A program made the position numbers and the translations under genes. From Parabacteroides massiliensis (GTDB lineage Bacteria > Bacteroidota > Bacteroidia > Bacteroidales > Tannerellaceae): 64,000 nucleotides of DNA. Positions 1 to 64,000 of the stretch are shown here, piece after piece (the first letter of the stretch is position 1; every line of letters starts with the position of its first letter). The stretch spans positions 1,635,198 through 1,699,197 of the forward strand of contig NZ_LT700191.1 in NCBI RefSeq assembly GCF_900155425.1, written 5' to 3'. Under the pieces are notes generated by a model. The model made no database searches. It was not told the origin of the DNA and worked only from the letters and a program-made list of their open reading frames with translations.

Positions 1-1
1 T

Positions 2-1270
2 TTCGCATATCTTAGTGGAATATTCGGCGATAGACTGGCGCTCTTCCGCTTCGAGCAGGCTGTTTTGGGCTTCACGCAGTTCGATGCCGGACAGGTCGCC
101 CAGTTTATAGCGGTCGATCGCAATCCGGTAGTTCTCCTGTGCCGCGACTAAATTCTCTTTTTCCAGGCTCCACAAGTCCAGGTTATTGCGGTAGGCCATC
201 CAGAAATTGCTCATATCGGCCCGTAGCCCCAGTTCCAGTTCCTGTGTACGCAATTCCTGGTTCTGGATCTGTATCCGGGCATTCCGTTGTTCGCGTTTCC
301 GGTTGAAACCGTCGAACACGTTGATGCCGACCGTCACTCCGTAGTTGAGCCCGAGACGGCGTTGGAGGTCGGTCGTTCCCACTTCGTACCAGTTCGCCGT
401 ATAGCCATATCCGGCATTCAGCTTGACATACGGATAGTTGCGGCTTTTTATCTTTTTGTAGTCCAGCTCGGAGATCACCCGGTTCTTCTTGGCGATCAGC
501 AGGGCGGAGTTGGCGGCAAGCGTGCTTTTCCAGAGTTCCACCTCGTCGAGAAACGGGTTGGGGGCAATCAGGGAGTCCTTGATCTGCAGTTGTTCCTCCA
601 CATCCTCCAAAGCCATCAGGCGGTTCAGGCGGATACGGGAAGTATGCACTTGTTCCAACTGGTTCAGGACATTGGAACTGTCGGCATTGAAGTCGACTTG
701 TGCTTGTTGGAGATCCAGGCGGGACATCGAGCCGATGTAATACCGTTCTTCCACGATGCGCAAGCGTTCGCGGGACAGATCGAGCGTGGAACGGAGGTTG
801 CGGAGGCGTATCTTCTGGCGGATCAGGTTGTAGTATTCGCCCGAAAGATCGGCGACGAAGTCTTCGATCGTCATCCGGGTGTTCAGTTCGCCTAAGCTCT
901 GCAACTCCTTCAGTTTGTCGTAGGTGGCCTGTATGCCTAATCCGTCGAAGACGGTCCAGTTGACATTCAGGCCGACGTCTGCCGTCTCGTTGTGGATGCC
1001 GTTTGTTTTTTCCGTCGTCCCGTCGGAGAGCTTGTTGCTGTTGTTGTTGAGCGTGCCGCTGAAGCCGCTGCTCAGGTCGACGGTCGGCAGGTAGCCGGCA
1101 TTGCCGGGTGTCGCGTTGTTGTCGCTTATCTGCTGTTCGTTGCGGACGATGCGGATGGAGTAATTACGTTCCAGCCCGGTCCGGATGCAGTCGTCCAGGC
1201 TGAACACCTGTTGCGCCCCGGCCGGAACGGCTGCAAATGCTATACATATCAGTAAAAGAAATCTCTTCAT
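2..1270 (-). CDS. TolC-family outer-membrane efflux channel (partial, C-terminus beyond window)
   Basis: The reading frame is open from an ATG at 1270 to the left edge, about 423 residues, so the C-terminus is missing. It begins with a signal peptide (cleavage probably after about residue 20, near GAQ-QV) and continues with long alternating helical segments rich in Leu, Arg, Glu and Gln, typical of the TolC/OEP fold. A motif such as RYYIGSMSRLDLQQAQVDF and its later echo RYKLGDLSGIELREAQNSL show the internal two-fold repeat of TolC proteins. It follows the RND pump by 25 bases on the same strand and should supply the outer-membrane duct of that pump. The family call is firm; the substrate is unknown. 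Confidence 0.93.
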   Translation of the reverse strand, partial: MKRFLLLICIAFAAVPAGAQQVFSLDDCIRTGLERNYSIRIVRNEQQISDNNATPGNAGYLPTVDLSSGFSGTLNNNSNKLSDGTTEKTNGIHNETADVGLNVNWTVFDGLGIQATYDKLKELQSLGELNTRMTIEDFVADLSGEYYNLIRQKIRLRNLRSTLDLSRERLRIVEERYYIGSMSRLDLQQAQVDFNADSSNVLNQLEQVHTSRIRLNRLMALEDVEEQLQIKDSLIAPNPFLDEVELWKSTLAANSALLIAKKNRVISELDYKKIKSRNYPYVKLNAGYGYTANWYEVGTTDLQRRLGLNYGVTVGINVFDGFNRKREQRNARIQIQNQELRTQELELGLRADMSNFWMAYRNNLDLWSLEKENLVAAQENYRIAIDRYKLGDLSGIELREAQNSLLEAEERQSIAEYSTKICE

Positions 1271-1295
1271 TCTCAATTCCTTTATTTCTTGATTT

Positions 1296-4200
1296 TTAAT
1301 TCTTGGTTCTTGATCTCCTGTCCGTAGAAATGAAGCTGTACATTGCCGGGACGATGAACAACGTCAGGAATGTCGAAACGATCATGCCGCCCACTACGGC
1401 GATACCCATCGCGATACGTCCCTGCGCCCCTTCGCCCGATGCGTATACCAGCGGGACCAATCCTAAGATTGTCGAAATACTGGTCATCAGGATCGGGCGC
1501 AGGCGCTGCGTGGAAGCCGAACGGATCGCTTCCGCCATGCTCAACCCCGCTTCCTGGCGCTGGTTGGCAAACTCCACGATGAGGATACCGTTTTTCGCCA
1601 CCAGGCCGATCAGCATGATGATACCGATCTGGCTGAATATATTCATGGTCACGCCCGAATAGCTCATAAATATCAGCGCTCCCGCAATAGCCAACGGGAC
1701 TGTGAACATCACGACCAGCGGGTCCTTGAAGCTCTCGAACTGCGCGGCCAGGACCAGATAGATCATAAGCAGCGCCAGGATCATGGCAAACATCAGGCTG
1801 GATGAACTTTCGCGAAATTCTTTCGACTCGCCCGACAGAGCCGTGCGGAAACTGTTGTCCAGTGTTTCCGAGGCGATGCGGTCCATCTCGTCCAGGCCGT
1901 CGCCGATCGTGTAGCCTTTGTTGAGGCCGCTGGAAACGGTTGCCGCCACAAAGCGGTTGTAACGGTAGAGTTGGGGAGGGGCAACGTCTTCTTTCAGCGT
2001 GACGAGGTTATCCAATTGGATCATTTCTCCGGCATCGCTGCGGACATAAATGGATTTCAGGTCCAACGGCGTGTTGCGCTGCTGGCGGTTGATCTCGCCC
2101 AATATCTGATACTGTTTCCCGTTCATATAGAAATATCCCATGCGCTGTCCGCTCAATGCGTATTGCAGTGTCTGGGCGATCGTGCGGGTGCTGACGCCCA
2201 GCGAAGAGGCCTTGTCGCGGTTGATCTCTATGCGGGCTTCGGGTTTCGTAAACTTCAGGTTCACGTCTGCCATCTGGAACACCGGGCTTTCGTTCACCTT
2301 CTGCATGAAAGCAGGCAAGAACTCCTGCAGTTTCTCCAGGCTTGTTGCTTGCAATACATACTGTACAGGCATTCCTCCCCGGCGTCCGCCGAAGGTCGAT
2401 TGTTGCTGGACGAAAGCACGCGCCTCCGTCTTGCCGCGTACATGCTTGGAGAGGACGTCGGCGATCTCCATTTGCGAACGTTCGCGTTCTTTGATGTCGG
2501 GGAGCAGGACGGTGATGAAGCCCATGCTGTTATTCGCACGAACCGTCAGGGATTTACGTTCCGGCGCCAGCGTGTCGGCCATGGCGGCCACCTGGTCTGT
2601 GAAGTCGCGGATAAATTCGAAAGTAGCTCCTTCTTGCGCACGTATGTTGATCGAGATGGATGAGCGGTCCTCCAATGGCGAAAGTTCGGAACGGATGGTG
2701 CGCCAGAAATAACCGATGGAGCCGAAGAGGATCACGACAATCGGTATGGACCACCACTTGCGGTTCAGGAATGCGTTCAGCGATTTTGCATAGATGTTGT
2801 TCATGCCTTCGAAGAAAGGTTCCGTCTTCGTGTACAGCCAGCCTTTGTTCTCGCGTTTCCTCAACAGCTTGGTCGCCAACATCGGCGTAAAGGTCAAAGC
2901 CACGAAGGACGAAATCGTTACGGAGCCGGCGATCACGATGCTGAACTCCTTGAACAGGCGTCCGGTCATGCCTTCCATAAAGACAATCGGGAGGAACACG
3001 GAGACGAGCGTTACCGTCGTCGACACGACGGCAAAGAATATCTCTTTCGCCCCGTCTATGCCGGCCTCTTTCGGCTCCATTCCCTGCTCGATGCGGACGT
3101 AGATGTTTTCTGCCATCACGATCGCATCGTCCACCACCAGCCCGACCGAGAGCACCACCGCCAGCATCGTCAAAACATTGATGGAGAAGCCGGAAACATA
3201 CATCACGAAGAAGGCCCCGACCAATGAAACGGGGATGACGACCACCGGGACCAACGTCACGCGCCAGTCGCGCAGGAACAGGAAGATAATCAGCACCACG
3301 AGCAGAAAGGCCACATAGATGGTTTCTTCCACCTCTGCGATGGAAGCACGGATGAAGCGGGTATTGTCGTACACCATTTCGACCGTTACGTCTTCTGGCA
3401 GGTCTTTCTTCAACTGCTCGATACGTTTGTATGCCTCATCGGCAATCTCGATCTGGTTGGCGCCCGGTTGCGGGATGATAACGTCGATAACCATCGGTTC
3501 GCCGTTCTTGCGCATCATGCTTCGCAAATCTTCCGGGCTCACTTCGGCTCGCCCTATGTCTTGGAAGCGGATGATATTGTCGCCGTCACGTTTGATGATC
3601 AAATCATTGAATTCCGTTGCCGTATGCATCAGCCCTAACGTGCGGATAGACAGGTCGATTGTGTTCCCTTCAATGCTGCCGGAGGGAAGCTCGACGTTTT
3701 CGGCATCTACTGCGTTCTTCACATCCAGGGGAGTAACTCCGTAGCCGGCCATTTTGATCGGATCCAGCCACAGGCGCATGGAGTAGCGCTTCTGTCCCCA
3801 GATGTCCACGCCGCTCACGTTCGGAATGGTCTGAAGCCGCTCTTTCACCGTCAGTTCGGCTATCTCGCTCAGCTCCATCAATGATCGCTTGCTGCTTCGG
3901 ATTCCGATCTGCATGATCGGGGTCGCGTCGGCATCTGCTTTCGATACCGTCGGAGGGTCACAGTCGCGGGGCAGGTAGCGTTGGGCACGCGAAACCTTGT
4001 CGCGTACGTCGTTTGCCGCTGTTTCCAGATCGACAGACAGTTCAAACTCTACCGTGATGCGGCAGCTCCCTTGGCTGCTGACACTGCTCAGCGAGCGAAT
4101 GCCCGGAATACCGTTGATGTTCTGTTCGAGCGGTTCCGTGATCTGGTTCATGATCACTTCGGCATTGGCTCCCGGATAGGTCACGTTGACCGAAATAATC

Positions 4201-4331
4201 GGGTTGTCCACACTCGGAAATTCACGAACTCCCAAGAACTTATAACCGATCATCCCGAACAACAGGAGGATAATCGTCATCACGGTCGAAAGAACCGGCC
4301 TTTTTATGCTGATTTCAGAAATATTCGCCAT
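1296..4331 (-). CDS. RND-family inner-membrane efflux pump (AcrB/MexF type)
   Basis: This 1011-residue protein is full length for the hydrophobe/amphiphile RND family. It starts with the usual cytoplasmic edge and first membrane helix (SIKRPVLSTVMTIILLLFG), has two large periplasmic porter loops, and carries the paired aspartates of the proton relay in helix 4 (GLVVDDAIVMAENI, around residue 400). It would export drugs, bile salts or similar amphiphiles using the proton gradient, docked to the adaptor and TolC-like protein encoded on either side. It starts 8 bases after the adaptor stop, so the three genes form one operon in the order adaptor, pump, channel. No linked regulator is visible, and substrate cannot be read from the sequence. 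Confidence 0.96.
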   Translation of the reverse strand: MANISEISIKRPVLSTVMTIILLLFGMIGYKFLGVREFPSVDNPIISVNVTYPGANAEVIMNQITEPLEQNINGIPGIRSLSSVSSQGSCRITVEFELSVDLETAANDVRDKVSRAQRYLPRDCDPPTVSKADADATPIMQIGIRSSKRSLMELSEIAELTVKERLQTIPNVSGVDIWGQKRYSMRLWLDPIKMAGYGVTPLDVKNAVDAENVELPSGSIEGNTIDLSIRTLGLMHTATEFNDLIIKRDGDNIIRFQDIGRAEVSPEDLRSMMRKNGEPMVIDVIIPQPGANQIEIADEAYKRIEQLKKDLPEDVTVEMVYDNTRFIRASIAEVEETIYVAFLLVVLIIFLFLRDWRVTLVPVVVIPVSLVGAFFVMYVSGFSINVLTMLAVVLSVGLVVDDAIVMAENIYVRIEQGMEPKEAGIDGAKEIFFAVVSTTVTLVSVFLPIVFMEGMTGRLFKEFSIVIAGSVTISSFVALTFTPMLATKLLRKRENKGWLYTKTEPFFEGMNNIYAKSLNAFLNRKWWSIPIVVILFGSIGYFWRTIRSELSPLEDRSSISINIRAQEGATFEFIRDFTDQVAAMADTLAPERKSLTVRANNSMGFITVLLPDIKERERSQMEIADVLSKHVRGKTEARAFVQQQSTFGGRRGGMPVQYVLQATSLEKLQEFLPAFMQKVNESPVFQMADVNLKFTKPEARIEINRDKASSLGVSTRTIAQTLQYALSGQRMGYFYMNGKQYQILGEINRQQRNTPLDLKSIYVRSDAGEMIQLDNLVTLKEDVAPPQLYRYNRFVAATVSSGLNKGYTIGDGLDEMDRIASETLDNSFRTALSGESKEFRESSSSLMFAMILALLMIYLVLAAQFESFKDPLVVMFTVPLAIAGALIFMSYSGVTMNIFSQIGIIMLIGLVAKNGILIVEFANQRQEAGLSMAEAIRSASTQRLRPILMTSISTILGLVPLVYASGEGAQGRIAMGIAVVGGMIVSTFLTLFIVPAMYSFISTDRRSRTKN

Positions 4332-4339
4332 GCTGCCTT

Positions 4340-5437
4340 CTACTTCAGGTTATCAATCGAAACTTTCATCCCCGTACGAAGCTGCATCACGCCGGAAGTA
4401 ATCACCGTATCGCCCACGCTCAACCCTTTCAGTACCTGGACCTGGCTTTCCGTGCGGAGCCCTAAGATGATCTCGGCCGGTTCGGCCACACCGCTCTTAT
4501 ACAGATAGACGATGTTCTTTCCCATTTCCGGGATCAGCGCCTCGCTGGGAATCGCCAGTGCGTCTTTTATGTCGCGGCGGGTGATTTCGACGGAGGTATA
4601 ACGTCCCGGCACGATCGATTCGTCCCGGTTCGGATAGGTCGCACGCACTTTCAATGAGCGGGTCGCCTCGTCGATTTTGCTCTCTACGGCGTAGACGGTC
4701 GCTTTGTAGTCCTGCATCATACCGACAGACGAGTTCATCCTGAACACGATCGGCGTACCGTCCTTGATGTCGGCAGAGTAGCGTTCGGGAACGGAGAACT
4801 CTATTTTCAAGGGAGATATTTTTGTTAGCTTGGTGATAACGGTCGAAGGGGAAGCGTAGGCTCCTTCGCTGACATTGCGGAGGCCGATAATCCCGTCGAA
4901 CGGCGCCCGGAGTTCGGTCTGGGCGATATGGGCTTTTACCAGTTCTATGTCTGCCATCAGCTTTTCATATTCGGTCTCCACCTGTTCATACGCTTCCTGG
5001 CTGACTGCGTCTTTTTCCAAAAGCGTATGCTGGCGGTAGACACGGTCTTTCGCCAGTGGTATCTGAGCTGCCAGCTTCTTCAGTTCCGCCTGCAACGGCT
5101 TGTCGTTGATCTTGGCAAGCAGGTCGCCGGCTTTCACGTGCGTGCCTTCCGTAAAATAGATGGCCACGATCTTGCCCGACGACTCAAACGAGAGGTCTAC
5201 CTCCTCATCCGGAATCGTACTGCCGGTCACGATAGTCTTATCGGTAAGCGACTGGTATTTCAGCACTTCTGCATTGATATTCAAAACTTGTTTCCGAACT
5301 TGGCTTCCGGCAGGCGGAACCACTTCGGCAGCATCTTTGGATGCTTTCATACGGCTTTTAATCTGCGGGTAAACAATCATCCCTGCAATCATCAAAACAA
5401 TTGCAGCCGTCACGCTCCACTTCACTCTCTTCGTCAT
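4340..5437 (-). CDS. RND efflux periplasmic adaptor (membrane fusion protein)
   Basis: The protein has 365 residues, the usual adaptor size. One N-terminal membrane anchor (about residues 8-25, no lipobox) is followed by a biotinyl-lipoyl half (SSGKIVAIYFTEGTHVKAGD), a helical hairpin (about 115-170), the second lipoyl half (TELRAPFDGIIGLRNVSEGA), and beta-barrel and membrane-proximal domains. It should bridge the RND pump and the TolC-like channel. It is the first gene of the operon. The ATG at 5437 is the only sensible start, with an AT-rich leader upstream. The family is certain and the substrate unknown. Confidence 0.95.
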   Translation of the reverse strand: MTKRVKWSVTAAIVLMIAGMIVYPQIKSRMKASKDAAEVVPPAGSQVRKQVLNINAEVLKYQSLTDKTIVTGSTIPDEEVDLSFESSGKIVAIYFTEGTHVKAGDLLAKINDKPLQAELKKLAAQIPLAKDRVYRQHTLLEKDAVSQEAYEQVETEYEKLMADIELVKAHIAQTELRAPFDGIIGLRNVSEGAYASPSTVITKLTKISPLKIEFSVPERYSADIKDGTPIVFRMNSSVGMMQDYKATVYAVESKIDEATRSLKVRATYPNRDESIVPGRYTSVEITRRDIKDALAIPSEALIPEMGKNIVYLYKSGVAEPAEIILGLRTESQVQVLKGLSVGDTVITSGVMQLRTGMKVSIDNLK

Positions 5438-5578
5438 ATTTTTCAGGTATTCTGCTTAAAAAACACTTATCACCACGTAAATATACATAAACACGTAGAA
5501 TTGTAGACGAATCAAACGCAAAAAGGTTTAATGGGAAACAAACTTTAATAATATTTCCCTTTATATGGATATTTTCCC

Positions 5579-6535
5579 TTATAAAGACAAGATTGTTTCT
5601 TCACTTAAGCCAGTACACGTGGCTATGGTGGCAATATCTACCCCTGCCTTTTTCATCTTGGAAGCGACTTGGCACAAGCCTTCTGCAAGACCTTCTGCTT
5701 TTCCTTCTGCGATTCCTTCAGCTTTTCCTTCAGCAAGGCCTTCTATTCTTCCTTCCAGTTTGGAGGTGTGGATCGCGTCGTTTTGGATGTTGATGTCTTC
5801 GAGGTGGCGGATGTAGACAAGGCGTTCGCCGGGCGACATGGAGTAGTATTTCAGCTTCTCGCGTGCTTCCTTCAGTCCGGGGACAGTCGTGTCGGGGCGG
5901 ATCGTGCCGTCTTTCAGGTATTCGATCCATTCGTCCAGTGGCGTGAGGGCTGTTTTGTCGAACTCGTTCACGCGGATCAGGATGTATTCAGGGAAGATTT
6001 CGGCGGGGAGGCGGGAGACGAGGACGTCGCGTTCGCACGTGTTGACACGCAACTGGTCGCCCGTATGCACGCCGATGAACTGGTTCTGCCCGTGGTAGAT
6101 GTAGTCCGTTCCCGTGCCGAGGTCGAAATAGAGGATGCTGATGGAGTAGACTTTCCTGATTTTTTCGTAGTCTTCTCCCAAGGAAATATGTTCGGTGATG
6201 GCTTTGGCTACGCCGTATAGGATACGTTCGAGGTAGTGTATTTCGCGCGTGTTCTGTATCTCGACGAGGATGATTTCGCCTTTGCTGTTTAGCGCCTTGA
6301 TGTCGACGCGGTTGAACTTGTCGTCGGCTCTTTCCTGGTTGCCTTCGCTTTCGAGTATCTCGACGATCTTGATCTTTTCGTTCAGCATGACGGTCAGGAA
6401 GCCGTCGAGCACGTCGAAGTTGGCCTTCTGTCGCAGCAATCGCTTGATAGCCCAATCGAAGCGAATATACCGATCTTGTAATTCTTTTCTTTCCATTTCT
6501 TCCATAATTTTCAGATCCGACTTTTCTTTTTCCAT
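5579..6535 (-). CDS. Rpn / PD-(D/E)XK nuclease-family transposase-like protein
   Basis: I start this 318-residue protein at the ATG at 6535 (MEKEKSDL); an ORF extension to 6574 would overlap the promoter. The family is recognised from FDWAIKRLLRQKANFDVLDGFL near the N-terminus and the nuclease core with D78 and E92-I-Q94 (VDIKALNSKGEIILVEIQ), the variant PD-(D/E)XK motif of Rpn and PDDEXK_2 proteins. Known Rpn proteins promote RecA-independent recombination or act as nucleases. The C-terminus holds a run of four-residue xAEG/xxEG repeats encoded by tandem 12-base units, then a short helix-turn-helix-like tail. No terminal inverted repeats mark an insertion sequence here. Function beyond nuclease-like is inference. 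Confidence 0.85.
   Translation of the reverse strand: MEKEKSDLKIMEEMERKELQDRYIRFDWAIKRLLRQKANFDVLDGFLTVMLNEKIKIVEILESEGNQERADDKFNRVDIKALNSKGEIILVEIQNTREIHYLERILYGVAKAITEHISLGEDYEKIRKVYSISILYFDLGTGTDYIYHGQNQFIGVHTGDQLRVNTCERDVLVSRLPAEIFPEYILIRVNEFDKTALTPLDEWIEYLKDGTIRPDTTVPGLKEAREKLKYYSMSPGERLVYIRHLEDINIQNDAIHTSKLEGRIEGLAEGKAEGIAEGKAEGLAEGLCQVASKMKKAGVDIATIATCTGLSEETILSL
5679..5758. repeat. Tandem 12-base coding repeat (CCTTCwGCnnnn)
   Basis: Six full 12-base units starting CCTTC (5679, 5691, 5703, 5715, 5727, 5739) and a partial seventh lie inside the Rpn-like gene and encode the EG-rich tail on the minus strand. Because 12 is a multiple of three, gain or loss of units keeps the frame. Confidence 0.85.
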
Positions 6536-6563
6536 AGTTATTGTTTTATTTGTTTGTAATTCA

Positions 6564-6594
6564 CAAATATACATGATTATTCGTGAACGGGCAA
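6564..6594 (-). promoter_or_regulatory. Promoter of the Rpn-like gene
   Basis: Read on the minus strand this is TTG (6594-6592), 20 bases, then TATATTTG (6571-6564), a full match to the Bacteroidetes TTG/TAnnTTTG promoter. It ends about 29 bases before the chosen ATG at 6535, which supports that start. Confidence 0.7.
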
Positions 6595-6840
6595 CATCCT
6601 TGTCTTTTAAAAGAGAAAAAATACAAGAACCTCCCTAAAAAGGTGCTTTTTGCATAATGCTGACAGTCAGTGTTATAGTATATGTAAGATTATTAAAAAA
6701 TATTACCCTATATGGAAAATCGAAAAATATGGGGTAAAAATCCCATTTTTATGGGGTAGTATTTCGATTTAGACCAATAGCTATTTGGGAAAAATAGACA
6801 ATAAGGCATGCGAAAACGGAAAAGCCGGTTGTCTTTGAAA
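6595..6840. other. AT-rich spacer with short GGGGTA repeats, no gene seen
   Basis: This stretch lies between the Rpn promoter and the stop of the DUF6807 gene. It is AT-rich and holds ATGGGGTA at 6729-6736 and 6751-6758, with CCCAT (6742-6746) between them and TACCCTATAT at 6703-6712, so several short hairpins are possible. I see no convincing ORF or RNA gene. Confidence 0.5.
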
Positions 6841-7797
6841 TCAATCGCGTTTGAAATCAGACAATACTTCTGCTGTGGTTGCGTTGATTTTTTGGTCCAA
6901 TACATAAATGCGATAAGACAGGCTTAGTTCCTTGCCGGGTTCCAAGGTGAAGGCTTGCTGCTTGGTCGGCGAGAAATTCCACATGACATCGCCGGCAGGC
7001 TTGTTGACGGTCTTGTCCCATACACGCAAGGGTTCCGGGTAGTTCAAGTTGGACGGGTCGGCAACGATCAAGATGCAGGCTTTTTCGTCTCCCGCTTTTC
7101 CTTGGAAATAGCACCAACGGGCTCTCGAACCGTCAGCCTCGTCGCGGGAAAGGCCTTCCGAGGTGAGCATTTGGGCTGTCTGGTCGTTCCAGTCTTCGCG
7201 CGTACGAATACATATACCGCCATAGCGGTGAACCTCCATGGTGATCGGGCTGGAGGTGGCGGGGCGGACAGTGGTGTGGTAGTCGATATAATAGCCCGGC
7301 AAGGAAGATATCGTCCCGATGGTGATTTCCAGACGTTCGTTCATCGCCACCTTTTCTGCAGGAGAGTCAGGGTAGGCAACATGATCCAGCATCGCGACAA
7401 AGCCGTTGTCGGATATGCGCTCGAAGTTTCGGAAGCGGACCGTCCCTTGCTTTTTGTTGAGATTCCAGAAGTCTATCTCATTCCCTTCGAACGTGGTTTT
7501 CGTCCAAGCGTACCACAAGCCGAAGTGATGGTAGTGGTCGGCGGGAGAACAATTGGTCATCACTTCGCCTCCCAGAGTTTTCAGAGGATGGATGAAACCG
7601 CTGCGTTTATAGACCGAATCGACGCCCGGAGCCGGGTAGACCGTGGCATAGTTGTAAGAGAACAACAGTTTATCCCCTATCTTATAATCCAAGGCTTTCC
7701 CCGTGTCGACGACGGAGCTGGATGGTTGGGAAGGCTGGCAAGAACCCAAGAACAGAGAAAACAAAAAAACACCAATAGAAAAAATATCAGTTTTCAT
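6841..7797 (-). CDS. DUF6807 (PmoA-like) family lipoprotein
   Basis: The 318-residue product has a lipoprotein signal peptide with the lipobox Leu-Gly-Ser-Cys at Cys20. The body matches the PmoA-like/DUF6807 family by the segment DHYHHFGLWYAWTKTTFEG and the later EVHRYGGICIR and RARWCYFQGK. Relatives in Bacteroidetes and Planctomycetes are often found with sugar oxidoreductases or glycoside hydrolases, but their biochemical role is not established; the old name PmoA does not imply methane oxidation. It stands alone here, divergent from the frd operon. The family call is good and the function open. Confidence 0.85.
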   Translation of the reverse strand: MKTDIFSIGVFLFSLFLGSCQPSQPSSSVVDTGKALDYKIGDKLLFSYNYATVYPAPGVDSVYKRSGFIHPLKTLGGEVMTNCSPADHYHHFGLWYAWTKTTFEGNEIDFWNLNKKQGTVRFRNFERISDNGFVAMLDHVAYPDSPAEKVAMNERLEITIGTISSLPGYYIDYHTTVRPATSSPITMEVHRYGGICIRTREDWNDQTAQMLTSEGLSRDEADGSRARWCYFQGKAGDEKACILIVADPSNLNYPEPLRVWDKTVNKPAGDVMWNFSPTKQQAFTLEPGKELSLSYRIYVLDQKINATTAEVLSDFKRD

Positions 7798-7969
7798 AAT
7801 ATATATGACAATTAAATAATGATCAGTTATCCTGTATCCGGCAAACGATTGCCTGTATCGGCTACAAAAAAACGAAATTTTTTCATTTCATACAATCCGA
7901 TGTGATATTCGGTGAAAATAAAACCTGCGGCAAGCTGTATTCTAATTGGCGAAATATTTCTTTAATCTT

Positions 7970-8000
7970 TTGCGTGATATGAGGATTTAGCATACCTTTG
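7970..8000 (+). promoter_or_regulatory. Promoter of the frdCAB operon
   Basis: TTG (7970-7972; TTTG from 7969), a 20-base spacer and TACCTTTG (7993-8000) match the Bacteroidetes promoter consensus exactly. The 5' untranslated region would be about 60 bases. Confidence 0.8.
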
Positions 8001-8065
8001 CATAATAATAACCATAGATTGGAGGAAATTTCTAAAAACAATTAAATAACTTAAATTATTATCTT

Positions 8066-8740
8066 ATGTGGTTACTTAATTCTTCTATCGGGAAGAAGCT
8101 GATAATGAGTATATCGGGCCTCTTTCTAATTTTGTTTTTACTGTTCCACCTGTGTATGAACATAGCGGCGGTATTCTCTGGTGAAGCGTATAATGTGATT
8201 TGCGGTTTGCTGGGATCCAACTGGTATGCTTTGGTCGGTACATTGGTGTTGGCGGTTGGTGTGGTGGTGCACTTTGTGTATGCTATCATTTTGACTCTGC
8301 AAAACCGTAAAGCACGCGGTAATGACCGTTATGCGATCAATGCCCGTCCGAAAGGTGTTGAATGGGCTTCACAGAACATGTTTGTTTTGGGCCTGATCGT
8401 CATCCTGTTTATGATTTTGCACTTTACCCAGTTCTGGTATAACATGATGTTTGCCGAATTGGCCGGTATTCACGGAGATATCCATCCGCAAGACGGTGCA
8501 GCATTCATTAACTTCTATTTCCAGGGCAATGTCGTCAATACGATTTTGTATCTGGTATGGTTCGTTGCACTGTGGTTCCACCTGACTCATGGTTTCTGGT
8601 CTGCTATTCACACTATCGGTTGGAACAACACGATCTGGTTAAACCGTTGGGAATGCATTTCCAAATGGGTAGCTACTATCATTTGTGGCTTGTTCGCTGT
8701 TATCACAATTATTTTCTACCTGAATGGTGTAGGTGCTTAA
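8066..8740 (+). CDS. frdC: Fumarate reductase / succinate dehydrogenase cytochrome b subunit
   Basis: The 224-residue integral membrane protein has about five hydrophobic helices and the conserved start SIGKKLIMSISGLFLILFLL of the single-subunit (Bacteroidetes/Wolinella type) cytochrome b family. Histidines within the helices (for example in FHLCMN and WFHLTHGFWSAIHTIGW) should ligate two hemes b. It anchors FrdAB in the inner membrane and passes electrons from menaquinol. It is first in the frdCAB operon, 35 bases ahead of frdA. In fermenting Bacteroidales this complex mainly reduces fumarate on the way to succinate and propionate. Confidence 0.96.
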   Translation: MWLLNSSIGKKLIMSISGLFLILFLLFHLCMNIAAVFSGEAYNVICGLLGSNWYALVGTLVLAVGVVVHFVYAIILTLQNRKARGNDRYAINARPKGVEWASQNMFVLGLIVILFMILHFTQFWYNMMFAELAGIHGDIHPQDGAAFINFYFQGNVVNTILYLVWFVALWFHLTHGFWSAIHTIGWNNTIWLNRWECISKWVATIICGLFAVITIIFYLNGVGA

Positions 8741-8775
8741 TTTAGGTTTAAATCTTCAATTGAAAATAAATCATT

Positions 8776-10719
8776 ATGACTCAAATAGATTCTAAAATCC
8801 CTCAGGGCCCGTTGGCTGAGAAGTGGACAAATTATAAAAATCACCAGAAATTGGTGAATCCCGCAAACAAACGTCGTTTGGACGTAATTGTAGTAGGTAC
8901 GGGCTTGGCTGGAGCATCTGCTGCTGCTTCCTTGGCCGAAATGGGATTCAACGTGCTGAACTTCTGTATTCAGGACTCTCCCCGTCGTGCACACTCTATC
9001 GCTGCACAGGGTGGTATTAATGCTGCAAAGAATTATCAGAATGATGGTGACTCCGTTTACCGTCTGTTCTACGATACGATCAAAGGTGGTGACTATCGTG
9101 CCCGCGAAGCGAATGTTTATCGTCTGGCTGAAGTCTCCAACAATATTATCGACCAGTGTGTCGCACAAGGCGTGCCTTTCGCTCGTGAATACGGTGGCTT
9201 GCTGGACAACCGTTCGTTCGGTGGTGCTCAGGTATCGCGTACGTTCTATGCCCGTGGCCAGACCGGACAGCAGTTGTTATTGGGTGCTTACTCTGCCTTG
9301 AGCCGTCAGATCGGTTTGGGCAAGGTGAAGATGTACACTCGTCACGAAATGCTGGATGTCGTTAAGGTAGATGGCCGCGCTCGCGGTATCATTGCCCGTA
9401 ACTTGATTACCGGCCAGATCGAACGTTTCTCGGCTCATGCCGTAGTCGTTGCTACAGGTGGTTATGTCAATACATTCTTCCTGTCTACCAATGCAATGGC
9501 TTCCAACGGTTCGGCTGCATGGCAGTGCTACAAGAAAGGCGCTTACTTCGCTAATCCTTGTATGGTGCAGATCCACCCGACTTGTATTCCGGTGAAAGGT
9601 GACTTCCAGTCCAAATTGACTTTGATGTCCGAATCTCTGCGTAACGACGGCCGTATCTGGGTTCCGAAGAAACTGGAAGACGCAAAGGCTTTGCAGGCAG
9701 GAACCAAGAAAGGTAAGGATATCCCTGAAGCTGATCGTGACTACTATTTGGAACGCCGTTATCCGGCCTTCGGAAACTTGGTTCCTCGTGACGTGGCTTC
9801 ACGTGCGGCCAAAGAACGTTGTGATGCCGGTTTCGGTGTAAACAACACAGGTCTGGCTGTATTCCTGGATTTCTCCGAAGCAATCAACCGTCTGGGTAAG
9901 GAAGTCGTTAAGCAGAAATATGGCAACCTGTTCGATATGTACGAAGAGATCACTGATGATGATCCGTATGAAACGCCGATGATGATCTATCCGGCCCTGC
10001 ACTACTCAATGGGCGGTTTGTGGGTAGACTATGAATTGATGACTTCTATTCCGGGCTTGTTCGCTATCGGTGAAGCTAACTTCTCCGATCATGGGGCAAA
10101 CCGTCTGGGTGCTTCCGCTTTGATGCAGGGATTGGCTGACGGTTACTTCGTATTGCCTTATACGATCCAGAACTATCTGTCCGACCAGATCCAGGTTCCG
10201 CGTTTCAGCACCGATCTTCCTGAATTTGTCGAGGCTGAAAAGGCTATCAAGGCTCGTATCGAAAAATTGATGAATATCAAAGGTAAGGAAACTGTCGATA
10301 CCATCCATCGCAAATTAGGCCATATCATGTGGGAACATGTAGGCATGGCACGTGATGCAGAAGGATTGAAAGAGGGTATCCAGATGTTGAAAGACTTGAA
10401 GAAAGAATTCTGGAGCAACGTCAAGATCCCTGGAACAGCCGGTGATTTGAACACGGAGCTGGAAAAGGCTTTGCGTGTTGCCGACTTTATCGAGATCGGA
10501 ACTTTGATGGCGCACGATGCTTTGGACCGTGCAGAGTCTTGTGGCGGTCACTTCCGTACGGAACACCAGACGGAAGAGGGCGAGGCTTTGCGTCATGACG
10601 ACAAGTTCATGTATGTATCTTGTTGGGAATACCAGGGCGAGGACAAGGATCCTGTCATGTTAAAGGAAGATTTGAACTATCAGTTCGTTGTTCCTCAAAC
10701 ACGTAACTACAAGAAGTAA
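8776..10719 (+). CDS. frdA: Fumarate reductase / succinate dehydrogenase flavoprotein subunit
   Basis: At 647 residues this is full length. The FAD dinucleotide motif is at residues 41-46 ([12 protein letters not shown]), His73 in [10 protein letters not shown] is the expected covalent flavin attachment site, and the capping and catalytic regions are visible ([32 protein letters not shown]). It interconverts fumarate and succinate on the cytoplasmic face, taking electrons from FrdB. It lies between frdC and frdB with short gaps of 35 and 30 bases, consistent with one mRNA. Codon use is of the highly expressed type. Confidence 0.97.
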
Positions 10720-10749
10720 TAATCATCAATTTCAGAAAAAATTAGAATC

Positions 10750-11505
10750 ATGGATAAAGATATAAGTGTAACACTTAAGGTTTGGCGTCAGAGAGGTCCG
10801 AAGGAGAAAGGACAGTTCGAGACATACAAGATCGAGAAGATCAATCAGAGTGTATCTTTCTTGGAAATGTTGGATATCTTGAATGAACAGTTGGTCAACG
10901 AAGGGAAGGAACCGATCGTTTTCGACCATGACTGCCGCGAAGGTATCTGCGGTATGTGTTCATTGTATGTAAACGGACATCCGCACGGACCGGCTACAGG
11001 TGCAACAACCTGCCAGCTTTATATGCGCCGTTTCCACGATGGCGAGACGATCACGATCGAACCGTGGCGTTCTGCCGGTTTCCCGGTAATCCGCGACTTG
11101 ATGGTTGATCGCTATGCTTACGATAAAATCATTCAGGCAGGAGGTTTTGTATCTGTCAATACTGGTGGTGTGCCAGATGCCAATGCGATACCTATTCCTA
11201 AGAAGGATGCGGATTTGGCTATGGATGCTGCTGCTTGTATCGGATGTGGAGCTTGTGCTGCTGCTTGTAAGAACGGTTCGGCTATGCTGTTCGTTTCTGC
11301 CAAGGTCAGCCAGTTGGCTCTGTTGCCTCAGGGTAGAGTGGAAGCTGCACGCCGTGCAAAGGCTATGGTCGCTAAAATGGATGAACTGGGCTTCGGTAAC
11401 TGTACGAACACCCGTGCTTGCGAAATGGAATGCCCGAAGAACATCTCCGTTAGCAATATCGCCCGCTTGAACCGCGAGTTCATCTCTGCTAAATTGCAAG
11501 ACTAA
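10750..11505 (+). CDS. frdB: Fumarate reductase / succinate dehydrogenase iron-sulfur subunit
   Basis: This 251-residue protein shows all three cluster sites: the ferredoxin-like [2Fe-2S] ligands Cys62, Cys67, Cys70 and Cys88, and two C-terminal cysteine groups (Cys163/166/169/173 and Cys218/224/228) for the [4Fe-4S] and [3Fe-4S] centres. It carries electrons between the cytochrome b quinol site and the flavin of FrdA. It is the last gene of the operon and is followed 26 bases later by a strong intrinsic terminator. Confidence 0.97.
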
Positions 11506-11531
11506 TACATTATATATGTATATACGAAAAA

Positions 11532-11563
11532 AGCCTGTTGCCAATGGCAACAGGCTTTTTTTA
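11532..11563 (+). terminator. Intrinsic terminator of frdCAB
   Basis: An 11-base perfect stem (11532-11542 with 11546-11556) with a three-base loop is followed by a run of seven T. An A-run precedes the stem, so it could also work in the other direction. Confidence 0.92.
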
Positions 11564-11577
11564 TTTCGTTCAAGTCC

Positions 11578-11708
11578 ACAAAAAAGCCGCACTCCCTATA
11601 ATAAAAACGGATGCGGCTTTTTTGTTGCTTTCCAGTGAAACAATCTCTCGACTCCTTCTCTGCAAAGACTTTGTTAACCTTAGATCTAAAATACTATGAA
11701 AAAAACTC
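11578..11708 (-). ncRNA. Candidate small RNA, family copy 1
   Basis: A minus-strand promoter (11743-11713) is followed by about 130 bases without a convincing ORF and then an intrinsic terminator (stem 11612-11617 with 11586-11591, U-run from 11585 down to 11580). The first about 55 transcribed bases resemble copies 2 and 3 (positions 15928-15981 and 17166-17219), sharing CATA..AGTATT, then AGATnTAAGGTTAACAAAGT. The 3' part and terminator are unrelated to the other copies. Start and end are estimated from the promoter and the U-run, not measured. The terminator is bidirectional and could also back up frd termination. Confidence 0.6.
11581..11623. terminator. Bidirectional terminator hairpin
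   Basis: The arms AAAAAGCCGCA (11581-11591) and TGCGGCTTTTTT (11612-11623) form a stem flanked by A and T runs, so it can end transcripts from either side: readthrough from frd (plus) or the candidate RNA and dusB transcripts (minus). Confidence 0.8.
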
Positions 11709-11712
11709 ACTG

Positions 11713-11743
11713 CAAATGTAAAGGTTATTTACTGAATATGCAA
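11713..11743 (-). promoter_or_regulatory. Promoter of candidate small RNA copy 1
   Basis: On the minus strand: TTG (11743-11741), 20 bases, TACATTTG (11720-11713). Spacing is the same as at the other two family members. Confidence 0.65.
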
Positions 11744-11826
11744 GAGTTTGTAGTTTCATTTTGTTGCAAATCTGTCACTTTTTGTTTAAAAAGTGACACT
11801 GTGCGCGGATTCATTCTGTTATAATA

Positions 11827-12858
11827 TCAATAATCTGTGGATTTTGATACTTGAGGGTCGCATTGAAATACATTGTCTGTATGAAATCTGCCGGGTATGG
11901 AATCCAGGATGTCGAATAGTGTTTCAACCGTTTCCGCACGCAACATGGCGATACGTGTCTGTTTGAAGTCGGCAATACCTTTAAACAACGGGGTTGCAGC
12001 CAAATGGCGGCGGATATGGAGAATTCCCCGGCGCTCATCCAAACGTTCCACACTCTGTTCTACTTGCTTTTTCAGTATATCCAGATACCAGGAAAAAGAT
12101 TCGGTTGGCAATAGTTCGCCAGTATTCAAGAAATGTTTCACTTCCCTAAAAATCCAGGGACGGCCTATGCTGCCCCGGCCGATCATAACGGCATCCACAC
12201 CATATTGTTCGAAACGTTGCTTGCAGATTTCAGCAGAAGTAACATCGCCGTTACCGATGATGGGAATTTGCATGCGGGGGTTCTTTTTTACTTCGCCGAT
12301 CAGCGTCCAGTCAGCCTCTCCCGTGTACATTTGTGCCCGTGTACGTCCGTGGATGGAAAGGGCGGCGATACCGCAATCCTGCAGCTGTTCGGCCAGATCC
12401 ACGATGATCCGGTTGTCGGCATCCCAACCCAGGCGGGTCTTGACGGTGACAGGGATGTTCACCGCTTTGACGACTTCGCGGGTGATGTCCAGCATCAGCG
12501 GAATATTGCGCAGCATGCCGGCGCCGGCTCCTTTGCCTGCCACCCGTTTGACCGGGCAACCGAAATTGATGTCGAGAATGTCCGGATGAGCGGCTTCGCA
12601 AATCTGTGCGGCTTCGACCATTGTCGGAACATCGCGGCCATATATCTGGATGGCGACCGGACGTTCTTCATCTGCCACGTTCAGCTTTTGCTGTGTTTTA
12701 TTTACACTGCGGATCAGGGCGTCTGCCGAAACGAATTCGGTATAAACCATATCGGCGCCAAAACGTTTGCACATCAACCGGAAAGAAATATCTGTAACAT
12801 CTTCCATCGGAGCCAGGAAGACGGGACGTTCCCCTAAATCAATTGTTCCTATTTTCAT
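11827..12858 (-). CDS. dusB: tRNA-dihydrouridine synthase
   Basis: The 343-residue enzyme belongs to the Dus family and reduces uridines in the tRNA D-loop with FMN and NADPH. The FMN-binding start (LAPMEDVTD, about residues 15-23), the catalytic Cys101 in INFGCPVKRVAGKGAG, and the phosphate-binding GNGDV and MIGRGSIGRPW segments are all present. Assignment to DusB rather than DusA or DusC rests on overall resemblance and the usual Bacteroidetes annotation. A TACCTTTG element (minus, 12888-12881) lies just upstream without a clear -33 partner. It is transcribed away from the neighbouring U32 gene. Confidence 0.93.
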   Translation of the reverse strand: MKIGTIDLGERPVFLAPMEDVTDISFRLMCKRFGADMVYTEFVSADALIRSVNKTQQKLNVADEERPVAIQIYGRDVPTMVEAAQICEAAHPDILDINFGCPVKRVAGKGAGAGMLRNIPLMLDITREVVKAVNIPVTVKTRLGWDADNRIIVDLAEQLQDCGIAALSIHGRTRAQMYTGEADWTLIGEVKKNPRMQIPIIGNGDVTSAEICKQRFEQYGVDAVMIGRGSIGRPWIFREVKHFLNTGELLPTESFSWYLDILKKQVEQSVERLDERRGILHIRRHLAATPLFKGIADFKQTRIAMLRAETVETLFDILDSIPGRFHTDNVFQCDPQVSKSTDY

Positions 12859-12932
12859 ATTATATCATCAATAACAGCTGCAAAGGTACTGATTTCCTGC
12901 TAAAAAAAACAGGGACAAAAGATACTCTGTTC

Positions 12933-12955
12933 GTTTGTGGCATTGTTCCACAAAC
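12933..12955. promoter_or_regulatory. Dyad in the dusB / U32 divergent region
   Basis: The 8-base arms GTTTGTGG (12933-12940) and CCACAAAC (12948-12955) are perfectly complementary around a 7-base centre. It could be an operator for either divergent gene or simply an RNA hairpin; no T-run follows. Confidence 0.35.
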
Positions 12956-13036
12956 ATTCTGCGGTTGTGCTATAGCCGTTCCATGCCGGGAAAGACGTAA
13001 ACGGATGCTCATGCCATTCTTCTCGGATATTATTCC

Positions 13037-13044
13037 TACCTTTG
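13037..13044 (+). promoter_or_regulatory. -7 element of the U32-thioesterase-dprA operon
   Basis: TACCTTTG matches the Bacteroidetes -7 consensus and ends only 15 bases before the ATG at 13060. The mRNA would then have a leader of roughly ten bases. No good TTG is found at the expected upstream distance. Confidence 0.5.
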
Positions 13045-13059
13045 CGGACGAATCAGTAA

Positions 13060-14331
13060 ATGTATAAGGACTTGAACGAGAAAGATTTTGAAATAATGGC
13101 GCCTGTCGGTTCGTACGAATCACTGATGGCGGCTATCCAGGGAGGAGCCGATTCTATCTATTTCGGTATCGAAGGGTTGAATATGCGTTCGCGCTCTTCC
13201 AATAATTTTACGACAGACGACTTGCGTAAGATCGTTGCAATCTGCCGTGAGCATGGTCTTAAGAGTTACTTGACCGTCAATACGGTTATTTACGGGGAAG
13301 ACTTGCCACTGATGCGTGAGATTATCGACGCGGCGAAGGCGGCGGAGGTCTCGGCGATCATTGCGGCAGATGTGGCGGCCATGAGCTATGCCAACAGCAT
13401 CGGGCAAGAGGTGCATCTCTCCACACAGCTCAACATCTCCAATGCGGAAGCGCTGAAATTCTATGCCCGTTTTGCCGATGTCGTCGTCTTAGCACGCGAA
13501 CTGAACCTGAAGCAGGTACATGAAATCTACCGGCAGATCGTCGATGAACAGATCACGGGGCCGAAAGGAGAACTGATCCGCATCGAAATGTTTGCCCACG
13601 GGGCTCTCTGTATGGCCGTTTCCGGTAAATGCTACCTGAGCCTGCACGAAATGAACGCTTCCGCCAACCGCGGAGCCTGCATGCAGATCTGCCGGCGTGC
13701 TTATTCGGTAAAAGACAAAGACAGCAATATCGAACTGGATATCGAAAACCAGTATATCATGTCGCCTAAAGACTTGAAAACAATTCATTTCATGAATAAG
13801 ATGATGGATGCAGGCGTACGGGTATTCAAGATCGAAGGACGTGCCCGCGGTCCCGAATATGTCCGTCTGGTGACTGAATGTTATAAGGAGGCTGTGCGTG
13901 CCTACTGTAACGGCACGTTCGACGAAGAGAAGGTTGCCGTTTGGGACGAACGTCTCGGCAGCGTGTTCAACCGGGGGTTCTGGGACGGTTATTACCTGGG
14001 GCAACGGTTGGGCGAATGGAGCAGCAAATATGGTTCGGGAGCGACCAAGAAGAAAGTGTATGTCGCCAAAGGGATCAAATATTTCGACAAGATCGGCGTG
14101 GCGGAGTTCGAAATGGAATCAGGCAGCTTGAAAGTGGGCGATGAAATCCTGATTACCGGGCCGACAACGGGTGCAGTCATGCAGACGATAGACGAAATCC
14201 GTGTAGGCTTGAAACCGGTGTCCGAGACTGTCAAAGGCGAACGGTTCTCTTGTAAGGTAAGCGAGAAGATCCGGCCGTCCGACCGATTGTATAAAATGGA
14301 AAAAGTTCAACTTGAGAAAGTTTTTGAATGA
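13060..14331 (+). CDS. U32-family protein (TrhP/RlhA-like RNA hydroxylase)
   Basis: The 423-residue protein carries the U32 signature (EMFAHGALCMAVSGKCYLSL, about residues 176-195) and four cysteines (184, 191, 207, 211) placed as in family members thought to bind an Fe-S cluster, followed by the C-terminal beta domain. Well-studied relatives (TrhP/YegQ and RlhA) hydroxylate tRNA U34 or 23S rRNA C2501 rather than cleave peptides. Size and C-terminal domain fit TrhP better, but I cannot separate them from sequence alone. The stop overlaps the next ATG by 4 bases, indicating translational coupling. Confidence 0.85.
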   Translation: MYKDLNEKDFEIMAPVGSYESLMAAIQGGADSIYFGIEGLNMRSRSSNNFTTDDLRKIVAICREHGLKSYLTVNTVIYGEDLPLMREIIDAAKAAEVSAIIAADVAAMSYANSIGQEVHLSTQLNISNAEALKFYARFADVVVLARELNLKQVHEIYRQIVDEQITGPKGELIRIEMFAHGALCMAVSGKCYLSLHEMNASANRGACMQICRRAYSVKDKDSNIELDIENQYIMSPKDLKTIHFMNKMMDAGVRVFKIEGRARGPEYVRLVTECYKEAVRAYCNGTFDEEKVAVWDERLGSVFNRGFWDGYYLGQRLGEWSSKYGSGATKKKVYVAKGIKYFDKIGVAEFEMESGSLKVGDEILITGPTTGAVMQTIDEIRVGLKPVSETVKGERFSCKVSEKIRPSDRLYKMEKVQLEKVFE

Positions 14332-14738
14332 TGAAAGAGTATATTTTTAAACTGACAGACAAAGTCCGCGACTACGAATGCGATTTGCAGGGAGTGGTCA
14401 ACAACTCCAATTACCAGCATTATATGGAACATACCCGGCATGAATTCCTGGAATCGCTCGGTGAGAATTTCGGAAAGATGCATGAGAAAGGCATTGACGG
14501 ATTTGTGTCGCGGGTAGAGATCCAGTATAAAACCTCCCTTAAAAGCGGCGACCGCTATATCTCCTGCCTCAATATATATAAAAAAGGTGTCAAGCTTGTG
14601 TTCGAGCAGGATATTTACAGGGCTTCCGACAATGTACTGGCAACGAAAGGAATCGTTGAGTCGGTTATCGTCGAGAACGGGAAGCTGACACGTGGCGAAT
14701 ATTTCGACGAAATGCTAAAAAGAATAGAACATACATGA
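14328..14738 (+). CDS. Acyl-CoA thioesterase, hot-dog fold (4HBT/YbgC-like)
   Basis: The 136-residue protein is one hot-dog domain. The segment YECDLQGVVNNSNYQHYMEH has the layout of the 4-hydroxybenzoyl-CoA thioesterase active site, though with Gln-Gly-Val in place of the more usual Met-Gly-His. It would hydrolyse an acyl-CoA or acyl-ACP thioester; the substrate is not readable. It overlaps the U32 gene by 4 bases upstream and dprA by 4 bases downstream, so the three proteins are probably made from one mRNA. Confidence 0.86.
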   Translation: MMKEYIFKLTDKVRDYECDLQGVVNNSNYQHYMEHTRHEFLESLGENFGKMHEKGIDGFVSRVEIQYKTSLKSGDRYISCLNIYKKGVKLVFEQDIYRASDNVLATKGIVESVIVENGKLTRGEYFDEMLKRIEHT

Positions 14739-15850
14739 CAGACAAACGGATTTACCAAATTGGCCTTACTATGATAAACGGCGTGGGAGATATCCTGGCA
14801 CGGCATCTCCTGCAAACTTTGGGAGATGCAGAGGCGGTGTTTGCAGAAAAAAAGCCGTTATTGGAAAAAGTTCCGGGTATCGGTAGCCATATCGCAGCCG
14901 AAATCAAACGTCCGGAAATCCTGCAACGGGCGGAAAAAGAGTTGGCTTTTATCGAGAAAAATAATATTTCCTGTTATTATCTGGCCGATACGGATTATCC
15001 GCTACGCCTGAGGGAATGCCCGGATGCCCCTGTGCTTTTCTATTTCAAGGGAAATACGGACCTTGATGCAACTCGTATCATCAGTGTCGTGGGTACTCGC
15101 AACGCGACGGAATACGGTCGGGGGCTTACCGAATCCCTTATAAAAGACCTGGCGGAGACAATACCAGGGCTGTTGGTCGTGAGTGGACTGGCTTACGGTA
15201 TTGATATCTGTGCTCACCGAAGTGCATTGCGTAGCCAACTGCCGACCGTTGCCGTGCTGGCGCATGGTCTGGATCGTATTTATCCTTCTTCCCATCGGAA
15301 TACGGCTGTGGAACTGCTGGAATCGGGCGGGTTGTTGACTGATTTTCCCAGCGGGACAGAGCCGGATCGTCCAAATTTCCTCCGGCGAAACCGGATTGTC
15401 GCCGGAATGTCGGATTGTACGATCGTGGTCGAATCGGCTGAAAAGGGCGGCTCTTTGGTGACAGCCGATATTGCATTTTCTTATGGACGGGATGTCTGCA
15501 GCTTTCCGGGGCGTGTCGGCGACAACCATTCCAAAGGTTGCAACAATCTTATCCGGCAAAACAAAGCCGGTTTGATTACCTCTGCCGATGATCTGATCTC
15601 TGCTCTTTGTTGGGATATTCAAGCCACGGCTACTCCTGTTCAAGCGGAACTGCCTTTTTTCGATACGGACATTTCCACTCCGGAACAAAATCCGGTTTTA
15701 GCCATCATGCGGACACAGAATGAGATCCATATCAACGAACTTGCCTTGGCTCTGGACATGCCGGTGCATCAACTTTCTACGCAACTGTTCGAATTGGAAA
15801 TAAGCGGGAAGATAAAAGTATTGCCGGGAAACATCTATAAACTGTCTTGA
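14735..15850 (+). CDS. dprA: DNA-processing protein DprA
   Basis: The 371-residue protein has an N-terminal helix-hairpin-helix/SAM-like region (LARHLLQTLGDAEAVF ... VPGIGSHIAAEI), the Rossmann-like DprA core with VVGTRNATEYG (118-128), GLAYGIDICAH (151-161), RRNRIVAG (217-224) and SAEKGGSLVTA (234-244), and a C-terminal winged-helix (about 315-371). DprA protects incoming single-stranded DNA and loads RecA during transformation. It is common in bacteria not known to be competent, so it alone does not show competence. It is the last gene of the operon with the U32 protein and thioesterase. Confidence 0.95.
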   Translation: MTDKRIYQIGLTMINGVGDILARHLLQTLGDAEAVFAEKKPLLEKVPGIGSHIAAEIKRPEILQRAEKELAFIEKNNISCYYLADTDYPLRLRECPDAPVLFYFKGNTDLDATRIISVVGTRNATEYGRGLTESLIKDLAETIPGLLVVSGLAYGIDICAHRSALRSQLPTVAVLAHGLDRIYPSSHRNTAVELLESGGLLTDFPSGTEPDRPNFLRRNRIVAGMSDCTIVVESAEKGGSLVTADIAFSYGRDVCSFPGRVGDNHSKGCNNLIRQNKAGLITSADDLISALCWDIQATATPVQAELPFFDTDISTPEQNPVLAIMRTQNEIHINELALALDMPVHQLSTQLFELEISGKIKVLPGNIYKLS

Positions 15851-15903
15851 CCGGTCTTTTCATAGGCTGTTTTTTATACCTGAGAGAGGAATGGGACTTC
15901 TAT

Positions 15904-15981
15904 AAAAAATTAAAGGCTGTCTCACGACAACCCCTAACCAACTTTGTTAACCTTAAATCTAATACTATTATGAAAAAACCA
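15904..15981 (-). ncRNA. Candidate small RNA, family copy 2
   Basis: About 78 bases on the minus strand run from a consensus promoter (16017-15987) to an intrinsic terminator: stem GGTTGTC (15932-15926) with GACAGCC (15921-15915), loop of four, then a T-rich tail (15914-15904). A 58-base block (15926-15983) is identical to copy 3 (17164-17221). It lies just 3' of the GDPD gene in the same orientation and converges on dprA. A short ORF on the plus strand (ATG at 15970) exists in copies 2 and 3, but the differences mostly change amino acids, so coding constraint is unlikely. Confidence 0.68.
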
Positions 15982-15986
15982 CAGTG

Positions 15987-16017
15987 CAAAGATACGCTTG
16001 TCAAGAGCGTTTGTCAA
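15987..16017 (-). promoter_or_regulatory. Promoter of candidate small RNA copy 2
   Basis: Minus strand: TTG (16017-16015), 20 bases, TATCTTTG (15994-15987). Both elements match the consensus. A second TTGAC lies inside the spacer. Confidence 0.7.
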
Positions 16018-16102
16018 GCGTTTTACGGCTAATACTTGTTAATCTGGAGGGTACGAATGGTAAAAAGATTTTAACTTGATTTAAAGAACCTTTTAAACCA
16101 CG

Positions 16103-16999
16103 TTATTTTGTTAAATCGAGCCCTTGAAACAGGTATGGATAGTCCGTTTCGATCACATCGGGACGAGTGCTGATCTCTGACTGGTAACCGGCTGTTTTTT
16201 CTGTTTCCGTTTTTGCCCGGTCGTGTGTCGGGGCAACGGAAATCATGCACATGACACCGTTTCGGTGCAGGTCATCGTACAACGGTTGCTGCTCGGGCTT
16301 CATTTTCGGTCCGACATAAGCCATCACTTGTCTCCAAGGAATACCGGCTTTCTCATATTTATCGAATTCTTCCCGATTCTTGCACCAGCAGGAAAACATG
16401 GCCTCCGGTTCCCGGTCGAGATAATAGCGGGCCTGACCGGCGTTATGTACCGTGTACATGACGTTGACAGGCTTTTCTTTTTCGATAAAATCAGCCATGA
16501 CCTCCAAGGGCACATCTTTGATATCCAAATTCAGGATTGTTTTGCCCTTGCTCCATTCCAGGCATTCTTTCAAGGTCGGAATCTTGAAAGCAGTCACGTT
16601 GCCGTTACGGTCTACCAGATTGAATTGTCGTAGCTCCGCATAGGTGTAATCCGAAACTTTCCCTTTTCCGGTGGTTGTCCGGTCGATGGTTTCGTCGTGC
16701 ATCAACACGATCACCCCGTCTTTTGTCAAGCGCGGATCGATCTCGAAAAACGATTCCATATAGGACAGGGTCTTCTCGAACGATTCGATGCAGTTCTCCG
16801 GATAACCGTCCAGCATTCCGCCACGATGTCCGCTGATCACAATCGGGCGGTCAGGAGCATACCGGAAATAGGCATGAAGATCCCCGCTGTTCTTTACTTG
16901 AATATAATGAGGATTTTGTTCTGTATCCGAAGCCGAAAGGTCTCCGGCAGTCATAAAGACTCCTAAAAGGAGTACAAGAAAAAAAGATAACATTTTCAT
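16103..16999 (-). CDS. Secreted glycerophosphodiester phosphodiesterase (GDPD family)
   Basis: The 298-residue protein has a signal peptide (about 1-24) and a GDPD TIM-barrel. Catalytic features are visible: His58-Arg59 in ISGHRGG, the metal-binding Glu87 and Asp89 in EIDPRLTKDG, and His101 in VLMHDETIDRTT. Such enzymes hydrolyse glycerophosphodiesters to glycerol-3-phosphate and an alcohol in the periplasm, serving phosphate or carbon scavenging. The gene is flanked on both sides by copies of the small-RNA repeat in the same orientation. I prefer the ATG at 16999; an in-frame Met three residues in is equally possible. Confidence 0.92.
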   Translation of the reverse strand: MKMLSFFLVLLLGVFMTAGDLSASDTEQNPHYIQVKNSGDLHAYFRYAPDRPIVISGHRGGMLDGYPENCIESFEKTLSYMESFFEIDPRLTKDGVIVLMHDETIDRTTTGKGKVSDYTYAELRQFNLVDRNGNVTAFKIPTLKECLEWSKGKTILNLDIKDVPLEVMADFIEKEKPVNVMYTVHNAGQARYYLDREPEAMFSCWCKNREEFDKYEKAGIPWRQVMAYVGPKMKPEQQPLYDDLHRNGVMCMISVAPTHDRAKTETEKTAGYQSEISTRPDVIETDYPYLFQGLDLTK

Positions 17000-17140
17000 G
17001 ATGTTCGTATTTACATGGATTCCTTATTGATTACGAGGCTTAAAAGTAAAAATTTTTTGCCAATGCCGTGCTTGAAGATTGTTACAAAAATATGAAAATA
17101 TGACCGGAGGCGAGATACGTAAGAGAAGCAGAGGGTATAT

Positions 17141-17219
17141 AAAAAATTAAGGATTGTCATCACGACAACCCCTAACCAACTTTGTTAACCTTAAATCTAA
17201 TACTATTATGAAAAAACCA
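17141..17219 (-). ncRNA. Candidate small RNA, family copy 3
   Basis: About 79 bases on the minus strand between a consensus promoter (17255-17225) and an intrinsic terminator: arms 17171-17164 and 17158-17151 form an 8-base stem with one G-U pair, loop of five, then a T-rich tail ending at 17141. The 5' arm is identical to copy 2, while the 3' arm differs (GACAATCC against GACAGCC) yet still pairs, which suggests the hairpin is maintained. It lies upstream of the GDPD gene in the same orientation. Ends are estimated. Confidence 0.68.
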
Positions 17220-17224
17220 CATTG

Positions 17225-17255
17225 CAAAGATACGCCTGTCAAGCCCGTTTGTCAA
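17225..17255 (-). promoter_or_regulatory. Promoter of candidate small RNA copy 3
   Basis: Minus strand: TTG (17255-17253), 20 bases, TATCTTTG (17232-17225), identical in arrangement to copy 2. Confidence 0.7.
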
Positions 17256-17432
17256 GCCTTTTACAGACAATATATGTTAAGCTCCGGCGATTGTTTTGCC
17301 AAAAAATGTTGGCTATTTTAAAACTATACAGATTACGTGCAAAAACTGCTAATTTTAACGTTTGTCATGCCGCTTTGTTGCAGGAAATGGATTCCTGTGT
17401 TGGATCGTTAGTACAAATTAACATATAATTTC

Positions 17433-17462
17433 TTGTGCATTTACGACGTATTCGTAGCTTTG
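17433..17462 (+). promoter_or_regulatory. Promoter of the BlaI/M56 operon
   Basis: TTG (17433-17435), 19 bases, TAGCTTTG (17455-17462): a full consensus match about 30 bases before the ATG at 17492. Two dyads cover it, as expected for a repressed promoter. Confidence 0.78.
17442..17456. promoter_or_regulatory. Operator 1, probable BlaI-family site
   Basis: TACGA-CGTAT-TCGTA is a perfect dyad lying in the spacer and touching the -7 element. BlaI/MecI-family repressors bind TAC...GTA dyads at their own promoters, so autoregulation is the natural reading. Confidence 0.6.
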
Positions 17463-17465
17463 CGA

Positions 17466-17475
17466 TACGATCGTA
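17466..17475. promoter_or_regulatory. Operator 2, probable BlaI-family site
   Basis: TACGATCGTA is a perfect 10-base palindrome just downstream of the -7 element near the transcription start. It shares the TACGA/TCGTA half-sites of operator 1, without the five-base centre. Confidence 0.55.
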
Positions 17476-17491
17476 AAAAATAATATTGAAA

Positions 17492-17854
17492 ATGGAAAGA
17501 TTAACGAGACAGGAAGAGGATGTGATGCGTTGGATCTGGCAGATTGAGCCATGTTTTATCAAAGACATCCTGGCGAAGTATGAAGAGCCTAAGCCTCCTT
17601 ATACGACAATCGCCTCTATTGTGAAGAATCTGGAACGTAAGAAATACGTGAAGGCAAAGCGTTACGGAAATACTTACGAATACAGGTCATTGATTCCACA
17701 GGAAGAATATAAACGAACGTTTATGGGGAATGTGGTGAACAACTATTTCGAGAACTCTTATAAGGAAATGGTCTCTTTTTTTGCGAAGGAGCAGAAAATT
17801 TCGACCGATGAGTTGAAGGAGATTATCGACATGATTGAGAAAGGACGAGAATAA
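17492..17854 (+). CDS. BlaI/MecI/CopY-family transcriptional repressor
   Basis: I start at the ATG at 17492 (MERLTRQEEDVMRWIW), giving 120 residues; a TTG two codons earlier is less likely. The winged-helix pattern RLTRQEEDVM...YTTIASIVKNLERKKYVK and the helical C-terminal dimer region are typical of BlaI/MecI. In known systems the repressor is removed when the membrane metalloprotease encoded next door senses a signal. Here the partner starts 20 bases downstream. The signal need not be a beta-lactam: Bacteroidetes have many such pairs of unknown trigger. Confidence 0.94.
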   Translation: MERLTRQEEDVMRWIWQIEPCFIKDILAKYEEPKPPYTTIASIVKNLERKKYVKAKRYGNTYEYRSLIPQEEYKRTFMGNVVNNYFENSYKEMVSFFAKEQKISTDELKEIIDMIEKGRE

Positions 17855-17874
17855 ACCGTTAAATACGTAATGCC

Positions 17875-19611
17875 ATGGCACCGGAATTGGCCTACTTCTT
17901 GAAGGTAAATGTAGCTTTTATACTTCTTTATGCCTTCTATCGGTTGTTCTTTTACAAGGACACCTTCTTCAAATTGCGCCGTGCTATCCTCTTGGCATTC
18001 TTTGGGGTGTCATTGTTCTATCCGTTGATGAATATTCAGAATTGGATACGGGAACAGGAGCCGATGGCAGAGGTCATACAAATGTATTCGGCTATTTTAC
18101 CTGAAACGATGATAACGCCTGGCAATATTCCCGAAACAAACGGGCATGATCTGTTACTTTCCGGTATTTCGTATCTCTATTGGAGCGGCGTTATCGTTTT
18201 GTTGCTTCGTCTTTTAGTGCAGTTGGGCAGCATATTGATGTTGACGCGACACTCGGAAGTGGCATTGATCCGTAACGTACGTGTACACATCCTTAATAAA
18301 CCTGCCGGGCCTTTTTCTTTTTTCCGGCTGGTATTCCTGCATCCCGAAAGCCATTCAGAAAAAGAGATCGATGAAATTCTGACACATGAGTGTACGCATG
18401 TCAACCAATGGCATTCGATCGATGTGGTTATTTGCGAATTGGTTTGCATTATCTGTTGGGTGAACCCGTTTGTCTGGCTGTTGAAAAGGGAGGTACGTCA
18501 TAATCTGGAATATCTGGCTGATGATACGGTGCTCGAATCGGGCTATGACAGCCGTAGCTATCAGTATCATCTTTTGGGGTTGGCGCATACCAATAAATCA
18601 GCCACCTCTTTATCCAATAACTTTAATATGCTGCATCTGAAAAATCGGATCAGCATGATGAACAAAAAGCGTTCCCGGAGTATCGGGAAGACGAAATACC
18701 TGATCTTTATACCGCTTGTAGGCGTTTTGCTGATCCTGAGCAATGTCGATGCCTTAGCCCGAATCACAGACGAATTGACGGAAAGCTCGTTTGCCGATGT
18801 CCTTGTGCCGGATGCCATCCAACCGTTTCCGGCGATCGGCAATGTCGCTCCGGCTGAAAAGCGTGAAGAGTATGTGTTGTCGGAGAAAGGGGCGGAAGCT
18901 GCCAAACAAGCCAGTAACCAGATATTTACCGTTGTGGAGGTAATGCCGGAATTCCCTGGCGGACAGGGAGCTTTGCTGGATTTTCTGAAAACGAATCTCA
19001 GATATCCGGAGTCAGCGATCAAGGACGGCATAGAAGGACGGGTCAGTTGTTCTTTCGTTGTCGGAAAAAATGGAGCTATCTCAGGTGCGGAAGTGATCCG
19101 TGGGGTAAGTCCGGCGTTGGATGGAGAGGCTTTGCGAGTGATAAACTCCATGCCGGTATGGTCGCCGGGAAAACAGAGAGGCAAGGCGGTTAATGTCAAA
19201 TATACGGTTCCGGTAACTTTCCGGCTTACCGGTGGAAGGAAAAAGATATCTTCACGTGCCACGCGAAAGCAAGTGAAAGGAATCGATACGTCCGGCCGTG
19301 TCTTTACGGTCGTGCAGCAGATGCCTGAATTCCCGGGTGGACAGTCTTTGTTATTGAAATATCTGGCAACACGCATTAAATATCCGGTTATTGCCCAGGA
19401 GAATGGAATACAAGGCCGTGTCTCTTGCTCTTTCGTTGTCGACACGGATGGAAGTTTGAAAGATATTGAAGTGATCCGTGGAATCGATCCTTCGCTGGAC
19501 AAGGAGGCTGTCCGGGTGATTCGGGAAATGCCTAAGTGGAATCCAGGCATACAAAATGATATGGCTGTAGCCGTCAAATATACGGTTCCGGTTACTTTCC
19601 GTTTGCAGTAA
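17875..19611 (+). CDS. BlaR1-like M56 membrane metallopeptidase with two TonB C-terminal domains
   Basis: The 578-residue protein has N-terminal membrane helices (about 10-25, 38-52, 98-124), an M56 peptidase domain with the zinc motif His171-Glu-Cys-Thr-His175 and the third ligand Glu in NLEYLADD (about 212), and a further membrane helix (274-290). After it come two similar TonB C-terminal domains (about 352-451 and 477-578), each starting MPEFPGGQ and ending VKYTVPVTFRL. By analogy to BlaR1, an outside signal would trigger cytoplasmic proteolysis and lift repression by the BlaI partner. The TonB domains replace the penicillin-binding sensor, so the ligand is probably different. Domain calls are firm; the mechanism is inference. 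Confidence 0.92.
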   Translation: MAPELAYFLKVNVAFILLYAFYRLFFYKDTFFKLRRAILLAFFGVSLFYPLMNIQNWIREQEPMAEVIQMYSAILPETMITPGNIPETNGHDLLLSGISYLYWSGVIVLLLRLLVQLGSILMLTRHSEVALIRNVRVHILNKPAGPFSFFRLVFLHPESHSEKEIDEILTHECTHVNQWHSIDVVICELVCIICWVNPFVWLLKREVRHNLEYLADDTVLESGYDSRSYQYHLLGLAHTNKSATSLSNNFNMLHLKNRISMMNKKRSRSIGKTKYLIFIPLVGVLLILSNVDALARITDELTESSFADVLVPDAIQPFPAIGNVAPAEKREEYVLSEKGAEAAKQASNQIFTVVEVMPEFPGGQGALLDFLKTNLRYPESAIKDGIEGRVSCSFVVGKNGAISGAEVIRGVSPALDGEALRVINSMPVWSPGKQRGKAVNVKYTVPVTFRLTGGRKKISSRATRKQVKGIDTSGRVFTVVQQMPEFPGGQSLLLKYLATRIKYPVIAQENGIQGRVSCSFVVDTDGSLKDIEVIRGIDPSLDKEAVRVIREMPKWNPGIQNDMAVAVKYTVPVTFRLQ

Positions 19612-19647
19612 AAATAGACCGGAACAGGTCATAAATATGATATCATT

Positions 19648-21201
19648 ATGAAAAGTAAGTTTTCTCTCTTACTGTTTCTTTGCGTACTGTCCTTTTGTGG
19701 ACAGGCGCAAAGTTTTAATCTCCAGGAATTGGTCAACAAAAAGCAATTTCAGGAAGTGATAGCACGTGCGGACAGTCTTACCCCTGCCGATTCAGCCGAT
19801 TATGCAACGATGTCGGCAATCGGGCAGGCATATGAGGGGTTGTTGCGCTATAAGGATGCTTATCAATGTTTCTCTTATTGCTTGAAAATGGATACGAGCA
19901 ATATAGATGCGTTGAATGCCGTTGCCAGGAATGCGATCAATTTCGGGAAGATAGCGGAAGCGAAACAATGTTATCATAAGGTGCTGGAGGCCGATAGCAT
20001 GAATTTTTATGCCAACTATCAGCTGGCACGCCTCTATTATCAGTTGGGTGATTATGGCAAGGCGACGGAACATTATCATATTCTTGCTTCCATCGAAGGG
20101 GAAAATCCGTCTATCCTGACCGGTTTGGCCGATTGCCATATCAAAAGAGGAACCGGACCTAATACGATGATCGCCCTTTCTTTGTATGCCCGTGCTCTGG
20201 AACTGAACCCGGAAAATGTGCGTGTGGCATCTTCTCTGGTCAATACGTTATTGCGGATGGGAGATGGGAAAGGGGCGTTGCAGGTATGTGACACCGCTTT
20301 GTTTTATAATCCGGATAACAGGCAGATTAGGCAGAGTAAAGGAATGGCGCTGTATATGGAGAAAGATTATTTACAAGCGGACACCGTGTACACGGGGCTA
20401 TTGGCAGATGGAGATTCTTCTTTCCTGAATTTGAAATATGCGGGTGCCGCCCGCTATATGTCCGGGCATGCACTGGATGGAGTCGAACTGTTGGGAAAAG
20501 CGTTCGAAATGGATTCGACGGATGTGGAAACGGCTATGTTGTATGGCGCTTCCTTGGGGAAAACATACGATCGCAAACGGGCCTACGAACTATTCGATCT
20601 TGCGGAAACGAATATGCAGCCGAAAAAGTTTCTCGTGAATCTGCTGACGACTTTCCGGGGAGATGTGTTGAAACGGGACGGGCGTTGGCCTGAAGCGGAA
20701 AAGTTGTATTATGCCGCTTGGAAGAAAGACCCGACTCAGTTGAACTTCCTGTATGAGATTAACAGACATTATTGGGATGTCGATCCGGGGTTGTTTCAGA
20801 ATGAAAAAGAATTGCAAAAAACTATTTTCAGCAAATATGCTTACCTGACGGCCTATATGAAGACGGACAAGTCGCAAAAGTATCTGTACAATTACCGTCC
20901 TTTTTTGGAGGCGGTTTGTGAAGATGCCTTTTTCAAGAATGCCGACGAAGTGACAATGTTGGCTCCTGACGGGAAAAAAACGAAACTGGCTGTCGCCGAT
21001 CTGCGTGTATTGGTTGCCCAATTGCCGCAGATGCCGGAAGAGGAACGTTTGAGACGCGAAAAGATGCAGGCACAAATGAAGAAAGCCAGGGAAAAAGAAA
21101 AGGATCTGCATAAAAGTGGCGTTAAACTCGATACGCTCGTCTTGAATAAAGAAGAAAAAGAGAAAGCGCGGAAAATATTGAAAGACGCCGGCTTGGAATA
21201 G
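19648..21201 (+). CDS. Secreted TPR-repeat protein
   Basis: The 517-residue protein has a signal peptide (about 1-21, ending GQA-QS) and at least eight tetratricopeptide-like helix pairs through roughly residue 380 (for example YATMSAIGQAYEGLLRYKDA, NFYANYQLARLYYQLGDYG). The tail is highly charged (KKAREKEKDLHKSG). TPR arrays bind proteins, so a periplasmic scaffold role is likely. It follows the M56-TonB gene by 36 bases and may share its transcript. No enzymatic domain is seen. Confidence 0.85.
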   Translation: MKSKFSLLLFLCVLSFCGQAQSFNLQELVNKKQFQEVIARADSLTPADSADYATMSAIGQAYEGLLRYKDAYQCFSYCLKMDTSNIDALNAVARNAINFGKIAEAKQCYHKVLEADSMNFYANYQLARLYYQLGDYGKATEHYHILASIEGENPSILTGLADCHIKRGTGPNTMIALSLYARALELNPENVRVASSLVNTLLRMGDGKGALQVCDTALFYNPDNRQIRQSKGMALYMEKDYLQADTVYTGLLADGDSSFLNLKYAGAARYMSGHALDGVELLGKAFEMDSTDVETAMLYGASLGKTYDRKRAYELFDLAETNMQPKKFLVNLLTTFRGDVLKRDGRWPEAEKLYYAAWKKDPTQLNFLYEINRHYWDVDPGLFQNEKELQKTIFSKYAYLTAYMKTDKSQKYLYNYRPFLEAVCEDAFFKNADEVTMLAPDGKKTKLAVADLRVLVAQLPQMPEEERLRREKMQAQMKKAREKEKDLHKSGVKLDTLVLNKEEKEKARKILKDAGLE

Positions 21202-21234
21202 ATAGGATATCTGAAAAATATAAACGATATAAAT

Positions 21235-21399
21235 ATGAAAAAGCAGATTCAGACGAACTGGAGGTGGATGATGGTTGGGATCTGCTTGGTCTTTATTGTT
21301 TCGACCTATCATGGGATGATTATTCGGGAGGATGGGGCGAAAATTATGTATGTGGATGCGGAATATATCAGGTTCGAGCTTTTGTTGGCCGGAAAGTAG
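21235..21399 (+). CDS. Possible 54-residue single-pass membrane protein
   Basis: An ATG at 21235 opens a 54-codon frame beginning MKKQIQTNWRWMMVGICLVF with one hydrophobic helix (about 11-27) after a basic N-terminus, and a polar C-terminus ending LLLAGK. The AAATATG context and its position 33 bases after the TPR gene are compatible with translation. I recognise no family, and the short length makes chance possible. Confidence 0.4.
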   Translation: MKKQIQTNWRWMMVGICLVFIVSTYHGMIIREDGAKIMYVDAEYIRFELLLAGK

Positions 21400-21564
21400 A
21401 CGGCATGTTATGTTTTTTCAATCCTTTTATTGCGTGAGGCGATAACAAAATATATCTTTGCCATTGGATATAAATAAGATATTCGTTATGAAGTAGTAAC
21501 GATTGACAAGAACCTGTCCATAGAAGAATATATCCGTGGATAACAACTAAATAAAGGGATTGTG

Positions 21565-23778
21565 ATGGTGAAGAAATGCCTGTCTCTTTTGCTGATATGC
21601 TTGCTCGTTTGGCCTGCGATAGCAGGAGAACGCAAGAAAGTCGCTGTCGTGTTGGGCGGTGGTGGTGCGAAAGGTGTGGCGCATATCGGGGTATTGAAAG
21701 TGTTGGAGGAGGCCGGTATACCGATCGACATCGTGACTGGAACCAGTATGGGAGCGATTGTCGGAGGTTTGTATGCCATCGGTTACAGCCCGGACGAAAT
21801 CAAGGGAATGGTCGAGGATCAGGACTGGGATATGTTGTTGAGTGACAAAGTGAAACGCAGCCATCTGCTTTTCCCTGAAAAAGAGAAGGCGGAACGTTAT
21901 ATAGTCTCTTTGCCTTTCGGGTTGGAGAAGAAGGACCGGGTGATCGACGGGGTTGTGAAGGGCCAGAATTTGCAAAATCTCTTTTCGGACCTGACGATCG
22001 GTTATCATGATTCGGTCGATTTCAATTCTTTCCAGATTCCGTTTGCCTGTGTGGCAGTCGATATGGTCAGTGGCAAAGATTATGTATTCCATGAAGGCAG
22101 CCTTCCGCTTGCCATGCGTGCCAGTATGGCGATTCCGGCAGTGTTTACCCCTGTCCGGCTGGACAGTATGGTGCTTGTCGACGGTGGGTTGAATAATAAC
22201 TATCCGGTGGATGTCGCACTTGCTATGGGGGCGGATATCATTATCGGTGTGGATTTGGCAACGAGCGATCTGCGTACCTACGACCGCCTGCATTCTCCCG
22301 GTGATATCGCAACGCAGATCATCGCTTTACACGGCTATGACAAATATGCGCAAAACCGCGACCGGACCGACCTGCTGTTTCGCCCGGATATGGAACCTTA
22401 CCGTTCTACCAGTTTTGCCCCTGCCGCTCTCGACACGATGTTGCACAGAGGAGAAGCCGAAGCCCACCGTCGTTGGAACGAAATCATGGCTTTGAAGCGT
22501 AAGATCGGTCTTTTGGATACCGATACCTTTTCCATAGAGGCACGGAGGCTGGCGCATCGTCCCGTTTTGCCCGCCGATACTTTCTATGTCCGCCATATTC
22601 GTTTCGATGGAGCCGATCCGCGTGATCTGAACTGGTTGCATCGTATCTGTGCGCTGAAGGAGAACAGCCATATAACATTGAAGGAACTGCGCAAATCCAT
22701 GTCTATCCTGGTGGGGACAAACGCCTATGCTTATGTAAACTACAAACTGACCGGCGAGAACCAGCAGGATTTGGTCTTGACCTTGCAGCCTAAATCGGAA
22801 AGTTCTGTGAACTTGGGTATACGTTTCGATTCGGAGGAAATCATCGGAGTGTTGGTGAATGCCACCTATCATAAGGGAAAACGGAATCATTCCCGTTTTG
22901 CTTTTACCGGGCGTGTGGGGAGTAAGATATCCTCTGCGATGCTGGATTATTCGATCGAACGTTCTCCACTGCGCAATTTCAATTTGTCGTATAAGTTCAG
23001 CTATAATAATTTGGACATTTATGAGAAGGGAGATAAACGGTTCAACACGACCTATACGCACCATCTTGCCGAATTCGCCTATTCGGATATGAACTGGTTG
23101 AGTTTCAAGGTAAAGGCCGGGTTGCGTTATGAGTATTTCAATTATAATTCCTTTCTTTACACAGGGAACAACGAACTGTATGCTGTGAAACCGGAGGGTT
23201 TTTTCAGCTATTTCGCATTGGCACATCTTGAGACATTGGACCAACGGTATTTTCCGAATAAAGGGGTTTCTTTGGAAGCGAACTATTCATTGTATACGGA
23301 TAACTTTGTGAAATACAATGGTAGTTCTCCTTTTTCGGCTATCGGATTGAAGTTTATGACGGTTTGGCCCATTAGTTCACGTCTGAGTTTGCTGCCTGCG
23401 TTTTACGGGCGTGTCTTGATCGGAGGGAATACGGCTTATCCGTTCTTGAATGCGATCGGAGGGGAGACGTTCGGGCGTTATTTGTCTCAGCAACTACCTT
23501 TTGCCGGAATCAATCATGTGGAAATCCTGGATAATTCGGTTGTAGTGGCCCGTCTTCAGCTCCGGCAACGCATTGCGGGGAACAATTATATCACGCTGAC
23601 CGGCAATTATGGTGTTCACGATAATGACTTTTTCCATTTGTTGAAGGGGAAAAGCCTTTGGGGCGGTAGCCTGGGATATGCTTATAACAGTATGGCCGGC
23701 CCGCTGAGTGCTACGTTTGGCATGTCCAACCGTAATTCGCATTTGCAGTTTTATATGAATTTGGGATTTATGTTTTAA
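21565..23778 (+). CDS. Patatin-like phospholipase fused to an outer-membrane beta-barrel
   Basis: Started at the ATG at 21565 (737 residues), with a signal peptide (about 1-21). The patatin domain has the oxyanion loop GGGGAKG (31-37), the nucleophile elbow GTSMG (59-63, Ser61) and the catalytic Asp in VDGGLNNNYP (near 205). A POTRA-like segment (about 330-410) and a Bam-type beta-barrel to the C-terminus (ending in aromatic LGFMF) follow. This is the PlpD/FplA architecture (type Vd autotransporter-like): a lipase displayed or released through its own barrel. The serine-aspartate dyad appears intact. It is a likely outer-membrane lipid hydrolase; the substrate is unknown. Confidence 0.93.
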   Translation: MVKKCLSLLLICLLVWPAIAGERKKVAVVLGGGGAKGVAHIGVLKVLEEAGIPIDIVTGTSMGAIVGGLYAIGYSPDEIKGMVEDQDWDMLLSDKVKRSHLLFPEKEKAERYIVSLPFGLEKKDRVIDGVVKGQNLQNLFSDLTIGYHDSVDFNSFQIPFACVAVDMVSGKDYVFHEGSLPLAMRASMAIPAVFTPVRLDSMVLVDGGLNNNYPVDVALAMGADIIIGVDLATSDLRTYDRLHSPGDIATQIIALHGYDKYAQNRDRTDLLFRPDMEPYRSTSFAPAALDTMLHRGEAEAHRRWNEIMALKRKIGLLDTDTFSIEARRLAHRPVLPADTFYVRHIRFDGADPRDLNWLHRICALKENSHITLKELRKSMSILVGTNAYAYVNYKLTGENQQDLVLTLQPKSESSVNLGIRFDSEEIIGVLVNATYHKGKRNHSRFAFTGRVGSKISSAMLDYSIERSPLRNFNLSYKFSYNNLDIYEKGDKRFNTTYTHHLAEFAYSDMNWLSFKVKAGLRYEYFNYNSFLYTGNNELYAVKPEGFFSYFALAHLETLDQRYFPNKGVSLEANYSLYTDNFVKYNGSSPFSAIGLKFMTVWPISSRLSLLPAFYGRVLIGGNTAYPFLNAIGGETFGRYLSQQLPFAGINHVEILDNSVVVARLQLRQRIAGNNYITLTGNYGVHDNDFFHLLKGKSLWGGSLGYAYNSMAGPLSATFGMSNRNSHLQFYMNLGFMF

Positions 23779-23790
23779 TATGATAAAGGT

Positions 23791-24465
23791 ATGAATGCAG
23801 AAATAATGCAATTCCTGACGGAGTTGAAACAAAACAATAACAGAGAATGGTTTCAAGCAAATAAAAATCGTTATGATTCTCTTCGCAAAGGTTTTATCGA
23901 TGAGGTTCAACAATTGATTAACCGGATTGCTTTGTTTGATCCGGAAATAGCCGGATTGGAGGCGAAGGACTGCCTGTTCCGTATTTACCGGGATATTCGT
24001 TTTTCGCCGGATAAGACTCCTTACAAAATTCATTTTGCCGCCTATATGGCTTCCTGTGGCGGACGAGGTAGCGAGCGTGGCGGTTACTATATTCATCTTG
24101 AACCAGGTGGCTGCCTGCTTTCGGGTGGTGTTTGGTGTCCGCCGCCGGCCTTGTTGAAAGCACTTCGTAAAGACATTTATGAAAATATAGAAGATTTTGT
24201 CGCCATCATGGAAAATCCGGCTTTCAAGAAGACATATCCGAAGATGGAGGGTGAAGTCCTGAAACGTATGCCTACCGGTTATCCTTCCGATTTCAAATAT
24301 GGCGAAATTCTCCGGCATAAGGACTTTAGCGTCGTTTCCTATAAACCGGATGAATTCTTTTTCGAACCGGATTGGATGGATAAGGCCATTGATGATTTCA
24401 AGCTTTTGTATCCGTTCAACCAATTTCTGAATTATACGGTGGATGAGTATTTGGGAAGAATCTGA
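23791..24465 (+). CDS. DUF2461 family protein
   Basis: The 224-residue protein matches DUF2461 (TIGR02453) by its opening FLTELKQNNNREWFQANKNR, the core FRIYRDIRFSPDKTPYK, and the end FKLLYPFNQFLNYTVDEYL. The family is widespread in Bacteroidetes, is cytoplasmic by sequence and has no established activity. It begins 12 bases after the patatin gene and may be translated from the same mRNA. Confidence 0.92.
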   Translation: MNAEIMQFLTELKQNNNREWFQANKNRYDSLRKGFIDEVQQLINRIALFDPEIAGLEAKDCLFRIYRDIRFSPDKTPYKIHFAAYMASCGGRGSERGGYYIHLEPGGCLLSGGVWCPPPALLKALRKDIYENIEDFVAIMENPAFKKTYPKMEGEVLKRMPTGYPSDFKYGEILRHKDFSVVSYKPDEFFFEPDWMDKAIDDFKLLYPFNQFLNYTVDEYLGRI

Positions 24466-24500
24466 TTTCAATATATATTTTTCGTATTTCGTAAATATTT

Positions 24501-24515
24501 TATCGAAAAACGATA
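24501..24515. promoter_or_regulatory. Operator-like dyad 1 at the sppA promoter
   Basis: TATCG-AAAAA-CGATA is a perfect dyad just upstream of the -33 element. An identical 15-base sequence lies 55 bases downstream at 24556. Confidence 0.6.
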
Positions 24516-24521
24516 AAAATG

Positions 24522-24553
24522 TTTGGTAGAGTCAAAAATAATATATTCTTTTG
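24522..24553 (+). promoter_or_regulatory. Promoter of sppA
   Basis: TTTG (24522-24525), 20 bases, TTCTTTTG (24546-24553). The -7 element departs from TAnnTTTG only at its second base. It sits between the two identical dyads. Confidence 0.6.
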
Positions 24554-24555
24554 CA

Positions 24556-24570
24556 TATCGAAAAACGATA
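24556..24570. promoter_or_regulatory. Operator-like dyad 2 at the sppA promoter
   Basis: This is a second exact copy of TATCGAAAAACGATA, placed over the expected transcription start, where a bound protein would block initiation. Confidence 0.6.
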
Positions 24571-24610
24571 AATATTATTTGAGAAACGAACAACAAATAC
24601 ATAAAACATT

Positions 24611-26386
24611 ATGAAACAATTCTTCAAAACAGTATTTGCATCCACACTGGGCGTGCTGGTTGCTTTGGGAATCGTAACAATAGGTTCCATCTTTTTCATC
24701 ATAGGAGTAGCTGCCAGTGCTGACGGTTCTTCCGAGTACAAACCGGATAAGAACACGGTGTTCAAATTGTCTTTGGATGGGGTCTTGGTTGATCAGGCAG
24801 TGAAGAATCCTTTCTCGGAACTGATGGGAGAAAGCAGTAATCAAATGGCTGTATCGGATGTGATCAAAGCGATCCGCCGTGCAAAAGCAAACGATAATAT
24901 TAAAGGAATTTATCTGGAAGCCGGTTCGCTTTCTACTGGTTTTGCAGGAATCGAAGCGATCCGTCGTGAATTGGTGGACTTTAAGGACAGCGGTAAGTTC
25001 ATTGTGTCTTATGGCGATTTTTATACGCAGGGTTCTTATTACCTGTGTAGTGTGGCCGATTCTGTTTTTCTGAATCCGCAAGGTAGTGTCTCGTTAGTGG
25101 GGCTCGTTTCGCAAGGCTTGTTCTTTACCGGATTGGCTGAAAAATTAGGTGTAGAACATTATATCTTTAAGGTTGGAACTTATAAGAGTGCTGTAGAGCC
25201 GTTTTTCCTGAAAAAGTTTAGCGATGCCAACCGCGAACAGTTGACTTCTTTCTTGGGCAGTGTATGGGGAAACCTGACTACTGCTATTGAGAAAAGCCGT
25301 AATATCTCTTCCGACGAATTGAACCGTTACCTGAACGAAGGTCTTGCAATGGGGCAGGCTTCCAATGCGGTCGATTATAGATTGGCAGACGGGCTTCGTT
25401 ATCGTTATGAAGTGGAAAACTGTGTGAAAGAAATGGCCGGACAGGATGTGAAAGGCAAGCTGAAAACGGCAGGAGTGGATAAAGTCGCCTCGATCAAAGT
25501 GAAAGAAAAAGACAGCAAGAATAAGATTGCTGTCCTGTATGCGGAAGGTGAAATCAGAGACGAAGATTCTTCTTCTCCTTTCAGTGCCGATGAACAGGTG
25601 ATTTCAGAAGAAATGGCAAAGAAGTTGCGTAAACTGAAAGATGACGATGATGTAAAAGCCGTAGTCTTCCGTGTGAACTCTCCGGGTGGCAGCGCTTATA
25701 TTTCCGAACAGATATGGAAAGAAGTCGAAGAACTGAAAGCAAAAAAGCCGATCGTAGTTTCAATGGGTAATTATGCTGCTTCCGGTGGCTATTACATTTC
25801 TTGTGCAGCTAACAAGATTGTTGCCGAACGTACGACATTGACCGGTTCGATCGGTGTGTTCGGTGTCGTTCGTAATTTCACTGGGACATTTGATAAGGTA
25901 GGTGTAACTACGGATATTGTAAAGACAAATACATTTGCCGACCTGGGAGACATCAGCCGTCCGATGCGTGAAGATGAAAAGGCTTTGATTCAGCGTGGTG
26001 TGGAACACACCTACGATTTATTCCTGACTCGTTGCGCAGATGGCCGCGGAATGACGAAGGCTGAGATCGATTCGATCGGACAAGGACGTGTATGGACAGG
26101 CGAGCAGGCGTTGGAAAGAGGCTTGGTCGACCAGTTGGGCGGTATGGACGATGCAATCAAAGAGGCTGCAACATTGGCGGAACTGACTGATTATTCAATA
26201 ACGGTAGCCGACGGGCCGAAAGATTTCTTTACCAAATTCATGGAGAAACAAATGGATGAAGCCAAAATTGCCATCACCAAATCTGTAATGGGTGAAGAGC
26301 AATTCAAATTGTTCTCAACTATCCGTCGGGCAGAAACGGAATCCGGAATAATTGCCCGTATGCCATTTGATATAAAAGGGTTATGA
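24611..26386 (+). CDS. sppA: Signal peptide peptidase SppA, 67K (long) type
   Basis: At 591 residues this is the long, duplicated SppA. It has one N-terminal membrane helix (about 9-37), an N-terminal half carrying the general-base Lys192 in VGTYKSAVEPF, and a C-terminal half carrying the nucleophile Ser391 in NYAASGGYYISC. The two halves complete each other's active sites in the E. coli tetramer. SppA degrades signal peptide remnants in the inner membrane. Its stop overlaps the DUF2975 ATG by 4 bases, so the two are coupled. The promoter is flanked by two identical dyads, implying regulation unusual for this housekeeping gene. Confidence 0.95.
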   Translation: MKQFFKTVFASTLGVLVALGIVTIGSIFFIIGVAASADGSSEYKPDKNTVFKLSLDGVLVDQAVKNPFSELMGESSNQMAVSDVIKAIRRAKANDNIKGIYLEAGSLSTGFAGIEAIRRELVDFKDSGKFIVSYGDFYTQGSYYLCSVADSVFLNPQGSVSLVGLVSQGLFFTGLAEKLGVEHYIFKVGTYKSAVEPFFLKKFSDANREQLTSFLGSVWGNLTTAIEKSRNISSDELNRYLNEGLAMGQASNAVDYRLADGLRYRYEVENCVKEMAGQDVKGKLKTAGVDKVASIKVKEKDSKNKIAVLYAEGEIRDEDSSSPFSADEQVISEEMAKKLRKLKDDDDVKAVVFRVNSPGGSAYISEQIWKEVEELKAKKPIVVSMGNYAASGGYYISCAANKIVAERTTLTGSIGVFGVVRNFTGTFDKVGVTTDIVKTNTFADLGDISRPMREDEKALIQRGVEHTYDLFLTRCADGRGMTKAEIDSIGQGRVWTGEQALERGLVDQLGGMDDAIKEAATLAELTDYSITVADGPKDFFTKFMEKQMDEAKIAITKSVMGEEQFKLFSTIRRAETESGIIARMPFDIKGL

Positions 26387-27048
26387 AAAAGCAATTGAAT
26401 TTAATCTGTGTATTGATATTTTTCTTTGTCGGCCTGTCTTTGGTTCCGAGTATCTATTCGATGGGGAATGCTTTTGTGGACGGTTTCAAAGAAGGAATGT
26501 CGCAAGTGGAAGAAGCACATGAGCAGGGAGCAACAAATATCAGTGCGGAGATATTAAGTCCGTTGGCTCTTAATTTATGGCCGAAGTCTTTGGCTGCCAC
26601 TTCTGATAAGCTGTTCAATCAGAAGGACCAGGAGTGGTATCCGGCTTCACATATCAAAACATTGGTCTGGGCAAAATCCAAAGATGTCGGATTTGCAGGA
26701 TATGTAAGTTTCCTTGCGCTGATCGGCCTGTTCTTTATTATAAAAGCGATCATCCAATTCTACAAGCTTATCAATGCGATTAATCATGAGGTGATATTCG
26801 ATTGGATGAATGTACGCCGTTTGAATCGTATCGGGCGTGATTTGCTGATCTCTTTTGTGATGACACAGGCTTATATGCTAATGAATTACTGGACGGCAAC
26901 CCGCCTGTTCGAGCTGGAAGGTTATGAACATAATTTCTGGGGCGATTTTCAGTCAATGACGTTGATAATGGGACTGATCGCTTTATTGGTAAGCCGTATT
27001 TTTGCGATCGGTTTGCAGATGAAGGAGGAACAGGAATTGACCATTTAA
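26383..27048 (+). CDS. DUF2975 membrane protein
   Basis: The 221-residue protein has four hydrophobic helices (about 4-25, 108-128, 148-168, 192-212), the layout of DUF2975. Family members are usually encoded next to a small YozG-type Cro/C1 regulator, as here (next gene, 142 bases downstream). It overlaps sppA by 4 bases. Activity is unknown; the pairing suggests a membrane sensor or effector working with the regulator. Confidence 0.82.
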   Translation: MKKQLNLICVLIFFFVGLSLVPSIYSMGNAFVDGFKEGMSQVEEAHEQGATNISAEILSPLALNLWPKSLAATSDKLFNQKDQEWYPASHIKTLVWAKSKDVGFAGYVSFLALIGLFFIIKAIIQFYKLINAINHEVIFDWMNVRRLNRIGRDLLISFVMTQAYMLMNYWTATRLFELEGYEHNFWGDFQSMTLIMGLIALLVSRIFAIGLQMKEEQELTI

Positions 27049-27190
27049 GGAACTGATAATTTTTTCTTCTTCGGATGATATCTTTATTATCGCTTCGGAA
27101 GTTTGAGCATTCCGGTCTGGCAAGTACCGGAAAATGCAGGTGGTGAAATCTTGTAATGTCATAATTAACGAATAATCAAAAGGGAAGAAT

Positions 27191-27403
27191 ATGGCTATAA
27201 TAGTGAATTTGGATGTGATGATGGCAAAAAGAAAGATTGCTTTAGGTGATCTGGCCGACCGTATCGGCATTACTCCGGCAAATCTTTCAATTTTAAAGAC
27301 AGGCAAAGCCAAAGCTATACGCTTCTCTACTCTTGAAGCAATTTGTAAGGAACTCGATTGTCAACCGGCGGATATACTTGAATTTAAGGACGAGGAATCG
27401 TGA
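27191..27403 (+). CDS. Small Cro/C1-type (YozG-like) HTH regulator
   Basis: The 70-residue protein is almost entirely one XRE-type HTH (about residues 8-65: MMAKRKIALGDLADRIGITP, then NLSILKTGKAKAIRFSTLEA). The C-terminus DCQPADILEFKDE is typical of YozG-like partners of DUF2975. It probably regulates the sppA-DUF2975 transcription unit, and the TATCG-N5-CGATA dyads at 24501 and 24556 are the obvious candidate sites, though this is inference. No copy of the dyad is seen directly before this gene. Confidence 0.9.
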   Translation: MAIIVNLDVMMAKRKIALGDLADRIGITPANLSILKTGKAKAIRFSTLEAICKELDCQPADILEFKDEES

Positions 27404-27523
27404 TATTCCGGGAATGGCAGATAATGTTCTTACAATTTGTAAGTATGTCGAGGGCGTGAAAGTGTATGAAAACTTTAATATTGTTAAATAAGCTATATTT
27501 TGTGACAATATGTAAGCGGAAGT
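27404..27523. other. Intergenic region with two dyads, no gene seen
   Basis: It contains a perfect dyad CTTACAATTTGTAAG (27429-27443) just after the HTH gene, and the pair ATATTGT (27478-27484) and ACAATAT (27505-27511). These may be protein-binding sites. No ORF stands out. Confidence 0.4.
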
Positions 27524-27554
27524 TTGTTCTATTATCGAATGATACCTACATTTG
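27524..27554 (+). promoter_or_regulatory. Orphan consensus promoter
   Basis: TTG (27524-27526; TTTG from 27523), 20 bases, TACATTTG (27547-27554). It is a full consensus match on the plus strand, yet the next plus-strand gene lies far downstream (29324), beyond the convergent trpB-like gene. Confidence 0.65.
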
Positions 27555-27560
27555 CGGCGC

Positions 27561-27781
27561 AATTTGAAAGTATTTTTAAGTGATTAATATTACACATATG
27601 GAATGTGGAATAAAAAGAAGAAAAACTTTAGCTTGAATGTCCAAAATATGGTTGCTCCGGCAACAAGTTATAACGACATTTTCTCATAATACCTATTTTA
27701 AAATATTTCATAGACACAACCGAAAATGGCGCGAATAACAAAAGACGTGAGTCCCTGTTATTAGCGCCATTTTCATTTTTT
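27561..27781 (+). ncRNA. Candidate small RNA of about 220 nt
   Basis: The stretch runs from an orphan promoter (27524-27554) to a strong terminator hairpin (27722-27774) with a six-T tail. The only frames inside are 12 codons (ATG 27598) and 33 codons (ATG directly after that stop); neither looks like a known protein. The terminator may instead belong to the convergent trpB-like gene, so the RNA is a hypothesis. I could not match it to a known RNA family. Confidence 0.4.
27722..27781. terminator. Bidirectional terminator downstream of the TrpB-like gene
   Basis: An 11-base perfect stem (27722-27732 with 27764-27774) continues after one mismatch into 7 more pairs (27734-27740 with 27756-27762). 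T-runs follow on both strands (six T on plus, four T on minus), so it can end the trpB-like transcript and any plus-strand transcript. Confidence 0.82.
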
Positions 27782-27802
27782 ATGGTAGGTTCTCTGTTGT
27801 TC

Positions 27803-29167
27803 TTACTTAATGATCTTTTCTATCTCCGAAAGATTCTTTTCCACATCGGCATCCGTGACTTCGTAGTTTGTCAGGTCGCCAGCCAGATATTGGTCGTAAG
27901 CGGCCATGTCGATCAAACCGTGGCCGGACAGGTTGAACAGGATCGTACGCGGTTTGCCTTCGATCTTCGCCTGCTCTGCTTCACGGATAGCGGCGGCGAT
28001 GGCGTGGGAAGATTCGGGAGCCGGTATGATACCTTCACTCTGTGCGAAGAGTGTGGCTGCTTTGAATGTCTCAAGCTGTTGGATGTCTACGGCATCCATC
28101 AGACCATCCTTCTTCAGTTGGCTGACGATGGAACCTGCACCGTGATAACGCAGACCGCCAGCATGGATATTGGCCGGGGCAAAGTTATGTCCCAAGGTAA
28201 ACATCGGAAGAAGCGGTGTATAACCGGCTTCATCACCGAAGTCGTATTGGAATTGTCCTCGTGTCAGTTTCGGGCAGGATGCCGGTTCGGCTGCAACGAT
28301 GCGGATGTCTTTCCCTTGTGTCAGTTTATGGCGCAGGAACGGGAATGCAATACCGGAGAAGTTTGAACCGCCACCGAAACAAGCGATTACCACGTCCGGA
28401 TATTCTCCTGCCATCTCCATCTGCTTTTCTGCTTCCAGGCCGATAACCGTTTGGTGGAGCATTACATGGTTCAGTACACTACCCAATACATATTTACAAT
28501 TGGGAGTCTGCATGGCCAGTTCTACCGCTTCGGAGATGGCTGTACCCAGACTTCCCTGATAGTTCGGGTGCTTGGTGATGATGTCGCGACCCGCACGTGT
28601 ACTCATACTCGGCGAGGCGATCACTTCGGCTCCGAACGTCTGCATCATAGAACGGCGATAGGGTTTCTGATTGTAGCTGACCTTTACCATATAGACAGCC
28701 AGTTCCAATCCGAAGTGTTTGGCGGCCATGGCCATGGAAGCTCCCCATTGTCCGGCACCTGTTTCGGTTGTGATATTGGTTACGCCTTCTTTCTTGCAGA
28801 AATAAGCCTGCGGAATAGCTGAGTTCAGTTTGTGCGAACCGACCGGGCTGACACTTTCGTTTTTGAAATAGATGTGAGCCGGTGTGTCAATCGCTTTCTC
28901 AAGCCCGTAAGCACGGACCAACGGAGTCGGACGCCAGATTTTATACATATCGCGAACTTCTTCCGGGATTTCGATCCAAGCATCTGTCTGATTAACCTCT
29001 TGCTCTACCAACCCTTTGGCAAATAAGGGGTAGAGGTCTTCTGGTTTGAGCGGTTCCTTTGTTTTTGGGTTCAGCGGAGGAAGCGGTTTATTCTTCATGT
29101 CAGCCACGATATTGTACCAGGCTGTAGGAATATCTTTCTCCTGTAGTAAAAATTTTTTACTTTCCAT
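27803..29167 (-). CDS. TrpB-like (TrpB2-type) PLP-dependent tryptophan synthase beta
   Basis: The 454-residue protein is longer than the usual TrpB1 (about 400) and belongs to the TrpB2 type. The PLP lysine is Lys113 in PVGSHKLNSAIPQ, and the phosphate-binding loop is GGGSNFSG. Such enzymes condense indole with serine and are often encoded outside trp operons, without a TrpA partner, as here. A role in indole salvage is likely. It stands alone, divergent from the first porin-like gene. Confidence 0.93.
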   Translation of the reverse strand: MESKKFLLQEKDIPTAWYNIVADMKNKPLPPLNPKTKEPLKPEDLYPLFAKGLVEQEVNQTDAWIEIPEEVRDMYKIWRPTPLVRAYGLEKAIDTPAHIYFKNESVSPVGSHKLNSAIPQAYFCKKEGVTNITTETGAGQWGASMAMAAKHFGLELAVYMVKVSYNQKPYRRSMMQTFGAEVIASPSMSTRAGRDIITKHPNYQGSLGTAISEAVELAMQTPNCKYVLGSVLNHVMLHQTVIGLEAEKQMEMAGEYPDVVIACFGGGSNFSGIAFPFLRHKLTQGKDIRIVAAEPASCPKLTRGQFQYDFGDEAGYTPLLPMFTLGHNFAPANIHAGGLRYHGAGSIVSQLKKDGLMDAVDIQQLETFKAATLFAQSEGIIPAPESSHAIAAAIREAEQAKIEGKPRTILFNLSGHGLIDMAAYDQYLAGDLTNYEVTDADVEKNLSEIEKIIK

Positions 29168-29278
29168 GATGTTGTTATGTAGTTTACATTATTAATCAAT
29201 TTGGCCTTTAAGGCTTACAACTTGGAAGCAAAGTAACAAATAATATTTCGTTCTTCAAATGAAATACAGGAAAATATA

Positions 29279-29286
29279 TATCTTTG
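29279..29286 (+). promoter_or_regulatory. -7 element of the first porin-like gene
   Basis: TATCTTTG matches the consensus and lies 37 bases before the ATG at 29324. The -33 element is not clear. Confidence 0.45.
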
Positions 29287-29323
29287 CGGCTCAACTCTGT
29301 TAAACAGATAACAAACTATAAAA

Positions 29324-30544
29324 ATGAAAAAACTGATATTACTGCTGATTGGCATTTGCATGATGTTCCCGGCGATAGCCCAGAAGAAGAACTTCACTTA
29401 TAAATTTTACGGCTTTGTCCGTGGAGACCTCTTCTATAATACGCGTGCCAATATGGCTCCGGTGGACGGGAATTTCTATTTGTATCCACTGGACAAGAAA
29501 CCGGATGCAGGCGGTAAAGACTTGAATGCCGGTCCCAACGGTAGTTTCTATACCTTCACTTCTCGTCTTGGAGTGGACGTGACCGGTCCGAATATCGGTA
29601 CGGCCCGTTCTTCAGCAAAGATCGAAGTCGATTTTGGCGGTTTCTCGTCCAGCACGACGATGTTGCGTATTCGGCAGGCCTATGTGGCGTTGGATTGGGA
29701 AAAGAGCCAGATATTGATAGGGCAGACTTGGCATCCTTTGTTCGGGAGTGTCTATCCGGATATCCTGAATCTTTCTACCGGTGCACCTTTCCAACCGTTT
29801 AATCGCGAACCGCAGATACGTTACCAGTATAAGGCAGGGAAAGTCAAATTGACTGCTTCCGCCCTTTGGCAGTTGCAATATCTTTCAAGTGGCCCTAACG
29901 GGATGAGCGAGGAATATATGAAGAATAGCTGTGTGCCGGAGTTCTATCTCGGTGCCGATTATGCTTCCGATGGTTGGCTGGTAGGCGGTGGTGTCCATCT
30001 GATTTCCCTGAAACCTCGTACTTCTTCTGTCTGGAATGAAAAGACCTATAAGGTAAATGAGCGTATGACGACGTTTTCCTATGAGGCTCATGCCAAGTAT
30101 ACCGGACGCAATTTCGCTTTTGCCGCCAAGAGCCTGATGGCTTCCAGCTTGGACCATACGGCGTTGATTGGCGGTTATGGCATCAGTTCCATCGCTCCGG
30201 ATAACGGAAGGCAGGAATATACGCCTTTCCGCCATTCCACTTCTTGGGTTAATTTCACCTACGGAACGAAGTGGAAAGGGCATTTCTTTGCCGGTTATAC
30301 CAAGAACTTAGGGACGACCGATGCTTTGGTTTCTGCAACCAAATATGGTATGGGATTGGATATAGATCAGGTTTTCTCTACCAATATCGCTTTCTCCTAC
30401 AATCTGCCCCATTGGCAGATAGGAATGGAATATATGCCGACGACGGCTTGGTATGGCGATACGGACAGGACTTCCGGCAAGGTCGTAAATACGCATAGTG
30501 TCACCAATCACCGTATACTGGGGCTTGTGATGTATTATTTTTAA
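29324..30544 (+). CDS. Outer-membrane porin-like beta-barrel protein, tandem copy 1
   Basis: The 406-residue protein has a signal peptide (about 1-19) and then a beta-barrel pattern of alternating aromatic and polar residues, ending in the aromatic YYF expected for BamA recognition. The mature start KKNFTYKFYGFVRGDLFYNT recurs almost unchanged in the next gene, which has exactly the same length. The conserved ILIGQTWHPLFGSVYPDILN and GAPFQPFNR blocks suggest a DcaP- or carbohydrate-porin-like family. No SusCD genes are near, and the substrate is unknown. Confidence 0.8.
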   Translation: MKKLILLLIGICMMFPAIAQKKNFTYKFYGFVRGDLFYNTRANMAPVDGNFYLYPLDKKPDAGGKDLNAGPNGSFYTFTSRLGVDVTGPNIGTARSSAKIEVDFGGFSSSTTMLRIRQAYVALDWEKSQILIGQTWHPLFGSVYPDILNLSTGAPFQPFNREPQIRYQYKAGKVKLTASALWQLQYLSSGPNGMSEEYMKNSCVPEFYLGADYASDGWLVGGGVHLISLKPRTSSVWNEKTYKVNERMTTFSYEAHAKYTGRNFAFAAKSLMASSLDHTALIGGYGISSIAPDNGRQEYTPFRHSTSWVNFTYGTKWKGHFFAGYTKNLGTTDALVSATKYGMGLDIDQVFSTNIAFSYNLPHWQIGMEYMPTTAWYGDTDRTSGKVVNTHSVTNHRILGLVMYYF

Positions 30545-30615
30545 GAGTCTGGTTGGGCGGACTCTCCGATTGTCACAATTTCTATGCTTATACTCAAGCC
30601 CTTGAAAAAGACATT

Positions 30616-30645
30616 TTGTAGTGAGAACAAACTTCCTTACCTTTG
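30616..30645 (+). promoter_or_regulatory. Promoter of the second porin-like gene
   Basis: TTG (30616-30618), 19 bases, TACCTTTG (30638-30645), just 23 bases before the ATG at 30668. The second copy thus has its own promoter, and its transcript would not include the longer ORF extension to 30584. Confidence 0.75.
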
Positions 30646-30667
30646 CAGTCAATTTGAAAAGACAGAA

Positions 30668-31888
30668 ATGAAAAGATACTTGCTACTCTTTGCGGCCTTG
30701 TGTATGGTGATGGCCGGTTATGCCCAGAAAAAGAATTTTTCTTATACTTTTTACGGACAGGTGCGTGGTGACCTGTTTTATAATTCCCGCGCTAATGCTG
30801 AGACAGTGGACGGACTTTTTTATCTTTACCCGAAAGATAAGAATCCGGATGCTGACGGGAATGACCTGAATGCTACGGCAAACGGTAGTTTTTATCTGCT
30901 CTATTCCCGTCTGGGGGTGGATGTGAAAGGACCGAATATAGGAAATGCCGTGACGACAGCCAAGCTGGAGGCGGACTTTCGAGGCTCCGGCAGTAATTGG
31001 GCGGTCTTGCGTATTCGCCATGCATACGTCAATCTGGATTGGGGAAAGTCGGCAGTGTTGGTGGGGCAAACCTGGCATCCGCTGTTCGGCGATGTATCTC
31101 CGCAGATGTTGAATCTTTCGACCGGTGCACCTTTCCAGCCGTTTAACCGCAGCCCGCAGATCCGCTACCGGTACACCTCCGGCAAAGGATTGCAGTTGAC
31201 GGGAGCCGTGTTGTGGCAATTGCAGTATCTGTCTGCCGGCCCGAACGGAAAGAGCGAGGAATATATTAAAAACAGCTGCATCCCGGAAGTCTACGTTTCG
31301 GCTGATTATAAGGCAGACGGTTTGATTGCAGGTGTCGGTATGGAAATGTTATCCTTGAAACCCCGCCTGCAAACAACGGTAGATAACCGGACGTATAAAG
31401 TGAACGAACGGGTTACTTCGCTCTCTTTTGAAGCGCATGCCAAATATACGGCTCCGAACTGGTTGATAGCCGGTAAGACCTTGTTAGCCTCCAATCTGAC
31501 GCAGGCCAGTATGTTGGGCGGGTATGCTGTTACTTCCATCGATTCGCGTACAGGGGAACAAGAATATACGCCATATCGCCATTCGATGACTTGGCTGAAT
31601 GTGGTGTATGGAAAGAAGTGGAAGCCGGGAATCTTTGTCGGGTATCTGAAGAACCTGGGGACGGGAAAGACGATCGCCGGGCCGACCTATGGTGTCGGGT
31701 TGGATGTGGACCAGGTGTTTACCACCAACCTCCAACTCTCTTATAATTTGCCTCACTGGAAATTGGGAGTGGAATACAGCCCTTCTTTTGCCTGGTATGG
31801 CACAATGAATGCCGAAAACGGTAAAATAGAGGATACTCATTCGGTAACAAACCACCGCGTATTGGGTGTCCTGATCTATATGTTTTGA
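30668..31888 (+). CDS. Outer-membrane porin-like beta-barrel protein, tandem copy 2
   Basis: Started at the ATG at 30668 (MKRYLLLFAALCMVMAGYAQ), because that gives a proper signal peptide and follows a consensus promoter. The 406 residues align along their length with copy 1, ending in the aromatic IYMF. Differences are spread over the protein, so the duplication is old rather than recent. The stop overlaps the next ATG (TGATG), coupling it to the RmlD-like reductase. Confidence 0.82.
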   Translation: MKRYLLLFAALCMVMAGYAQKKNFSYTFYGQVRGDLFYNSRANAETVDGLFYLYPKDKNPDADGNDLNATANGSFYLLYSRLGVDVKGPNIGNAVTTAKLEADFRGSGSNWAVLRIRHAYVNLDWGKSAVLVGQTWHPLFGDVSPQMLNLSTGAPFQPFNRSPQIRYRYTSGKGLQLTGAVLWQLQYLSAGPNGKSEEYIKNSCIPEVYVSADYKADGLIAGVGMEMLSLKPRLQTTVDNRTYKVNERVTSLSFEAHAKYTAPNWLIAGKTLLASNLTQASMLGGYAVTSIDSRTGEQEYTPYRHSMTWLNVVYGKKWKPGIFVGYLKNLGTGKTIAGPTYGVGLDVDQVFTTNLQLSYNLPHWKLGVEYSPSFAWYGTMNAENGKIEDTHSVTNHRVLGVLIYMF

Positions 31889-32778
31889 TGAAAAAGATAT
31901 TGATTATAGGAGCAAACGGGTTCACCGGGAGAAGAATCCTGGATAACCTTTCGGAGAACGGGGAATACGAGGTATTCGGCTGTTCCCTTCATTCTGATAT
32001 TCGTCAGGAAGGAAATCATACTTTCATCCGGTTGGATATCAACGACTATCCGGCGGTAGAGACCTTGTTCGACCATATCTGTCCTGATGTCGTCATCAAT
32101 TGTTCGGCTCTTTCCGTTCCTGATTATTGCGAGTTGCACCGCGAAGAGGCGTATGCCGTTAACGTGTCGGCGGTAGAAAACCTGGCTCATTGTTGCGAGC
32201 ATCAGGGATGCCGTTTTATCCATCTGTCGACTGACTTTGTGTTTGACGGGAAAAGCGACCGTCTCTATACGGAAGAAGATATACCCGCTCCGCTCAATTA
32301 TTATGGTGTGACCAAGTATCAAGGAGAGCAGGCGATAGCAAGTATTTGTCGCAACTATGCGATTGTCCGTGTGGTTGTCGTATACGGGAAAGCCTTGCCG
32401 GGCCAACATGGCAATATCCTGCAACTGGTCAAGAACCGTTTGGAAGCAGGGCAGGAGATTCGTGTCGTCTCCGACCAATACCGTACGCCGACTTGGGTGG
32501 CGGACATTGCCGACGGAGTGGAGAAGCTGGTGTATTCCGGTAATTCCGGTATTTATCACATCTGTGGCGCGGAATATCTCTCTATCGCTGAAATGGCATA
32601 TCGTGTAGCCGATTACTTCAATCTGGATCGTTCCTTGATCCGCCCGGTCACAACGGAAGAAATGAAGGAAGCAACCCCGCGTCCGCATAATAGCGGATTA
32701 TCTATTGAAAAAGCAAAACGAGAATTGGGCTATTGCCCGCATACGTTGGAAGAAGGACTGGAAGAAATGAAGATATAA
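31888..32778 (+). CDS. RmlD-like NAD(P)-dependent sugar-nucleotide reductase (SDR)
   Basis: Started at the ATG at 31888, which overlaps the previous stop. The 296-residue protein is an extended SDR with the Rossmann motif GANGFTG (8-14), STDFVFDG (114-121) and the catalytic Tyr139-Lys143 pair (YGVTK). It resembles dTDP-4-dehydrorhamnose reductase, but no rmlA, B or C genes are near, so it may act on another sugar nucleotide. Coupling to an outer-membrane porin gene is unusual. Fold certain, substrate uncertain. Confidence 0.88.
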   Translation: MKKILIIGANGFTGRRILDNLSENGEYEVFGCSLHSDIRQEGNHTFIRLDINDYPAVETLFDHICPDVVINCSALSVPDYCELHREEAYAVNVSAVENLAHCCEHQGCRFIHLSTDFVFDGKSDRLYTEEDIPAPLNYYGVTKYQGEQAIASICRNYAIVRVVVVYGKALPGQHGNILQLVKNRLEAGQEIRVVSDQYRTPTWVADIADGVEKLVYSGNSGIYHICGAEYLSIAEMAYRVADYFNLDRSLIRPVTTEEMKEATPRPHNSGLSIEKAKRELGYCPHTLEEGLEEMKI

Positions 32779-32779
32779 T

Positions 32780-32815
32780 TTAGGCACGGATTACAAGAAA
32801 GGAATCCGTGCCTAA
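32780..32815. terminator. Bidirectional terminator between the RmlD-like gene and asd
   Basis: A 13-base perfect stem (32780-32792 with 32803-32815) around a 10-base loop sits between two convergent genes. The T-tracts on both sides are weak, so efficiency is uncertain. Confidence 0.65.
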
Positions 32816-32869
32816 AAGATCATGATAAAGGAGTTTTGACATCTCCTTCTCTTTATATTCAAATACCGT

Positions 32870-33880
32870 TTATCCGATATTCTTTACTTTCAACAAATAC
32901 TCTGCTATCTGTACGGCATTCAAAGCTGCGCCTTTTTTGATCTGGTCGCTTACCGTCCAGAAGGTCAAACCGTTCGGATTCGTGATGTCCTTACGGATAC
33001 GGCCTACGTAAACAGGATCTTTCCCGGCAATGAACAACGGCATCGGATAATCTTTCTTTGCCGGTTCGTCCTGCAGGATAACACCTTCGGCTTCAGCAAA
33101 AGCTTTGCGGGCTTCTTCTACGCTGATCGGGCGTTCCGTTTCGACCCAAGTTGCTTCGCTATGGGCGCGCATGACCGGAACACGCACACAGGTTGCGCTC
33201 ACTTCGATGTCGGAGTGCATGATCTTGCGTGTTTCGTTATACATCTTCATCTCTTCTTTCGTATAGCCGTTGTCGGTAAATACGTCTACATGCGGAATAA
33301 CGTTGTAAGCCAGCTGATAAGCGAACTTTTCTACAGTAGGTTCTTCGCCTTTCAACAATTGTTCATATTGTTTTACCAGTTCGGCCATAGCTGTTGCGCC
33401 TGCACCGCTGGCAGCCTGATAAGTCGATACGTGTACACGTTTGATATGCGACAGACCCTCGATTGCCTTCAATGCAACGACCATCTGGATAGTGGTACAG
33501 TTCGGATTGGCAATGATACCGCGCGGACGATTCAGTGCATCTTCCGGGTTCACTTCGGGAACGACCAAAGGTACATCGTTGTCCATGCGGAATGCACTGG
33601 AATTGTCGATCATCACAGTACCATATTTTGTAATGGTTTCTGCGAATTCGACAGAAGTACCGCCACCGGCCGAAACAAAAGCAACATCAATTCCCTTAAA
33701 GTCGTCGTTATGCTTAAGCTCCTTGACGGTAATCTGTTTACCACGGAAAGTGTAAACACGTCCGGCACTGCGAGATGAGCCAAAAAGCACAAGTTCATCT
33801 ATCGGGAAGTTTCTCTCGTCGAGTACGCGCAGGAATTCTTGTCCTACGGCTCCACTCACTCCAACAATTGCTACTTTCAT
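32870..33880 (-). CDS. asd: Aspartate-semialdehyde dehydrogenase
   Basis: Started at the ATG at 33880 ([20 protein letters not shown]); a GTG three codons earlier is less likely. The 336-residue enzyme has the N-terminal NADP motif GVSGAVG (7-13) and the catalytic Cys128 in NPNCTT. It reduces aspartyl phosphate to aspartate semialdehyde, the branch point to lysine/diaminopimelate, threonine and methionine. It stands alone, divergent from the lamin-tail protein. Confidence 0.97.
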
Positions 33881-34013
33881 TTTGAGCACTAATTAATTTG
33901 TTTATAAAAAAAATGGTATACCTTTACAGCGTGTACGGAAAGCTCTGTGCTTTCTTCGCTACAACGCTTTAGGGGTGCAAAGATATACAAATTATAAACA
34001 AAACCAGAAGGCT

Positions 34014-36347
34014 ATGAAACAATTTATTCTTTTTCTCTTCGTATTACTTCCTTTTTGTGTGATTTCACAAGTGAATGAGACGTTTGATGGACCGGAGTTG
34101 GGTTCCGACTGGATCGGTAAGGATCGGGAGTCGTTTAAAATTAATGAAGAGGGAAGGCTTCAACTTGTTATTAAACCTACTCAATCAGGGAGTCTCTCCA
34201 TTGGAAAGGATATTCCCTATTCGACAAATATGCAATGGGAGTTTGACGTGTATATGCGGCAGGCACCGAGCAATGATAATAAGTTGTGTGTGTATTTGTA
34301 TCAGGAAAATGCAGCGCGTTACTACTATGTGCGTATCGGGCGTACCGGTACGAAGGAGTTAGGATTGATGCGTCATGGAAAAGTCGAACTGATTACACCG
34401 CGCACGAACTTTGCAAACACACCGTTACTTTTGCATATCAAAGTCACACTGGAAAATAATGAACAATGGACATTATACAGCCGGACCGAAGGAACGTCCA
34501 GTTATAAATTGGAAGGAAGTAGCAAATATGCGATTACCGCTCCGCCGGAACGGGGAAATCTGATTTTTACATTCTATTATACGAAGACTCGAAGTGGTTT
34601 ATTCAGCATTGATAATGTATATGTTTCCGATCGGATAACACCGACTCCTCTTGAGTCGGATGAACCCGGCAAACCGGGCCCTTCTCCCGTAGAACTCCCG
34701 AAATTGGTTGAAACCGAACCGATATCAGCCTCCATCTTGCGTTACACTTTTAATAAGCCGGTCGAAATAAAGAATGCTGTTTTTAGTATCTCCGATATTG
34801 GGGAGGCTTACCGGAAAACCTATGTGGATGAAGAGCTGAAAACCACTGTCAATGTTCTTTTCGAGAAAAATATGGAGAATGGCAAACAATATACGATCTC
34901 TTATCAAGGAGTGACCGATCTGTCTGGTAACCGTCTTTCCGATTTCTCGGAGAATGTGAAATTCAAAATGGAAGGTGACGACGCTGCCGATGTCCCGCCC
35001 GGTTCTATCCGGATAAATGAGGTGATGGCAAAACCGGGAGAGGCACAGGGAATGGCCGAGTATGTTGAATTATACAACAAGACATCTGCGCCTGTTTCCT
35101 TGAACGGATGGGAATACCGGAATGTGACAGGCAAGAAAGTTAAAAAACTGCCCAATGTGACACTGGCTGCAGGGAGTTATGCCGTTTTGTATGACCGTGA
35201 AAAATCATTGGCGGCCGATGATCGAGCCTTGTTGATCCCGATAGATAAATTTCCGGCTTTAAATGATCAAGGAGCCTTGTTGCATCTGTATAATGCTTCG
35301 GGAACATTAATAGATTCGGTTTCCTATGCCAAAGCCACCGGCGGTAAATCCTGGGAACATTCTGTTTCGGGTTGGCGTCTTTGTACTGATCCACGTGGAG
35401 GAACACCCGGTGCCGTTAATTCCTCTTCCGATAAGGCGGAAGAACCGCCGGTAGATTCGGACGGACCCGATACACCCGATGATACGAATGATCCCGATAT
35501 TCCGGCAATCACAGATCCGGTTCAGCCAGGAGAAATCATTATCAACGAATTGCTTCCCGACCCGTATGCCGGAGGCAGCGAATATATCGAATTGTACAAC
35601 CGTTCGGATCATCCCTTGTCTTTGTCTGCTCTCTCTGTTGCCATTCGTAAATCTGACGGTACACTCAGTACCCGCTACCCTTTGGCTTCTATTCAGCCTG
35701 AGCTGAACACCAAAAGCTATCTGCTCTTGACCAAAAACAAGGAAAGCGTTGCCTCTTTCTACGATATAGCCGATCCATCTGCCCTTTGCGAGTTGGCCAA
35801 ACTTCCGATTTTAGCCAATACATCTTCCACTTTGGTCTTGTTCCGTTCTGCGGATGAGACGGTAATAGATGAAGTCGCCTATTCTTCGAAGTGGCACGCC
35901 TATTCTATCAAAAAATCGAAAGGAGTCGCTCTTGAACGTATCGACCCTGATGGCGCAACACAAGACGCGGCAAACTGGACCTCCGCTTCCGTAACGGCTG
36001 GTTACGGTACACCCGGTTATCAGAATTCCCAATACAAAGGCGCTTCGTCGGGTGGCTCTACGGGGATGGAGCCTCCTTTGTGGATAGAGAAATCCGGCAG
36101 TTATGCTATTTCCTATCTGCTCGACCGTTCGGGATATAGTTGTCGTGCTTTTGTTTTCAATACTTCCGGCCTGCGTGTAGCCGAGATTGCCAATCATGAG
36201 TTGTTAGGCACCTCCGGCGAAATCACCTGGAGTGGCGTTGCCGGCAACGGAAGCCCGCTGCAAGCGGGTGTCTATATCTTTTATGCAGAAATATATCATC
36301 CCGATGGTATAGTGAAACGCTTTAAGGAGGCTTTCCTGATCCGGTGA
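34014..36347 (+). CDS. Secreted protein with two lamin-tail domains
   Basis: Started at the ATG at 34014 (777 residues), since a signal peptide (MKQFILFLFVLLPFCVISQ) begins there. Order: an N-terminal jelly-roll-like region (about 20-205), a Pro-rich linker, a Big-like domain (about 230-320), a first lamin-tail domain (IRINEVMAKPGEAQGMAEYV, about 330), an acidic Pro-rich linker (about 475-510), a second lamin-tail domain (EIIINELLPDPYAGGSEYIE, about 515), and a FlgD-like C-terminal beta domain ending FKEAFLIR. Such multidomain proteins are often cell-surface or type IX-secreted in this phylum. The C-terminus is not a clear type A sorting domain, so the secretion route is open. Confidence 0.85.
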   Translation: MKQFILFLFVLLPFCVISQVNETFDGPELGSDWIGKDRESFKINEEGRLQLVIKPTQSGSLSIGKDIPYSTNMQWEFDVYMRQAPSNDNKLCVYLYQENAARYYYVRIGRTGTKELGLMRHGKVELITPRTNFANTPLLLHIKVTLENNEQWTLYSRTEGTSSYKLEGSSKYAITAPPERGNLIFTFYYTKTRSGLFSIDNVYVSDRITPTPLESDEPGKPGPSPVELPKLVETEPISASILRYTFNKPVEIKNAVFSISDIGEAYRKTYVDEELKTTVNVLFEKNMENGKQYTISYQGVTDLSGNRLSDFSENVKFKMEGDDAADVPPGSIRINEVMAKPGEAQGMAEYVELYNKTSAPVSLNGWEYRNVTGKKVKKLPNVTLAAGSYAVLYDREKSLAADDRALLIPIDKFPALNDQGALLHLYNASGTLIDSVSYAKATGGKSWEHSVSGWRLCTDPRGGTPGAVNSSSDKAEEPPVDSDGPDTPDDTNDPDIPAITDPVQPGEIIINELLPDPYAGGSEYIELYNRSDHPLSLSALSVAIRKSDGTLSTRYPLASIQPELNTKSYLLLTKNKESVASFYDIADPSALCELAKLPILANTSSTLVLFRSADETVIDEVAYSSKWHAYSIKKSKGVALERIDPDGATQDAANWTSASVTAGYGTPGYQNSQYKGASSGGSTGMEPPLWIEKSGSYAISYLLDRSGYSCRAFVFNTSGLRVAEIANHELLGTSGEITWSGVAGNGSPLQAGVYIFYAEIYHPDGIVKRFKEAFLIR

Positions 36348-36355
36348 TAGCAAGC

Positions 36356-37489
36356 CTATTCGTATACCGCCTTATACCAGCTAACCCTTTGTTTATACCA
36401 TTCGAGCATTTTGGAGAGAGATTCTTGCGGGACGAAAACGGTCAGGCCGCAATAGCTTTCTACCGGTAATGCCTGTTGAGGTGTGCCGTAGTAATAATAA
36501 GATTTAGGAGTATGTGCCTTGTAGATAACCGCTTTGTCCAGGCAACAGATGAATTTGCTGTATTGTTCGTCTGTCGCCAACTGCTTGATATAGTCGGCCA
36601 TGTCATATAACATTCCGGGACTGCGATACAAGTATTCCAGTCTTTGCATCTTTTTAAGATCGAGGCTGTAAATATCGCTTTCGGTCTTATCAGCCAAGAT
36701 ATCATGTGTTATGTTTTTCAGATTATCCAGTTCGCTTGTTTTCGTAAGCGATACGGTCGCATACGGATAAGAATTGTTCAGATAATGGTTGTAGAATGTT
36801 TGGCCCACCATTTCCAGTTGCAGGCCGGAGGCAAACAGTTGTGGCATCATCTCTGCATAAGGCCATCCGTCCGCCAGTGTTTCGGTGGGGGAAGCCAAGA
36901 TATATTCGGCCTTGTTCCTAAGTTCATAAGCACATTCGATGCTTGCCATGTAGCAGGCATCGAACAAGATGAAATCAAATACGTTATCCGGCAGCCCTTT
37001 CGCCAGGTCGTCGATCTCCATCCAGTTGTTGCCGTCCTGTCCGAACGCTTTCAGCTTATTCTGGTAGTCGGAGGGAAGCCAGGCAGTCCCGTGGCTCCAT
37101 AATATCAATCCATAGCTGTCTGCCGGATATTGTGAAAGCACTTCGCCGATCACACTCCGCATCACATCCGGATCTGCCGAATTCTGCTTTTCATAGTCCT
37201 TCAGGTGGAATTTCTTGACGACACCGTTTTCTTCTTTTATCTGAAGAAGTTCCGGGTTCGAACCGGCAGGAGCATAATAAACGATCAGGTTTCCTCCGTT
37301 GAGGTTTTGGGCTGTCGCACCTTCTATCATGCTCTCTATGTTTTTTGAGGCAAAACTGTTGAGGCTGTTATTGGCCATCATATAGACTAAGATGGTACGC
37401 GTAGTTCGGGGTCCCGGAGTTTCATTCTCGGAACAACCTGTAAATCCTAAGCAAAGGATGATAAACAGAGTGATAAGCTTTAATTTCAT
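36356..37489 (-). CDS. Clostripain-family (C11) cysteine peptidase lipoprotein
   Basis: The 377-residue protein has a lipoprotein signal peptide with Cys19 (GFTGC) and the C11 catalytic pair: His133 in LILWSHGTAW and Cys179 in FILFDACYMASIE. Clostripain-like enzymes cleave after basic residues; related Bacteroidales lipoproteins such as fragipain activate secreted toxins, but nothing here points to that. Its stop lies 8 bases from that of the convergent lamin-tail gene. It follows the GHL10 gene on the same strand after 95 bases. Confidence 0.93.
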   Translation of the reverse strand: MKLKLITLFIILCLGFTGCSENETPGPRTTRTILVYMMANNSLNSFASKNIESMIEGATAQNLNGGNLIVYYAPAGSNPELLQIKEENGVVKKFHLKDYEKQNSADPDVMRSVIGEVLSQYPADSYGLILWSHGTAWLPSDYQNKLKAFGQDGNNWMEIDDLAKGLPDNVFDFILFDACYMASIECAYELRNKAEYILASPTETLADGWPYAEMMPQLFASGLQLEMVGQTFYNHYLNNSYPYATVSLTKTSELDNLKNITHDILADKTESDIYSLDLKKMQRLEYLYRSPGMLYDMADYIKQLATDEQYSKFICCLDKAVIYKAHTPKSYYYYGTPQQALPVESYCGLTVFVPQESLSKMLEWYKQRVSWYKAVYE

Positions 37490-37584
37490 ATGCCCTCAAT
37501 ACTAAATGTATTTCGTAACAAAGATACGAAATTAATCGGTTCTGTATGTGTGTATTGGCTGTCAATTATGCTAATGATACCGGA

Positions 37585-39108
37585 CTAAAGTTTTACCATT
37601 TTGCTTTTGCCTTGATTCTCATTGTGAAAACGGTCTACTGCCGTGACTACGTAGCGGTATTTGTGTTTCCCGTCGTCGTAGGGTAGCAGATAGTTCGTTT
37701 TGCGTGTGATCGCTACTATCTTCGAAGGATCGTTCAGGTTGACCGGCTCTTTGTTTTCGAAGCGGTAGATGACGAAATAGTTTGCCAATTCGGGATTGGT
37801 CCTGCTTTGTTCCGCCTGCCAGTGCAACATATACCCTTGGGCAGTCCATTCGGCCTTCAGTTTCTTGACCTCCTCCGGCGCCCGGTTGTGCAGGTGAGTA
37901 TAGGCCGGGATCAGAGCCGGATATCGGTGGTAGTTCCGTTTCAGGCTGTCGGCCACACCTTGGTTGTTCCAAAGTATTTCGTTTGCCGGCCAGAAGCAAT
38001 TTCCGTTGATATGGGAAAGTGAGCGTTCGTAGCGCATCTTGCGGGTCAGTTCTCCGGCTTTCATGGTGCGGGCTATATCCTGGCCGATATATAGATGTCC
38101 GCCATTGGCATTTTTGTTCCACCATTTGATAAGCGTGATGTAATCGGCAGCCGGGTGTCCGATCTCCCAATATATCTGTGGAATGTTGTAGTCTATCCAA
38201 CCCTCTTTTACCCAGCGTGTCACGTCTGCGTACAGGTCGTCGTAGTTTTGCAATCCGTTGGTGTTGCTGCCTGAACCGTCGGGCGTGCTTTTCTTATTGC
38301 GGTAGATGCCGAACGGGCTGATGCCGAATCTGACCCACGGTTTGGATAGCAGGATAGTGCGCTTGATCTCACGAATCAGCTTGTTCACATTCTCCCTTCG
38401 CCAGTCGGCACGTTGTGATGCTTTATATCCTTTGTTCAATCCGTATTTCTGAAAACTATTGTCGTCCGGGAAAGGCATGCCGGCTACCGGATAAGGATAG
38501 AAATAGTCGTCCATGTGGATTGCGTCTACATCATAACGGCTTACGATATCCCGTACCACACGGCAGATGAACTGCCGGCTTTCCGGTAATCCGGGGTCAA
38601 ACAAGATTTGTTTGTTGTAGGTCACGAACCATTCCGGATGTTTATTATATATATGTGAATCGGCAAAACGGGTGTATCCGCCTGTACTTGCCCGGTAAGG
38701 ATTCAGCCAGGCATGGAATTCCATATTCCGTTTGTGGCATTCTTCGATCAAGAAAGCCATTACGTCGAAGTCTCCGGCAGGTGCGAGTCCCTGCTGGCCG
38801 GTATAGAAACGGCTCCAAGGTTCGATGTCCGATTTGTAGAAAGCGTCAGCTTCCGGACGTACCTGGAAGATGATGGCATTGATCCCGCATTTTTGCAGAT
38901 AGTTAAGCTTGCGGATAAAGTCTTTCCGCATTTGTACGGGTGTCATATCTTTGTATTCTCCCTGGAAAGCGGTCTGTATCCAAGCCCCGCGAAATTCCCG
39001 TTTCACATCTTTTCCAGTCGATTGCTGCGGTATTTGTTGTGCCGTCTTACATGATGTTACTGCGCCAAGCAGCAAGACCAGTAGCAGACGAAGGTATTTT
39101 GCCATCAT
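37585..39108 (-). CDS. GHL10-family glycosyl-hydrolase-like lipoprotein (YngK type)
   Basis: The 507-residue protein has a lipobox Cys at about residue 20 (AVTSC) and a GHL10 (PF02638) TIM-barrel with FRGAWIQTAFQGEY, the region GINAIIFQVRPEADAFYKSD, and DAIHMDDYFYPYP. A fibronectin-like C-terminal region follows (about 420-507). The family is distantly related to glycoside hydrolases, and some members act on peptidoglycan glycan strands lacking stem peptides. Location would be the periplasm or outer membrane. The two Met codons at the start are equivalent. Confidence 0.9.
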   Translation of the reverse strand: MMAKYLRLLLVLLLGAVTSCKTAQQIPQQSTGKDVKREFRGAWIQTAFQGEYKDMTPVQMRKDFIRKLNYLQKCGINAIIFQVRPEADAFYKSDIEPWSRFYTGQQGLAPAGDFDVMAFLIEECHKRNMEFHAWLNPYRASTGGYTRFADSHIYNKHPEWFVTYNKQILFDPGLPESRQFICRVVRDIVSRYDVDAIHMDDYFYPYPVAGMPFPDDNSFQKYGLNKGYKASQRADWRRENVNKLIREIKRTILLSKPWVRFGISPFGIYRNKKSTPDGSGSNTNGLQNYDDLYADVTRWVKEGWIDYNIPQIYWEIGHPAADYITLIKWWNKNANGGHLYIGQDIARTMKAGELTRKMRYERSLSHINGNCFWPANEILWNNQGVADSLKRNYHRYPALIPAYTHLHNRAPEEVKKLKAEWTAQGYMLHWQAEQSRTNPELANYFVIYRFENKEPVNLNDPSKIVAITRKTNYLLPYDDGKHKYRYVVTAVDRFHNENQGKSKMVKL

Positions 39109-39336
39109 GAAGTCTATAAGTTTGAGATTCTTTTGTCTGTTATTTAATCCACCTGCAAAGATAATAAAAGTTTAAAAGCCTCTATCTTTTTTGCGTTATA
39201 AACAGTGGTTTTGAGAATAAGGCTTGATGGAAATTTGTTTGGAAAAGCATTTTTGAAAAGATATAAATCAATATAGAAAACAGAGGTGGAAAGAATCTTG
39301 TTACTTTTACCGCCGAAATCTTAAAAAGAACAGACC

Positions 39337-42300
39337 ATGAGGAAACCTCTGTTTAAAACATTGCTTTGTCTTTCGTTGTTGATGCCTTTTACGGGAAACG
39401 GGCAAGAGAGAAATGCGCTTGAGTCCGGTTTTATGAATCCGGCCGAAAAGGTACAAACATCCGTTTATTGGTATTGGATCTCCGGGAATATCTCGGAAGA
39501 AGGTGTGAAAAAGGACCTGTATTCGATGAAAGAAGCCGGGATCAACCGGGCTTTTATCGGGAACATCGGGTTGGAAGGAATTCATACGCTCTATAAGACC
39601 GTTCCGTTTTATAGTGAGGAATGGTGGAAGATATTGCATGCAGCCCTTAAAACGGCAACTGAATTAGGAATAGAGATCGGTATCTTTAATTCTCCCGGAT
39701 GGAGCCAGTCGGGCGGGCCGTGGGTGAAACCTGAGCAGGCGATGCGTTATCTGGCATCGGTGAAGGCGGAAGTCAGCGGAGGAAAACAGGTAGAAGTTGT
39801 TTTGGCGAAACCCGATAAAGACTTCCAGGATGTAAAGGTAATCGCTTTTCCCTCTGTCGGGAAGAAAGCAGCCCGGTTGTCGGTGGCAAATGCAAAAGTG
39901 ACATCTGCTATGCCTTTGCAAAACCTGAACAGCCTGATTGACGGAGATAAGGAGACAGCCGTGCTTTTTACGGAAAAGAGCGAAAAGCCGGTGGCGATCG
40001 ATTTCAGGGCGGACGCCCCGTTTACCTTACGCAGTTTGCAAATCTTTCCCGCCCGTCAGCCGATTCAAGCCAATGCCCGCTTATGGGTGAAAGAAAACGG
40101 GGCTTATCGGATGCTGTCCGAGTTCAAGCTCGACCGTTTCAATGCAAATTTGAATGTCGGCTTTGATCCGTATGCACCGGTTGTTGTCTCTGTCCCGGCG
40201 ACGACGGCAAGCGAGTTCCGGTTGGAGTTGGCAAACGTGGGTCCCGGTATGGGGCTGAGCGAGGTGGAATTCTCTTCCTTTCCCGCCGTGGAACGTTATC
40301 CCGAAAAGACATTGGCCAAGATGTTTCAGACCCCGCTTCCTTATTGGCATGAATACCAGTGGCCGGTACAACCGGAAACGGACGATCCCTCTCTGGTGAT
40401 CGATCCGGGGAAAGTATTGGATATTTCTGCTTTCTTGCAGGGAGACCGTCTTGTGTGGAAAGCTCCGGCGGGAGAATGGACGATCTTGCGCACCGGTATG
40501 CTCCCGACAGGCGTGACAAACAGTCCTGCCGACCCCGAAGCAACCGGACTGGAGATAGATAAGATGAGCCGCAAACATGTGGAAGCACACTTCGAGGCCT
40601 TTATGGGTGAAATATACCGTCGTATTCCGGCAGAAGACCGTGCCTGTTGGAAAGTAGTCGTGCAAGATAGTTACGAGACAGGCGGGCAGAACTTTACCGA
40701 CGACTTCTTGTCGGAATTCCAGGCGCGTTACGGCTATGACCCGTTACCGTTCCTTCCTGTTTATGAAGGATATGTGGTCAAGAGCGAGGACCAGTCCGAC
40801 CGTTTCCTTTGGGATCTGCGGCGCTTGGTTGCGGATAAGATCGCATACGACTATGTCGGCGGCTTACGGGATGTGTGTCATAAATATGGTTTGACGACCT
40901 GGTTGGAAAACTACGGGCATTGGGGGTTCCCCGGTGAGTTCCTGCAATATGGCGGACAATCGGACGAGATAGGAGGTGAGTTCTGGAGTTTCGGCGATTT
41001 GGGCAATATCGAGAACCGTGCCGCTTCTTCCTGCGGACATATTTATGGGAAACAGAAGATTTCGGCCGAATCGTTCACCAGTGGCGGGACGCCTTTCAGT
41101 TGTTATCCCGCCATGATGAAACAACGCGGCGACCGTTTCTTTACGGAAGGGATCAACAATACGTTGTTGCATGTCTATATCTCTCAACCTTCGGAAGAAC
41201 GCGAGCCGGGGATGAACGCCTGGTTCAGTAGCGAATTCAACCGGCTGAACACCTGGTATCCGCAGATGGATTTGTTTACATCCTATCTGAAACGAGTCAA
41301 CTATATGTTGCAACAAGGCTTGAATATTGCCGATGTCGCTTATTTCATCGGCGAAGATGCTCCCAAAATGACCGGTATCGTAGACCCCGAACTGCCGAAA
41401 GGTTACCAGTTCGATTATATCAATGCCGAGGTGATCGAGCGCGACCTCTTTGTCAAAGACGGTTTGCTGACGTTGCCTCACGGCACTCAATACCGGATAC
41501 TGGTACTTCCGAAGCTTGAAACTATGCGTCCCGAACTGCTTGCCAAGATCAAGAAACTGATCGAAGACGGTGCAGTTGTCTTAGGTCCGGCCCCGAAACG
41601 TTCGCCGAGTGGAGAATCTTACCAAACGGCCGACAGGCAGGTTGAAAAATTGGCCGGCGAATTATGGTCCGGTTTGGACGGGCGAAGCGTGAAGGCAGTC
41701 AAAAGAGGAAAAGGCGAATTGCTGTTCGGTATGACAATGGAGGAGGCCTTGAAGCATATCGGTTGTGTGCCGGATTGCGGATTGCCGGCAGATGCTCCGG
41801 TTCTCTACGGGCACCGTGCTGCTGTAGATGCCGATATCTATTTTATCTCCAACCAGAAAGACGAAACGATCGAGCTCCGTCCGGAATTCCGTGTCCGTTC
41901 AAAGCAACCGGAGTTGTGGGATGCGACAACAGGCCGTATTCGTACGCTCCCGGCCTATGAGGAGACAGCTGCGGGGACAGTCGTTCCATTGAAGCTGTAT
42001 CCTTATGAGAGCGCTTTCGTCGTGTTCCGTCGGCCGGCCACAAAAGCGGAGGGGACAGGGTTGCAACTGAACTATCCGGTTCCGCAGACGCTTGTCCGCC
42101 TGGATGCTCCCTGGAAAGTATCTTTTGAGGAAAAGAGAAGAGGCCCTGCAAGCCAGACCTTTGCCTGCCTGGAAGATATCAGCAAGAACGAGAATCCCGA
42201 TATCCGCTATTATTCCGGTACGATTTGGTACGAGACGGAATTTAAGTTGAAAAAGAAACCGGAGGGCGAATTGTATCTGAATCTGAACGATGTCGGTGTG

Positions 42301-42564
42301 ATGGCAAAAGTGAAGATCAACGGTCAGTATGCCGGTGGTGTCTGGACGGCTCCCTACCGGGTAAATGTCACGAATTTGGTTCGTAAAGGAAAGAATAAAG
42401 TTGAGATAGAGGTCGTTACTACATGGATGAACCGTTTGATCGGCGACAGTGGTTTGCCGGAGTCCGAACGGAAAACCTGGACACCTTGCAATAGCTGGAA
42501 ACCAACCGATACGTTGCAGAAATCCGGCCTGGTCGGCCCCGTTTATATAGAAAGTGTGAATTGA
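39337..42564 (+). CDS. GH106-like alpha-L-rhamnosidase
   Basis: The 1075-residue secreted protein (signal peptide about 1-22) has the N-terminal layout of GH106: SVYWYWISGNISEEGVKKDL, ending in the barrel signature GIEIGIFNSPGWSQSGGPWV. Central carbohydrate-binding-like domains and a C-terminal galactose-binding-like domain (about 960-1070, ELYLNLNDVGVMAKVKINGQ) follow. GH106 enzymes remove alpha-L-rhamnose from plant polysaccharides such as rhamnogalacturonan. No SusCD or other pectin genes are in the window. Its last 4 bases overlap only an N-terminal extension of the uvrA frame, not the likely uvrA start. Confidence 0.87.
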   Translation: MRKPLFKTLLCLSLLMPFTGNGQERNALESGFMNPAEKVQTSVYWYWISGNISEEGVKKDLYSMKEAGINRAFIGNIGLEGIHTLYKTVPFYSEEWWKILHAALKTATELGIEIGIFNSPGWSQSGGPWVKPEQAMRYLASVKAEVSGGKQVEVVLAKPDKDFQDVKVIAFPSVGKKAARLSVANAKVTSAMPLQNLNSLIDGDKETAVLFTEKSEKPVAIDFRADAPFTLRSLQIFPARQPIQANARLWVKENGAYRMLSEFKLDRFNANLNVGFDPYAPVVVSVPATTASEFRLELANVGPGMGLSEVEFSSFPAVERYPEKTLAKMFQTPLPYWHEYQWPVQPETDDPSLVIDPGKVLDISAFLQGDRLVWKAPAGEWTILRTGMLPTGVTNSPADPEATGLEIDKMSRKHVEAHFEAFMGEIYRRIPAEDRACWKVVVQDSYETGGQNFTDDFLSEFQARYGYDPLPFLPVYEGYVVKSEDQSDRFLWDLRRLVADKIAYDYVGGLRDVCHKYGLTTWLENYGHWGFPGEFLQYGGQSDEIGGEFWSFGDLGNIENRAASSCGHIYGKQKISAESFTSGGTPFSCYPAMMKQRGDRFFTEGINNTLLHVYISQPSEEREPGMNAWFSSEFNRLNTWYPQMDLFTSYLKRVNYMLQQGLNIADVAYFIGEDAPKMTGIVDPELPKGYQFDYINAEVIERDLFVKDGLLTLPHGTQYRILVLPKLETMRPELLAKIKKLIEDGAVVLGPAPKRSPSGESYQTADRQVEKLAGELWSGLDGRSVKAVKRGKGELLFGMTMEEALKHIGCVPDCGLPADAPVLYGHRAAVDADIYFISNQKDETIELRPEFRVRSKQPELWDATTGRIRTLPAYEETAAGTVVPLKLYPYESAFVVFRRPATKAEGTGLQLNYPVPQTLVRLDAPWKVSFEEKRRGPASQTFACLEDISKNENPDIRYYSGTIWYETEFKLKKKPEGELYLNLNDVGVMAKVKINGQYAGGVWTAPYRVNVTNLVRKGKNKVEIEVVTTWMNRLIGDSGLPESERKTWTPCNSWKPTDTLQKSGLVGPVYIESVN

Positions 42565-42595
42565 TTGTTTCCGAATGTGAATGTCAGCCGTTTAC

Positions 42596-42626
42596 TTGGC
42601 AAAACGGCAATCCTTTTTTACTTTTG
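42596..42626 (+). promoter_or_regulatory. Promoter of uvrA
   Basis: TTG (42596-42598), 20 bases, TACTTTTG (42619-42626). It lies 60 bases before the ATG at 42687, and excludes the longer ORF start at 42561 as the natural start. Confidence 0.75.
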
Positions 42627-42686
42627 CGATTCGGGAAGGTGTGTCAAAACTATCTTCCTCGGAACCGATTAATGAAGGAAATAATT

Positions 42687-45479
42687 ATGTCCGAAAACAA
42701 TTCTATATTCATCAAGGGAGCTCGAATCAATAACCTGAAAAATATCGATGTCGAGATTCCCAGAGACAAACTTGTCGTTATAACCGGCCTTTCCGGTAGT
42801 GGAAAATCATCATTGGCATTCGATACGTTGTATGCGGAAGGGCAGCGCCGCTATGTGGAGAGCCTTTCCGCCTATGCCCGCCAGTTCCTGGGGCGTATGA
42901 GCAAGCCGGAGTGTGATTATATCAAAGGCATTCCCCCTGCCATCGCCATCGAACAAAGGGTGAACACCCGCAACCCGCGTTCGACGGTGGGAACCTCTAC
43001 GGAGATATACGAATACCTTCGCCTCCTGTATGCCCGTATCGGGAAAACCATCTCTCCCGTGTCGGGGACGGAAGTGAAGAAACACCAGGTAAGCGATATC
43101 GTGAAAGAAGTCTTAGGTTATCCCGCCGGGACTCGCTTTGCCGTATATGCCCCTGTCGTCCTGCCGGATGGGCGCGGTATCAAAGAACAATTGGAAATCC
43201 TGCAAAAAGAAGGGTACACCCGTTTATCCATTGGCGAGACCGTTTACCGTATCGGTGAAGTGCTGGCGGATGACGCATTGCTTTCCTCCCCGGTGATCGA
43301 ACTGTTGATAGACCGTCTGGTCGTATCGGATGACAAGACATTGAAAAGCCGTCTTGCCGACTCTGCCGAAACGGCTTTCTTCGAAGGACACGATACCTGT
43401 ATCATCCGTATCTACACACCCGAAGGAACGGTTGTAAAAGAATATTCCAAGAAGTTCGAGGCAGATGGAATGGTGTTCGAGGAGCCGACCGATATGATGT
43501 TCAGCTTCAACAACCCGTTGGGAGCCTGCCCGACATGCGAAGGGTTCGGGAAGGTGCTCGGCATAGATGAAAATCTGGTCGTGCCCGATAAAAGCCTGTC
43601 CGTCTTCCAGGGAGCGGTAGTCTGCTGGAAAGGCGATGTGATGGGAGAGTGGTTGAAGGAGTTTATCTTGAAGAGCGAGAAATACAACTTCCCTATCCAC
43701 CGTCCCTATTACGATCTGACACAAAAGGAGAAGGACCTGCTTTGGCACGGAGCCCGCGGACTGCACGGCATCGACGACTTCTTTAAGTTTGTGGAAGAGA
43801 ACCTCTATAAGATACAGTATCGCGTGATGTTGGCACGCTATCGCGGAAAGACCGTTTGCCCGACCTGCAAAGGTTCCCGTCTGCGTCCCGAAGCCCTCTA
43901 TGTAAAAGTGGGAGGAAAGAATATCGCGGAACTGGTCGCCCTTCCGATCACGGAAGCAAAGGCCTTTTTCGATAATCTCCGGCTCGACGAGAACGATGCC
44001 TCCATCGCCAAACGTTTGCTGACGGAAATCTCCAACCGCCTGCAATTCCTCTTGGATGTGGGATTGGGCTACCTGACGCTCGACCGTCTGTCCGCCTCTC
44101 TTTCCGGTGGTGAGAGCCAACGTATCAACCTGGCGACCTCTTTGGGCAGCAGCCTGGTCGGTTCCCTTTATATATTGGACGAGCCGAGTATCGGGCTTCA
44201 TTCGCGCGACACCGATTTGCTGATCAAGGTGCTCCGCCAATTGCAGGCATTGGGCAATACGGTTGTCGTGGTGGAACATGACGAAGAGATTATCCGTGCG
44301 GCCGATTACATCATCGATATCGGTCCGAAAGCCGGTCGCCTGGGGGGAGAAGTGGTCTATCAGGGCGATGTGGACGATTTGAAGACCAGCAGCAACAGCT
44401 ATACCGTTCGTTATCTGACAGGTGAGGACCGGATAGAAGTGCCCCTTTACCGTCGTCCCTGGAATAATTATATCGAGGTGAAAGGCGCCCGCAAAAACAA
44501 CCTGAAAGGGATCGATGTGAAATTCCCCCTGAATGTGATGACGGTCGTGACGGGTGTCAGCGGTTCGGGAAAAAGCTCGCTTGTGCGTGATATTTTCTAC
44601 GAGGGTGTCAAGCATTATTTGGACGAGGCTGCCCGTTTGATGGTTGACTGTTCCGGTTTGGAAGGCGATATGCACATGATTAAAAGCATCGAGTTTGTCG
44701 ACCAAAACTCCATCGGCAAGAGTTCCCGTTCCAACCCGGTGACCTATATCGGGGCCTACGACGAGATCCGTAAACTTTACGGCGAACAGCCCTTGGCTAA
44801 ACAGATGGGCTATTCGGCTGCCTATTTCTCCTTTAATAAGGAAGGCGGACGATGCGAAGAATGTAAAGGAGAAGGAAAGATCACGGTCGAGATGCAGTTC
44901 ATGGCCGATATCACCCTCGAATGCGAAACCTGCCACGGCAAACGTTTCAAACAGGATGTGCTCGATGTCGAATATCACGGTGCGAGTATCTATGATATGT
45001 TGGAAATGACCGTGAACCAAGCGATCGAGTTCTTCGGCCAATATCAGGGTTCGCAGGAAAAAAAGATCATCAAGAAACTGAAACCCCTCCAGGATGTCGG
45101 ATTGGGATACATCAAACTCGGCCAGACTTCGTCCACTTTGTCCGGTGGTGAAAACCAGCGTGTGAAACTGGCTTACTATCTGGGCCAGGAGAAACAGGAA
45201 CCGACGCTCTTCGTCTTTGACGAGCCGACGACCGGCCTGCATTTCCATGACATCAAGACTTTGTTGAAGGCTTTCAATGCCTTGATCGATAAAGGGCATA
45301 CGGTTGTTATCATCGAGCATAACATGGATGTGATCAAATGTGCCGACCATCTGATCGATCTCGGTCCCGAAGGAGGAAATGCCGGAGGGAATCTGGTCTG
45401 TGCCGGAACGCCGGAAGAGGTGGCGATGTGCGAAGCATCCTATACGGGAAAATATTTAAAGGATAAACTTCTTTTCTGA
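42687..45479 (+). CDS. uvrA: Excinuclease ABC subunit A
   Basis: Started at the ATG at 42687 ([16 protein letters not shown]), preceded by AAGGAAATAATT and downstream of a consensus promoter; an in-frame ATG at 42672 is an alternative. The 930-residue protein has two ABC ATPase halves (Walker [10 protein letters not shown] at 34-42 and GVSGSGKSS in the second half), two signature motifs ([13 protein letters not shown] and [13 protein letters not shown]), and zinc-binding cysteine pairs (CPTC...CPTC, CEEC...CETC). It scans DNA for bulky lesions with UvrB in nucleotide excision repair. It has the family's normal length. Confidence 0.97.
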
Positions 45480-45506
45480 GCTGGTACAACTGTGTTGGCT
45501 AACACC

Positions 45507-45586
45507 TGGAAAAAAGTTGCAATCTTGGGACTGTTTTCCTGGAAAAAAGTTGTAATATTGTAGCTGTAATATTGGAAAAAAGTTGC
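45507..45586 (+). repeat. Three direct repeats with a strict 33-base period
   Basis: TGGAAAAAAGTTGy occurs at 45507-45520, 45540-45553 and 45573-45586, exactly 33 bases apart. Units 1 and 2 agree at about 24 of 33 positions, so similarity extends beyond the 14-base core. The third copy ends 6 bases before the ATPase start codon. Three helical turns apart, they could be regulator-binding sites on one DNA face. Confidence 0.8.
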
Positions 45587-45592
45587 AGAAGT

Positions 45593-46894
45593 ATGCTTAA
45601 AAGAAAGATTATCAATGAACTGTTGTATTGGAAAAGGAAGACTACAAACAAGGCTCTTCTGATTAAAGGTGCCCGGCAAGTAGGAAAAACAACTATTGTA
45701 CGCCAATTCGCAAAGGCCAATTACAAGCATTTCATAGAGATCAACTTTGAGCAAATGCCTACGGCAAAACAAGCGTTCGATGGAAATTTGGATGCCCGTA
45801 CCATACTTATAAATCTTTCGGCAATGGGATATGGTCCGTTGGAACCCGGCGAGACTTTGATTTTCTTCGATGAGATACAATCTTGCCCAAAAGCAAGAAC
45901 AGCAATAAAGTTTTTGGTGGAAGACGGACAATACGATTATATAGAGTCGGGCTCTTTACTTGGCATCAACTACAAGGACGTATCGTCCTATCCGGTTGGC
46001 TTCGAACATGAGTTGGATATGTATCCTCTTGATTTTGAGGAATTCCTGTGGGCTTGCCATATCGGCGAAGATGTAATCGGCATGCTGGAAGATTGTTATG
46101 AGAATCTTCGTCCCGTACCTGCTTTTCTCCATCAGCAAATAATGGAGCGATACCGTCAATACTTGATAGTGGGAGGTATGCCTGAAGTTGTGGCGACATA
46201 CCTTGCCAATGAAGATTTCAACAAAACTGTCACCAATCAGAAAGACATTCTCACAGGCTATCGCAACGACATATCCAAATATGCAGGGAATGATAAAATG
46301 CTGGTGAAATCAGTATTTGATGCTATCCCCGGACAATTGAGCAAACAAGACAAACGTTTTGTTCTTGCAGCGATAGAGAAGAATGCCTCACGGCGTAAGT
46401 ACGGGGCGCCTACCCAGTGGTTGGTAGATGCGGGTATGGCATACTATTCTTTTAATGTAGGCTCATTTGAACTGCCATTTCCGAGCCATGAAAACCTCAA
46501 GTTGTACAAACTCTTCTTTGTCGATAGCGGACTCATGTGTGCCATGATGCTCGATAAGATACAAGTCAAGGTCTTGACAGGTGATATCTTTGTGAACGAG
46601 GGAGCTCTTGCCGAGAACTATGTGGCAGGTGAATTGGCCAAACATGGCATATCGTTGAACTATTACGACAGGAAGAGTAAACATGAACTTGACTTCGTTT
46701 TTCCTGAAGGAAATAAGATTTCAATCATAGAGGTGAAGTCGGGGAAGGACTACAAGAAACACTCTTCGCTCGATATGGCCCAAAGTCTTTTTGGCGACAG
46801 AATAAACCGACGGATAGTAATGAGCGGTAATGATTTGGAATTTGAAAACGGTATCCTATATTTACCTCTTTATATGAGTATGTTTATAAAATAA
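45593..46894 (+). CDS. DUF4143 AAA-family ATPase
   Basis: Started at the ATG at 45593 (MLKRKIINELLYWKRKT); the longer frame from 45572 uses a TTG inside the third repeat. The 433-residue protein has Walker A GARQVGKTT (26-34), Walker B-like LIFFDEIQSCP, and the DUF4143 C-terminal domain with the nuclease-like stretch HELDFVFPEGNKISIIEVKS. This last part resembles a PD-(D/E)XK core. Bacteroidales genomes carry many paralogs; their function is unknown, with links to mobile elements and defence proposed. It interrupts the uvrA to pyrH interval as a stand-alone gene. Confidence 0.9.
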   Translation: MLKRKIINELLYWKRKTTNKALLIKGARQVGKTTIVRQFAKANYKHFIEINFEQMPTAKQAFDGNLDARTILINLSAMGYGPLEPGETLIFFDEIQSCPKARTAIKFLVEDGQYDYIESGSLLGINYKDVSSYPVGFEHELDMYPLDFEEFLWACHIGEDVIGMLEDCYENLRPVPAFLHQQIMERYRQYLIVGGMPEVVATYLANEDFNKTVTNQKDILTGYRNDISKYAGNDKMLVKSVFDAIPGQLSKQDKRFVLAAIEKNASRRKYGAPTQWLVDAGMAYYSFNVGSFELPFPSHENLKLYKLFFVDSGLMCAMMLDKIQVKVLTGDIFVNEGALAENYVAGELAKHGISLNYYDRKSKHELDFVFPEGNKISIIEVKSGKDYKKHSSLDMAQSLFGDRINRRIVMSGNDLEFENGILYLPLYMSMFIK

Positions 46895-47147
46895 AATATC
46901 GTGCAAAATAAGTAATAAATACATGCGGTTTTGTTGGGTAAAAATATACGGCAATCCGTTTCTTTCCGCTGAAAGAGGATTGCCGTATAAAAGTTAGGAA
47001 TTATAAGGTTCTGGTGACTTTTTCGCGTCTTCAAAATAAGTAAGTGTGTATCTTTATTCTCGGACAAAGATAGAAGAGAGATGTTACAATGCTGTTACAA
47101 CGAGGGTACAGTCTTGTTAAATGTTTTACTAAAATGAAGGACTGCTA
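46895..47147. other. Intergenic region with one long hairpin, no gene seen
   Basis: It lies between the DUF4143 ATPase and the pyrH promoter. Apart from the hairpin at 46945-46989 it holds a minus-strand TATCTTTG (47071-47064 region) without a well-spaced -33 element, and no convincing ORF. Confidence 0.45.
46945..46989. terminator. Strong hairpin, probable terminator (better on minus strand)
   Basis: A 13-base perfect stem (46945-46957 with 46977-46989) continues, after a three-base bulge, into TCTTTC-CGCT-GAAAGA. The T-rich tail lies on the minus-strand side (ATTTTTAC), while the plus side has AAAAG. It may end the ATPase transcript inefficiently or serve an unseen minus-strand RNA. Confidence 0.6.
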
Positions 47148-47177
47148 TTGCCGGGTTATTGAAATACTGTATTTTTG
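47148..47177 (+). promoter_or_regulatory. Promoter of pyrH
   Basis: TTG (47148-47150), 19 bases, TATTTTTG (47170-47177), 31 bases before the ATG at 47209. It shows that the longer ORF extension to 47089 is not the gene start. Confidence 0.75.
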
Positions 47178-47208
47178 TGGATATAACAATCAAACGAATC
47201 AAGATAAT

Positions 47209-47919
47209 ATGGCTCAGTACAAACGTATCCTGTTGAAATTAAGCGGCGAATCGCTTATGGGAGGTAAACAATATGGTATAGACGAAGTTCGTCTGAACGA
47301 ATATGCGGCACAGATCAAAGAGATAGCCGAAATGGGTGTCCAGATCGGAATCGTGATTGGCGGCGGCAACATCTTCCGCGGCTTGAGCGGAGCGTCCAAA
47401 GGCTTCGACCGTGTGAAAGGCGACCAGATGGGGATGCTGGCAACGGTCATCAACAGCCTGGCCTTGAGTTCTGCCCTTGTGGCTCATGGCGTGAAAGCCA
47501 AGGTGCTGACAGCTATCCGTATGGAACCGATCGGCGAGTTTTATAATAAATGGCGGGCGATCGAATTGCTTGAACAAGGTAATGTCGTGATCATGTCGGG
47601 CGGAACCGGCAATCCGTTCTTTACGACCGACACGGGCTCATCCCTGCGTGGTATCGAGATCGAAGCGGACGTGATGCTGAAGGGAACCCGCGTAGACGGC
47701 ATCTATACGGCCGATCCTGAAAAAGACCCGACAGCCACCAAGTTCTCGGAGATCACCTATGATGAAATCTATACACGCGGTCTCAAGGTCATGGACCTGA
47801 CGGCGACCACGATGTGTAAGGAAAACAACCTTCCGATCATCGTTTTCGATATGGATACCAACGGCAACCTGAAAAAAGTGATGAGCGGAGAAAACATCGG
47901 AACGCTGGTGCATAATTGA
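47209..47919 (+). CDS. pyrH: UMP kinase
   Basis: Started at the ATG at 47209 (MAQYKRILLKLSGESLMGG), giving 236 residues, the normal length for bacterial UMP kinase. The amino-acid-kinase fold is shown by GGGNIFRG, the UMP-binding TGNPFFTTDT and the DGIYTADPEKDP loop. It phosphorylates UMP to UDP and is GTP-activated and UTP-inhibited in relatives. In many bacteria pyrH is next to frr; here the fructan genes lie between them. Confidence 0.97.
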   Translation: MAQYKRILLKLSGESLMGGKQYGIDEVRLNEYAAQIKEIAEMGVQIGIVIGGGNIFRGLSGASKGFDRVKGDQMGMLATVINSLALSSALVAHGVKAKVLTAIRMEPIGEFYNKWRAIELLEQGNVVIMSGGTGNPFFTTDTGSSLRGIEIEADVMLKGTRVDGIYTADPEKDPTATKFSEITYDEIYTRGLKVMDLTATTMCKENNLPIIVFDMDTNGNLKKVMSGENIGTLVHN

Positions 47920-47959
47920 CAATCCGCCGGTATCCGAAAAGAAATATTCTGTTGTGAAA

Positions 47960-48104
47960 GGTGACAGATGACAGATAAAAAGGCCTTTTTGCAAAACTTT
48001 TCTGTGTAATTGAATTAGAATAGGCTCCCTTAAAGGCACCCTCTTCTAATTCACTTTTCCCTTAAACTTTTACAGAAATGGGTTTTTATCTGTCATCTGT
48101 CACC
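47960..48104. mobile_element. 145-base element with perfect 22-base terminal inverted repeats (MITE-like)
   Basis: The first 22 bases (47960-47981, starting GGTGACAGATGACAG) are the exact reverse complement of 48083-48104. Inside, GAATTAGAA and TTCTAATTC, and TTTCTGT with ACAGAAA, pair as well, so the whole element could fold into one long hairpin. No ORF is present. It could be a miniature transposable element or a repeated structured RNA; no clear target-site duplication is visible. Confidence 0.55.
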
Positions 48105-48427
48105 ATAAATCATTGATAATCAATAATCGCTTTTTTAACTGCCATTCTATTTTCCCCCTTTCCTCGAACGCAAAGAAACAACCTGTTTTTATCCGGCTTT
48201 TATAACCGGACTACATAAAGCTATGCTTTAGCTCCCCTAACCCATAGCTTTACACCGGCTAAAGCTATGCTTTACGGTTTGCCGAGTGCCTCGATTTCCC
48301 GTACCTGGAGTGATATAAGGATGCTTTCCTGAATTATGTTGATTTTTCGGATGAAATGAAAAATAGTAGAAAAAAATTTTTTCTGTAAAAACTTGAAGAA
48401 TAATTACGATGTGAACAATAAATAGTG
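48105..48427. other. Intergenic region with TAAAGCTATG cluster, no gene seen
   Basis: The stretch between the inverted-repeat element and the fructanase promoter holds a CCGG...CCGG hairpin (around 48193-48209) and the TAAAGCTATG repeats described separately. The rest is AT-rich and shows no ORF or RNA gene that I can support. Confidence 0.45.
48216..48274. repeat. Three copies of TAAAGCTATG (two direct, one inverted)
   Basis: TAAAGCTATGCTTTA occurs at 48216-48230 and 48260-48274, each itself a small hairpin (TAAAGC/GCTTTA), and the reverse complement CATAGCTTTA lies between them (48243-48252). The alternating arrangement allows competing stem-loops. Confidence 0.65.
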
Positions 48428-48435
48428 TATATTTG
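48428..48435 (+). promoter_or_regulatory. -7 element of the fructanase-transporter pair
   Basis: TATATTTG matches the consensus and lies 57 bases before the ATG at 48493. No TTG is found at the expected upstream distance, so an activator may be needed. Confidence 0.4.
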
Positions 48436-48492
48436 AGGATGGATAGTGTAACCTTTTTGATTTCATTGTTTTATTTTAAATTCTAATTTTCC

Positions 48493-50145
48493 ATGGAAGT
48501 GAAAACAAGATGCGTGTTGATTCTCGTAAGTGCTCTGCTGACCTGCATTTCTGCAATGGAGGCACAAGACTTGGCAATGAAGATTACGAAGAGATATCTT
48601 AATCTTCCGGTTTCGCATCAGACAGACCGGGCGGTAATGACTTTTGATGTGGATGGCAAACAGGAACGGGCGTTTGATATTCGCCTGGCTCCGGAAAACC
48701 CGGACTATTGGGTTTTCTGTGATATGTCTGCTTTGAAGGGCAAAGAGATAAAAATCTCCTATAAGGGGAACAAGGCCGGAATAAACAAGATATATCAGGC
48801 AGATGAAATAGCGGGGCAGGATAGTCTGTATGCCGAAACCAACCGCCCGCAAATTCACTATACTCAACGTAGGGGGTGGAATAACGACCCTAACGGACTG
48901 TTGTACTATGACGGTGAATACCACCTGTTCTACCAGCATAATCCGTATGAGCGCGATTGGGGAAATATGCATTGGGGGCATGCGGTAAGTAAAGACTTGA
49001 TACATTGGGAGGAACTGCCTGTCGCCCTGTATCCGGACGAACATGGTACGATGTTCTCCGGTTCGGCTGTGATCGACTATGGCAACACCTCCGGCTTCGG
49101 AAAGAAAGGTACTCCGGCGATGGTGGCTGTCTATACTGCCGACAGTCCGGAAAAGCAGGTGCAATGTGTTGCTTATAGCCTCGACAGAGGGCGTACGTGG
49201 ACGAAATATACGGGAAACCCGGTGATCGACTCCAAAGCGAAATGGAACAGTAAAGATACCCGTGACCCGAAAGTTTTCTGGCATAAGCCATCCCGTAAAT
49301 GGGTGATGGTTCTGAATGAACGCGACGGGCATTCTATCTATAACTCGGATAACCTGAAAGACTGGACGTTCGAAAGCCATATCACCGGCTTTTGGGAGTG
49401 TCCCGAATTGTTCGAACTCCCTGTCGATGGAAATAAGAATAATACCAAGTGGGTGATGTACGGAGCCTCCGGCACTTATATGATCGGGGCTTTTGACGGC
49501 AAGAAGTTTACACCTGAAGCCGGTAAATATTACTATTCGACCGGTTCTATCTATGCCGCCCAGACCTTCACCGGTATCCCTGAATCCGACGGGCGTCGCA
49601 TCCAGTTGGGCTGGGGGCGTATTTCTCATCCGGGAATGCCTTTCAACGGCATGATGTTGCTTCCGACAGAATTGTCTTTGCATACGACCAAAGACGGTAT
49701 CCGCCTTTTCAGCAAACCGGTCAAAGAGTTTGACCGGTTGCAGACGGAAGCCGGCCGGTGGAATTCACTGACGGCCGATAAGGCCAATGAGTTGCTTCAA
49801 TCATATAACAATGCCGGGATATTGCGTATCCGGACCACGGTCAAACTGTCTCATGCCACGAGCGCGGGCCTGAACCTCTTCGGGCAACCTTTATTGGATT
49901 ATGATATGAACTTCAACCGCATAAACGGCGTGTTCTATTCACCTGAAGATATGACCAGCATGGAAATTACGGCCGATATCATTCTGGATAAGACATCTGT
50001 TGAAGTCTTTATCGATGACGGCGCTTACTCCTATTCGATGGAGCGCCGTCCGGATATGAAGAATAAAGAAGGTTTTCGTTTTTGGGGAAATAATGTGGAA
50101 GTAAAGGACCTGGAAGTGTATACGCTCCGGTCTATATGGAAATAA
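48493..50145 (+). CDS. GH32 fructan hydrolase (levanase/inulinase/invertase family)
   Basis: The 550-residue protein has a signal peptide (about 1-25). Its GH32 five-bladed propeller shows the nucleophile motif WNNDPNG (129-135, Asp132), the transition-state motif RDP (near 257), the acid/base motif ECPE (near 303), and a C-terminal beta-sandwich (about 420-550). It cleaves beta-fructosyl bonds in levan, inulin or sucrose; which one cannot be told. It is followed 17 bases later by a sugar-type MFS transporter, suggesting hydrolysis in the periplasm and uptake of the released fructose. Confidence 0.95.
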   Translation: MEVKTRCVLILVSALLTCISAMEAQDLAMKITKRYLNLPVSHQTDRAVMTFDVDGKQERAFDIRLAPENPDYWVFCDMSALKGKEIKISYKGNKAGINKIYQADEIAGQDSLYAETNRPQIHYTQRRGWNNDPNGLLYYDGEYHLFYQHNPYERDWGNMHWGHAVSKDLIHWEELPVALYPDEHGTMFSGSAVIDYGNTSGFGKKGTPAMVAVYTADSPEKQVQCVAYSLDRGRTWTKYTGNPVIDSKAKWNSKDTRDPKVFWHKPSRKWVMVLNERDGHSIYNSDNLKDWTFESHITGFWECPELFELPVDGNKNNTKWVMYGASGTYMIGAFDGKKFTPEAGKYYYSTGSIYAAQTFTGIPESDGRRIQLGWGRISHPGMPFNGMMLLPTELSLHTTKDGIRLFSKPVKEFDRLQTEAGRWNSLTADKANELLQSYNNAGILRIRTTVKLSHATSAGLNLFGQPLLDYDMNFNRINGVFYSPEDMTSMEITADIILDKTSVEVFIDDGAYSYSMERRPDMKNKEGFRFWGNNVEVKDLEVYTLRSIWK

Positions 50146-50162
50146 AAAACAGCAGACAGATC

Positions 50163-51323
50163 ATGAAAGAGAAAAGTTTGTATATGAGATTGATCCCGGT
50201 GATGCTTGTCTTCTTCACGATGGGATTTGTGGATTTGGTGGGAATTGCCTCCAACTATGTGAAGCTGGATTTAGGGCTGACGGATTCCGAAGCGAATATT
50301 TTCCCCTCCTTGGTGTTCTTCTGGTTCCTGATCTTCTCCGTCCCGACAGGGATGTTGATGAATAAGATCGGACGGAAAAAGACGGTCATGCTGAGTCTGG
50401 CCGTTACCTTCGTGTCGTTGCTGATCCCGTGTTTCGGCGAGGGCTATATGGTGATGCTGGTCTCCTTTTCTTTGTTGGGGATCGGGAATGCTTTGATGCA
50501 GACTTCGCTGAACCCGCTTCTGTCTAATATTATTACCGGAGATAAGTTGGCGAGCAGCCTGACTTTCGGGCAGTTTGTCAAAGCGATCGCCTCTTTTCTG
50601 GCGCCTTATATTGCTATGTGGGGAGCGACTGCGGCGATCCCTTCGTTGGGGTTGGGCTGGCGTGTGCTGTTTCCGGTCTATATGGTGATCGCGGTTGTTG
50701 CGATTTTCCTGTTAGGGGCGACCCCTATCAAGGAAGAGAGGCCGGAAGGCAGGCCCTCCACGTTCGGTGAATGTATAGCCTTGCTGGGTAACCCGTTTAT
50801 CCTGTTGATGTTTGTCGGCATCATGTGTCATGTCGGCATAGATGTCGGTACGAATACCACCGCCCCTAAAATCCTGATGGAACGGGTGGGGATGGATATA
50901 CATGCGGCGGCGTTTGCAACGAGCCTCTATTTCATCTTTCGTACGATCGGTTGCCTGACCGGTTCGCTGATCCTGGCTCATTGGTCGCCGAAGAAGTTCT
51001 TCATCGTCAGTGTCGTATTGATGGTCGCCTCGATGGTGGGTTTCCTTCTGTTTGACAGCAAGGCCCTGCTATATGTCAGCATCGCTTTGGTCGGATATGG
51101 TAATTCGAACGTCTTCTCCATTCTTTTCTCCCAGGCTTTATTGTCGATGCCCCAACGGCAGAACGAGGTGTCCGGCCTGATGATTATGGGACTTTTCGGG
51201 GGAACGGTCTTCCCGCTTTTGATGGGTTTTGCCTCCGATGCTCTCCATTCGCAGACAGGAGCTTTGCTGGTTTTGGCAGTCGGGGTGTTTTATCTGCTCT
51301 CCCTTTTTACGAAATTGAAGTGA
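50163..51323 (+). CDS. MFS sugar transporter (FucP/GluP-like)
   Basis: Started at the ATG at 50163 (MKEKSLYMRLIPVMLVFFTM); an upstream ATG at 50136 overlaps the GH32 gene. The 386-residue protein has twelve predicted helices and the MFS loop motif NKIGRKKTVM. Position next to a GH32 enzyme suggests proton-linked fructose uptake. Together the two genes form a small fructan-use unit without SusCD, regulator or fructokinase in this window. Confidence 0.88.
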   Translation: MKEKSLYMRLIPVMLVFFTMGFVDLVGIASNYVKLDLGLTDSEANIFPSLVFFWFLIFSVPTGMLMNKIGRKKTVMLSLAVTFVSLLIPCFGEGYMVMLVSFSLLGIGNALMQTSLNPLLSNIITGDKLASSLTFGQFVKAIASFLAPYIAMWGATAAIPSLGLGWRVLFPVYMVIAVVAIFLLGATPIKEERPEGRPSTFGECIALLGNPFILLMFVGIMCHVGIDVGTNTTAPKILMERVGMDIHAAAFATSLYFIFRTIGCLTGSLILAHWSPKKFFIVSVVLMVASMVGFLLFDSKALLYVSIALVGYGNSNVFSILFSQALLSMPQRQNEVSGLMIMGLFGGTVFPLLMGFASDALHSQTGALLVLAVGVFYLLSLFTKLK

Positions 51324-51360
51324 TCCTGAAGGTTCGGAAAAACATATTTCCGTAAACAGT

Positions 51361-51390
51361 TTGCCAAAAAGAAAAACTTTACTATTTTTG
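51361..51390 (+). promoter_or_regulatory. Promoter of frr
   Basis: TTG (51361-51363; TTTG from 51360), 19 bases, TATTTTTG (51383-51390), 41 bases before the ATG at 51432. frr is thus independent of the fructan genes upstream. Confidence 0.75.
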
Positions 51391-51431
51391 TTTGCCTAAC
51401 GAACAAAGAAAACAAAAATATACAATCACTT

Positions 51432-51995
51432 ATGGCAGATATAAAACAGTATGTAAAGGCGGCAGAAGAGAAGATGACTTTTGCGATCGAATATTTGGAC
51501 GAACAGTTGTCTCATATCCGTGCCGGAAAGGCGAATCCGAAAATCTTGGATTGCGTGAGAGTTATGTATTACGGAGCTCCTGTCCCTTTGACAAATGTGG
51601 CTACCGTAACTATACCGGATGCAAGAACGATCATGATCACCCCGTGGGAAAAGAAGATTATCAAAGATATTGAAAAAGGAATCATGGATTCCGAAGTCGG
51701 TATCACTCCTGAAAACAATGGTGAAGTGATCCGTTTGGGTATTCCTCCTCTGACGGAAGAACGTCGTCGTCAGTTGGCTAAACAGTCCAAACAGGAAGCG
51801 GAAACGGCCAAGATCAGTATCCGTAATGCCCGCCGCGATGCAATCGAACAATTGAAGAAAAGCATCAAGTCCGAAGGAACTCCTGAAGATGTCGAAAAAG
51901 ACGCAGAAGCAGAAGTCCAGAAAGTCCATGACAAGTATATCAAGAAAGTAGACGAACTCTACGCTGCAAAGGAAAAAGAAATAATGACGGTATAA
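51432..51995 (+). CDS. frr: Ribosome recycling factor
   Basis: The 187-residue protein is full length. Recognisable parts are the helical start [30 protein letters not shown], the domain [18 protein letters not shown], and the C-terminal helix [20 protein letters not shown]. With EF-G it splits the post-termination ribosome. It ends a few bases before a heptamer-repeat hairpin that separates it from rsgA. Confidence 0.97.
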
Positions 51996-51997
51996 CG

Positions 51998-52082
51998 AGT
52001 TGAAAGTTGAAAGTTGAAAGTGACGGGATAGATCCTTTCTTTCAACTTTTAACTTTCAACTTTCAACTTTCAACTTTCAACT
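51998..52082. repeat. Heptamer-repeat inverted structure before rsgA
   Basis: Three tandem copies of GTTGAAA (51998-52020) face six CTTTCAA-type copies, one degenerate (52035-52082), and can form a hairpin of 20 or more base pairs in several registers. The right arm ends 3 bases before the rsgA ATG at 52086. The unequal copy numbers suggest slippage. Confidence 0.85.
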
Positions 52083-52085
52083 AAC

Positions 52086-53018
52086 ATGAGGGGATTGGTT
52101 ATAAAGAATACGGGTAGCTGGTATACCGTACGCACCGATGACGGGCGCGATATAGAAAGTAAGATCAAAGGAAATTTTCGCCTGAAAGATATACGTACCA
52201 CCAATCCTGTTGCGGTTGGAGACCGGGTCGATATAGATATCAATGCCGAAGGAACCGCCTTCATCACCCAGATCGAAGAGCGGAAGAATTATATCATCCG
52301 CCGCGCTTCTAACCTCTCCAAACAGTCGCATATCATTGCCGCAAATGTAGATCAGGCAATGTTGATCGTGACGGTCAACTATCCGATTACCACCACCGTT
52401 TTTATCGACCGCTTCCTTGCTACAGCCGAGGCCTATCGTGTGCCGGTGAAGCTGGTCTTCAACAAAATAGACCGTTATCATGGTGGAGACCGGGAATTGT
52501 TGGACGGTTTGATCAACCTGTATACGACAATCGGCTATCCTTGCTCCATGCTTTGCGCCCGTACCGAAGAGGGGTTGGACGAGTTGAAAGAGGATCTTAA
52601 AGGGAAGATCACCTTATTGTCCGGTCATTCCGGTGTGGGGAAATCGACAATCATCAATAAACTGGTTCCCGGTGCAGGCCTTCGCACCGGCGATATCTCC
52701 GAATACCACAACAAGGGGATGCACACCACGACCTTTTCCGAAATGATTCCTTTGCCCGGCGGTGGTTACCTGATCGACACTCCGGGGATCAAAGGTTTTG
52801 GCACGATCGAAATGGAAGGAGCGGAAATCGCCCATTACTTCCCCGAAATATTCAAATTCTCCGCCGATTGCAAATTCAACAACTGCTCTCACCGTCACGA
52901 GCCGGGCTGTGCGGTGTTGCGTGCCGTTGAAGACCATTATATCAGCGAATCGCGATATAAAAGCTACCTGAGCATACTGGAAGATAAGCTGGAAAGCAAG
53001 TACAGGGAGGAATATTAG
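52086..53018 (+). CDS. rsgA: Ribosome small-subunit-dependent GTPase A
   Basis: The 310-residue protein has an OB fold (about 1-65), the circularly permuted GTPase order with NKID (about 120) before GHSGVGKST (about 178-186) and DTPGIKGFG (about 228), and a C-terminal zinc finger ([14 protein letters not shown]). It checks late 30S maturation and stimulates release of assembly factors. Its stop overlaps the convergent dgt stop by 4 bases. The start is pressed against a repeat hairpin that may hide the initiation region. Confidence 0.96.
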
Positions 53019-54340
53019 ACTGCCGGCAAACTCATCCCTGTGATTTTGCGGTATAAATCCAAAGCATATACATCTGTCATGCCGGAGATATAATCGAGTA
53101 CGCATTGCACTTTGCCGTAGACGGTCGGCGCGTTCGTGTCGTACTGTTCCGGGATGCGTTGCAGCAGGAGCTTGCTGTAGGCATGGTCCTGGTTCATGAC
53201 GGCTTCCGTCAACGTGTCGATCAAATGGCTGAAGATATGGTAACCGGCCAGTTCGATGTCTAACACCTCTTTGGCGCGATATATCTTTTTGTAAGCGGTT
53301 TCAGAGCAAGTTGCATAAGCAGCCTTTGCCTGGTCGCAAATGTTGTCGATAAGCGGAGTGTTGTATGTCCCGTTGAGGAGGCCTTCTTCATTTTCGAGGA
53401 AGATACGGGAACATTCGTCCACCAAAAGACCGATGATGCAGGAACGCAGGTAAGCGATCTGCTCGTTGGTGTCGTCCACCATTTTCATGACGCGGACAAT
53501 ATGGTCGAGGCGTTCTCCCTCGAAAAAGTTGAGGAGCAGCCGGATGGCCTCTTCCGTGGTCAGGATATGCAGCTTGCAGGCATCCTCGATATCCATGATC
53601 TGGTAGCAGATGTCATCAGCGGCTTCCACCAGGTAGACAAGCGGATAACGGACAAACTTGTTCGCGTCTTCCGGGTTCCGGCAAATACCTAATTCGTTGG
53701 CAATACGCATATAATCCTCCTCTTCCGATTGGAAGAAACCGAATTTTCCTTTCTTCCCTGCGTAAACGGAAGAATACGGATATTTGATGATGGATGCAAG
53801 CGTGCTGTATGTCAGGGCAAAGCCGCCTTTGCGACGGCCGATGAACTGGTGGGTGAGCAGGCGCATGGCATTCGCATTCCCTTCGAAGTGGAGGAAATCT
53901 TCATAGCGCCCTCCTTCGTTGATAATTTCTTCTTGCAGCTTTTTCCCGTTCCCTTCGGCAAAATAGGCAGAGATCGCCCGCTCTCCCGAATGCCCGAACG
54001 GCGGGTTGCCCATGTCGTGGGCCAGGCAGGCGGCTGAAACGATGGATCCTATTTCCGGGAAATTGACGCTCCCGTCCGGATATTTCCGCATCAGGCCTTT
54101 GGCTACATTATTACCTAATGAACGTCCTACGCAGGAAACTTCCAGGCTGTGTGTCAAACGGTTGTGCACGAATATGCTGCCCGGAAGAGGAAATACCTGC
54201 GTTTTGTTCTGCAAACGGCGGAAAGGGGAGGAGAAGATCAGGCGGTCGTAGTCTCGCTGAAAATCGGTACGTTCATGTTTGCGTTCATGATATTCTTCCA
54301 TGCCGAAGCGTTTGCCGGAGAGTAATTGGTTCCAGTTCAT
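53015..54340 (-). CDS. dgt: dGTP triphosphohydrolase
   Basis: The 441-residue HD-domain protein starts [20 protein letters not shown]. It has the HD metal-binding motifs [12 protein letters not shown] and [16 protein letters not shown] (around residue 104), and later histidine/aspartate ligands. Dgt splits dGTP into deoxyguanosine and tripolyphosphate, controlling dNTP pools and limiting some phages. It overlaps the rsgA stop by 4 bases in convergent orientation. Confidence 0.95.
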
Positions 54341-54354
54341 CTTGTCTTATTCGT

Positions 54355-54963
54355 TTAATAGATTAATTCACCTTTTCCTTGGCGGACAATTTCAAAGTCG
54401 TCTGTCGTGCAGTCGATGACGGTCGAAGCCTCCGTGCCTCCGTAACCACCGTCGATGACGATGTCCACCTCGTTTTCATACTTCTCTTCGATCAGTTCGG
54501 GATCGGTACTGTATTCGATGATGTCGTCTTCGTCATGCAAAGACATGGTCAGGATCGGGTTTCCGAGTTCCCGTACGAGTGTGCGGATAATATTATTGTC
54601 CGGCACACGGATACCCACCTCTTTTCTGTTCTTGTATATCTTGGGTAGTTCGCTGCTGGTAGGCAGGATGAAGGTAAAGGCGCCCGGCAGGTTCTTCTTC
54701 ATCAACTTGAAAGCAGCGTTGCTCACTTTGGCATATTCGCTCAGGTTGGAGAGGTCATAACAGATAATGGACAGGTTGCTTTTCTGCGGGTTGACGCCTT
54801 TCATCTGGCATATCTTTTCGACTGCACGTACATTCAATGCGTCGCAACCAATAGCATAAACGGTGTCGGTCGGGTAAATCACGAGGCCGCCGTTGCGCAT
54901 GATATTGACCACTTTGTCTATCTCCCTGAGATTGGGGTTTTCGGGGTATATTTTTACGAGCAT
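54355..54963 (-). CDS. Sua5/YciO/YrdC-family protein (probable threonylcarbamoyl-AMP synthase)
   Basis: Started at the ATG at 54963 (MLVKIYPENPNLREIDKVVN), giving 202 residues; the longer frame to 55044 is made only of the repeat hairpin. The YrdC domain is shown by YPTDTVYAIGCD, the SNLSIICYDLSNL loop and PGAFTFILPTS. Family members make threonylcarbamoyl-AMP for the t6A37 tRNA modification, but the length and opening fit the YciO branch, whose role is less sure. The gene follows fabI on the same strand. Confidence 0.88.
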   Translation of the reverse strand: MLVKIYPENPNLREIDKVVNIMRNGGLVIYPTDTVYAIGCDALNVRAVEKICQMKGVNPQKSNLSIICYDLSNLSEYAKVSNAAFKLMKKNLPGAFTFILPTSSELPKIYKNRKEVGIRVPDNNIIRTLVRELGNPILTMSLHDEDDIIEYSTDPELIEEKYENEVDIVIDGGYGGTEASTVIDCTTDDFEIVRQGKGELIY

Positions 54964-54972
54964 AGCGTTATG

Positions 54973-55060
54973 AGTTGAAAGGTGAGAGTTGAAAGGTGAA
55001 AGTGGAAAGTTTACTTCGTGTTTCCTCAAACTTTCAACTTTCACCTTTCAGCTTTCACCT
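54973..55060. repeat. Heptamer-repeat inverted structure before the Sua5/YciO gene
   Basis: On the plus strand, degenerate GTTGAAAG/GGTGAAAG units (54973-55009) face CTTTCAAC/CTTTCACC units (55031-55060), forming a long hairpin. It lies between the fabI stop and the downstream ATG at 54963, ending 9 bases before it. It uses the same unit as the structure before rsgA. Confidence 0.8.
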
Positions 55061-55071
55061 GATTTACGGTT

Positions 55072-55929
55072 TTAGCCGTAAATGATGTGTCCGTTTTCGT
55101 CGGTATATTCTTCCAGACCTTTGCTGTACTGGTTCATGGCACGAAGGCTCATGCCCATGCTTGAGAAGCCACCGTCGTGGTAGAGATTCTGCATCGTGAC
55201 TTTGCGGGTGAAGTCGGAAAACATCATGACGCAATAGTCTGCACATTCGTCGGCTGTGGCATTGCCCAGCGGACTCATCTTTTCGGCGAAATCCATCAAA
55301 TGGTCCATTCCTTTCACACCGCTACCGGCCGTAGTCAGCGTCGGCGACTGGGAAATGGTATTGATACGTACGTTCTTTTCACGGCCATAGATGTAACCGA
55401 AACTGCGGGCTATAGATTCCAACAGGCTCTTGGCATCAGCCATATCGTTGTAGCCGAAGAATGTACGTTGTGCCGCCACATACGAGAGGGCGACCACCGA
55501 ACCGTATTCGGCAATGGCATCCTGCTTTTTGGCAACCTGCAACATCTTGTGGAAAGAGATTGCGGAGATATCCAGCGTCTTTTCCAACATGGTGTAGTCC
55601 AAATCGTCGTAGGTACGTTTCTTACGCACGTTCGGGCTCATGCCGATGGAATGTAAAACGAAATCTATCTTACCCCCTAATACTTCTACTGATCTGGAGA
55701 AAACAGTTTCCAAATCTTCCACGCTCGTAGCATCCGCCGGAATAACTTCGGCGTGCAACTTCTCGGCCAAAGCATCCACCTGTCCCATGCGAACCGCGAT
55801 AGGCGTGTTGCTCAGTGTGATCGTTGCTCCTTCTTCTACGGCTCTTTCAGCCACTTTCCAGGCGATAGACATATCATTCAGCGCACCGAATATAATGCCC
55901 CGCTTGCCTTTCAATAAATTATGACTCAT
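55072..55929 (-). CDS. fabI: Enoyl-[acyl-carrier-protein] reductase (NADH)
   Basis: The 285-residue protein is an SDR of the FabI type. It has the N-terminal GALNDMSIAWKVAERAVEEG nucleotide motif and the catalytic Tyr-x6-Lys pair in FFGYNDMADAKSLLES (around 158-165), then INTISQSPTLTTAGSGV. It performs the last step of each fatty acid elongation cycle. The size is a little above E. coli FabI (262). It has its own consensus promoter. Confidence 0.95.
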   Translation of the reverse strand: MSHNLLKGKRGIIFGALNDMSIAWKVAERAVEEGATITLSNTPIAVRMGQVDALAEKLHAEVIPADATSVEDLETVFSRSVEVLGGKIDFVLHSIGMSPNVRKKRTYDDLDYTMLEKTLDISAISFHKMLQVAKKQDAIAEYGSVVALSYVAAQRTFFGYNDMADAKSLLESIARSFGYIYGREKNVRINTISQSPTLTTAGSGVKGMDHLMDFAEKMSPLGNATADECADYCVMMFSDFTRKVTMQNLYHDGGFSSMGMSLRAMNQYSKGLEEYTDENGHIIYG

Positions 55930-55955
55930 TCTTTTTATTTATATATGTTACGGCA

Positions 55956-55986
55956 CAAAAGTACACAAAATGTGCAAGATACGCAA
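55956..55986 (-). promoter_or_regulatory. Promoter of fabI
   Basis: Minus strand: TTG (55986-55984), 20 bases, TACTTTTG (55963-55956), 26 bases before the ATG at 55929. Full consensus match. Confidence 0.78.
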
Positions 55987-56101
55987 TCTTTTACTTTATT
56001 TAGGAGGCCGGGCAAAAGTAGTTGTAACTTATTGTTTATATTTGTATATTGTTGAAGAAGGAAATAGACAGAGATCGGTTAATTTGAAAGAGTGAATATA
56101 A

Positions 56102-57922
56102 ATGAGGAAAAATCTATTTAATGTTTTATGTGTTCTCCTGGGATTGAATCTTATGCTTTCAATGTGTAACCGGGCGAATGCGCAGATTGTTTCGTCCAGT
56201 AAAGCGGATACATGGGAAGCCATAGATGGATTAGGACGGAAATTGCCGGATGCCCAAAAAGCCGGCAAGCCTCGTAAGGATCGTTTTGTCGGTCTGTTTT
56301 ATTTTGTTTGGCACGGAGCTCATGGGTATGATAAGCATATGACCACGTTGCCGGATGAGGGAGTTCGGCCAAAATCTCCAGAAGATGTGAATAGTCCCTA
56401 TGATATAACTCGCTTATTAAAAGAGAACCCGGAAAATCCGGCTTATGGGCCGGAACCTGCCTTCCATTACTGGAGTGAACCTTATTTCGGCTATTATCTG
56501 CCGGATGACGAGTGGATTATACGTAAACATGCACAAATGCTCTCCGATGCTGGCGTCGACGTTATTATTTTCGATATTACCAATGGGGCGATTTATCAGC
56601 CGCAAGTGTTGAAGATTGCGGAAGTATATACACGGTTGCGTGCCGAGGGCATTTCTACGCCTTCGGTTAGTTTTATGATTAATTCTAATTCGGTTTCAAC
56701 AGCAAACCGTTTATATGAGCAGTTTTATAAAAAAGGATTGTATTCTTCTTTATGGTTTAGATGGAAAGGACGGCCTTTATTACTATGTAATCCGGAAGGC
56801 CTTTCGGAAGAGATCGTGGATTTTTTCACGTTGCGTCAGTCGTGGGCATGGACGAAAGGCCAAGAATGGTTTGCTGACGGGAAAGACAAATGGCCATGGT
56901 TGGATCATACTCCGCAAGGATATGGCTGGCATGAAAGCCCGGATAGGCCGGAGCAAATGCCTGTTTGTATAGCTGAACATCCGATTTCCAATATCGGACG
57001 GAGTTTTCACGATGGGAAGGAACCGGATTCGCAGCATCTTCGTTCGAAAGAAGGACTTTATTTCAAAGAACAATGGGAACGTGCATTGGAGGCTGATCCT
57101 GAATTTATTTTTATTACGGGATGGAATGAATGGGTCGCAATGCGTTTTACGAATGGTGCTGCTGGGGGTATGTTGGGTAAGCCTATAAAGAAAGAGGATA
57201 CATTCTTTGTCGATTTGTATAATGAGGAATACAGCCGTGATGCAGAACCTGAAAATGGAGAATTAGCTGACCATTATTATTGGCAAATGGTGGATGGCAT
57301 ACGTCGTTTTAAGGGAGTGCGGGAAGTTATCCCGGTAAAAAAATCTTTCCCGATAATTGTTGATGGCGATTTTGGAGACTGGACTTCTGTCTCTTCTGTT
57401 TATTATGATGACAAGGGCGATACTTTTCATCGTAAACATCCGGGCTGGGGGAGAATCAAGGAATATGTAAACACAACGGGACGTAATGATATCGTAGAGG
57501 CTCGTATTGCTGATTCCGGCAGTTCTGTCTCTTTTTATGTGAAAACGGCAGAGCCGATAATTGGATGGGAATCCGGACAGGCTATGAATCTTTTTATCCA
57601 GGTTGAAGGGGAAAAATCTCCTCAATGGGAAAACTATCAATATATGGTCAATCGTAATCCCGGGAATGAAAATAGTACCAGTATTGAACGCTGTACAGGT
57701 GGTTGGAACTGGAAAGTAGAGGGGGAAGTCTCTTATGCTGTTAAAGGGAACGAATTGGAAATACAAGTTCCTAAAAGAATATTGAAAATCGGCTCTGATT
57801 ATATTCTGAATTTCAAATGGACGGATAATGTGCCGTTGGATGGAAATCCGATGCATTTTTTGGATAAAGGAGATGCTGCTCCCAATGCACGATTTAATTA
57901 TCAATTTATATATGGGAAATAG
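56102..57922 (+). CDS. GH71/GH99-like glycoside hydrolase with C-terminal domain
   Basis: The 606-residue secreted protein (signal peptide about 1-27) has a GH99-like barrel: VGLFYFVWHGAHGYDKH, DAGVDVIIFDITNGAIY, and ITGWNEWVAMRF (around 335-346), the WNEW motif seen in many GH99-type proteins. A C-terminal beta-sandwich resembling a carbohydrate-binding domain follows (about 420-606). GH99 enzymes act on alpha-mannans, but this branch is uncharacterised and the substrate unknown. By eye the gene is richer in A and T than its neighbours, a possible sign of transfer. Confidence 0.8.
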   Translation: MRKNLFNVLCVLLGLNLMLSMCNRANAQIVSSSKADTWEAIDGLGRKLPDAQKAGKPRKDRFVGLFYFVWHGAHGYDKHMTTLPDEGVRPKSPEDVNSPYDITRLLKENPENPAYGPEPAFHYWSEPYFGYYLPDDEWIIRKHAQMLSDAGVDVIIFDITNGAIYQPQVLKIAEVYTRLRAEGISTPSVSFMINSNSVSTANRLYEQFYKKGLYSSLWFRWKGRPLLLCNPEGLSEEIVDFFTLRQSWAWTKGQEWFADGKDKWPWLDHTPQGYGWHESPDRPEQMPVCIAEHPISNIGRSFHDGKEPDSQHLRSKEGLYFKEQWERALEADPEFIFITGWNEWVAMRFTNGAAGGMLGKPIKKEDTFFVDLYNEEYSRDAEPENGELADHYYWQMVDGIRRFKGVREVIPVKKSFPIIVDGDFGDWTSVSSVYYDDKGDTFHRKHPGWGRIKEYVNTTGRNDIVEARIADSGSSVSFYVKTAEPIIGWESGQAMNLFIQVEGEKSPQWENYQYMVNRNPGNENSTSIERCTGGWNWKVEGEVSYAVKGNELEIQVPKRILKIGSDYILNFKWTDNVPLDGNPMHFLDKGDAAPNARFNYQFIYGK

Positions 57923-57985
57923 AGCTTTGAGGCCGTAAAGATGAGATTTAGGGGAACAGGGCATTGTCGCCTGTTGTGTGAAAAT

Positions 57986-58035
57986 AAGATAGCCGGCACG
58001 GATCGTTCGTAGTTGAAGGAGCTGCCGGCTATCTT
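57986..58035. terminator. Bidirectional terminator between the GH99-like gene and murF-alr
   Basis: A 13-base perfect stem (57986-57998 with 58023-58035) is flanked by T-rich tracts on both strands (TTATTTC on plus, ATTTTC on minus), ending two convergent genes. Confidence 0.85.
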
Positions 58036-58050
58036 TATTTCTGTTTTTGT

Positions 58051-60516
58051 TTATTCCCTGTAGTAAACTCTTTTTACCCTTGGCGAGATCGAGGTCAGTA
58101 TCTCGTACGGGATGGTCTTCAGCTTGTCTGATAGTTCGCTGACGGGGAGTTCTTCGCCGAAGATGATGACGGTGTCCCCTTCGCGTGCATCAATATCGGT
58201 GACGTCGATCATACAGGCGTCCATGCAGATATTGCCGATAATCGGACAACGATGTCCGTTGATCACGACTTCACCGCCGCCATTGCTGAAATGGCGGTCC
58301 AGGCCGTCGGCATACCCGATCGGGATAATCGCGATACGTGAATCGCGCTTTACATAGCTCATCCGGCTGTAGCCGATGGAATCGCCTGCCGGGACGTTTT
58401 GTATCTGCAAGATGGTCGTCTTCAGCGTGCTGATGTTTCGCAACCCTTTCTGGCCGGAGGCGCTGACGCCGTACAGGCCGATGCCGAGACGTACCATATC
58501 CATCTGGTAATCGGTGAACCGTTCGATTCCCGCCGAATTCAGGATATGCTTGATCACCTTGTATTCCAGTCCGGCTTCCAGTTCTGCTGCCGCGCGGGTG
58601 AATGTATCCAATTGCTTTTTCGTGAAATCGTCGAAGATATAGGAGTCGCTACCTACGAGATGAGAGAATACGGAGCGGGCGACTACGCCGCTTTGTCCTT
58701 TCAGCCGGCGACAAACCTCCGGTATATCTTCCGGCTGGAACCCTAAACGGTGCATACCTGTGTCGATCTTGATGTGGATCGGATAGGAGGTGATGCCCCT
58801 GCGTTCCGTCTCTTTTATCATCGCGTCGAGCAGGCGGAAGCTGTACACTTCCGGTTCCAACTGGTTTTCAAACAAGACATTGAAGCTGCTGAATTCCGGA
58901 TTCATGACGATAAGCGGGATCGAGATGCCTTCCTTGCGCAGTTCCTCCCCTTCGTCGGCAACGGCAACGGCCAAGTAGTCGCAACGATGCTCTTGCAAAG
59001 TCTTTGCCAGTTCGTAGGAACCTGCGCCATATCCGAAAGCTTTGACCATGCAAACCATCTTAGTCTCCGGTTTCAGTTTCGAGCGGTAGTAGTTGAAGTT
59101 ATGGACAACGGCATCCAGGTTCACTTCCAGGATCGTCTCGTGTACTTTCTTCTCCAGCAGTTCGGAAATACGCTCGAAATGGAATTGGCGGGAACCTTTT
59201 ATCAGGATCAATTCGTCTTTGAACTTTTTGAAGGACGGAGACTTGATGAATTCCTCCGTCGTCAGGTAAAATTCTTTTTCAATATCAAAGACACTGCCAT
59301 ACTCTTTCAGGTCGCGGCCGATACCGATAATACGGTCTATCTTCTTTCTGCGCACCAGATCTGCGACTTTCTTATACAACGACTTCGGCAGTGTCCCCGA
59401 TTGCAGGATGTCCGAAAGGATCAACGTGCATTTCAGGCCTTTTTCTACGCGGCGGCTCTGCTGGAAATCGAGAGCGATATCCAAAGAGTTGATATCCGAA
59501 TTGTAAGTGTCGTTTATCAACAGGCAGTTGTTGATACCTTGCTTTACGTCCAAGCGCATGGCAACCGGTTCGAGGCGCTTGAACTTTTCGACATCGTTCA
59601 CGCTCGTAGGCTTCAGGTACAACATCACGGCCATGCAGTGGATGACGTTTTCGATAGAAGCATCGTCAGTAAAAGGAATCGTATAGGTCCGGTCAAAACC
59701 TAAAAGCGTGCAGCGAATGATGGTTTCGGATTCCAGCTTTTTGATCGATTCGATGTATAAAGGCGCTTCCGAGTCTGTCCGGCTCCAGGTGATAGCCTTG
59801 TGGGATAGGCAGGCCGACTCGATGCAGTTGGAGATGAAGGCATCGTTACCGTCATAAATGATCGCTTCGCAGTCGTTGAACAAGGTCAGCTTTTCCAGGC
59901 ATTTCTGCGTGGAAGATATAAAGTTCTCCTGGTGTGCTTCCCCTATATTTGTGATCACGCCGATGGTCGGTGCGATGATGGGTTGCAGGCGTTCCATTTC
60001 GTCCGGTTGGGAAATGCCGGCTTCGAAAATTCCTAATGTATTTTTGTCGTTCATCTGCCATACCGACAGCGGGACTCCCAATTGCGAATTGTAGCTCCGG
60101 GGCGAGCGGACGATGTTAAACTCGTTATGTAATAGTTGATATAGGAACTCTTTTACAATCGTTTTCCCGTTGCTCCCTGTGATGCCGATTACCGGAATAT
60201 TGAAACGTTTCCGGTGATGGGCTGCTAACTTCTGGAGTGCTTTCAGCGTATCCTTGACGACAAGGAAGTTTGCTTCCGGCATCGACTCGAACTCCGGTAA
60301 AACAGTGCTGACTACGAAGTTGCGTACACGTAGCTTATATAATTCTTGTATATAATTATGTCCGTCGTTGGTCTTTGTCTGGAGGGCAAAGAATAGGCTT
60401 TGTTCCGGAAATGAAAGACGGCGGCTGTCGGTGAGCAAGATGCTGACAGTAGCATCCTGTAATTTCTTGGCGTCAGCTCCCATTATCCTGGCGATCTCTT
60501 TAATTGAATATTCCAT
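58051..60516 (-). CDS. murF-alr: Bifunctional MurF ligase / alanine racemase
   Basis: The 821-residue fusion joins two cell-wall enzymes. The N-terminal half (about 1-450) is MurF with the ATP loop GITGSNGKTIVKEFL (around 109-123), adding D-Ala-D-Ala to the UDP-muramyl tripeptide. The C-terminal half (about 455-821) is alanine racemase with the PLP lysine in MVKAFGYGAG (around 490) and the substrate tyrosine in YGVSASGQKG. This fusion is a normal feature of Bacteroidetes and makes D-Ala where it is needed. It is transcribed after the GSCFA gene on the same strand with a 20-base gap. Confidence 0.97.
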   Translation of the reverse strand: MEYSIKEIARIMGADAKKLQDATVSILLTDSRRLSFPEQSLFFALQTKTNDGHNYIQELYKLRVRNFVVSTVLPEFESMPEANFLVVKDTLKALQKLAAHHRKRFNIPVIGITGSNGKTIVKEFLYQLLHNEFNIVRSPRSYNSQLGVPLSVWQMNDKNTLGIFEAGISQPDEMERLQPIIAPTIGVITNIGEAHQENFISSTQKCLEKLTLFNDCEAIIYDGNDAFISNCIESACLSHKAITWSRTDSEAPLYIESIKKLESETIIRCTLLGFDRTYTIPFTDDASIENVIHCMAVMLYLKPTSVNDVEKFKRLEPVAMRLDVKQGINNCLLINDTYNSDINSLDIALDFQQSRRVEKGLKCTLILSDILQSGTLPKSLYKKVADLVRRKKIDRIIGIGRDLKEYGSVFDIEKEFYLTTEEFIKSPSFKKFKDELILIKGSRQFHFERISELLEKKVHETILEVNLDAVVHNFNYYRSKLKPETKMVCMVKAFGYGAGSYELAKTLQEHRCDYLAVAVADEGEELRKEGISIPLIVMNPEFSSFNVLFENQLEPEVYSFRLLDAMIKETERRGITSYPIHIKIDTGMHRLGFQPEDIPEVCRRLKGQSGVVARSVFSHLVGSDSYIFDDFTKKQLDTFTRAAAELEAGLEYKVIKHILNSAGIERFTDYQMDMVRLGIGLYGVSASGQKGLRNISTLKTTILQIQNVPAGDSIGYSRMSYVKRDSRIAIIPIGYADGLDRHFSNGGGEVVINGHRCPIIGNICMDACMIDVTDIDAREGDTVIIFGEELPVSELSDKLKTIPYEILTSISPRVKRVYYRE

Positions 60517-60536
60517 TCTTTTCTCTATAATTAGGT

Positions 60537-61523
60537 TTAGAATTTCTTTTTAATCATTTCGATTTCATTTGTCATATCAAAGTAAGGGAATTTCTCGTTA
60601 AGTCGTTCCATCTTTAACAAAGTTTGCGAGATGAATTGTTTGTAGGCTTCGCTTTCCGGCTGAAACGGTTTGTGGTTAATAGCCTTTTGGATATCCTTCC
60701 ATTCTTTAAGGATAGACTGCGAATCAGGTGAAAGCATGTTGCCCGTGAACTGTTCCCAGATGTATTCGACAGCTGCGGAGGATGGGTGCAGCATATCGTC
60801 GGCATAGAAACGATAGTCTCTCAATTCATCCATCATGATTTCGTAAGCAGGGAAATAGGCGGTATGTTCCGGAAATTCCTTTTGCAGCGCATCGATGGCA
60901 AGCAGGAGCGTGGCTTTGCTTAGCTGGTTGCCGTGCGCCCCGTCTTTCCAATGGCGGATCGGGCTGACGGTGAAGAGTATCTTCAGTTCCGGATTCTGTT
61001 CCCAAAGCGAAAGAAGCAGGCTTTTCCATTCTGCTACGATCTCCTCGACGGTGAGCAGTTGCCGGTCGAACATCTTTTCCGGTAGTTTATGGCAATTGGA
61101 AACGATTTTTCCCGAACTTTTCAGCCTGTAGACCCGTGCCGTGCCGAAAGTAACGATCATCCGCCGGGCTTCCCGTATTTTGTCGGCTGAACTGAACAGC
61201 CGCGTATTAATATTTTCCAGGCATTCCGTTTCCGAAGGTGAGGAGAAACGGCTGTGATGGCTGAAACTATGGTAGATCCCTTCATGCCGGAAAAGGTCAT
61301 CCCCGGTGAACCGTTCCGGCCGAAGCAGCATGCGAATCGCTTCGGCTATGGATGAAGGATTATAAAGTGTACCGAATGGGTTTAGATCGGTCTTGAACTT
61401 ATTTTCTTCCAGTTTCTTTCCGATGTTTTCAACAAAACAGGAACCAAGTAAAACCGTTTGCTCCGTATAAGAAAATGTAAACGGGGCTTTCGGAATGGAG
61501 ATGCGGGTGTAGAATTCCATCAT
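60537..61523 (-). CDS. GSCFA domain protein
   Basis: The 328-residue protein carries the name-giving motif LLGSCFVENIG (about 26-36) and the later VTFGTARVY and VSPIRHWKDG blocks of the GSCFA family, a branch related to SGNH/GDSL hydrolases. The role is not established. The Ser-containing motif and SPIRHWKD are consistent with an esterase-like active site. It precedes murF-alr by 20 bases, so a cell-envelope role is plausible. Confidence 0.92.
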   Translation of the reverse strand: MMEFYTRISIPKAPFTFSYTEQTVLLGSCFVENIGKKLEENKFKTDLNPFGTLYNPSSIAEAIRMLLRPERFTGDDLFRHEGIYHSFSHHSRFSSPSETECLENINTRLFSSADKIREARRMIVTFGTARVYRLKSSGKIVSNCHKLPEKMFDRQLLTVEEIVAEWKSLLLSLWEQNPELKILFTVSPIRHWKDGAHGNQLSKATLLLAIDALQKEFPEHTAYFPAYEIMMDELRDYRFYADDMLHPSSAAVEYIWEQFTGNMLSPDSQSILKEWKDIQKAINHKPFQPESEAYKQFISQTLLKMERLNEKFPYFDMTNEIEMIKKKF

Positions 61524-61616
61524 TTTTGATTTGATTTGTTTTAGTAATCACGTTGATTTCACCTCTCTTTTTTCACACAAATGTAACCTATTTTTCTATT
61601 CCCGAAGAAAAAATTG

Positions 61617-61624
61617 TACTTTTG
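61617..61624 (+). promoter_or_regulatory. -7 element of rex
   Basis: TACTTTTG matches the consensus 25 bases before the rex ATG. Nearby TTCACACAA (61573-61581) and TTGTGAG (61621-61627) resemble halves of the Rex site TTGTGAA-N-TTCACAA, hinting at autoregulation, but they do not form a well-spaced dyad. Confidence 0.4.
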
Positions 61625-61649
61625 TGAGCTACATTAATAAGATTGAACA

Positions 61650-62300
61650 ATGGCTAACGATGAAATGAAACAAATTTGGAAAGTACCGGAACCGACTCTT
61701 AGGAGGTTGCCGTGGTATCTTGCCTTTTTGAAATTGATGAAAGGAAGAGGGGAGACTTTCGTATCATCTACTCAGATTGCCAAAGAAATTAATGTGGATC
61801 CCAGTCAGGTGGCGAAAGACCTCTCCTTTGTGAATATTTCAGGAAAGACGCGTGTCGGCTATGAGATCAGTACGCTGGTGGACGTGTTGGAAGATTTCTT
61901 GGGTTTTACGGCGCAGCATAAAGCATTCCTGTTCGGCGTCGGTAGCTTGGGGGCCGCTTTGTTGCAGGATTCCGGTCTGAAACAATACGGCTTGGAGATT
62001 GTCGGAGGCTTCGATGTCCGCCGGGAACTTGCCGGAACCGAGATCAACGGGATACCGGTCTACCATATGGATGATTTTCCTGCCAAGCAGAAAGAATACG
62101 GAGCGACGATCGGAGTGATCACCGTCCCGGTCAACAAGGCGCAGGAAGTGACCGAACAGATTATCGCCGGAGGGATCAAGGCTTTGTGGAACTTCACCCC
62201 GTTCCGTATCCGTGTGCCGGAAGATATCGTAGTGCAAAATACCTCTATGTACGCTCACCTTGCCGTGATGTTCAACCGCTTGAATTCAATCAATCACTGA
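61650..62300 (+). CDS. rex: Redox-sensing transcriptional repressor Rex
   Basis: The 216-residue protein has the Rex winged helix (VPEPTLRRLPWYLAFLKLMK, then SSTQIAKEINVDPSQVAKDL) and a Rossmann domain with GVGSLGAALL (about 91-100), ending with the domain-swapped helix. Rex senses the NADH/NAD ratio and represses fermentation and respiration genes when NAD is high. The frd operon in this window is a plausible target, though I found no clear Rex dyad at its promoter. It is divergent from the GSCFA gene. Confidence 0.96.
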   Translation: MANDEMKQIWKVPEPTLRRLPWYLAFLKLMKGRGETFVSSTQIAKEINVDPSQVAKDLSFVNISGKTRVGYEISTLVDVLEDFLGFTAQHKAFLFGVGSLGAALLQDSGLKQYGLEIVGGFDVRRELAGTEINGIPVYHMDDFPAKQKEYGATIGVITVPVNKAQEVTEQIIAGGIKALWNFTPFRIRVPEDIVVQNTSMYAHLAVMFNRLNSINH

Positions 62301-62303
62301 CAT

Positions 62304-62918
62304 ATGAAAATAATAGCCGTAGGAATGAATTATGCCGCCCACAATAAAGAGCTGCATCATTCGTTAGAATTATCGGAGCCTACTATCTTTATGAAGTCCG
62401 ACTCTTCGTTGCTGAAGGATGGCAAACCGTTCTTTATCCCTGATTTCTCTTCGGAGATTCATTACGAAACGGAGATCGTCGTGAAGATAGACCGGTTGGG
62501 AAAAAACATTGCCGAACGTTTCGCTCACCGTTACTATAACGAGGTGACGGTAGGAATTGACTTTACAGCCCGCGACTTGCAAAATAAACTGCGTGCGCGA
62601 GGGTTGCCTTGGGAAATCAGTAAGGCGTTCGATAATTCGGCTGTTCTCGGAACGTTCGTCCCTGTAGAGCGTGTGGGAGATGTGAACCGCATCCCTTTCC
62701 ACTTGGATATTAACGGGAAAACCGTTCAGGAAGGAAACACGCAGGACATGCTTTTCCCAGTCGACAAGATCATAGCTTATGTGAGTCGTTTCTTTACGTT
62801 GAAGATAGGCGACCTGATCTATACCGGAACCCCGGTAGGCGTGGGGCCGGTCAAGATAGACGACCACTTGCAGGGATATATCGGCGAGCAGAAGCTGCTG
62901 GATTTCTTTGTGAGATAA
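62304..62918 (+). CDS. Fumarylacetoacetate hydrolase (FAH) family protein
   Basis: The 204-residue protein is a single FAH domain: VGMNYAAHNKEL, metal-ligand glutamates in HYETEIVVKIDRLGKNI, GIDFTARDLQ, and the end YTGTPVGVGPVKIDD. Short members act as oxaloacetate decarboxylases, acylpyruvate hydrolases or related enzymes; the substrate cannot be named. It starts 3 bases after rex and is followed by porU after 16 bases, so the three may be one operon. Confidence 0.9.
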   Translation: MKIIAVGMNYAAHNKELHHSLELSEPTIFMKSDSSLLKDGKPFFIPDFSSEIHYETEIVVKIDRLGKNIAERFAHRYYNEVTVGIDFTARDLQNKLRARGLPWEISKAFDNSAVLGTFVPVERVGDVNRIPFHLDINGKTVQEGNTQDMLFPVDKIIAYVSRFFTLKIGDLIYTGTPVGVGPVKIDDHLQGYIGEQKLLDFFVR

Positions 62919-62934
62919 CACGGAAAAAGAACGT

Positions 62935-64000
62935 ATGAAGAGAATCTTATATACCTTGCTGTTTGTATTCGGTCTGCTCGCATCTGCATGGGCGGATGGT
63001 AGCCGATATGCTTCCGAGTCGGTGTTGAACTCCGGGAAATGGGTGAAGATACAGGTGGCGGAAGATGGTATTTACAAACTGACGGCTGCCGACCTGAAGA
63101 AGATGGGCTTTTCCAATTTAGACAAAGTCGCTGTCTGTGGTTACGGAGGCTGGCCTTTGGATGAAGATTTCTCTACTGCTTATATTGATGATGTCCCAGA
63201 AGTAGCCGTGTGGAGGAATGCGGATTATCTGTTGTTTTACGGGAAGGGGCCGCGCAAATGGGAATATTCCTCTTCCGATAAGTCTTTTATCCACACCAAC
63301 AATCCTTATTCCAATTACGGATATTATTTCGTGACCGAAAAAGAAACGGCCGGACGTACGATGGAAAAGGCTGCATCTGCCGATGGAGCCACTCTGCAGG
63401 TGACGACTTTCGATGACTATGTTTTGCACGAAGAAGAGTTGGTCTCGGTGAACAGCTCCGGGCGTGAACTGTATGGCGAATCGTTTACCTCTACTTTATC
63501 CCGCGATTTCACGATATCGGTTCCGGGCATTACGAACGACGAGGGAAAGGCAACCCTGTCTTTTATCTCCCGTGGAAACGGAACGATCACCATGAATGTC
63601 GATGGAAATTCTTTGATATCCGGTTCTGTCTCTGTCCCGTCGGACGAATACGAAGTGGCACGGGAATTGTATCGTGAAAGAGCTTGGACCGCTGATAAAG
63701 GTGAAACTGTAAAGGTCAACATCGGATACAGTACGACCGGACATAAGAACGTGTACTTGAACTATTTCCGTCTTCAGATGAAGAGGCAATTGAAAGTATA
63801 TGATGATTATACATTCTTCCGCAGCCTCTCGGCTGTAGGCAATGCTTCCCGCTTTGTGGTTCAGGGTGCCGATGCCAATACACTGGTTTTTGATGTGACC
63901 GACGGTATAAATCCGCTGCAGATGGAAACATCCCTGAACGGGACGGAACTGTCTTTTTCTATTCCCGCCTCCGCTTCCTTGAGGGAGTTCGTCGCAGTGA
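62935..64000 (+). CDS. porU: Type IX secretion system sortase PorU (partial, C-terminus beyond window)
   Basis: The frame from the ATG at 62935 is open to the right edge (355 codons). A signal peptide (about 1-20) is followed by the PorU N-terminal domain, recognised by LNSGKWVKIQVAEDGIYKLT, then KVAVCGYGGWPLDED and YLLFYGKGPRKWEY, which match the P. gingivalis PorU opening. PorU is a gingipain-like sortase on the outer surface that removes C-terminal signals of type IX cargo and attaches them to anionic LPS. The catalytic C25 domain lies beyond the window, so activity cannot be judged. porV would be the expected next gene. Confidence 0.93.
   Translation, partial: MKRILYTLLFVFGLLASAWADGSRYASESVLNSGKWVKIQVAEDGIYKLTAADLKKMGFSNLDKVAVCGYGGWPLDEDFSTAYIDDVPEVAVWRNADYLLFYGKGPRKWEYSSSDKSFIHTNNPYSNYGYYFVTEKETAGRTMEKAASADGATLQVTTFDDYVLHEEELVSVNSSGRELYGESFTSTLSRDFTISVPGITNDEGKATLSFISRGNGTITMNVDGNSLISGSVSVPSDEYEVARELYRERAWTADKGETVKVNIGYSTTGHKNVYLNYFRLQMKRQLKVYDDYTFFRSLSAVGNASRFVVQGADANTLVFDVTDGINPLQMETSLNGTELSFSIPASASLREFVAV

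Follow-up and report, generated by a model that had tools for sequence, protein, structure and literature searches.

In the window (the whole 64,000-nucleotide stretch of DNA that was analysed), two of three short minus-strand loci, those at 15.9 and 17.2 kb, are probably FopS small RNA (sRNA) genes acting on susC start regions, and the third, at 11.6 kb, is, judged from its sequence, a separate, orthologous dus-linked RNA distinct from FopS. FopS is a multicopy Bacteroides sRNA family described as blocking the translation of susC mRNAs, with a mechanism worked out in B. thetaiotaomicron (Ruttiger et al. 2025, PMC11697453). For the two copies in the window, family membership, promoter, fold, copy number, conservation and an excess of complementarity to susC starts were computed here. 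The features of this part of the window are as follows.

15901..15982, minus strand: FopS sRNA (probable), class B copy 1, with 5' GTGGTTTTTTCATAATAG and R1 block, then terminator hairpin (RF04319, 60.9 bits; fold)
15987..16017, minus strand: promoter TTG-N20-TATCTTTG of FopS copy 1 (motif scan)
16103..16999, minus strand: gene separating the two FopS copies (ORF), whose product we take to be glycerophosphodiester-phosphodiesterase-like
17138..17220, minus strand: FopS sRNA (probable), class B copy 2 (RF04319, 61.1 bits; fold)
17225..17255, minus strand: promoter TTG-N20-TATCTTTG of FopS copy 2 (motif scan)

In an Rfam profile search, both copies scored above the gathering score of RF04319 (FopS), which is 56 bits. 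Nine copies in the genome exceeded this cut-off, as expected of a multicopy family, and matches were present in all 34 other genomes of the same genus. The original prediction had joined the three loci into one three-member family, possibly corresponding in Parabacteroides to a multicopy sRNA family of Bacteroides, and had proposed a search of Rfam and of related genomes with the block shared by the two copies. That search bore out this correspondence for the 15.9- and 17.2-kb loci but not for the 11.6-kb locus (33.8 bits on RF04319), and the three-member grouping itself has to be given up, since only two of its members are FopS, the genome holds nine such genes and the 11.6-kb RNA differs. 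The gene between the two copies has a FopS copy on either side in two of the three closest named relatives. Among named organisms, Parabacteroides has the proteins closest to the neighbouring protein (89 and 87% identical), from which the host genus is inferred.

The sequence scan located TTG-N20-TAnnTTTG on the minus strand at 11713-11743, 15987-16017 and 17225-17255, exactly as predicted, and the motifs at the latter two sites correspond to the canonical sigma-ABfr promoter of FopS. Nine such sites occur on the two strands of the window, compared with a mean of 0.60 and a maximum of 3 in 100 shuffles, showing that the motif is well beyond chance in the window, yet not peculiar to the three sRNA genes. 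The 15.9- and 17.2-kb copies share 61 identical bases counted from GTG, the 5' block of the 11.6-kb locus is related to theirs but diverged, and a terminator-like hairpin is found in all three transcripts (whole-transcript fold z-scores of -2.8, -2.5 and -3.0). The centroid folds of the two FopS copies consist of an unpaired 5' stretch with R1, followed by the terminator hairpin; at 15.9 kb both the 5' part and R1 are open, and at 17.2 kb R1 is likewise open, with a 5-bp hairpin predicted in the first 17 nt. In both copies the GTG frame stops after four codons. At 11.6 kb this frame is open, but the GTG is present in just 4 of 20 orthologs, and the alignment revealed that the frame is shifted among them by length differences of 1 and 2 bases. 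The predicted small-RNA genes were recovered at all three sites, each with its own promoter and terminator and with a 5' block related to the others, and none with a plausible protein.

The genome's FopS genes split into two classes, A and B, by seed spacing and promoter, a division that is a new detail of the family, and both copies in the window are class B. In class B, the anti-start stretch and R1 lie three bases further apart and there is one additional U, and the class B promoters carry the canonical TTG without the palindrome (TATGTT-N4-AACATA) that stands before many class A copies. A 32-nt class B block showed no mismatch in 23 of 23 copies from four families in a search that tolerated two, which fits selection on the seed. 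The class A block is present in 31 viral-contig stretches, and no exact match to the class B block was found in viral contigs. When 14 of the 31 viral loci were scanned for tRNA genes, one lay directly upstream at L099 only.

We then compared the seeds with susC start regions, with start codons picked by a hydrophobicity rule and duplex energies that leave mRNA folding aside. Over 55 susC start regions, the mean duplex energy was -16.1 for class A and -16.9 for class B, compared with -13.2 and -13.4 upstream of these starts and -13.2 and -13.7 in the coding part of the same genes, and none of 200 shuffled seeds reached the energy of either class. The AUG is spanned by 31 of the 33 class A and 32 of the 37 class B duplexes that reach -15 or better, and the 60 bases preceding susC starts contain words complementary to R1 at 2.5 to 3.6 times the density found further upstream. 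In a second genome (G016; 30 of 56 rows), the excess at starts over upstream DNA was marginal for class A (p=0.045) and clearer for class B (p=0.005), and 2 of 200 shuffled class B seeds reached the energy of the real seed. Class B also paired at -15 or better with 49% of 41 window-gene starts, compared with 67% of susC starts (p=0.005), suggesting that AT-rich start regions supply part of the signal. Moreover, class C beats shuffled seeds despite little positional excess (see below), so shuffling is a lenient control. Over susC start codons, the class A and B seeds pair better than over flanking DNA, and better than shuffled seeds do. The common 5' seed suggested originally agrees both with this test and with the published FopS mechanism, and for the two window copies, whose complementarity lies above the controls, the repressing function may be carried over by analogy.

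By the same analogy with the Bacteroides paper, from which transcription, repression and RbpB antagonism are extrapolated to the class B loci, a housekeeping promoter of the sigma-ABfr type would give an RNA of ~80 nt from each locus, whose unpaired 5' end would match, by complementarity, the start region in mRNAs of the susC type. In the putative duplex, UUUUUUCAU would face AUGAAAAAA at the start region, and the R1 block (UUAGAUUUAAGGUUAA) would face a TTAAATCTAA-like stretch ~15-25 bases upstream. Pairing of FopS with susC would block ribosome loading, and an RRM protein such as RbpB would remove the sRNA from the mRNA; the genome has four RRM_1 genes as candidate RbpB counterparts. The 11.6-kb locus would encode a separate, vertically inherited sRNA with a similar 5' end and a hairpin of its own, and this class C RNA likely acts in the same manner on other, putative mRNAs. 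Its features are listed below.

~11580..11708, minus strand: class C sRNA (dus-linked), with R1-like 5' end, conserved hairpin and terminator (orthologs, alignment, pair counts)
11674..11708, minus strand: invariant 35-nt 5' end of class C, anti-start UUUUUUUCAU plus R1-like block (20-sequence alignment)
11580..11623 (approximate ends), minus strand: class C intrinsic terminator (sequence, fold)
11713..11743, minus strand: promoter TTG-N20-TACATTTG of class C (motif scan)
11827..12858, minus strand: dus, which precedes class C in relatives (all 20 loci of the genus, by tblastn), its product presumably a tRNA-dihydrouridine synthase, named by its sequence

Class C was found as a single copy in 20 of 38 genomes of the genus, downstream of dus in each of the 20 loci examined. 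Its 5' end has 35 invariant alignment columns, and an additional conserved 16-pair hairpin, covarying by pair counts, sets it apart from the FopS layout of an unpaired 5' part plus terminator. Among 30 loci drawn from an order-wide search, dus together with more than 90 bits occurred outside the family only at L239-L241, and the remaining matches scored 48.6 bits or less. At susC starts the class C seed showed at best a weak excess. Shuffled seeds reached its energy in 0 of 200 cases in the first genome (G000) and 2 of 200 in G016, but it paired no better than with flanking DNA in G016 (p 0.15) and no better than with other gene starts (p 0.25). A genome-wide search for perfect targets (TTAGATCTAA-N2-18-ATG) returned a single match, the opposite strand of the sRNA itself. 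The seed contains a 16-nt self-complementary stretch (-15.4 kcal/mol), which is weak evidence for dimers because class A also pairs with itself (-13.6). On Rfam profiles, the locus scored 37.9 bits for GibS (RF04182; gathering score 115) and 35.6 bits for BTnc231 (RF04180; gathering score 80.4), and both were rejected as its identity. Around 11.5 kb, further sub-threshold matches, among them trpB (45.1 of 59 bits) and Thr_leader (36 of 55), were taken as matches to the strong terminator hairpins. No description of class C was found in Rfam 15 or in the literature on Parabacteroides sRNAs and dus-linked Bacteroides sRNA.

For the two FopS loci, we weighed two readings without an sRNA on the minus strand. 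An origin of the repeated block as the end of a mobile element or as dispersed non-coding repeat DNA might be suggested by the near-identity of the copies, by some of them lying side by side, at distances of 1.2, 1.4 and 4.5 kb, and by the class A block in viral contigs; nevertheless, a promoter at constant distance, a 5' seed and a terminator recur from copy to copy while the remaining sequence diverges, and together with the unvarying class B block and RF04319 membership this makes such an origin very improbable. It is most improbable that conservation reflects a small protein encoded on the plus strand, where the reverse complement starts ATGAAAAAACC and ORFs of 61 and 55 aa have a peptide in common, because this peptide overlies the sRNA and its promoter, which accounts for the likeness; moreover, Rfam assigns the minus strand, and the corresponding class A frame ends after seven codons.

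As for the 11.6-kb locus, all three loci could form one functional family with class C merely a diverged FopS, given its UUUUUUUCAU, R1-like letters and partial FopS score. We consider this unlikely, as that score lies under the cut-off and class C has its own invariant 5' end and covarying hairpin, a single copy per genome at a fixed location and little susC preference. It is less probable still that class C represents GibS or BTnc231 in the Tannerellaceae: it matches both weakly (for BTnc231, E 1.5e-4 for the stretch searched) and is the best BTnc231 match in several genomes of the genus, but neither family exceeded its cut-off in any of 59 genomes, and in Bacteroides GibS is described between a pabB-type cluster and a glycogen operon (PMC7366714), whereas class C lies behind dus.

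We tentatively propose that the R1-type sRNAs of this lineage may form a divided anti-start-codon system, in which classes A, B and C differ in spacing, targets and control. A fixed anti-AUG stretch would be joined to an anti-leader block at class-specific spacings, so that each class would read different susC or other start regions; class A would be under the palindrome and B and C under plain housekeeping promoters, and class C would be a new dus-linked family with a self-complementary stretch in its seed. Few sRNA systems of Bacteroidota have a mechanism worked out as that of FopS is. Why B. thetaiotaomicron should carry 14 nearly identical copies was not clear to those who discovered FopS, and the discussion of PMC11697453 reports that these copies show no strong sub-diversification. 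The class split within one genome offers a way of testing dosage against division of labour as the reason for copy number, and class C provides a single-copy FopS relative that can be cleanly deleted.

Compared with FopS as described in PMC11697453, the window copies have the same R1 block, open 5' end, terminator hairpin, multicopy nature, TAnnTTTG promoter and susC-start complementarity, but they reside in a Parabacteroides-like genome rather than in Bacteroidaceae, and as class B they depart from RF04319 by the wider spacing, the extra U and the canonical TTG promoters lacking the palindrome of many class A copies. GibS, as described in PMC7366714, resembles class C in its R1-like open 5' end, length of about 130-145 nt, extra middle hairpins and terminator, and differs in its neighbours, its published promoter type and the score of 37.9 of 115. 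BTnc231 has the UUUUUUUCAUAG 5' start and the terminator in common with class C, and differs in the score of 35.6 of 80.4; in none of 59 genomes was its cut-off passed.

Two of the three minus-strand loci, at 15.9 and 17.2 kb, are a pair of sRNAs of the known family FopS (Rfam RF04319), and the third, at 11.6 kb, is apparently an undescribed sRNA related to FopS, here called class C. The features of these loci are:

11713-11743, minus strand: promoter of the class C locus (TTG, 20 bases, TAnnTTTG)
15901-15982, minus strand: FopS copy, 60.9 bits
15987-16017, minus strand: promoter of this copy, same motif
17138-17220, minus strand: FopS copy, 61.1 bits
17225-17255, minus strand: promoter of this copy, same motif

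The promoter positions in the original prediction were exact. The motif TTG-N20-TAnnTTTG occurs at nine sites in the whole window compared to 0.60 expected, so it represents the usual promoter type of this group and does not single out these three genes. Counted from GTG, the two FopS copies share 61 identical bases, and the transcripts of the three loci fold better than shuffled sequences (z -2.8, -2.5 and -3.0).

The two RF04319 BTncRNA_FopS matches, both above the cut-off of 56 bits, are the only Rfam matches above cut-off in the 64-kb window, bearing out for this pair the earlier guess of a known Bacteroides sRNA family. In the host genome, a 99.9% complete assembly of 5.0 Mb in 23 contigs, nine FopS matches are above cut-off, followed by weaker ones of 44.5, 33.8 (the class C locus) and 31.6 bits and lower. 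At E ≤0.001, matches were found in all 34 other genomes of the genus (3 to 13 per genome) and in 8 of 24 genomes from other families of the order. The two window copies (15901-17220) flank a single gene, whose nearest named relatives, 89 and 87% identical, are from Parabacteroides; both copies are present in the relatives L019 and L020, and flanking copies were not found in the relative L021. Two further pairs of FopS copies in the genome are spaced 1.4 and 4.5 kb apart.

The nine genome copies comprise class A (L001-L004), starting with GTGTTTTTCATGGTATTAG, and class B (L005-L009, including both window copies), starting with GTGGTTTTTTCATAATAGTATTAG. Compared to class A, class B has a spacing 3 bases wider between the start-codon-facing part and the seed block R1, plus one extra U. 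When 295 genomes of the order were searched with a 32-base class B block allowing up to two mismatches, it was found in eight genomes from four families in total (4/4 sampled genomes of the host family and 4/291 others), and all 23 copies listed had no mismatch. In counts of best matches from related genomes, which are thus not independent, TTG-N19-21-TAnnTTTG is present upstream of 29 of the 32 copies of class B, 17 of the 21 of class C and 17 of the 58 cellular ones of class A. A palindrome in the -30 region, TATGTT-N4-AACATA (up to two mismatches), is present in 36 of these 58 class A copies, in none of 32 class B, 21 class C or 27 viral class A copies, and in 20 of 174 control windows upstream of class A. 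This palindrome is a possible regulator site.

An exact class A block was also observed in 31 stretches of viral contigs (L099-L129), in one of which (L099) it begins 6 bases after a tRNA-Arg gene; no exact class B block was found in the viral contigs. Elsewhere in the host genome, L010 (C1:119410; 44.5 bits) and L012 (C4:11197; 31.6 bits) have a class A start, no promoter was found directly upstream of either, and they are perhaps cut from mRNA 3' ends. L014 (C3:887777-887850), a weak FopS match of 24.3 bits, has a complete TTG-N20-TATATTTG promoter and UUUUUUCAU followed by a different block, and is possibly a further anti-start sRNA.

The class C locus scores below the FopS cut-off; GibS (37.9 bits, cut-off 115) and BTnc231 (35.6 bits, cut-off 80.4) were rejected as its identity. 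DNA search gave long matches in 20 of 38 genomes of the genus, and a covariance model of 88 positions recovered the same 20 at E ≤1e-9 with a single copy in each; among good-quality genomes of the genus, 18 of 26 carry it. Across 247 genomes of the order, only G000 (the host), G059 and G241, all of one family, exceeded 90 bits. All 20 genus loci, and the one in G241, have a dus-like gene upstream in the same orientation, with a gap of 118 bases in the window. Across the 20 sequences, 35 columns of the 5' end are invariant, and a 16-pair hairpin is paired in 95.6% of cells, with six pairs changed on both sides (two or three in slid versions) and a covariation score reached by none of 500 shuffles. 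The terminators vary from species to species. A constant seed and hairpin with a changing terminator indicate that class C has the pattern of a working RNA. A genome-wide search for TTAGATCTAA-N2-18-ATG matched only the class C locus itself. A probable two-way terminator separates class C from the FrdB-like gene: at 11524-11566 there is a strong symmetric hairpin, and both strands carry T-runs.

For candidate targets, a genome search listed 57 rows with 56 susC-type genes; L182, in which no ATG was found, was left out, and 55 starts were analysed, taking as start codon the one that gave the most hydrophobic N-terminus. At -45 to +25, duplex energies averaged -16.1 (A), -16.9 (B) and -14.4 (C) kcal/mol, compared to -13.2, -13.4 and -13.4 in 270 stretches further upstream and -13.2, -13.7 and -13.6 in 260 coding-part stretches. 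None of 200 shuffled seeds reached the mean at susC starts for any class, and against 41 window genes p was 0.0003, 0.005 and 0.25 for A, B and C. In a second genome (G016; 30 of 56 rows), TIR versus upstream gave p=0.045, 0.005 and 0.15, with 0, 2 and 2 of 200 shuffles reaching the mean. Together, these comparisons indicate an excess at susC starts for A and B and little for C. Strong duplexes reach from roughly -35 to +13, and 31/33 (A) and 32/37 (B) of them include the AUG. In the 60 bases preceding susC starts, R1-complement words occur at 2.5 to 3.6 times their density in sequence farther upstream. A preference of at least 3 kcal/mol was found for B in 15 and for A in 10 of the 55 starts; T at -1 goes with B (mean difference -2.1, n=33) and C at -1 with A (+1.4, n=13), a preference predicted from the seed letters. 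Opposite the start codon of the susC gene at C3:545340 there is an insignificant FopS model match (L015, C3:545272-545348, minus strand; E 1.9), which would be expected of a model that mirrors its targets.

For class B, the sequence, promoter, fold, family and excess complementarity form the computed basis. Most probably, its transcription would be constitutive or growth-phase dependent, its 5' end would pair across the susC start codon to block initiation, and an RRM protein, for which the genome has four RRM_1 genes, would relieve this block. Class C would probably act through its similar 5' end on other targets, with its hairpin as a putative protein-binding or stability element.

In the published text available to us, the split of seed and promoter among FopS copies is not mentioned, and FopS conservation is discussed for Bacteroidaceae, with 'Parabacteroides' absent from the main text (PMC11697453). 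According to that text, FopS was characterised in B. thetaiotaomicron. There, its 14 copies have an unpaired 5' seed, R1, and a terminator hairpin; FopS is induced by bile salts and pairs with susC start regions to block translation, which the RRM protein RbpB relieves (PMC11697453). For the promoter motif PM2, Ryan et al. report a near-palindromic layout with elements at -10 and -30, and the class A palindrome may be this motif.
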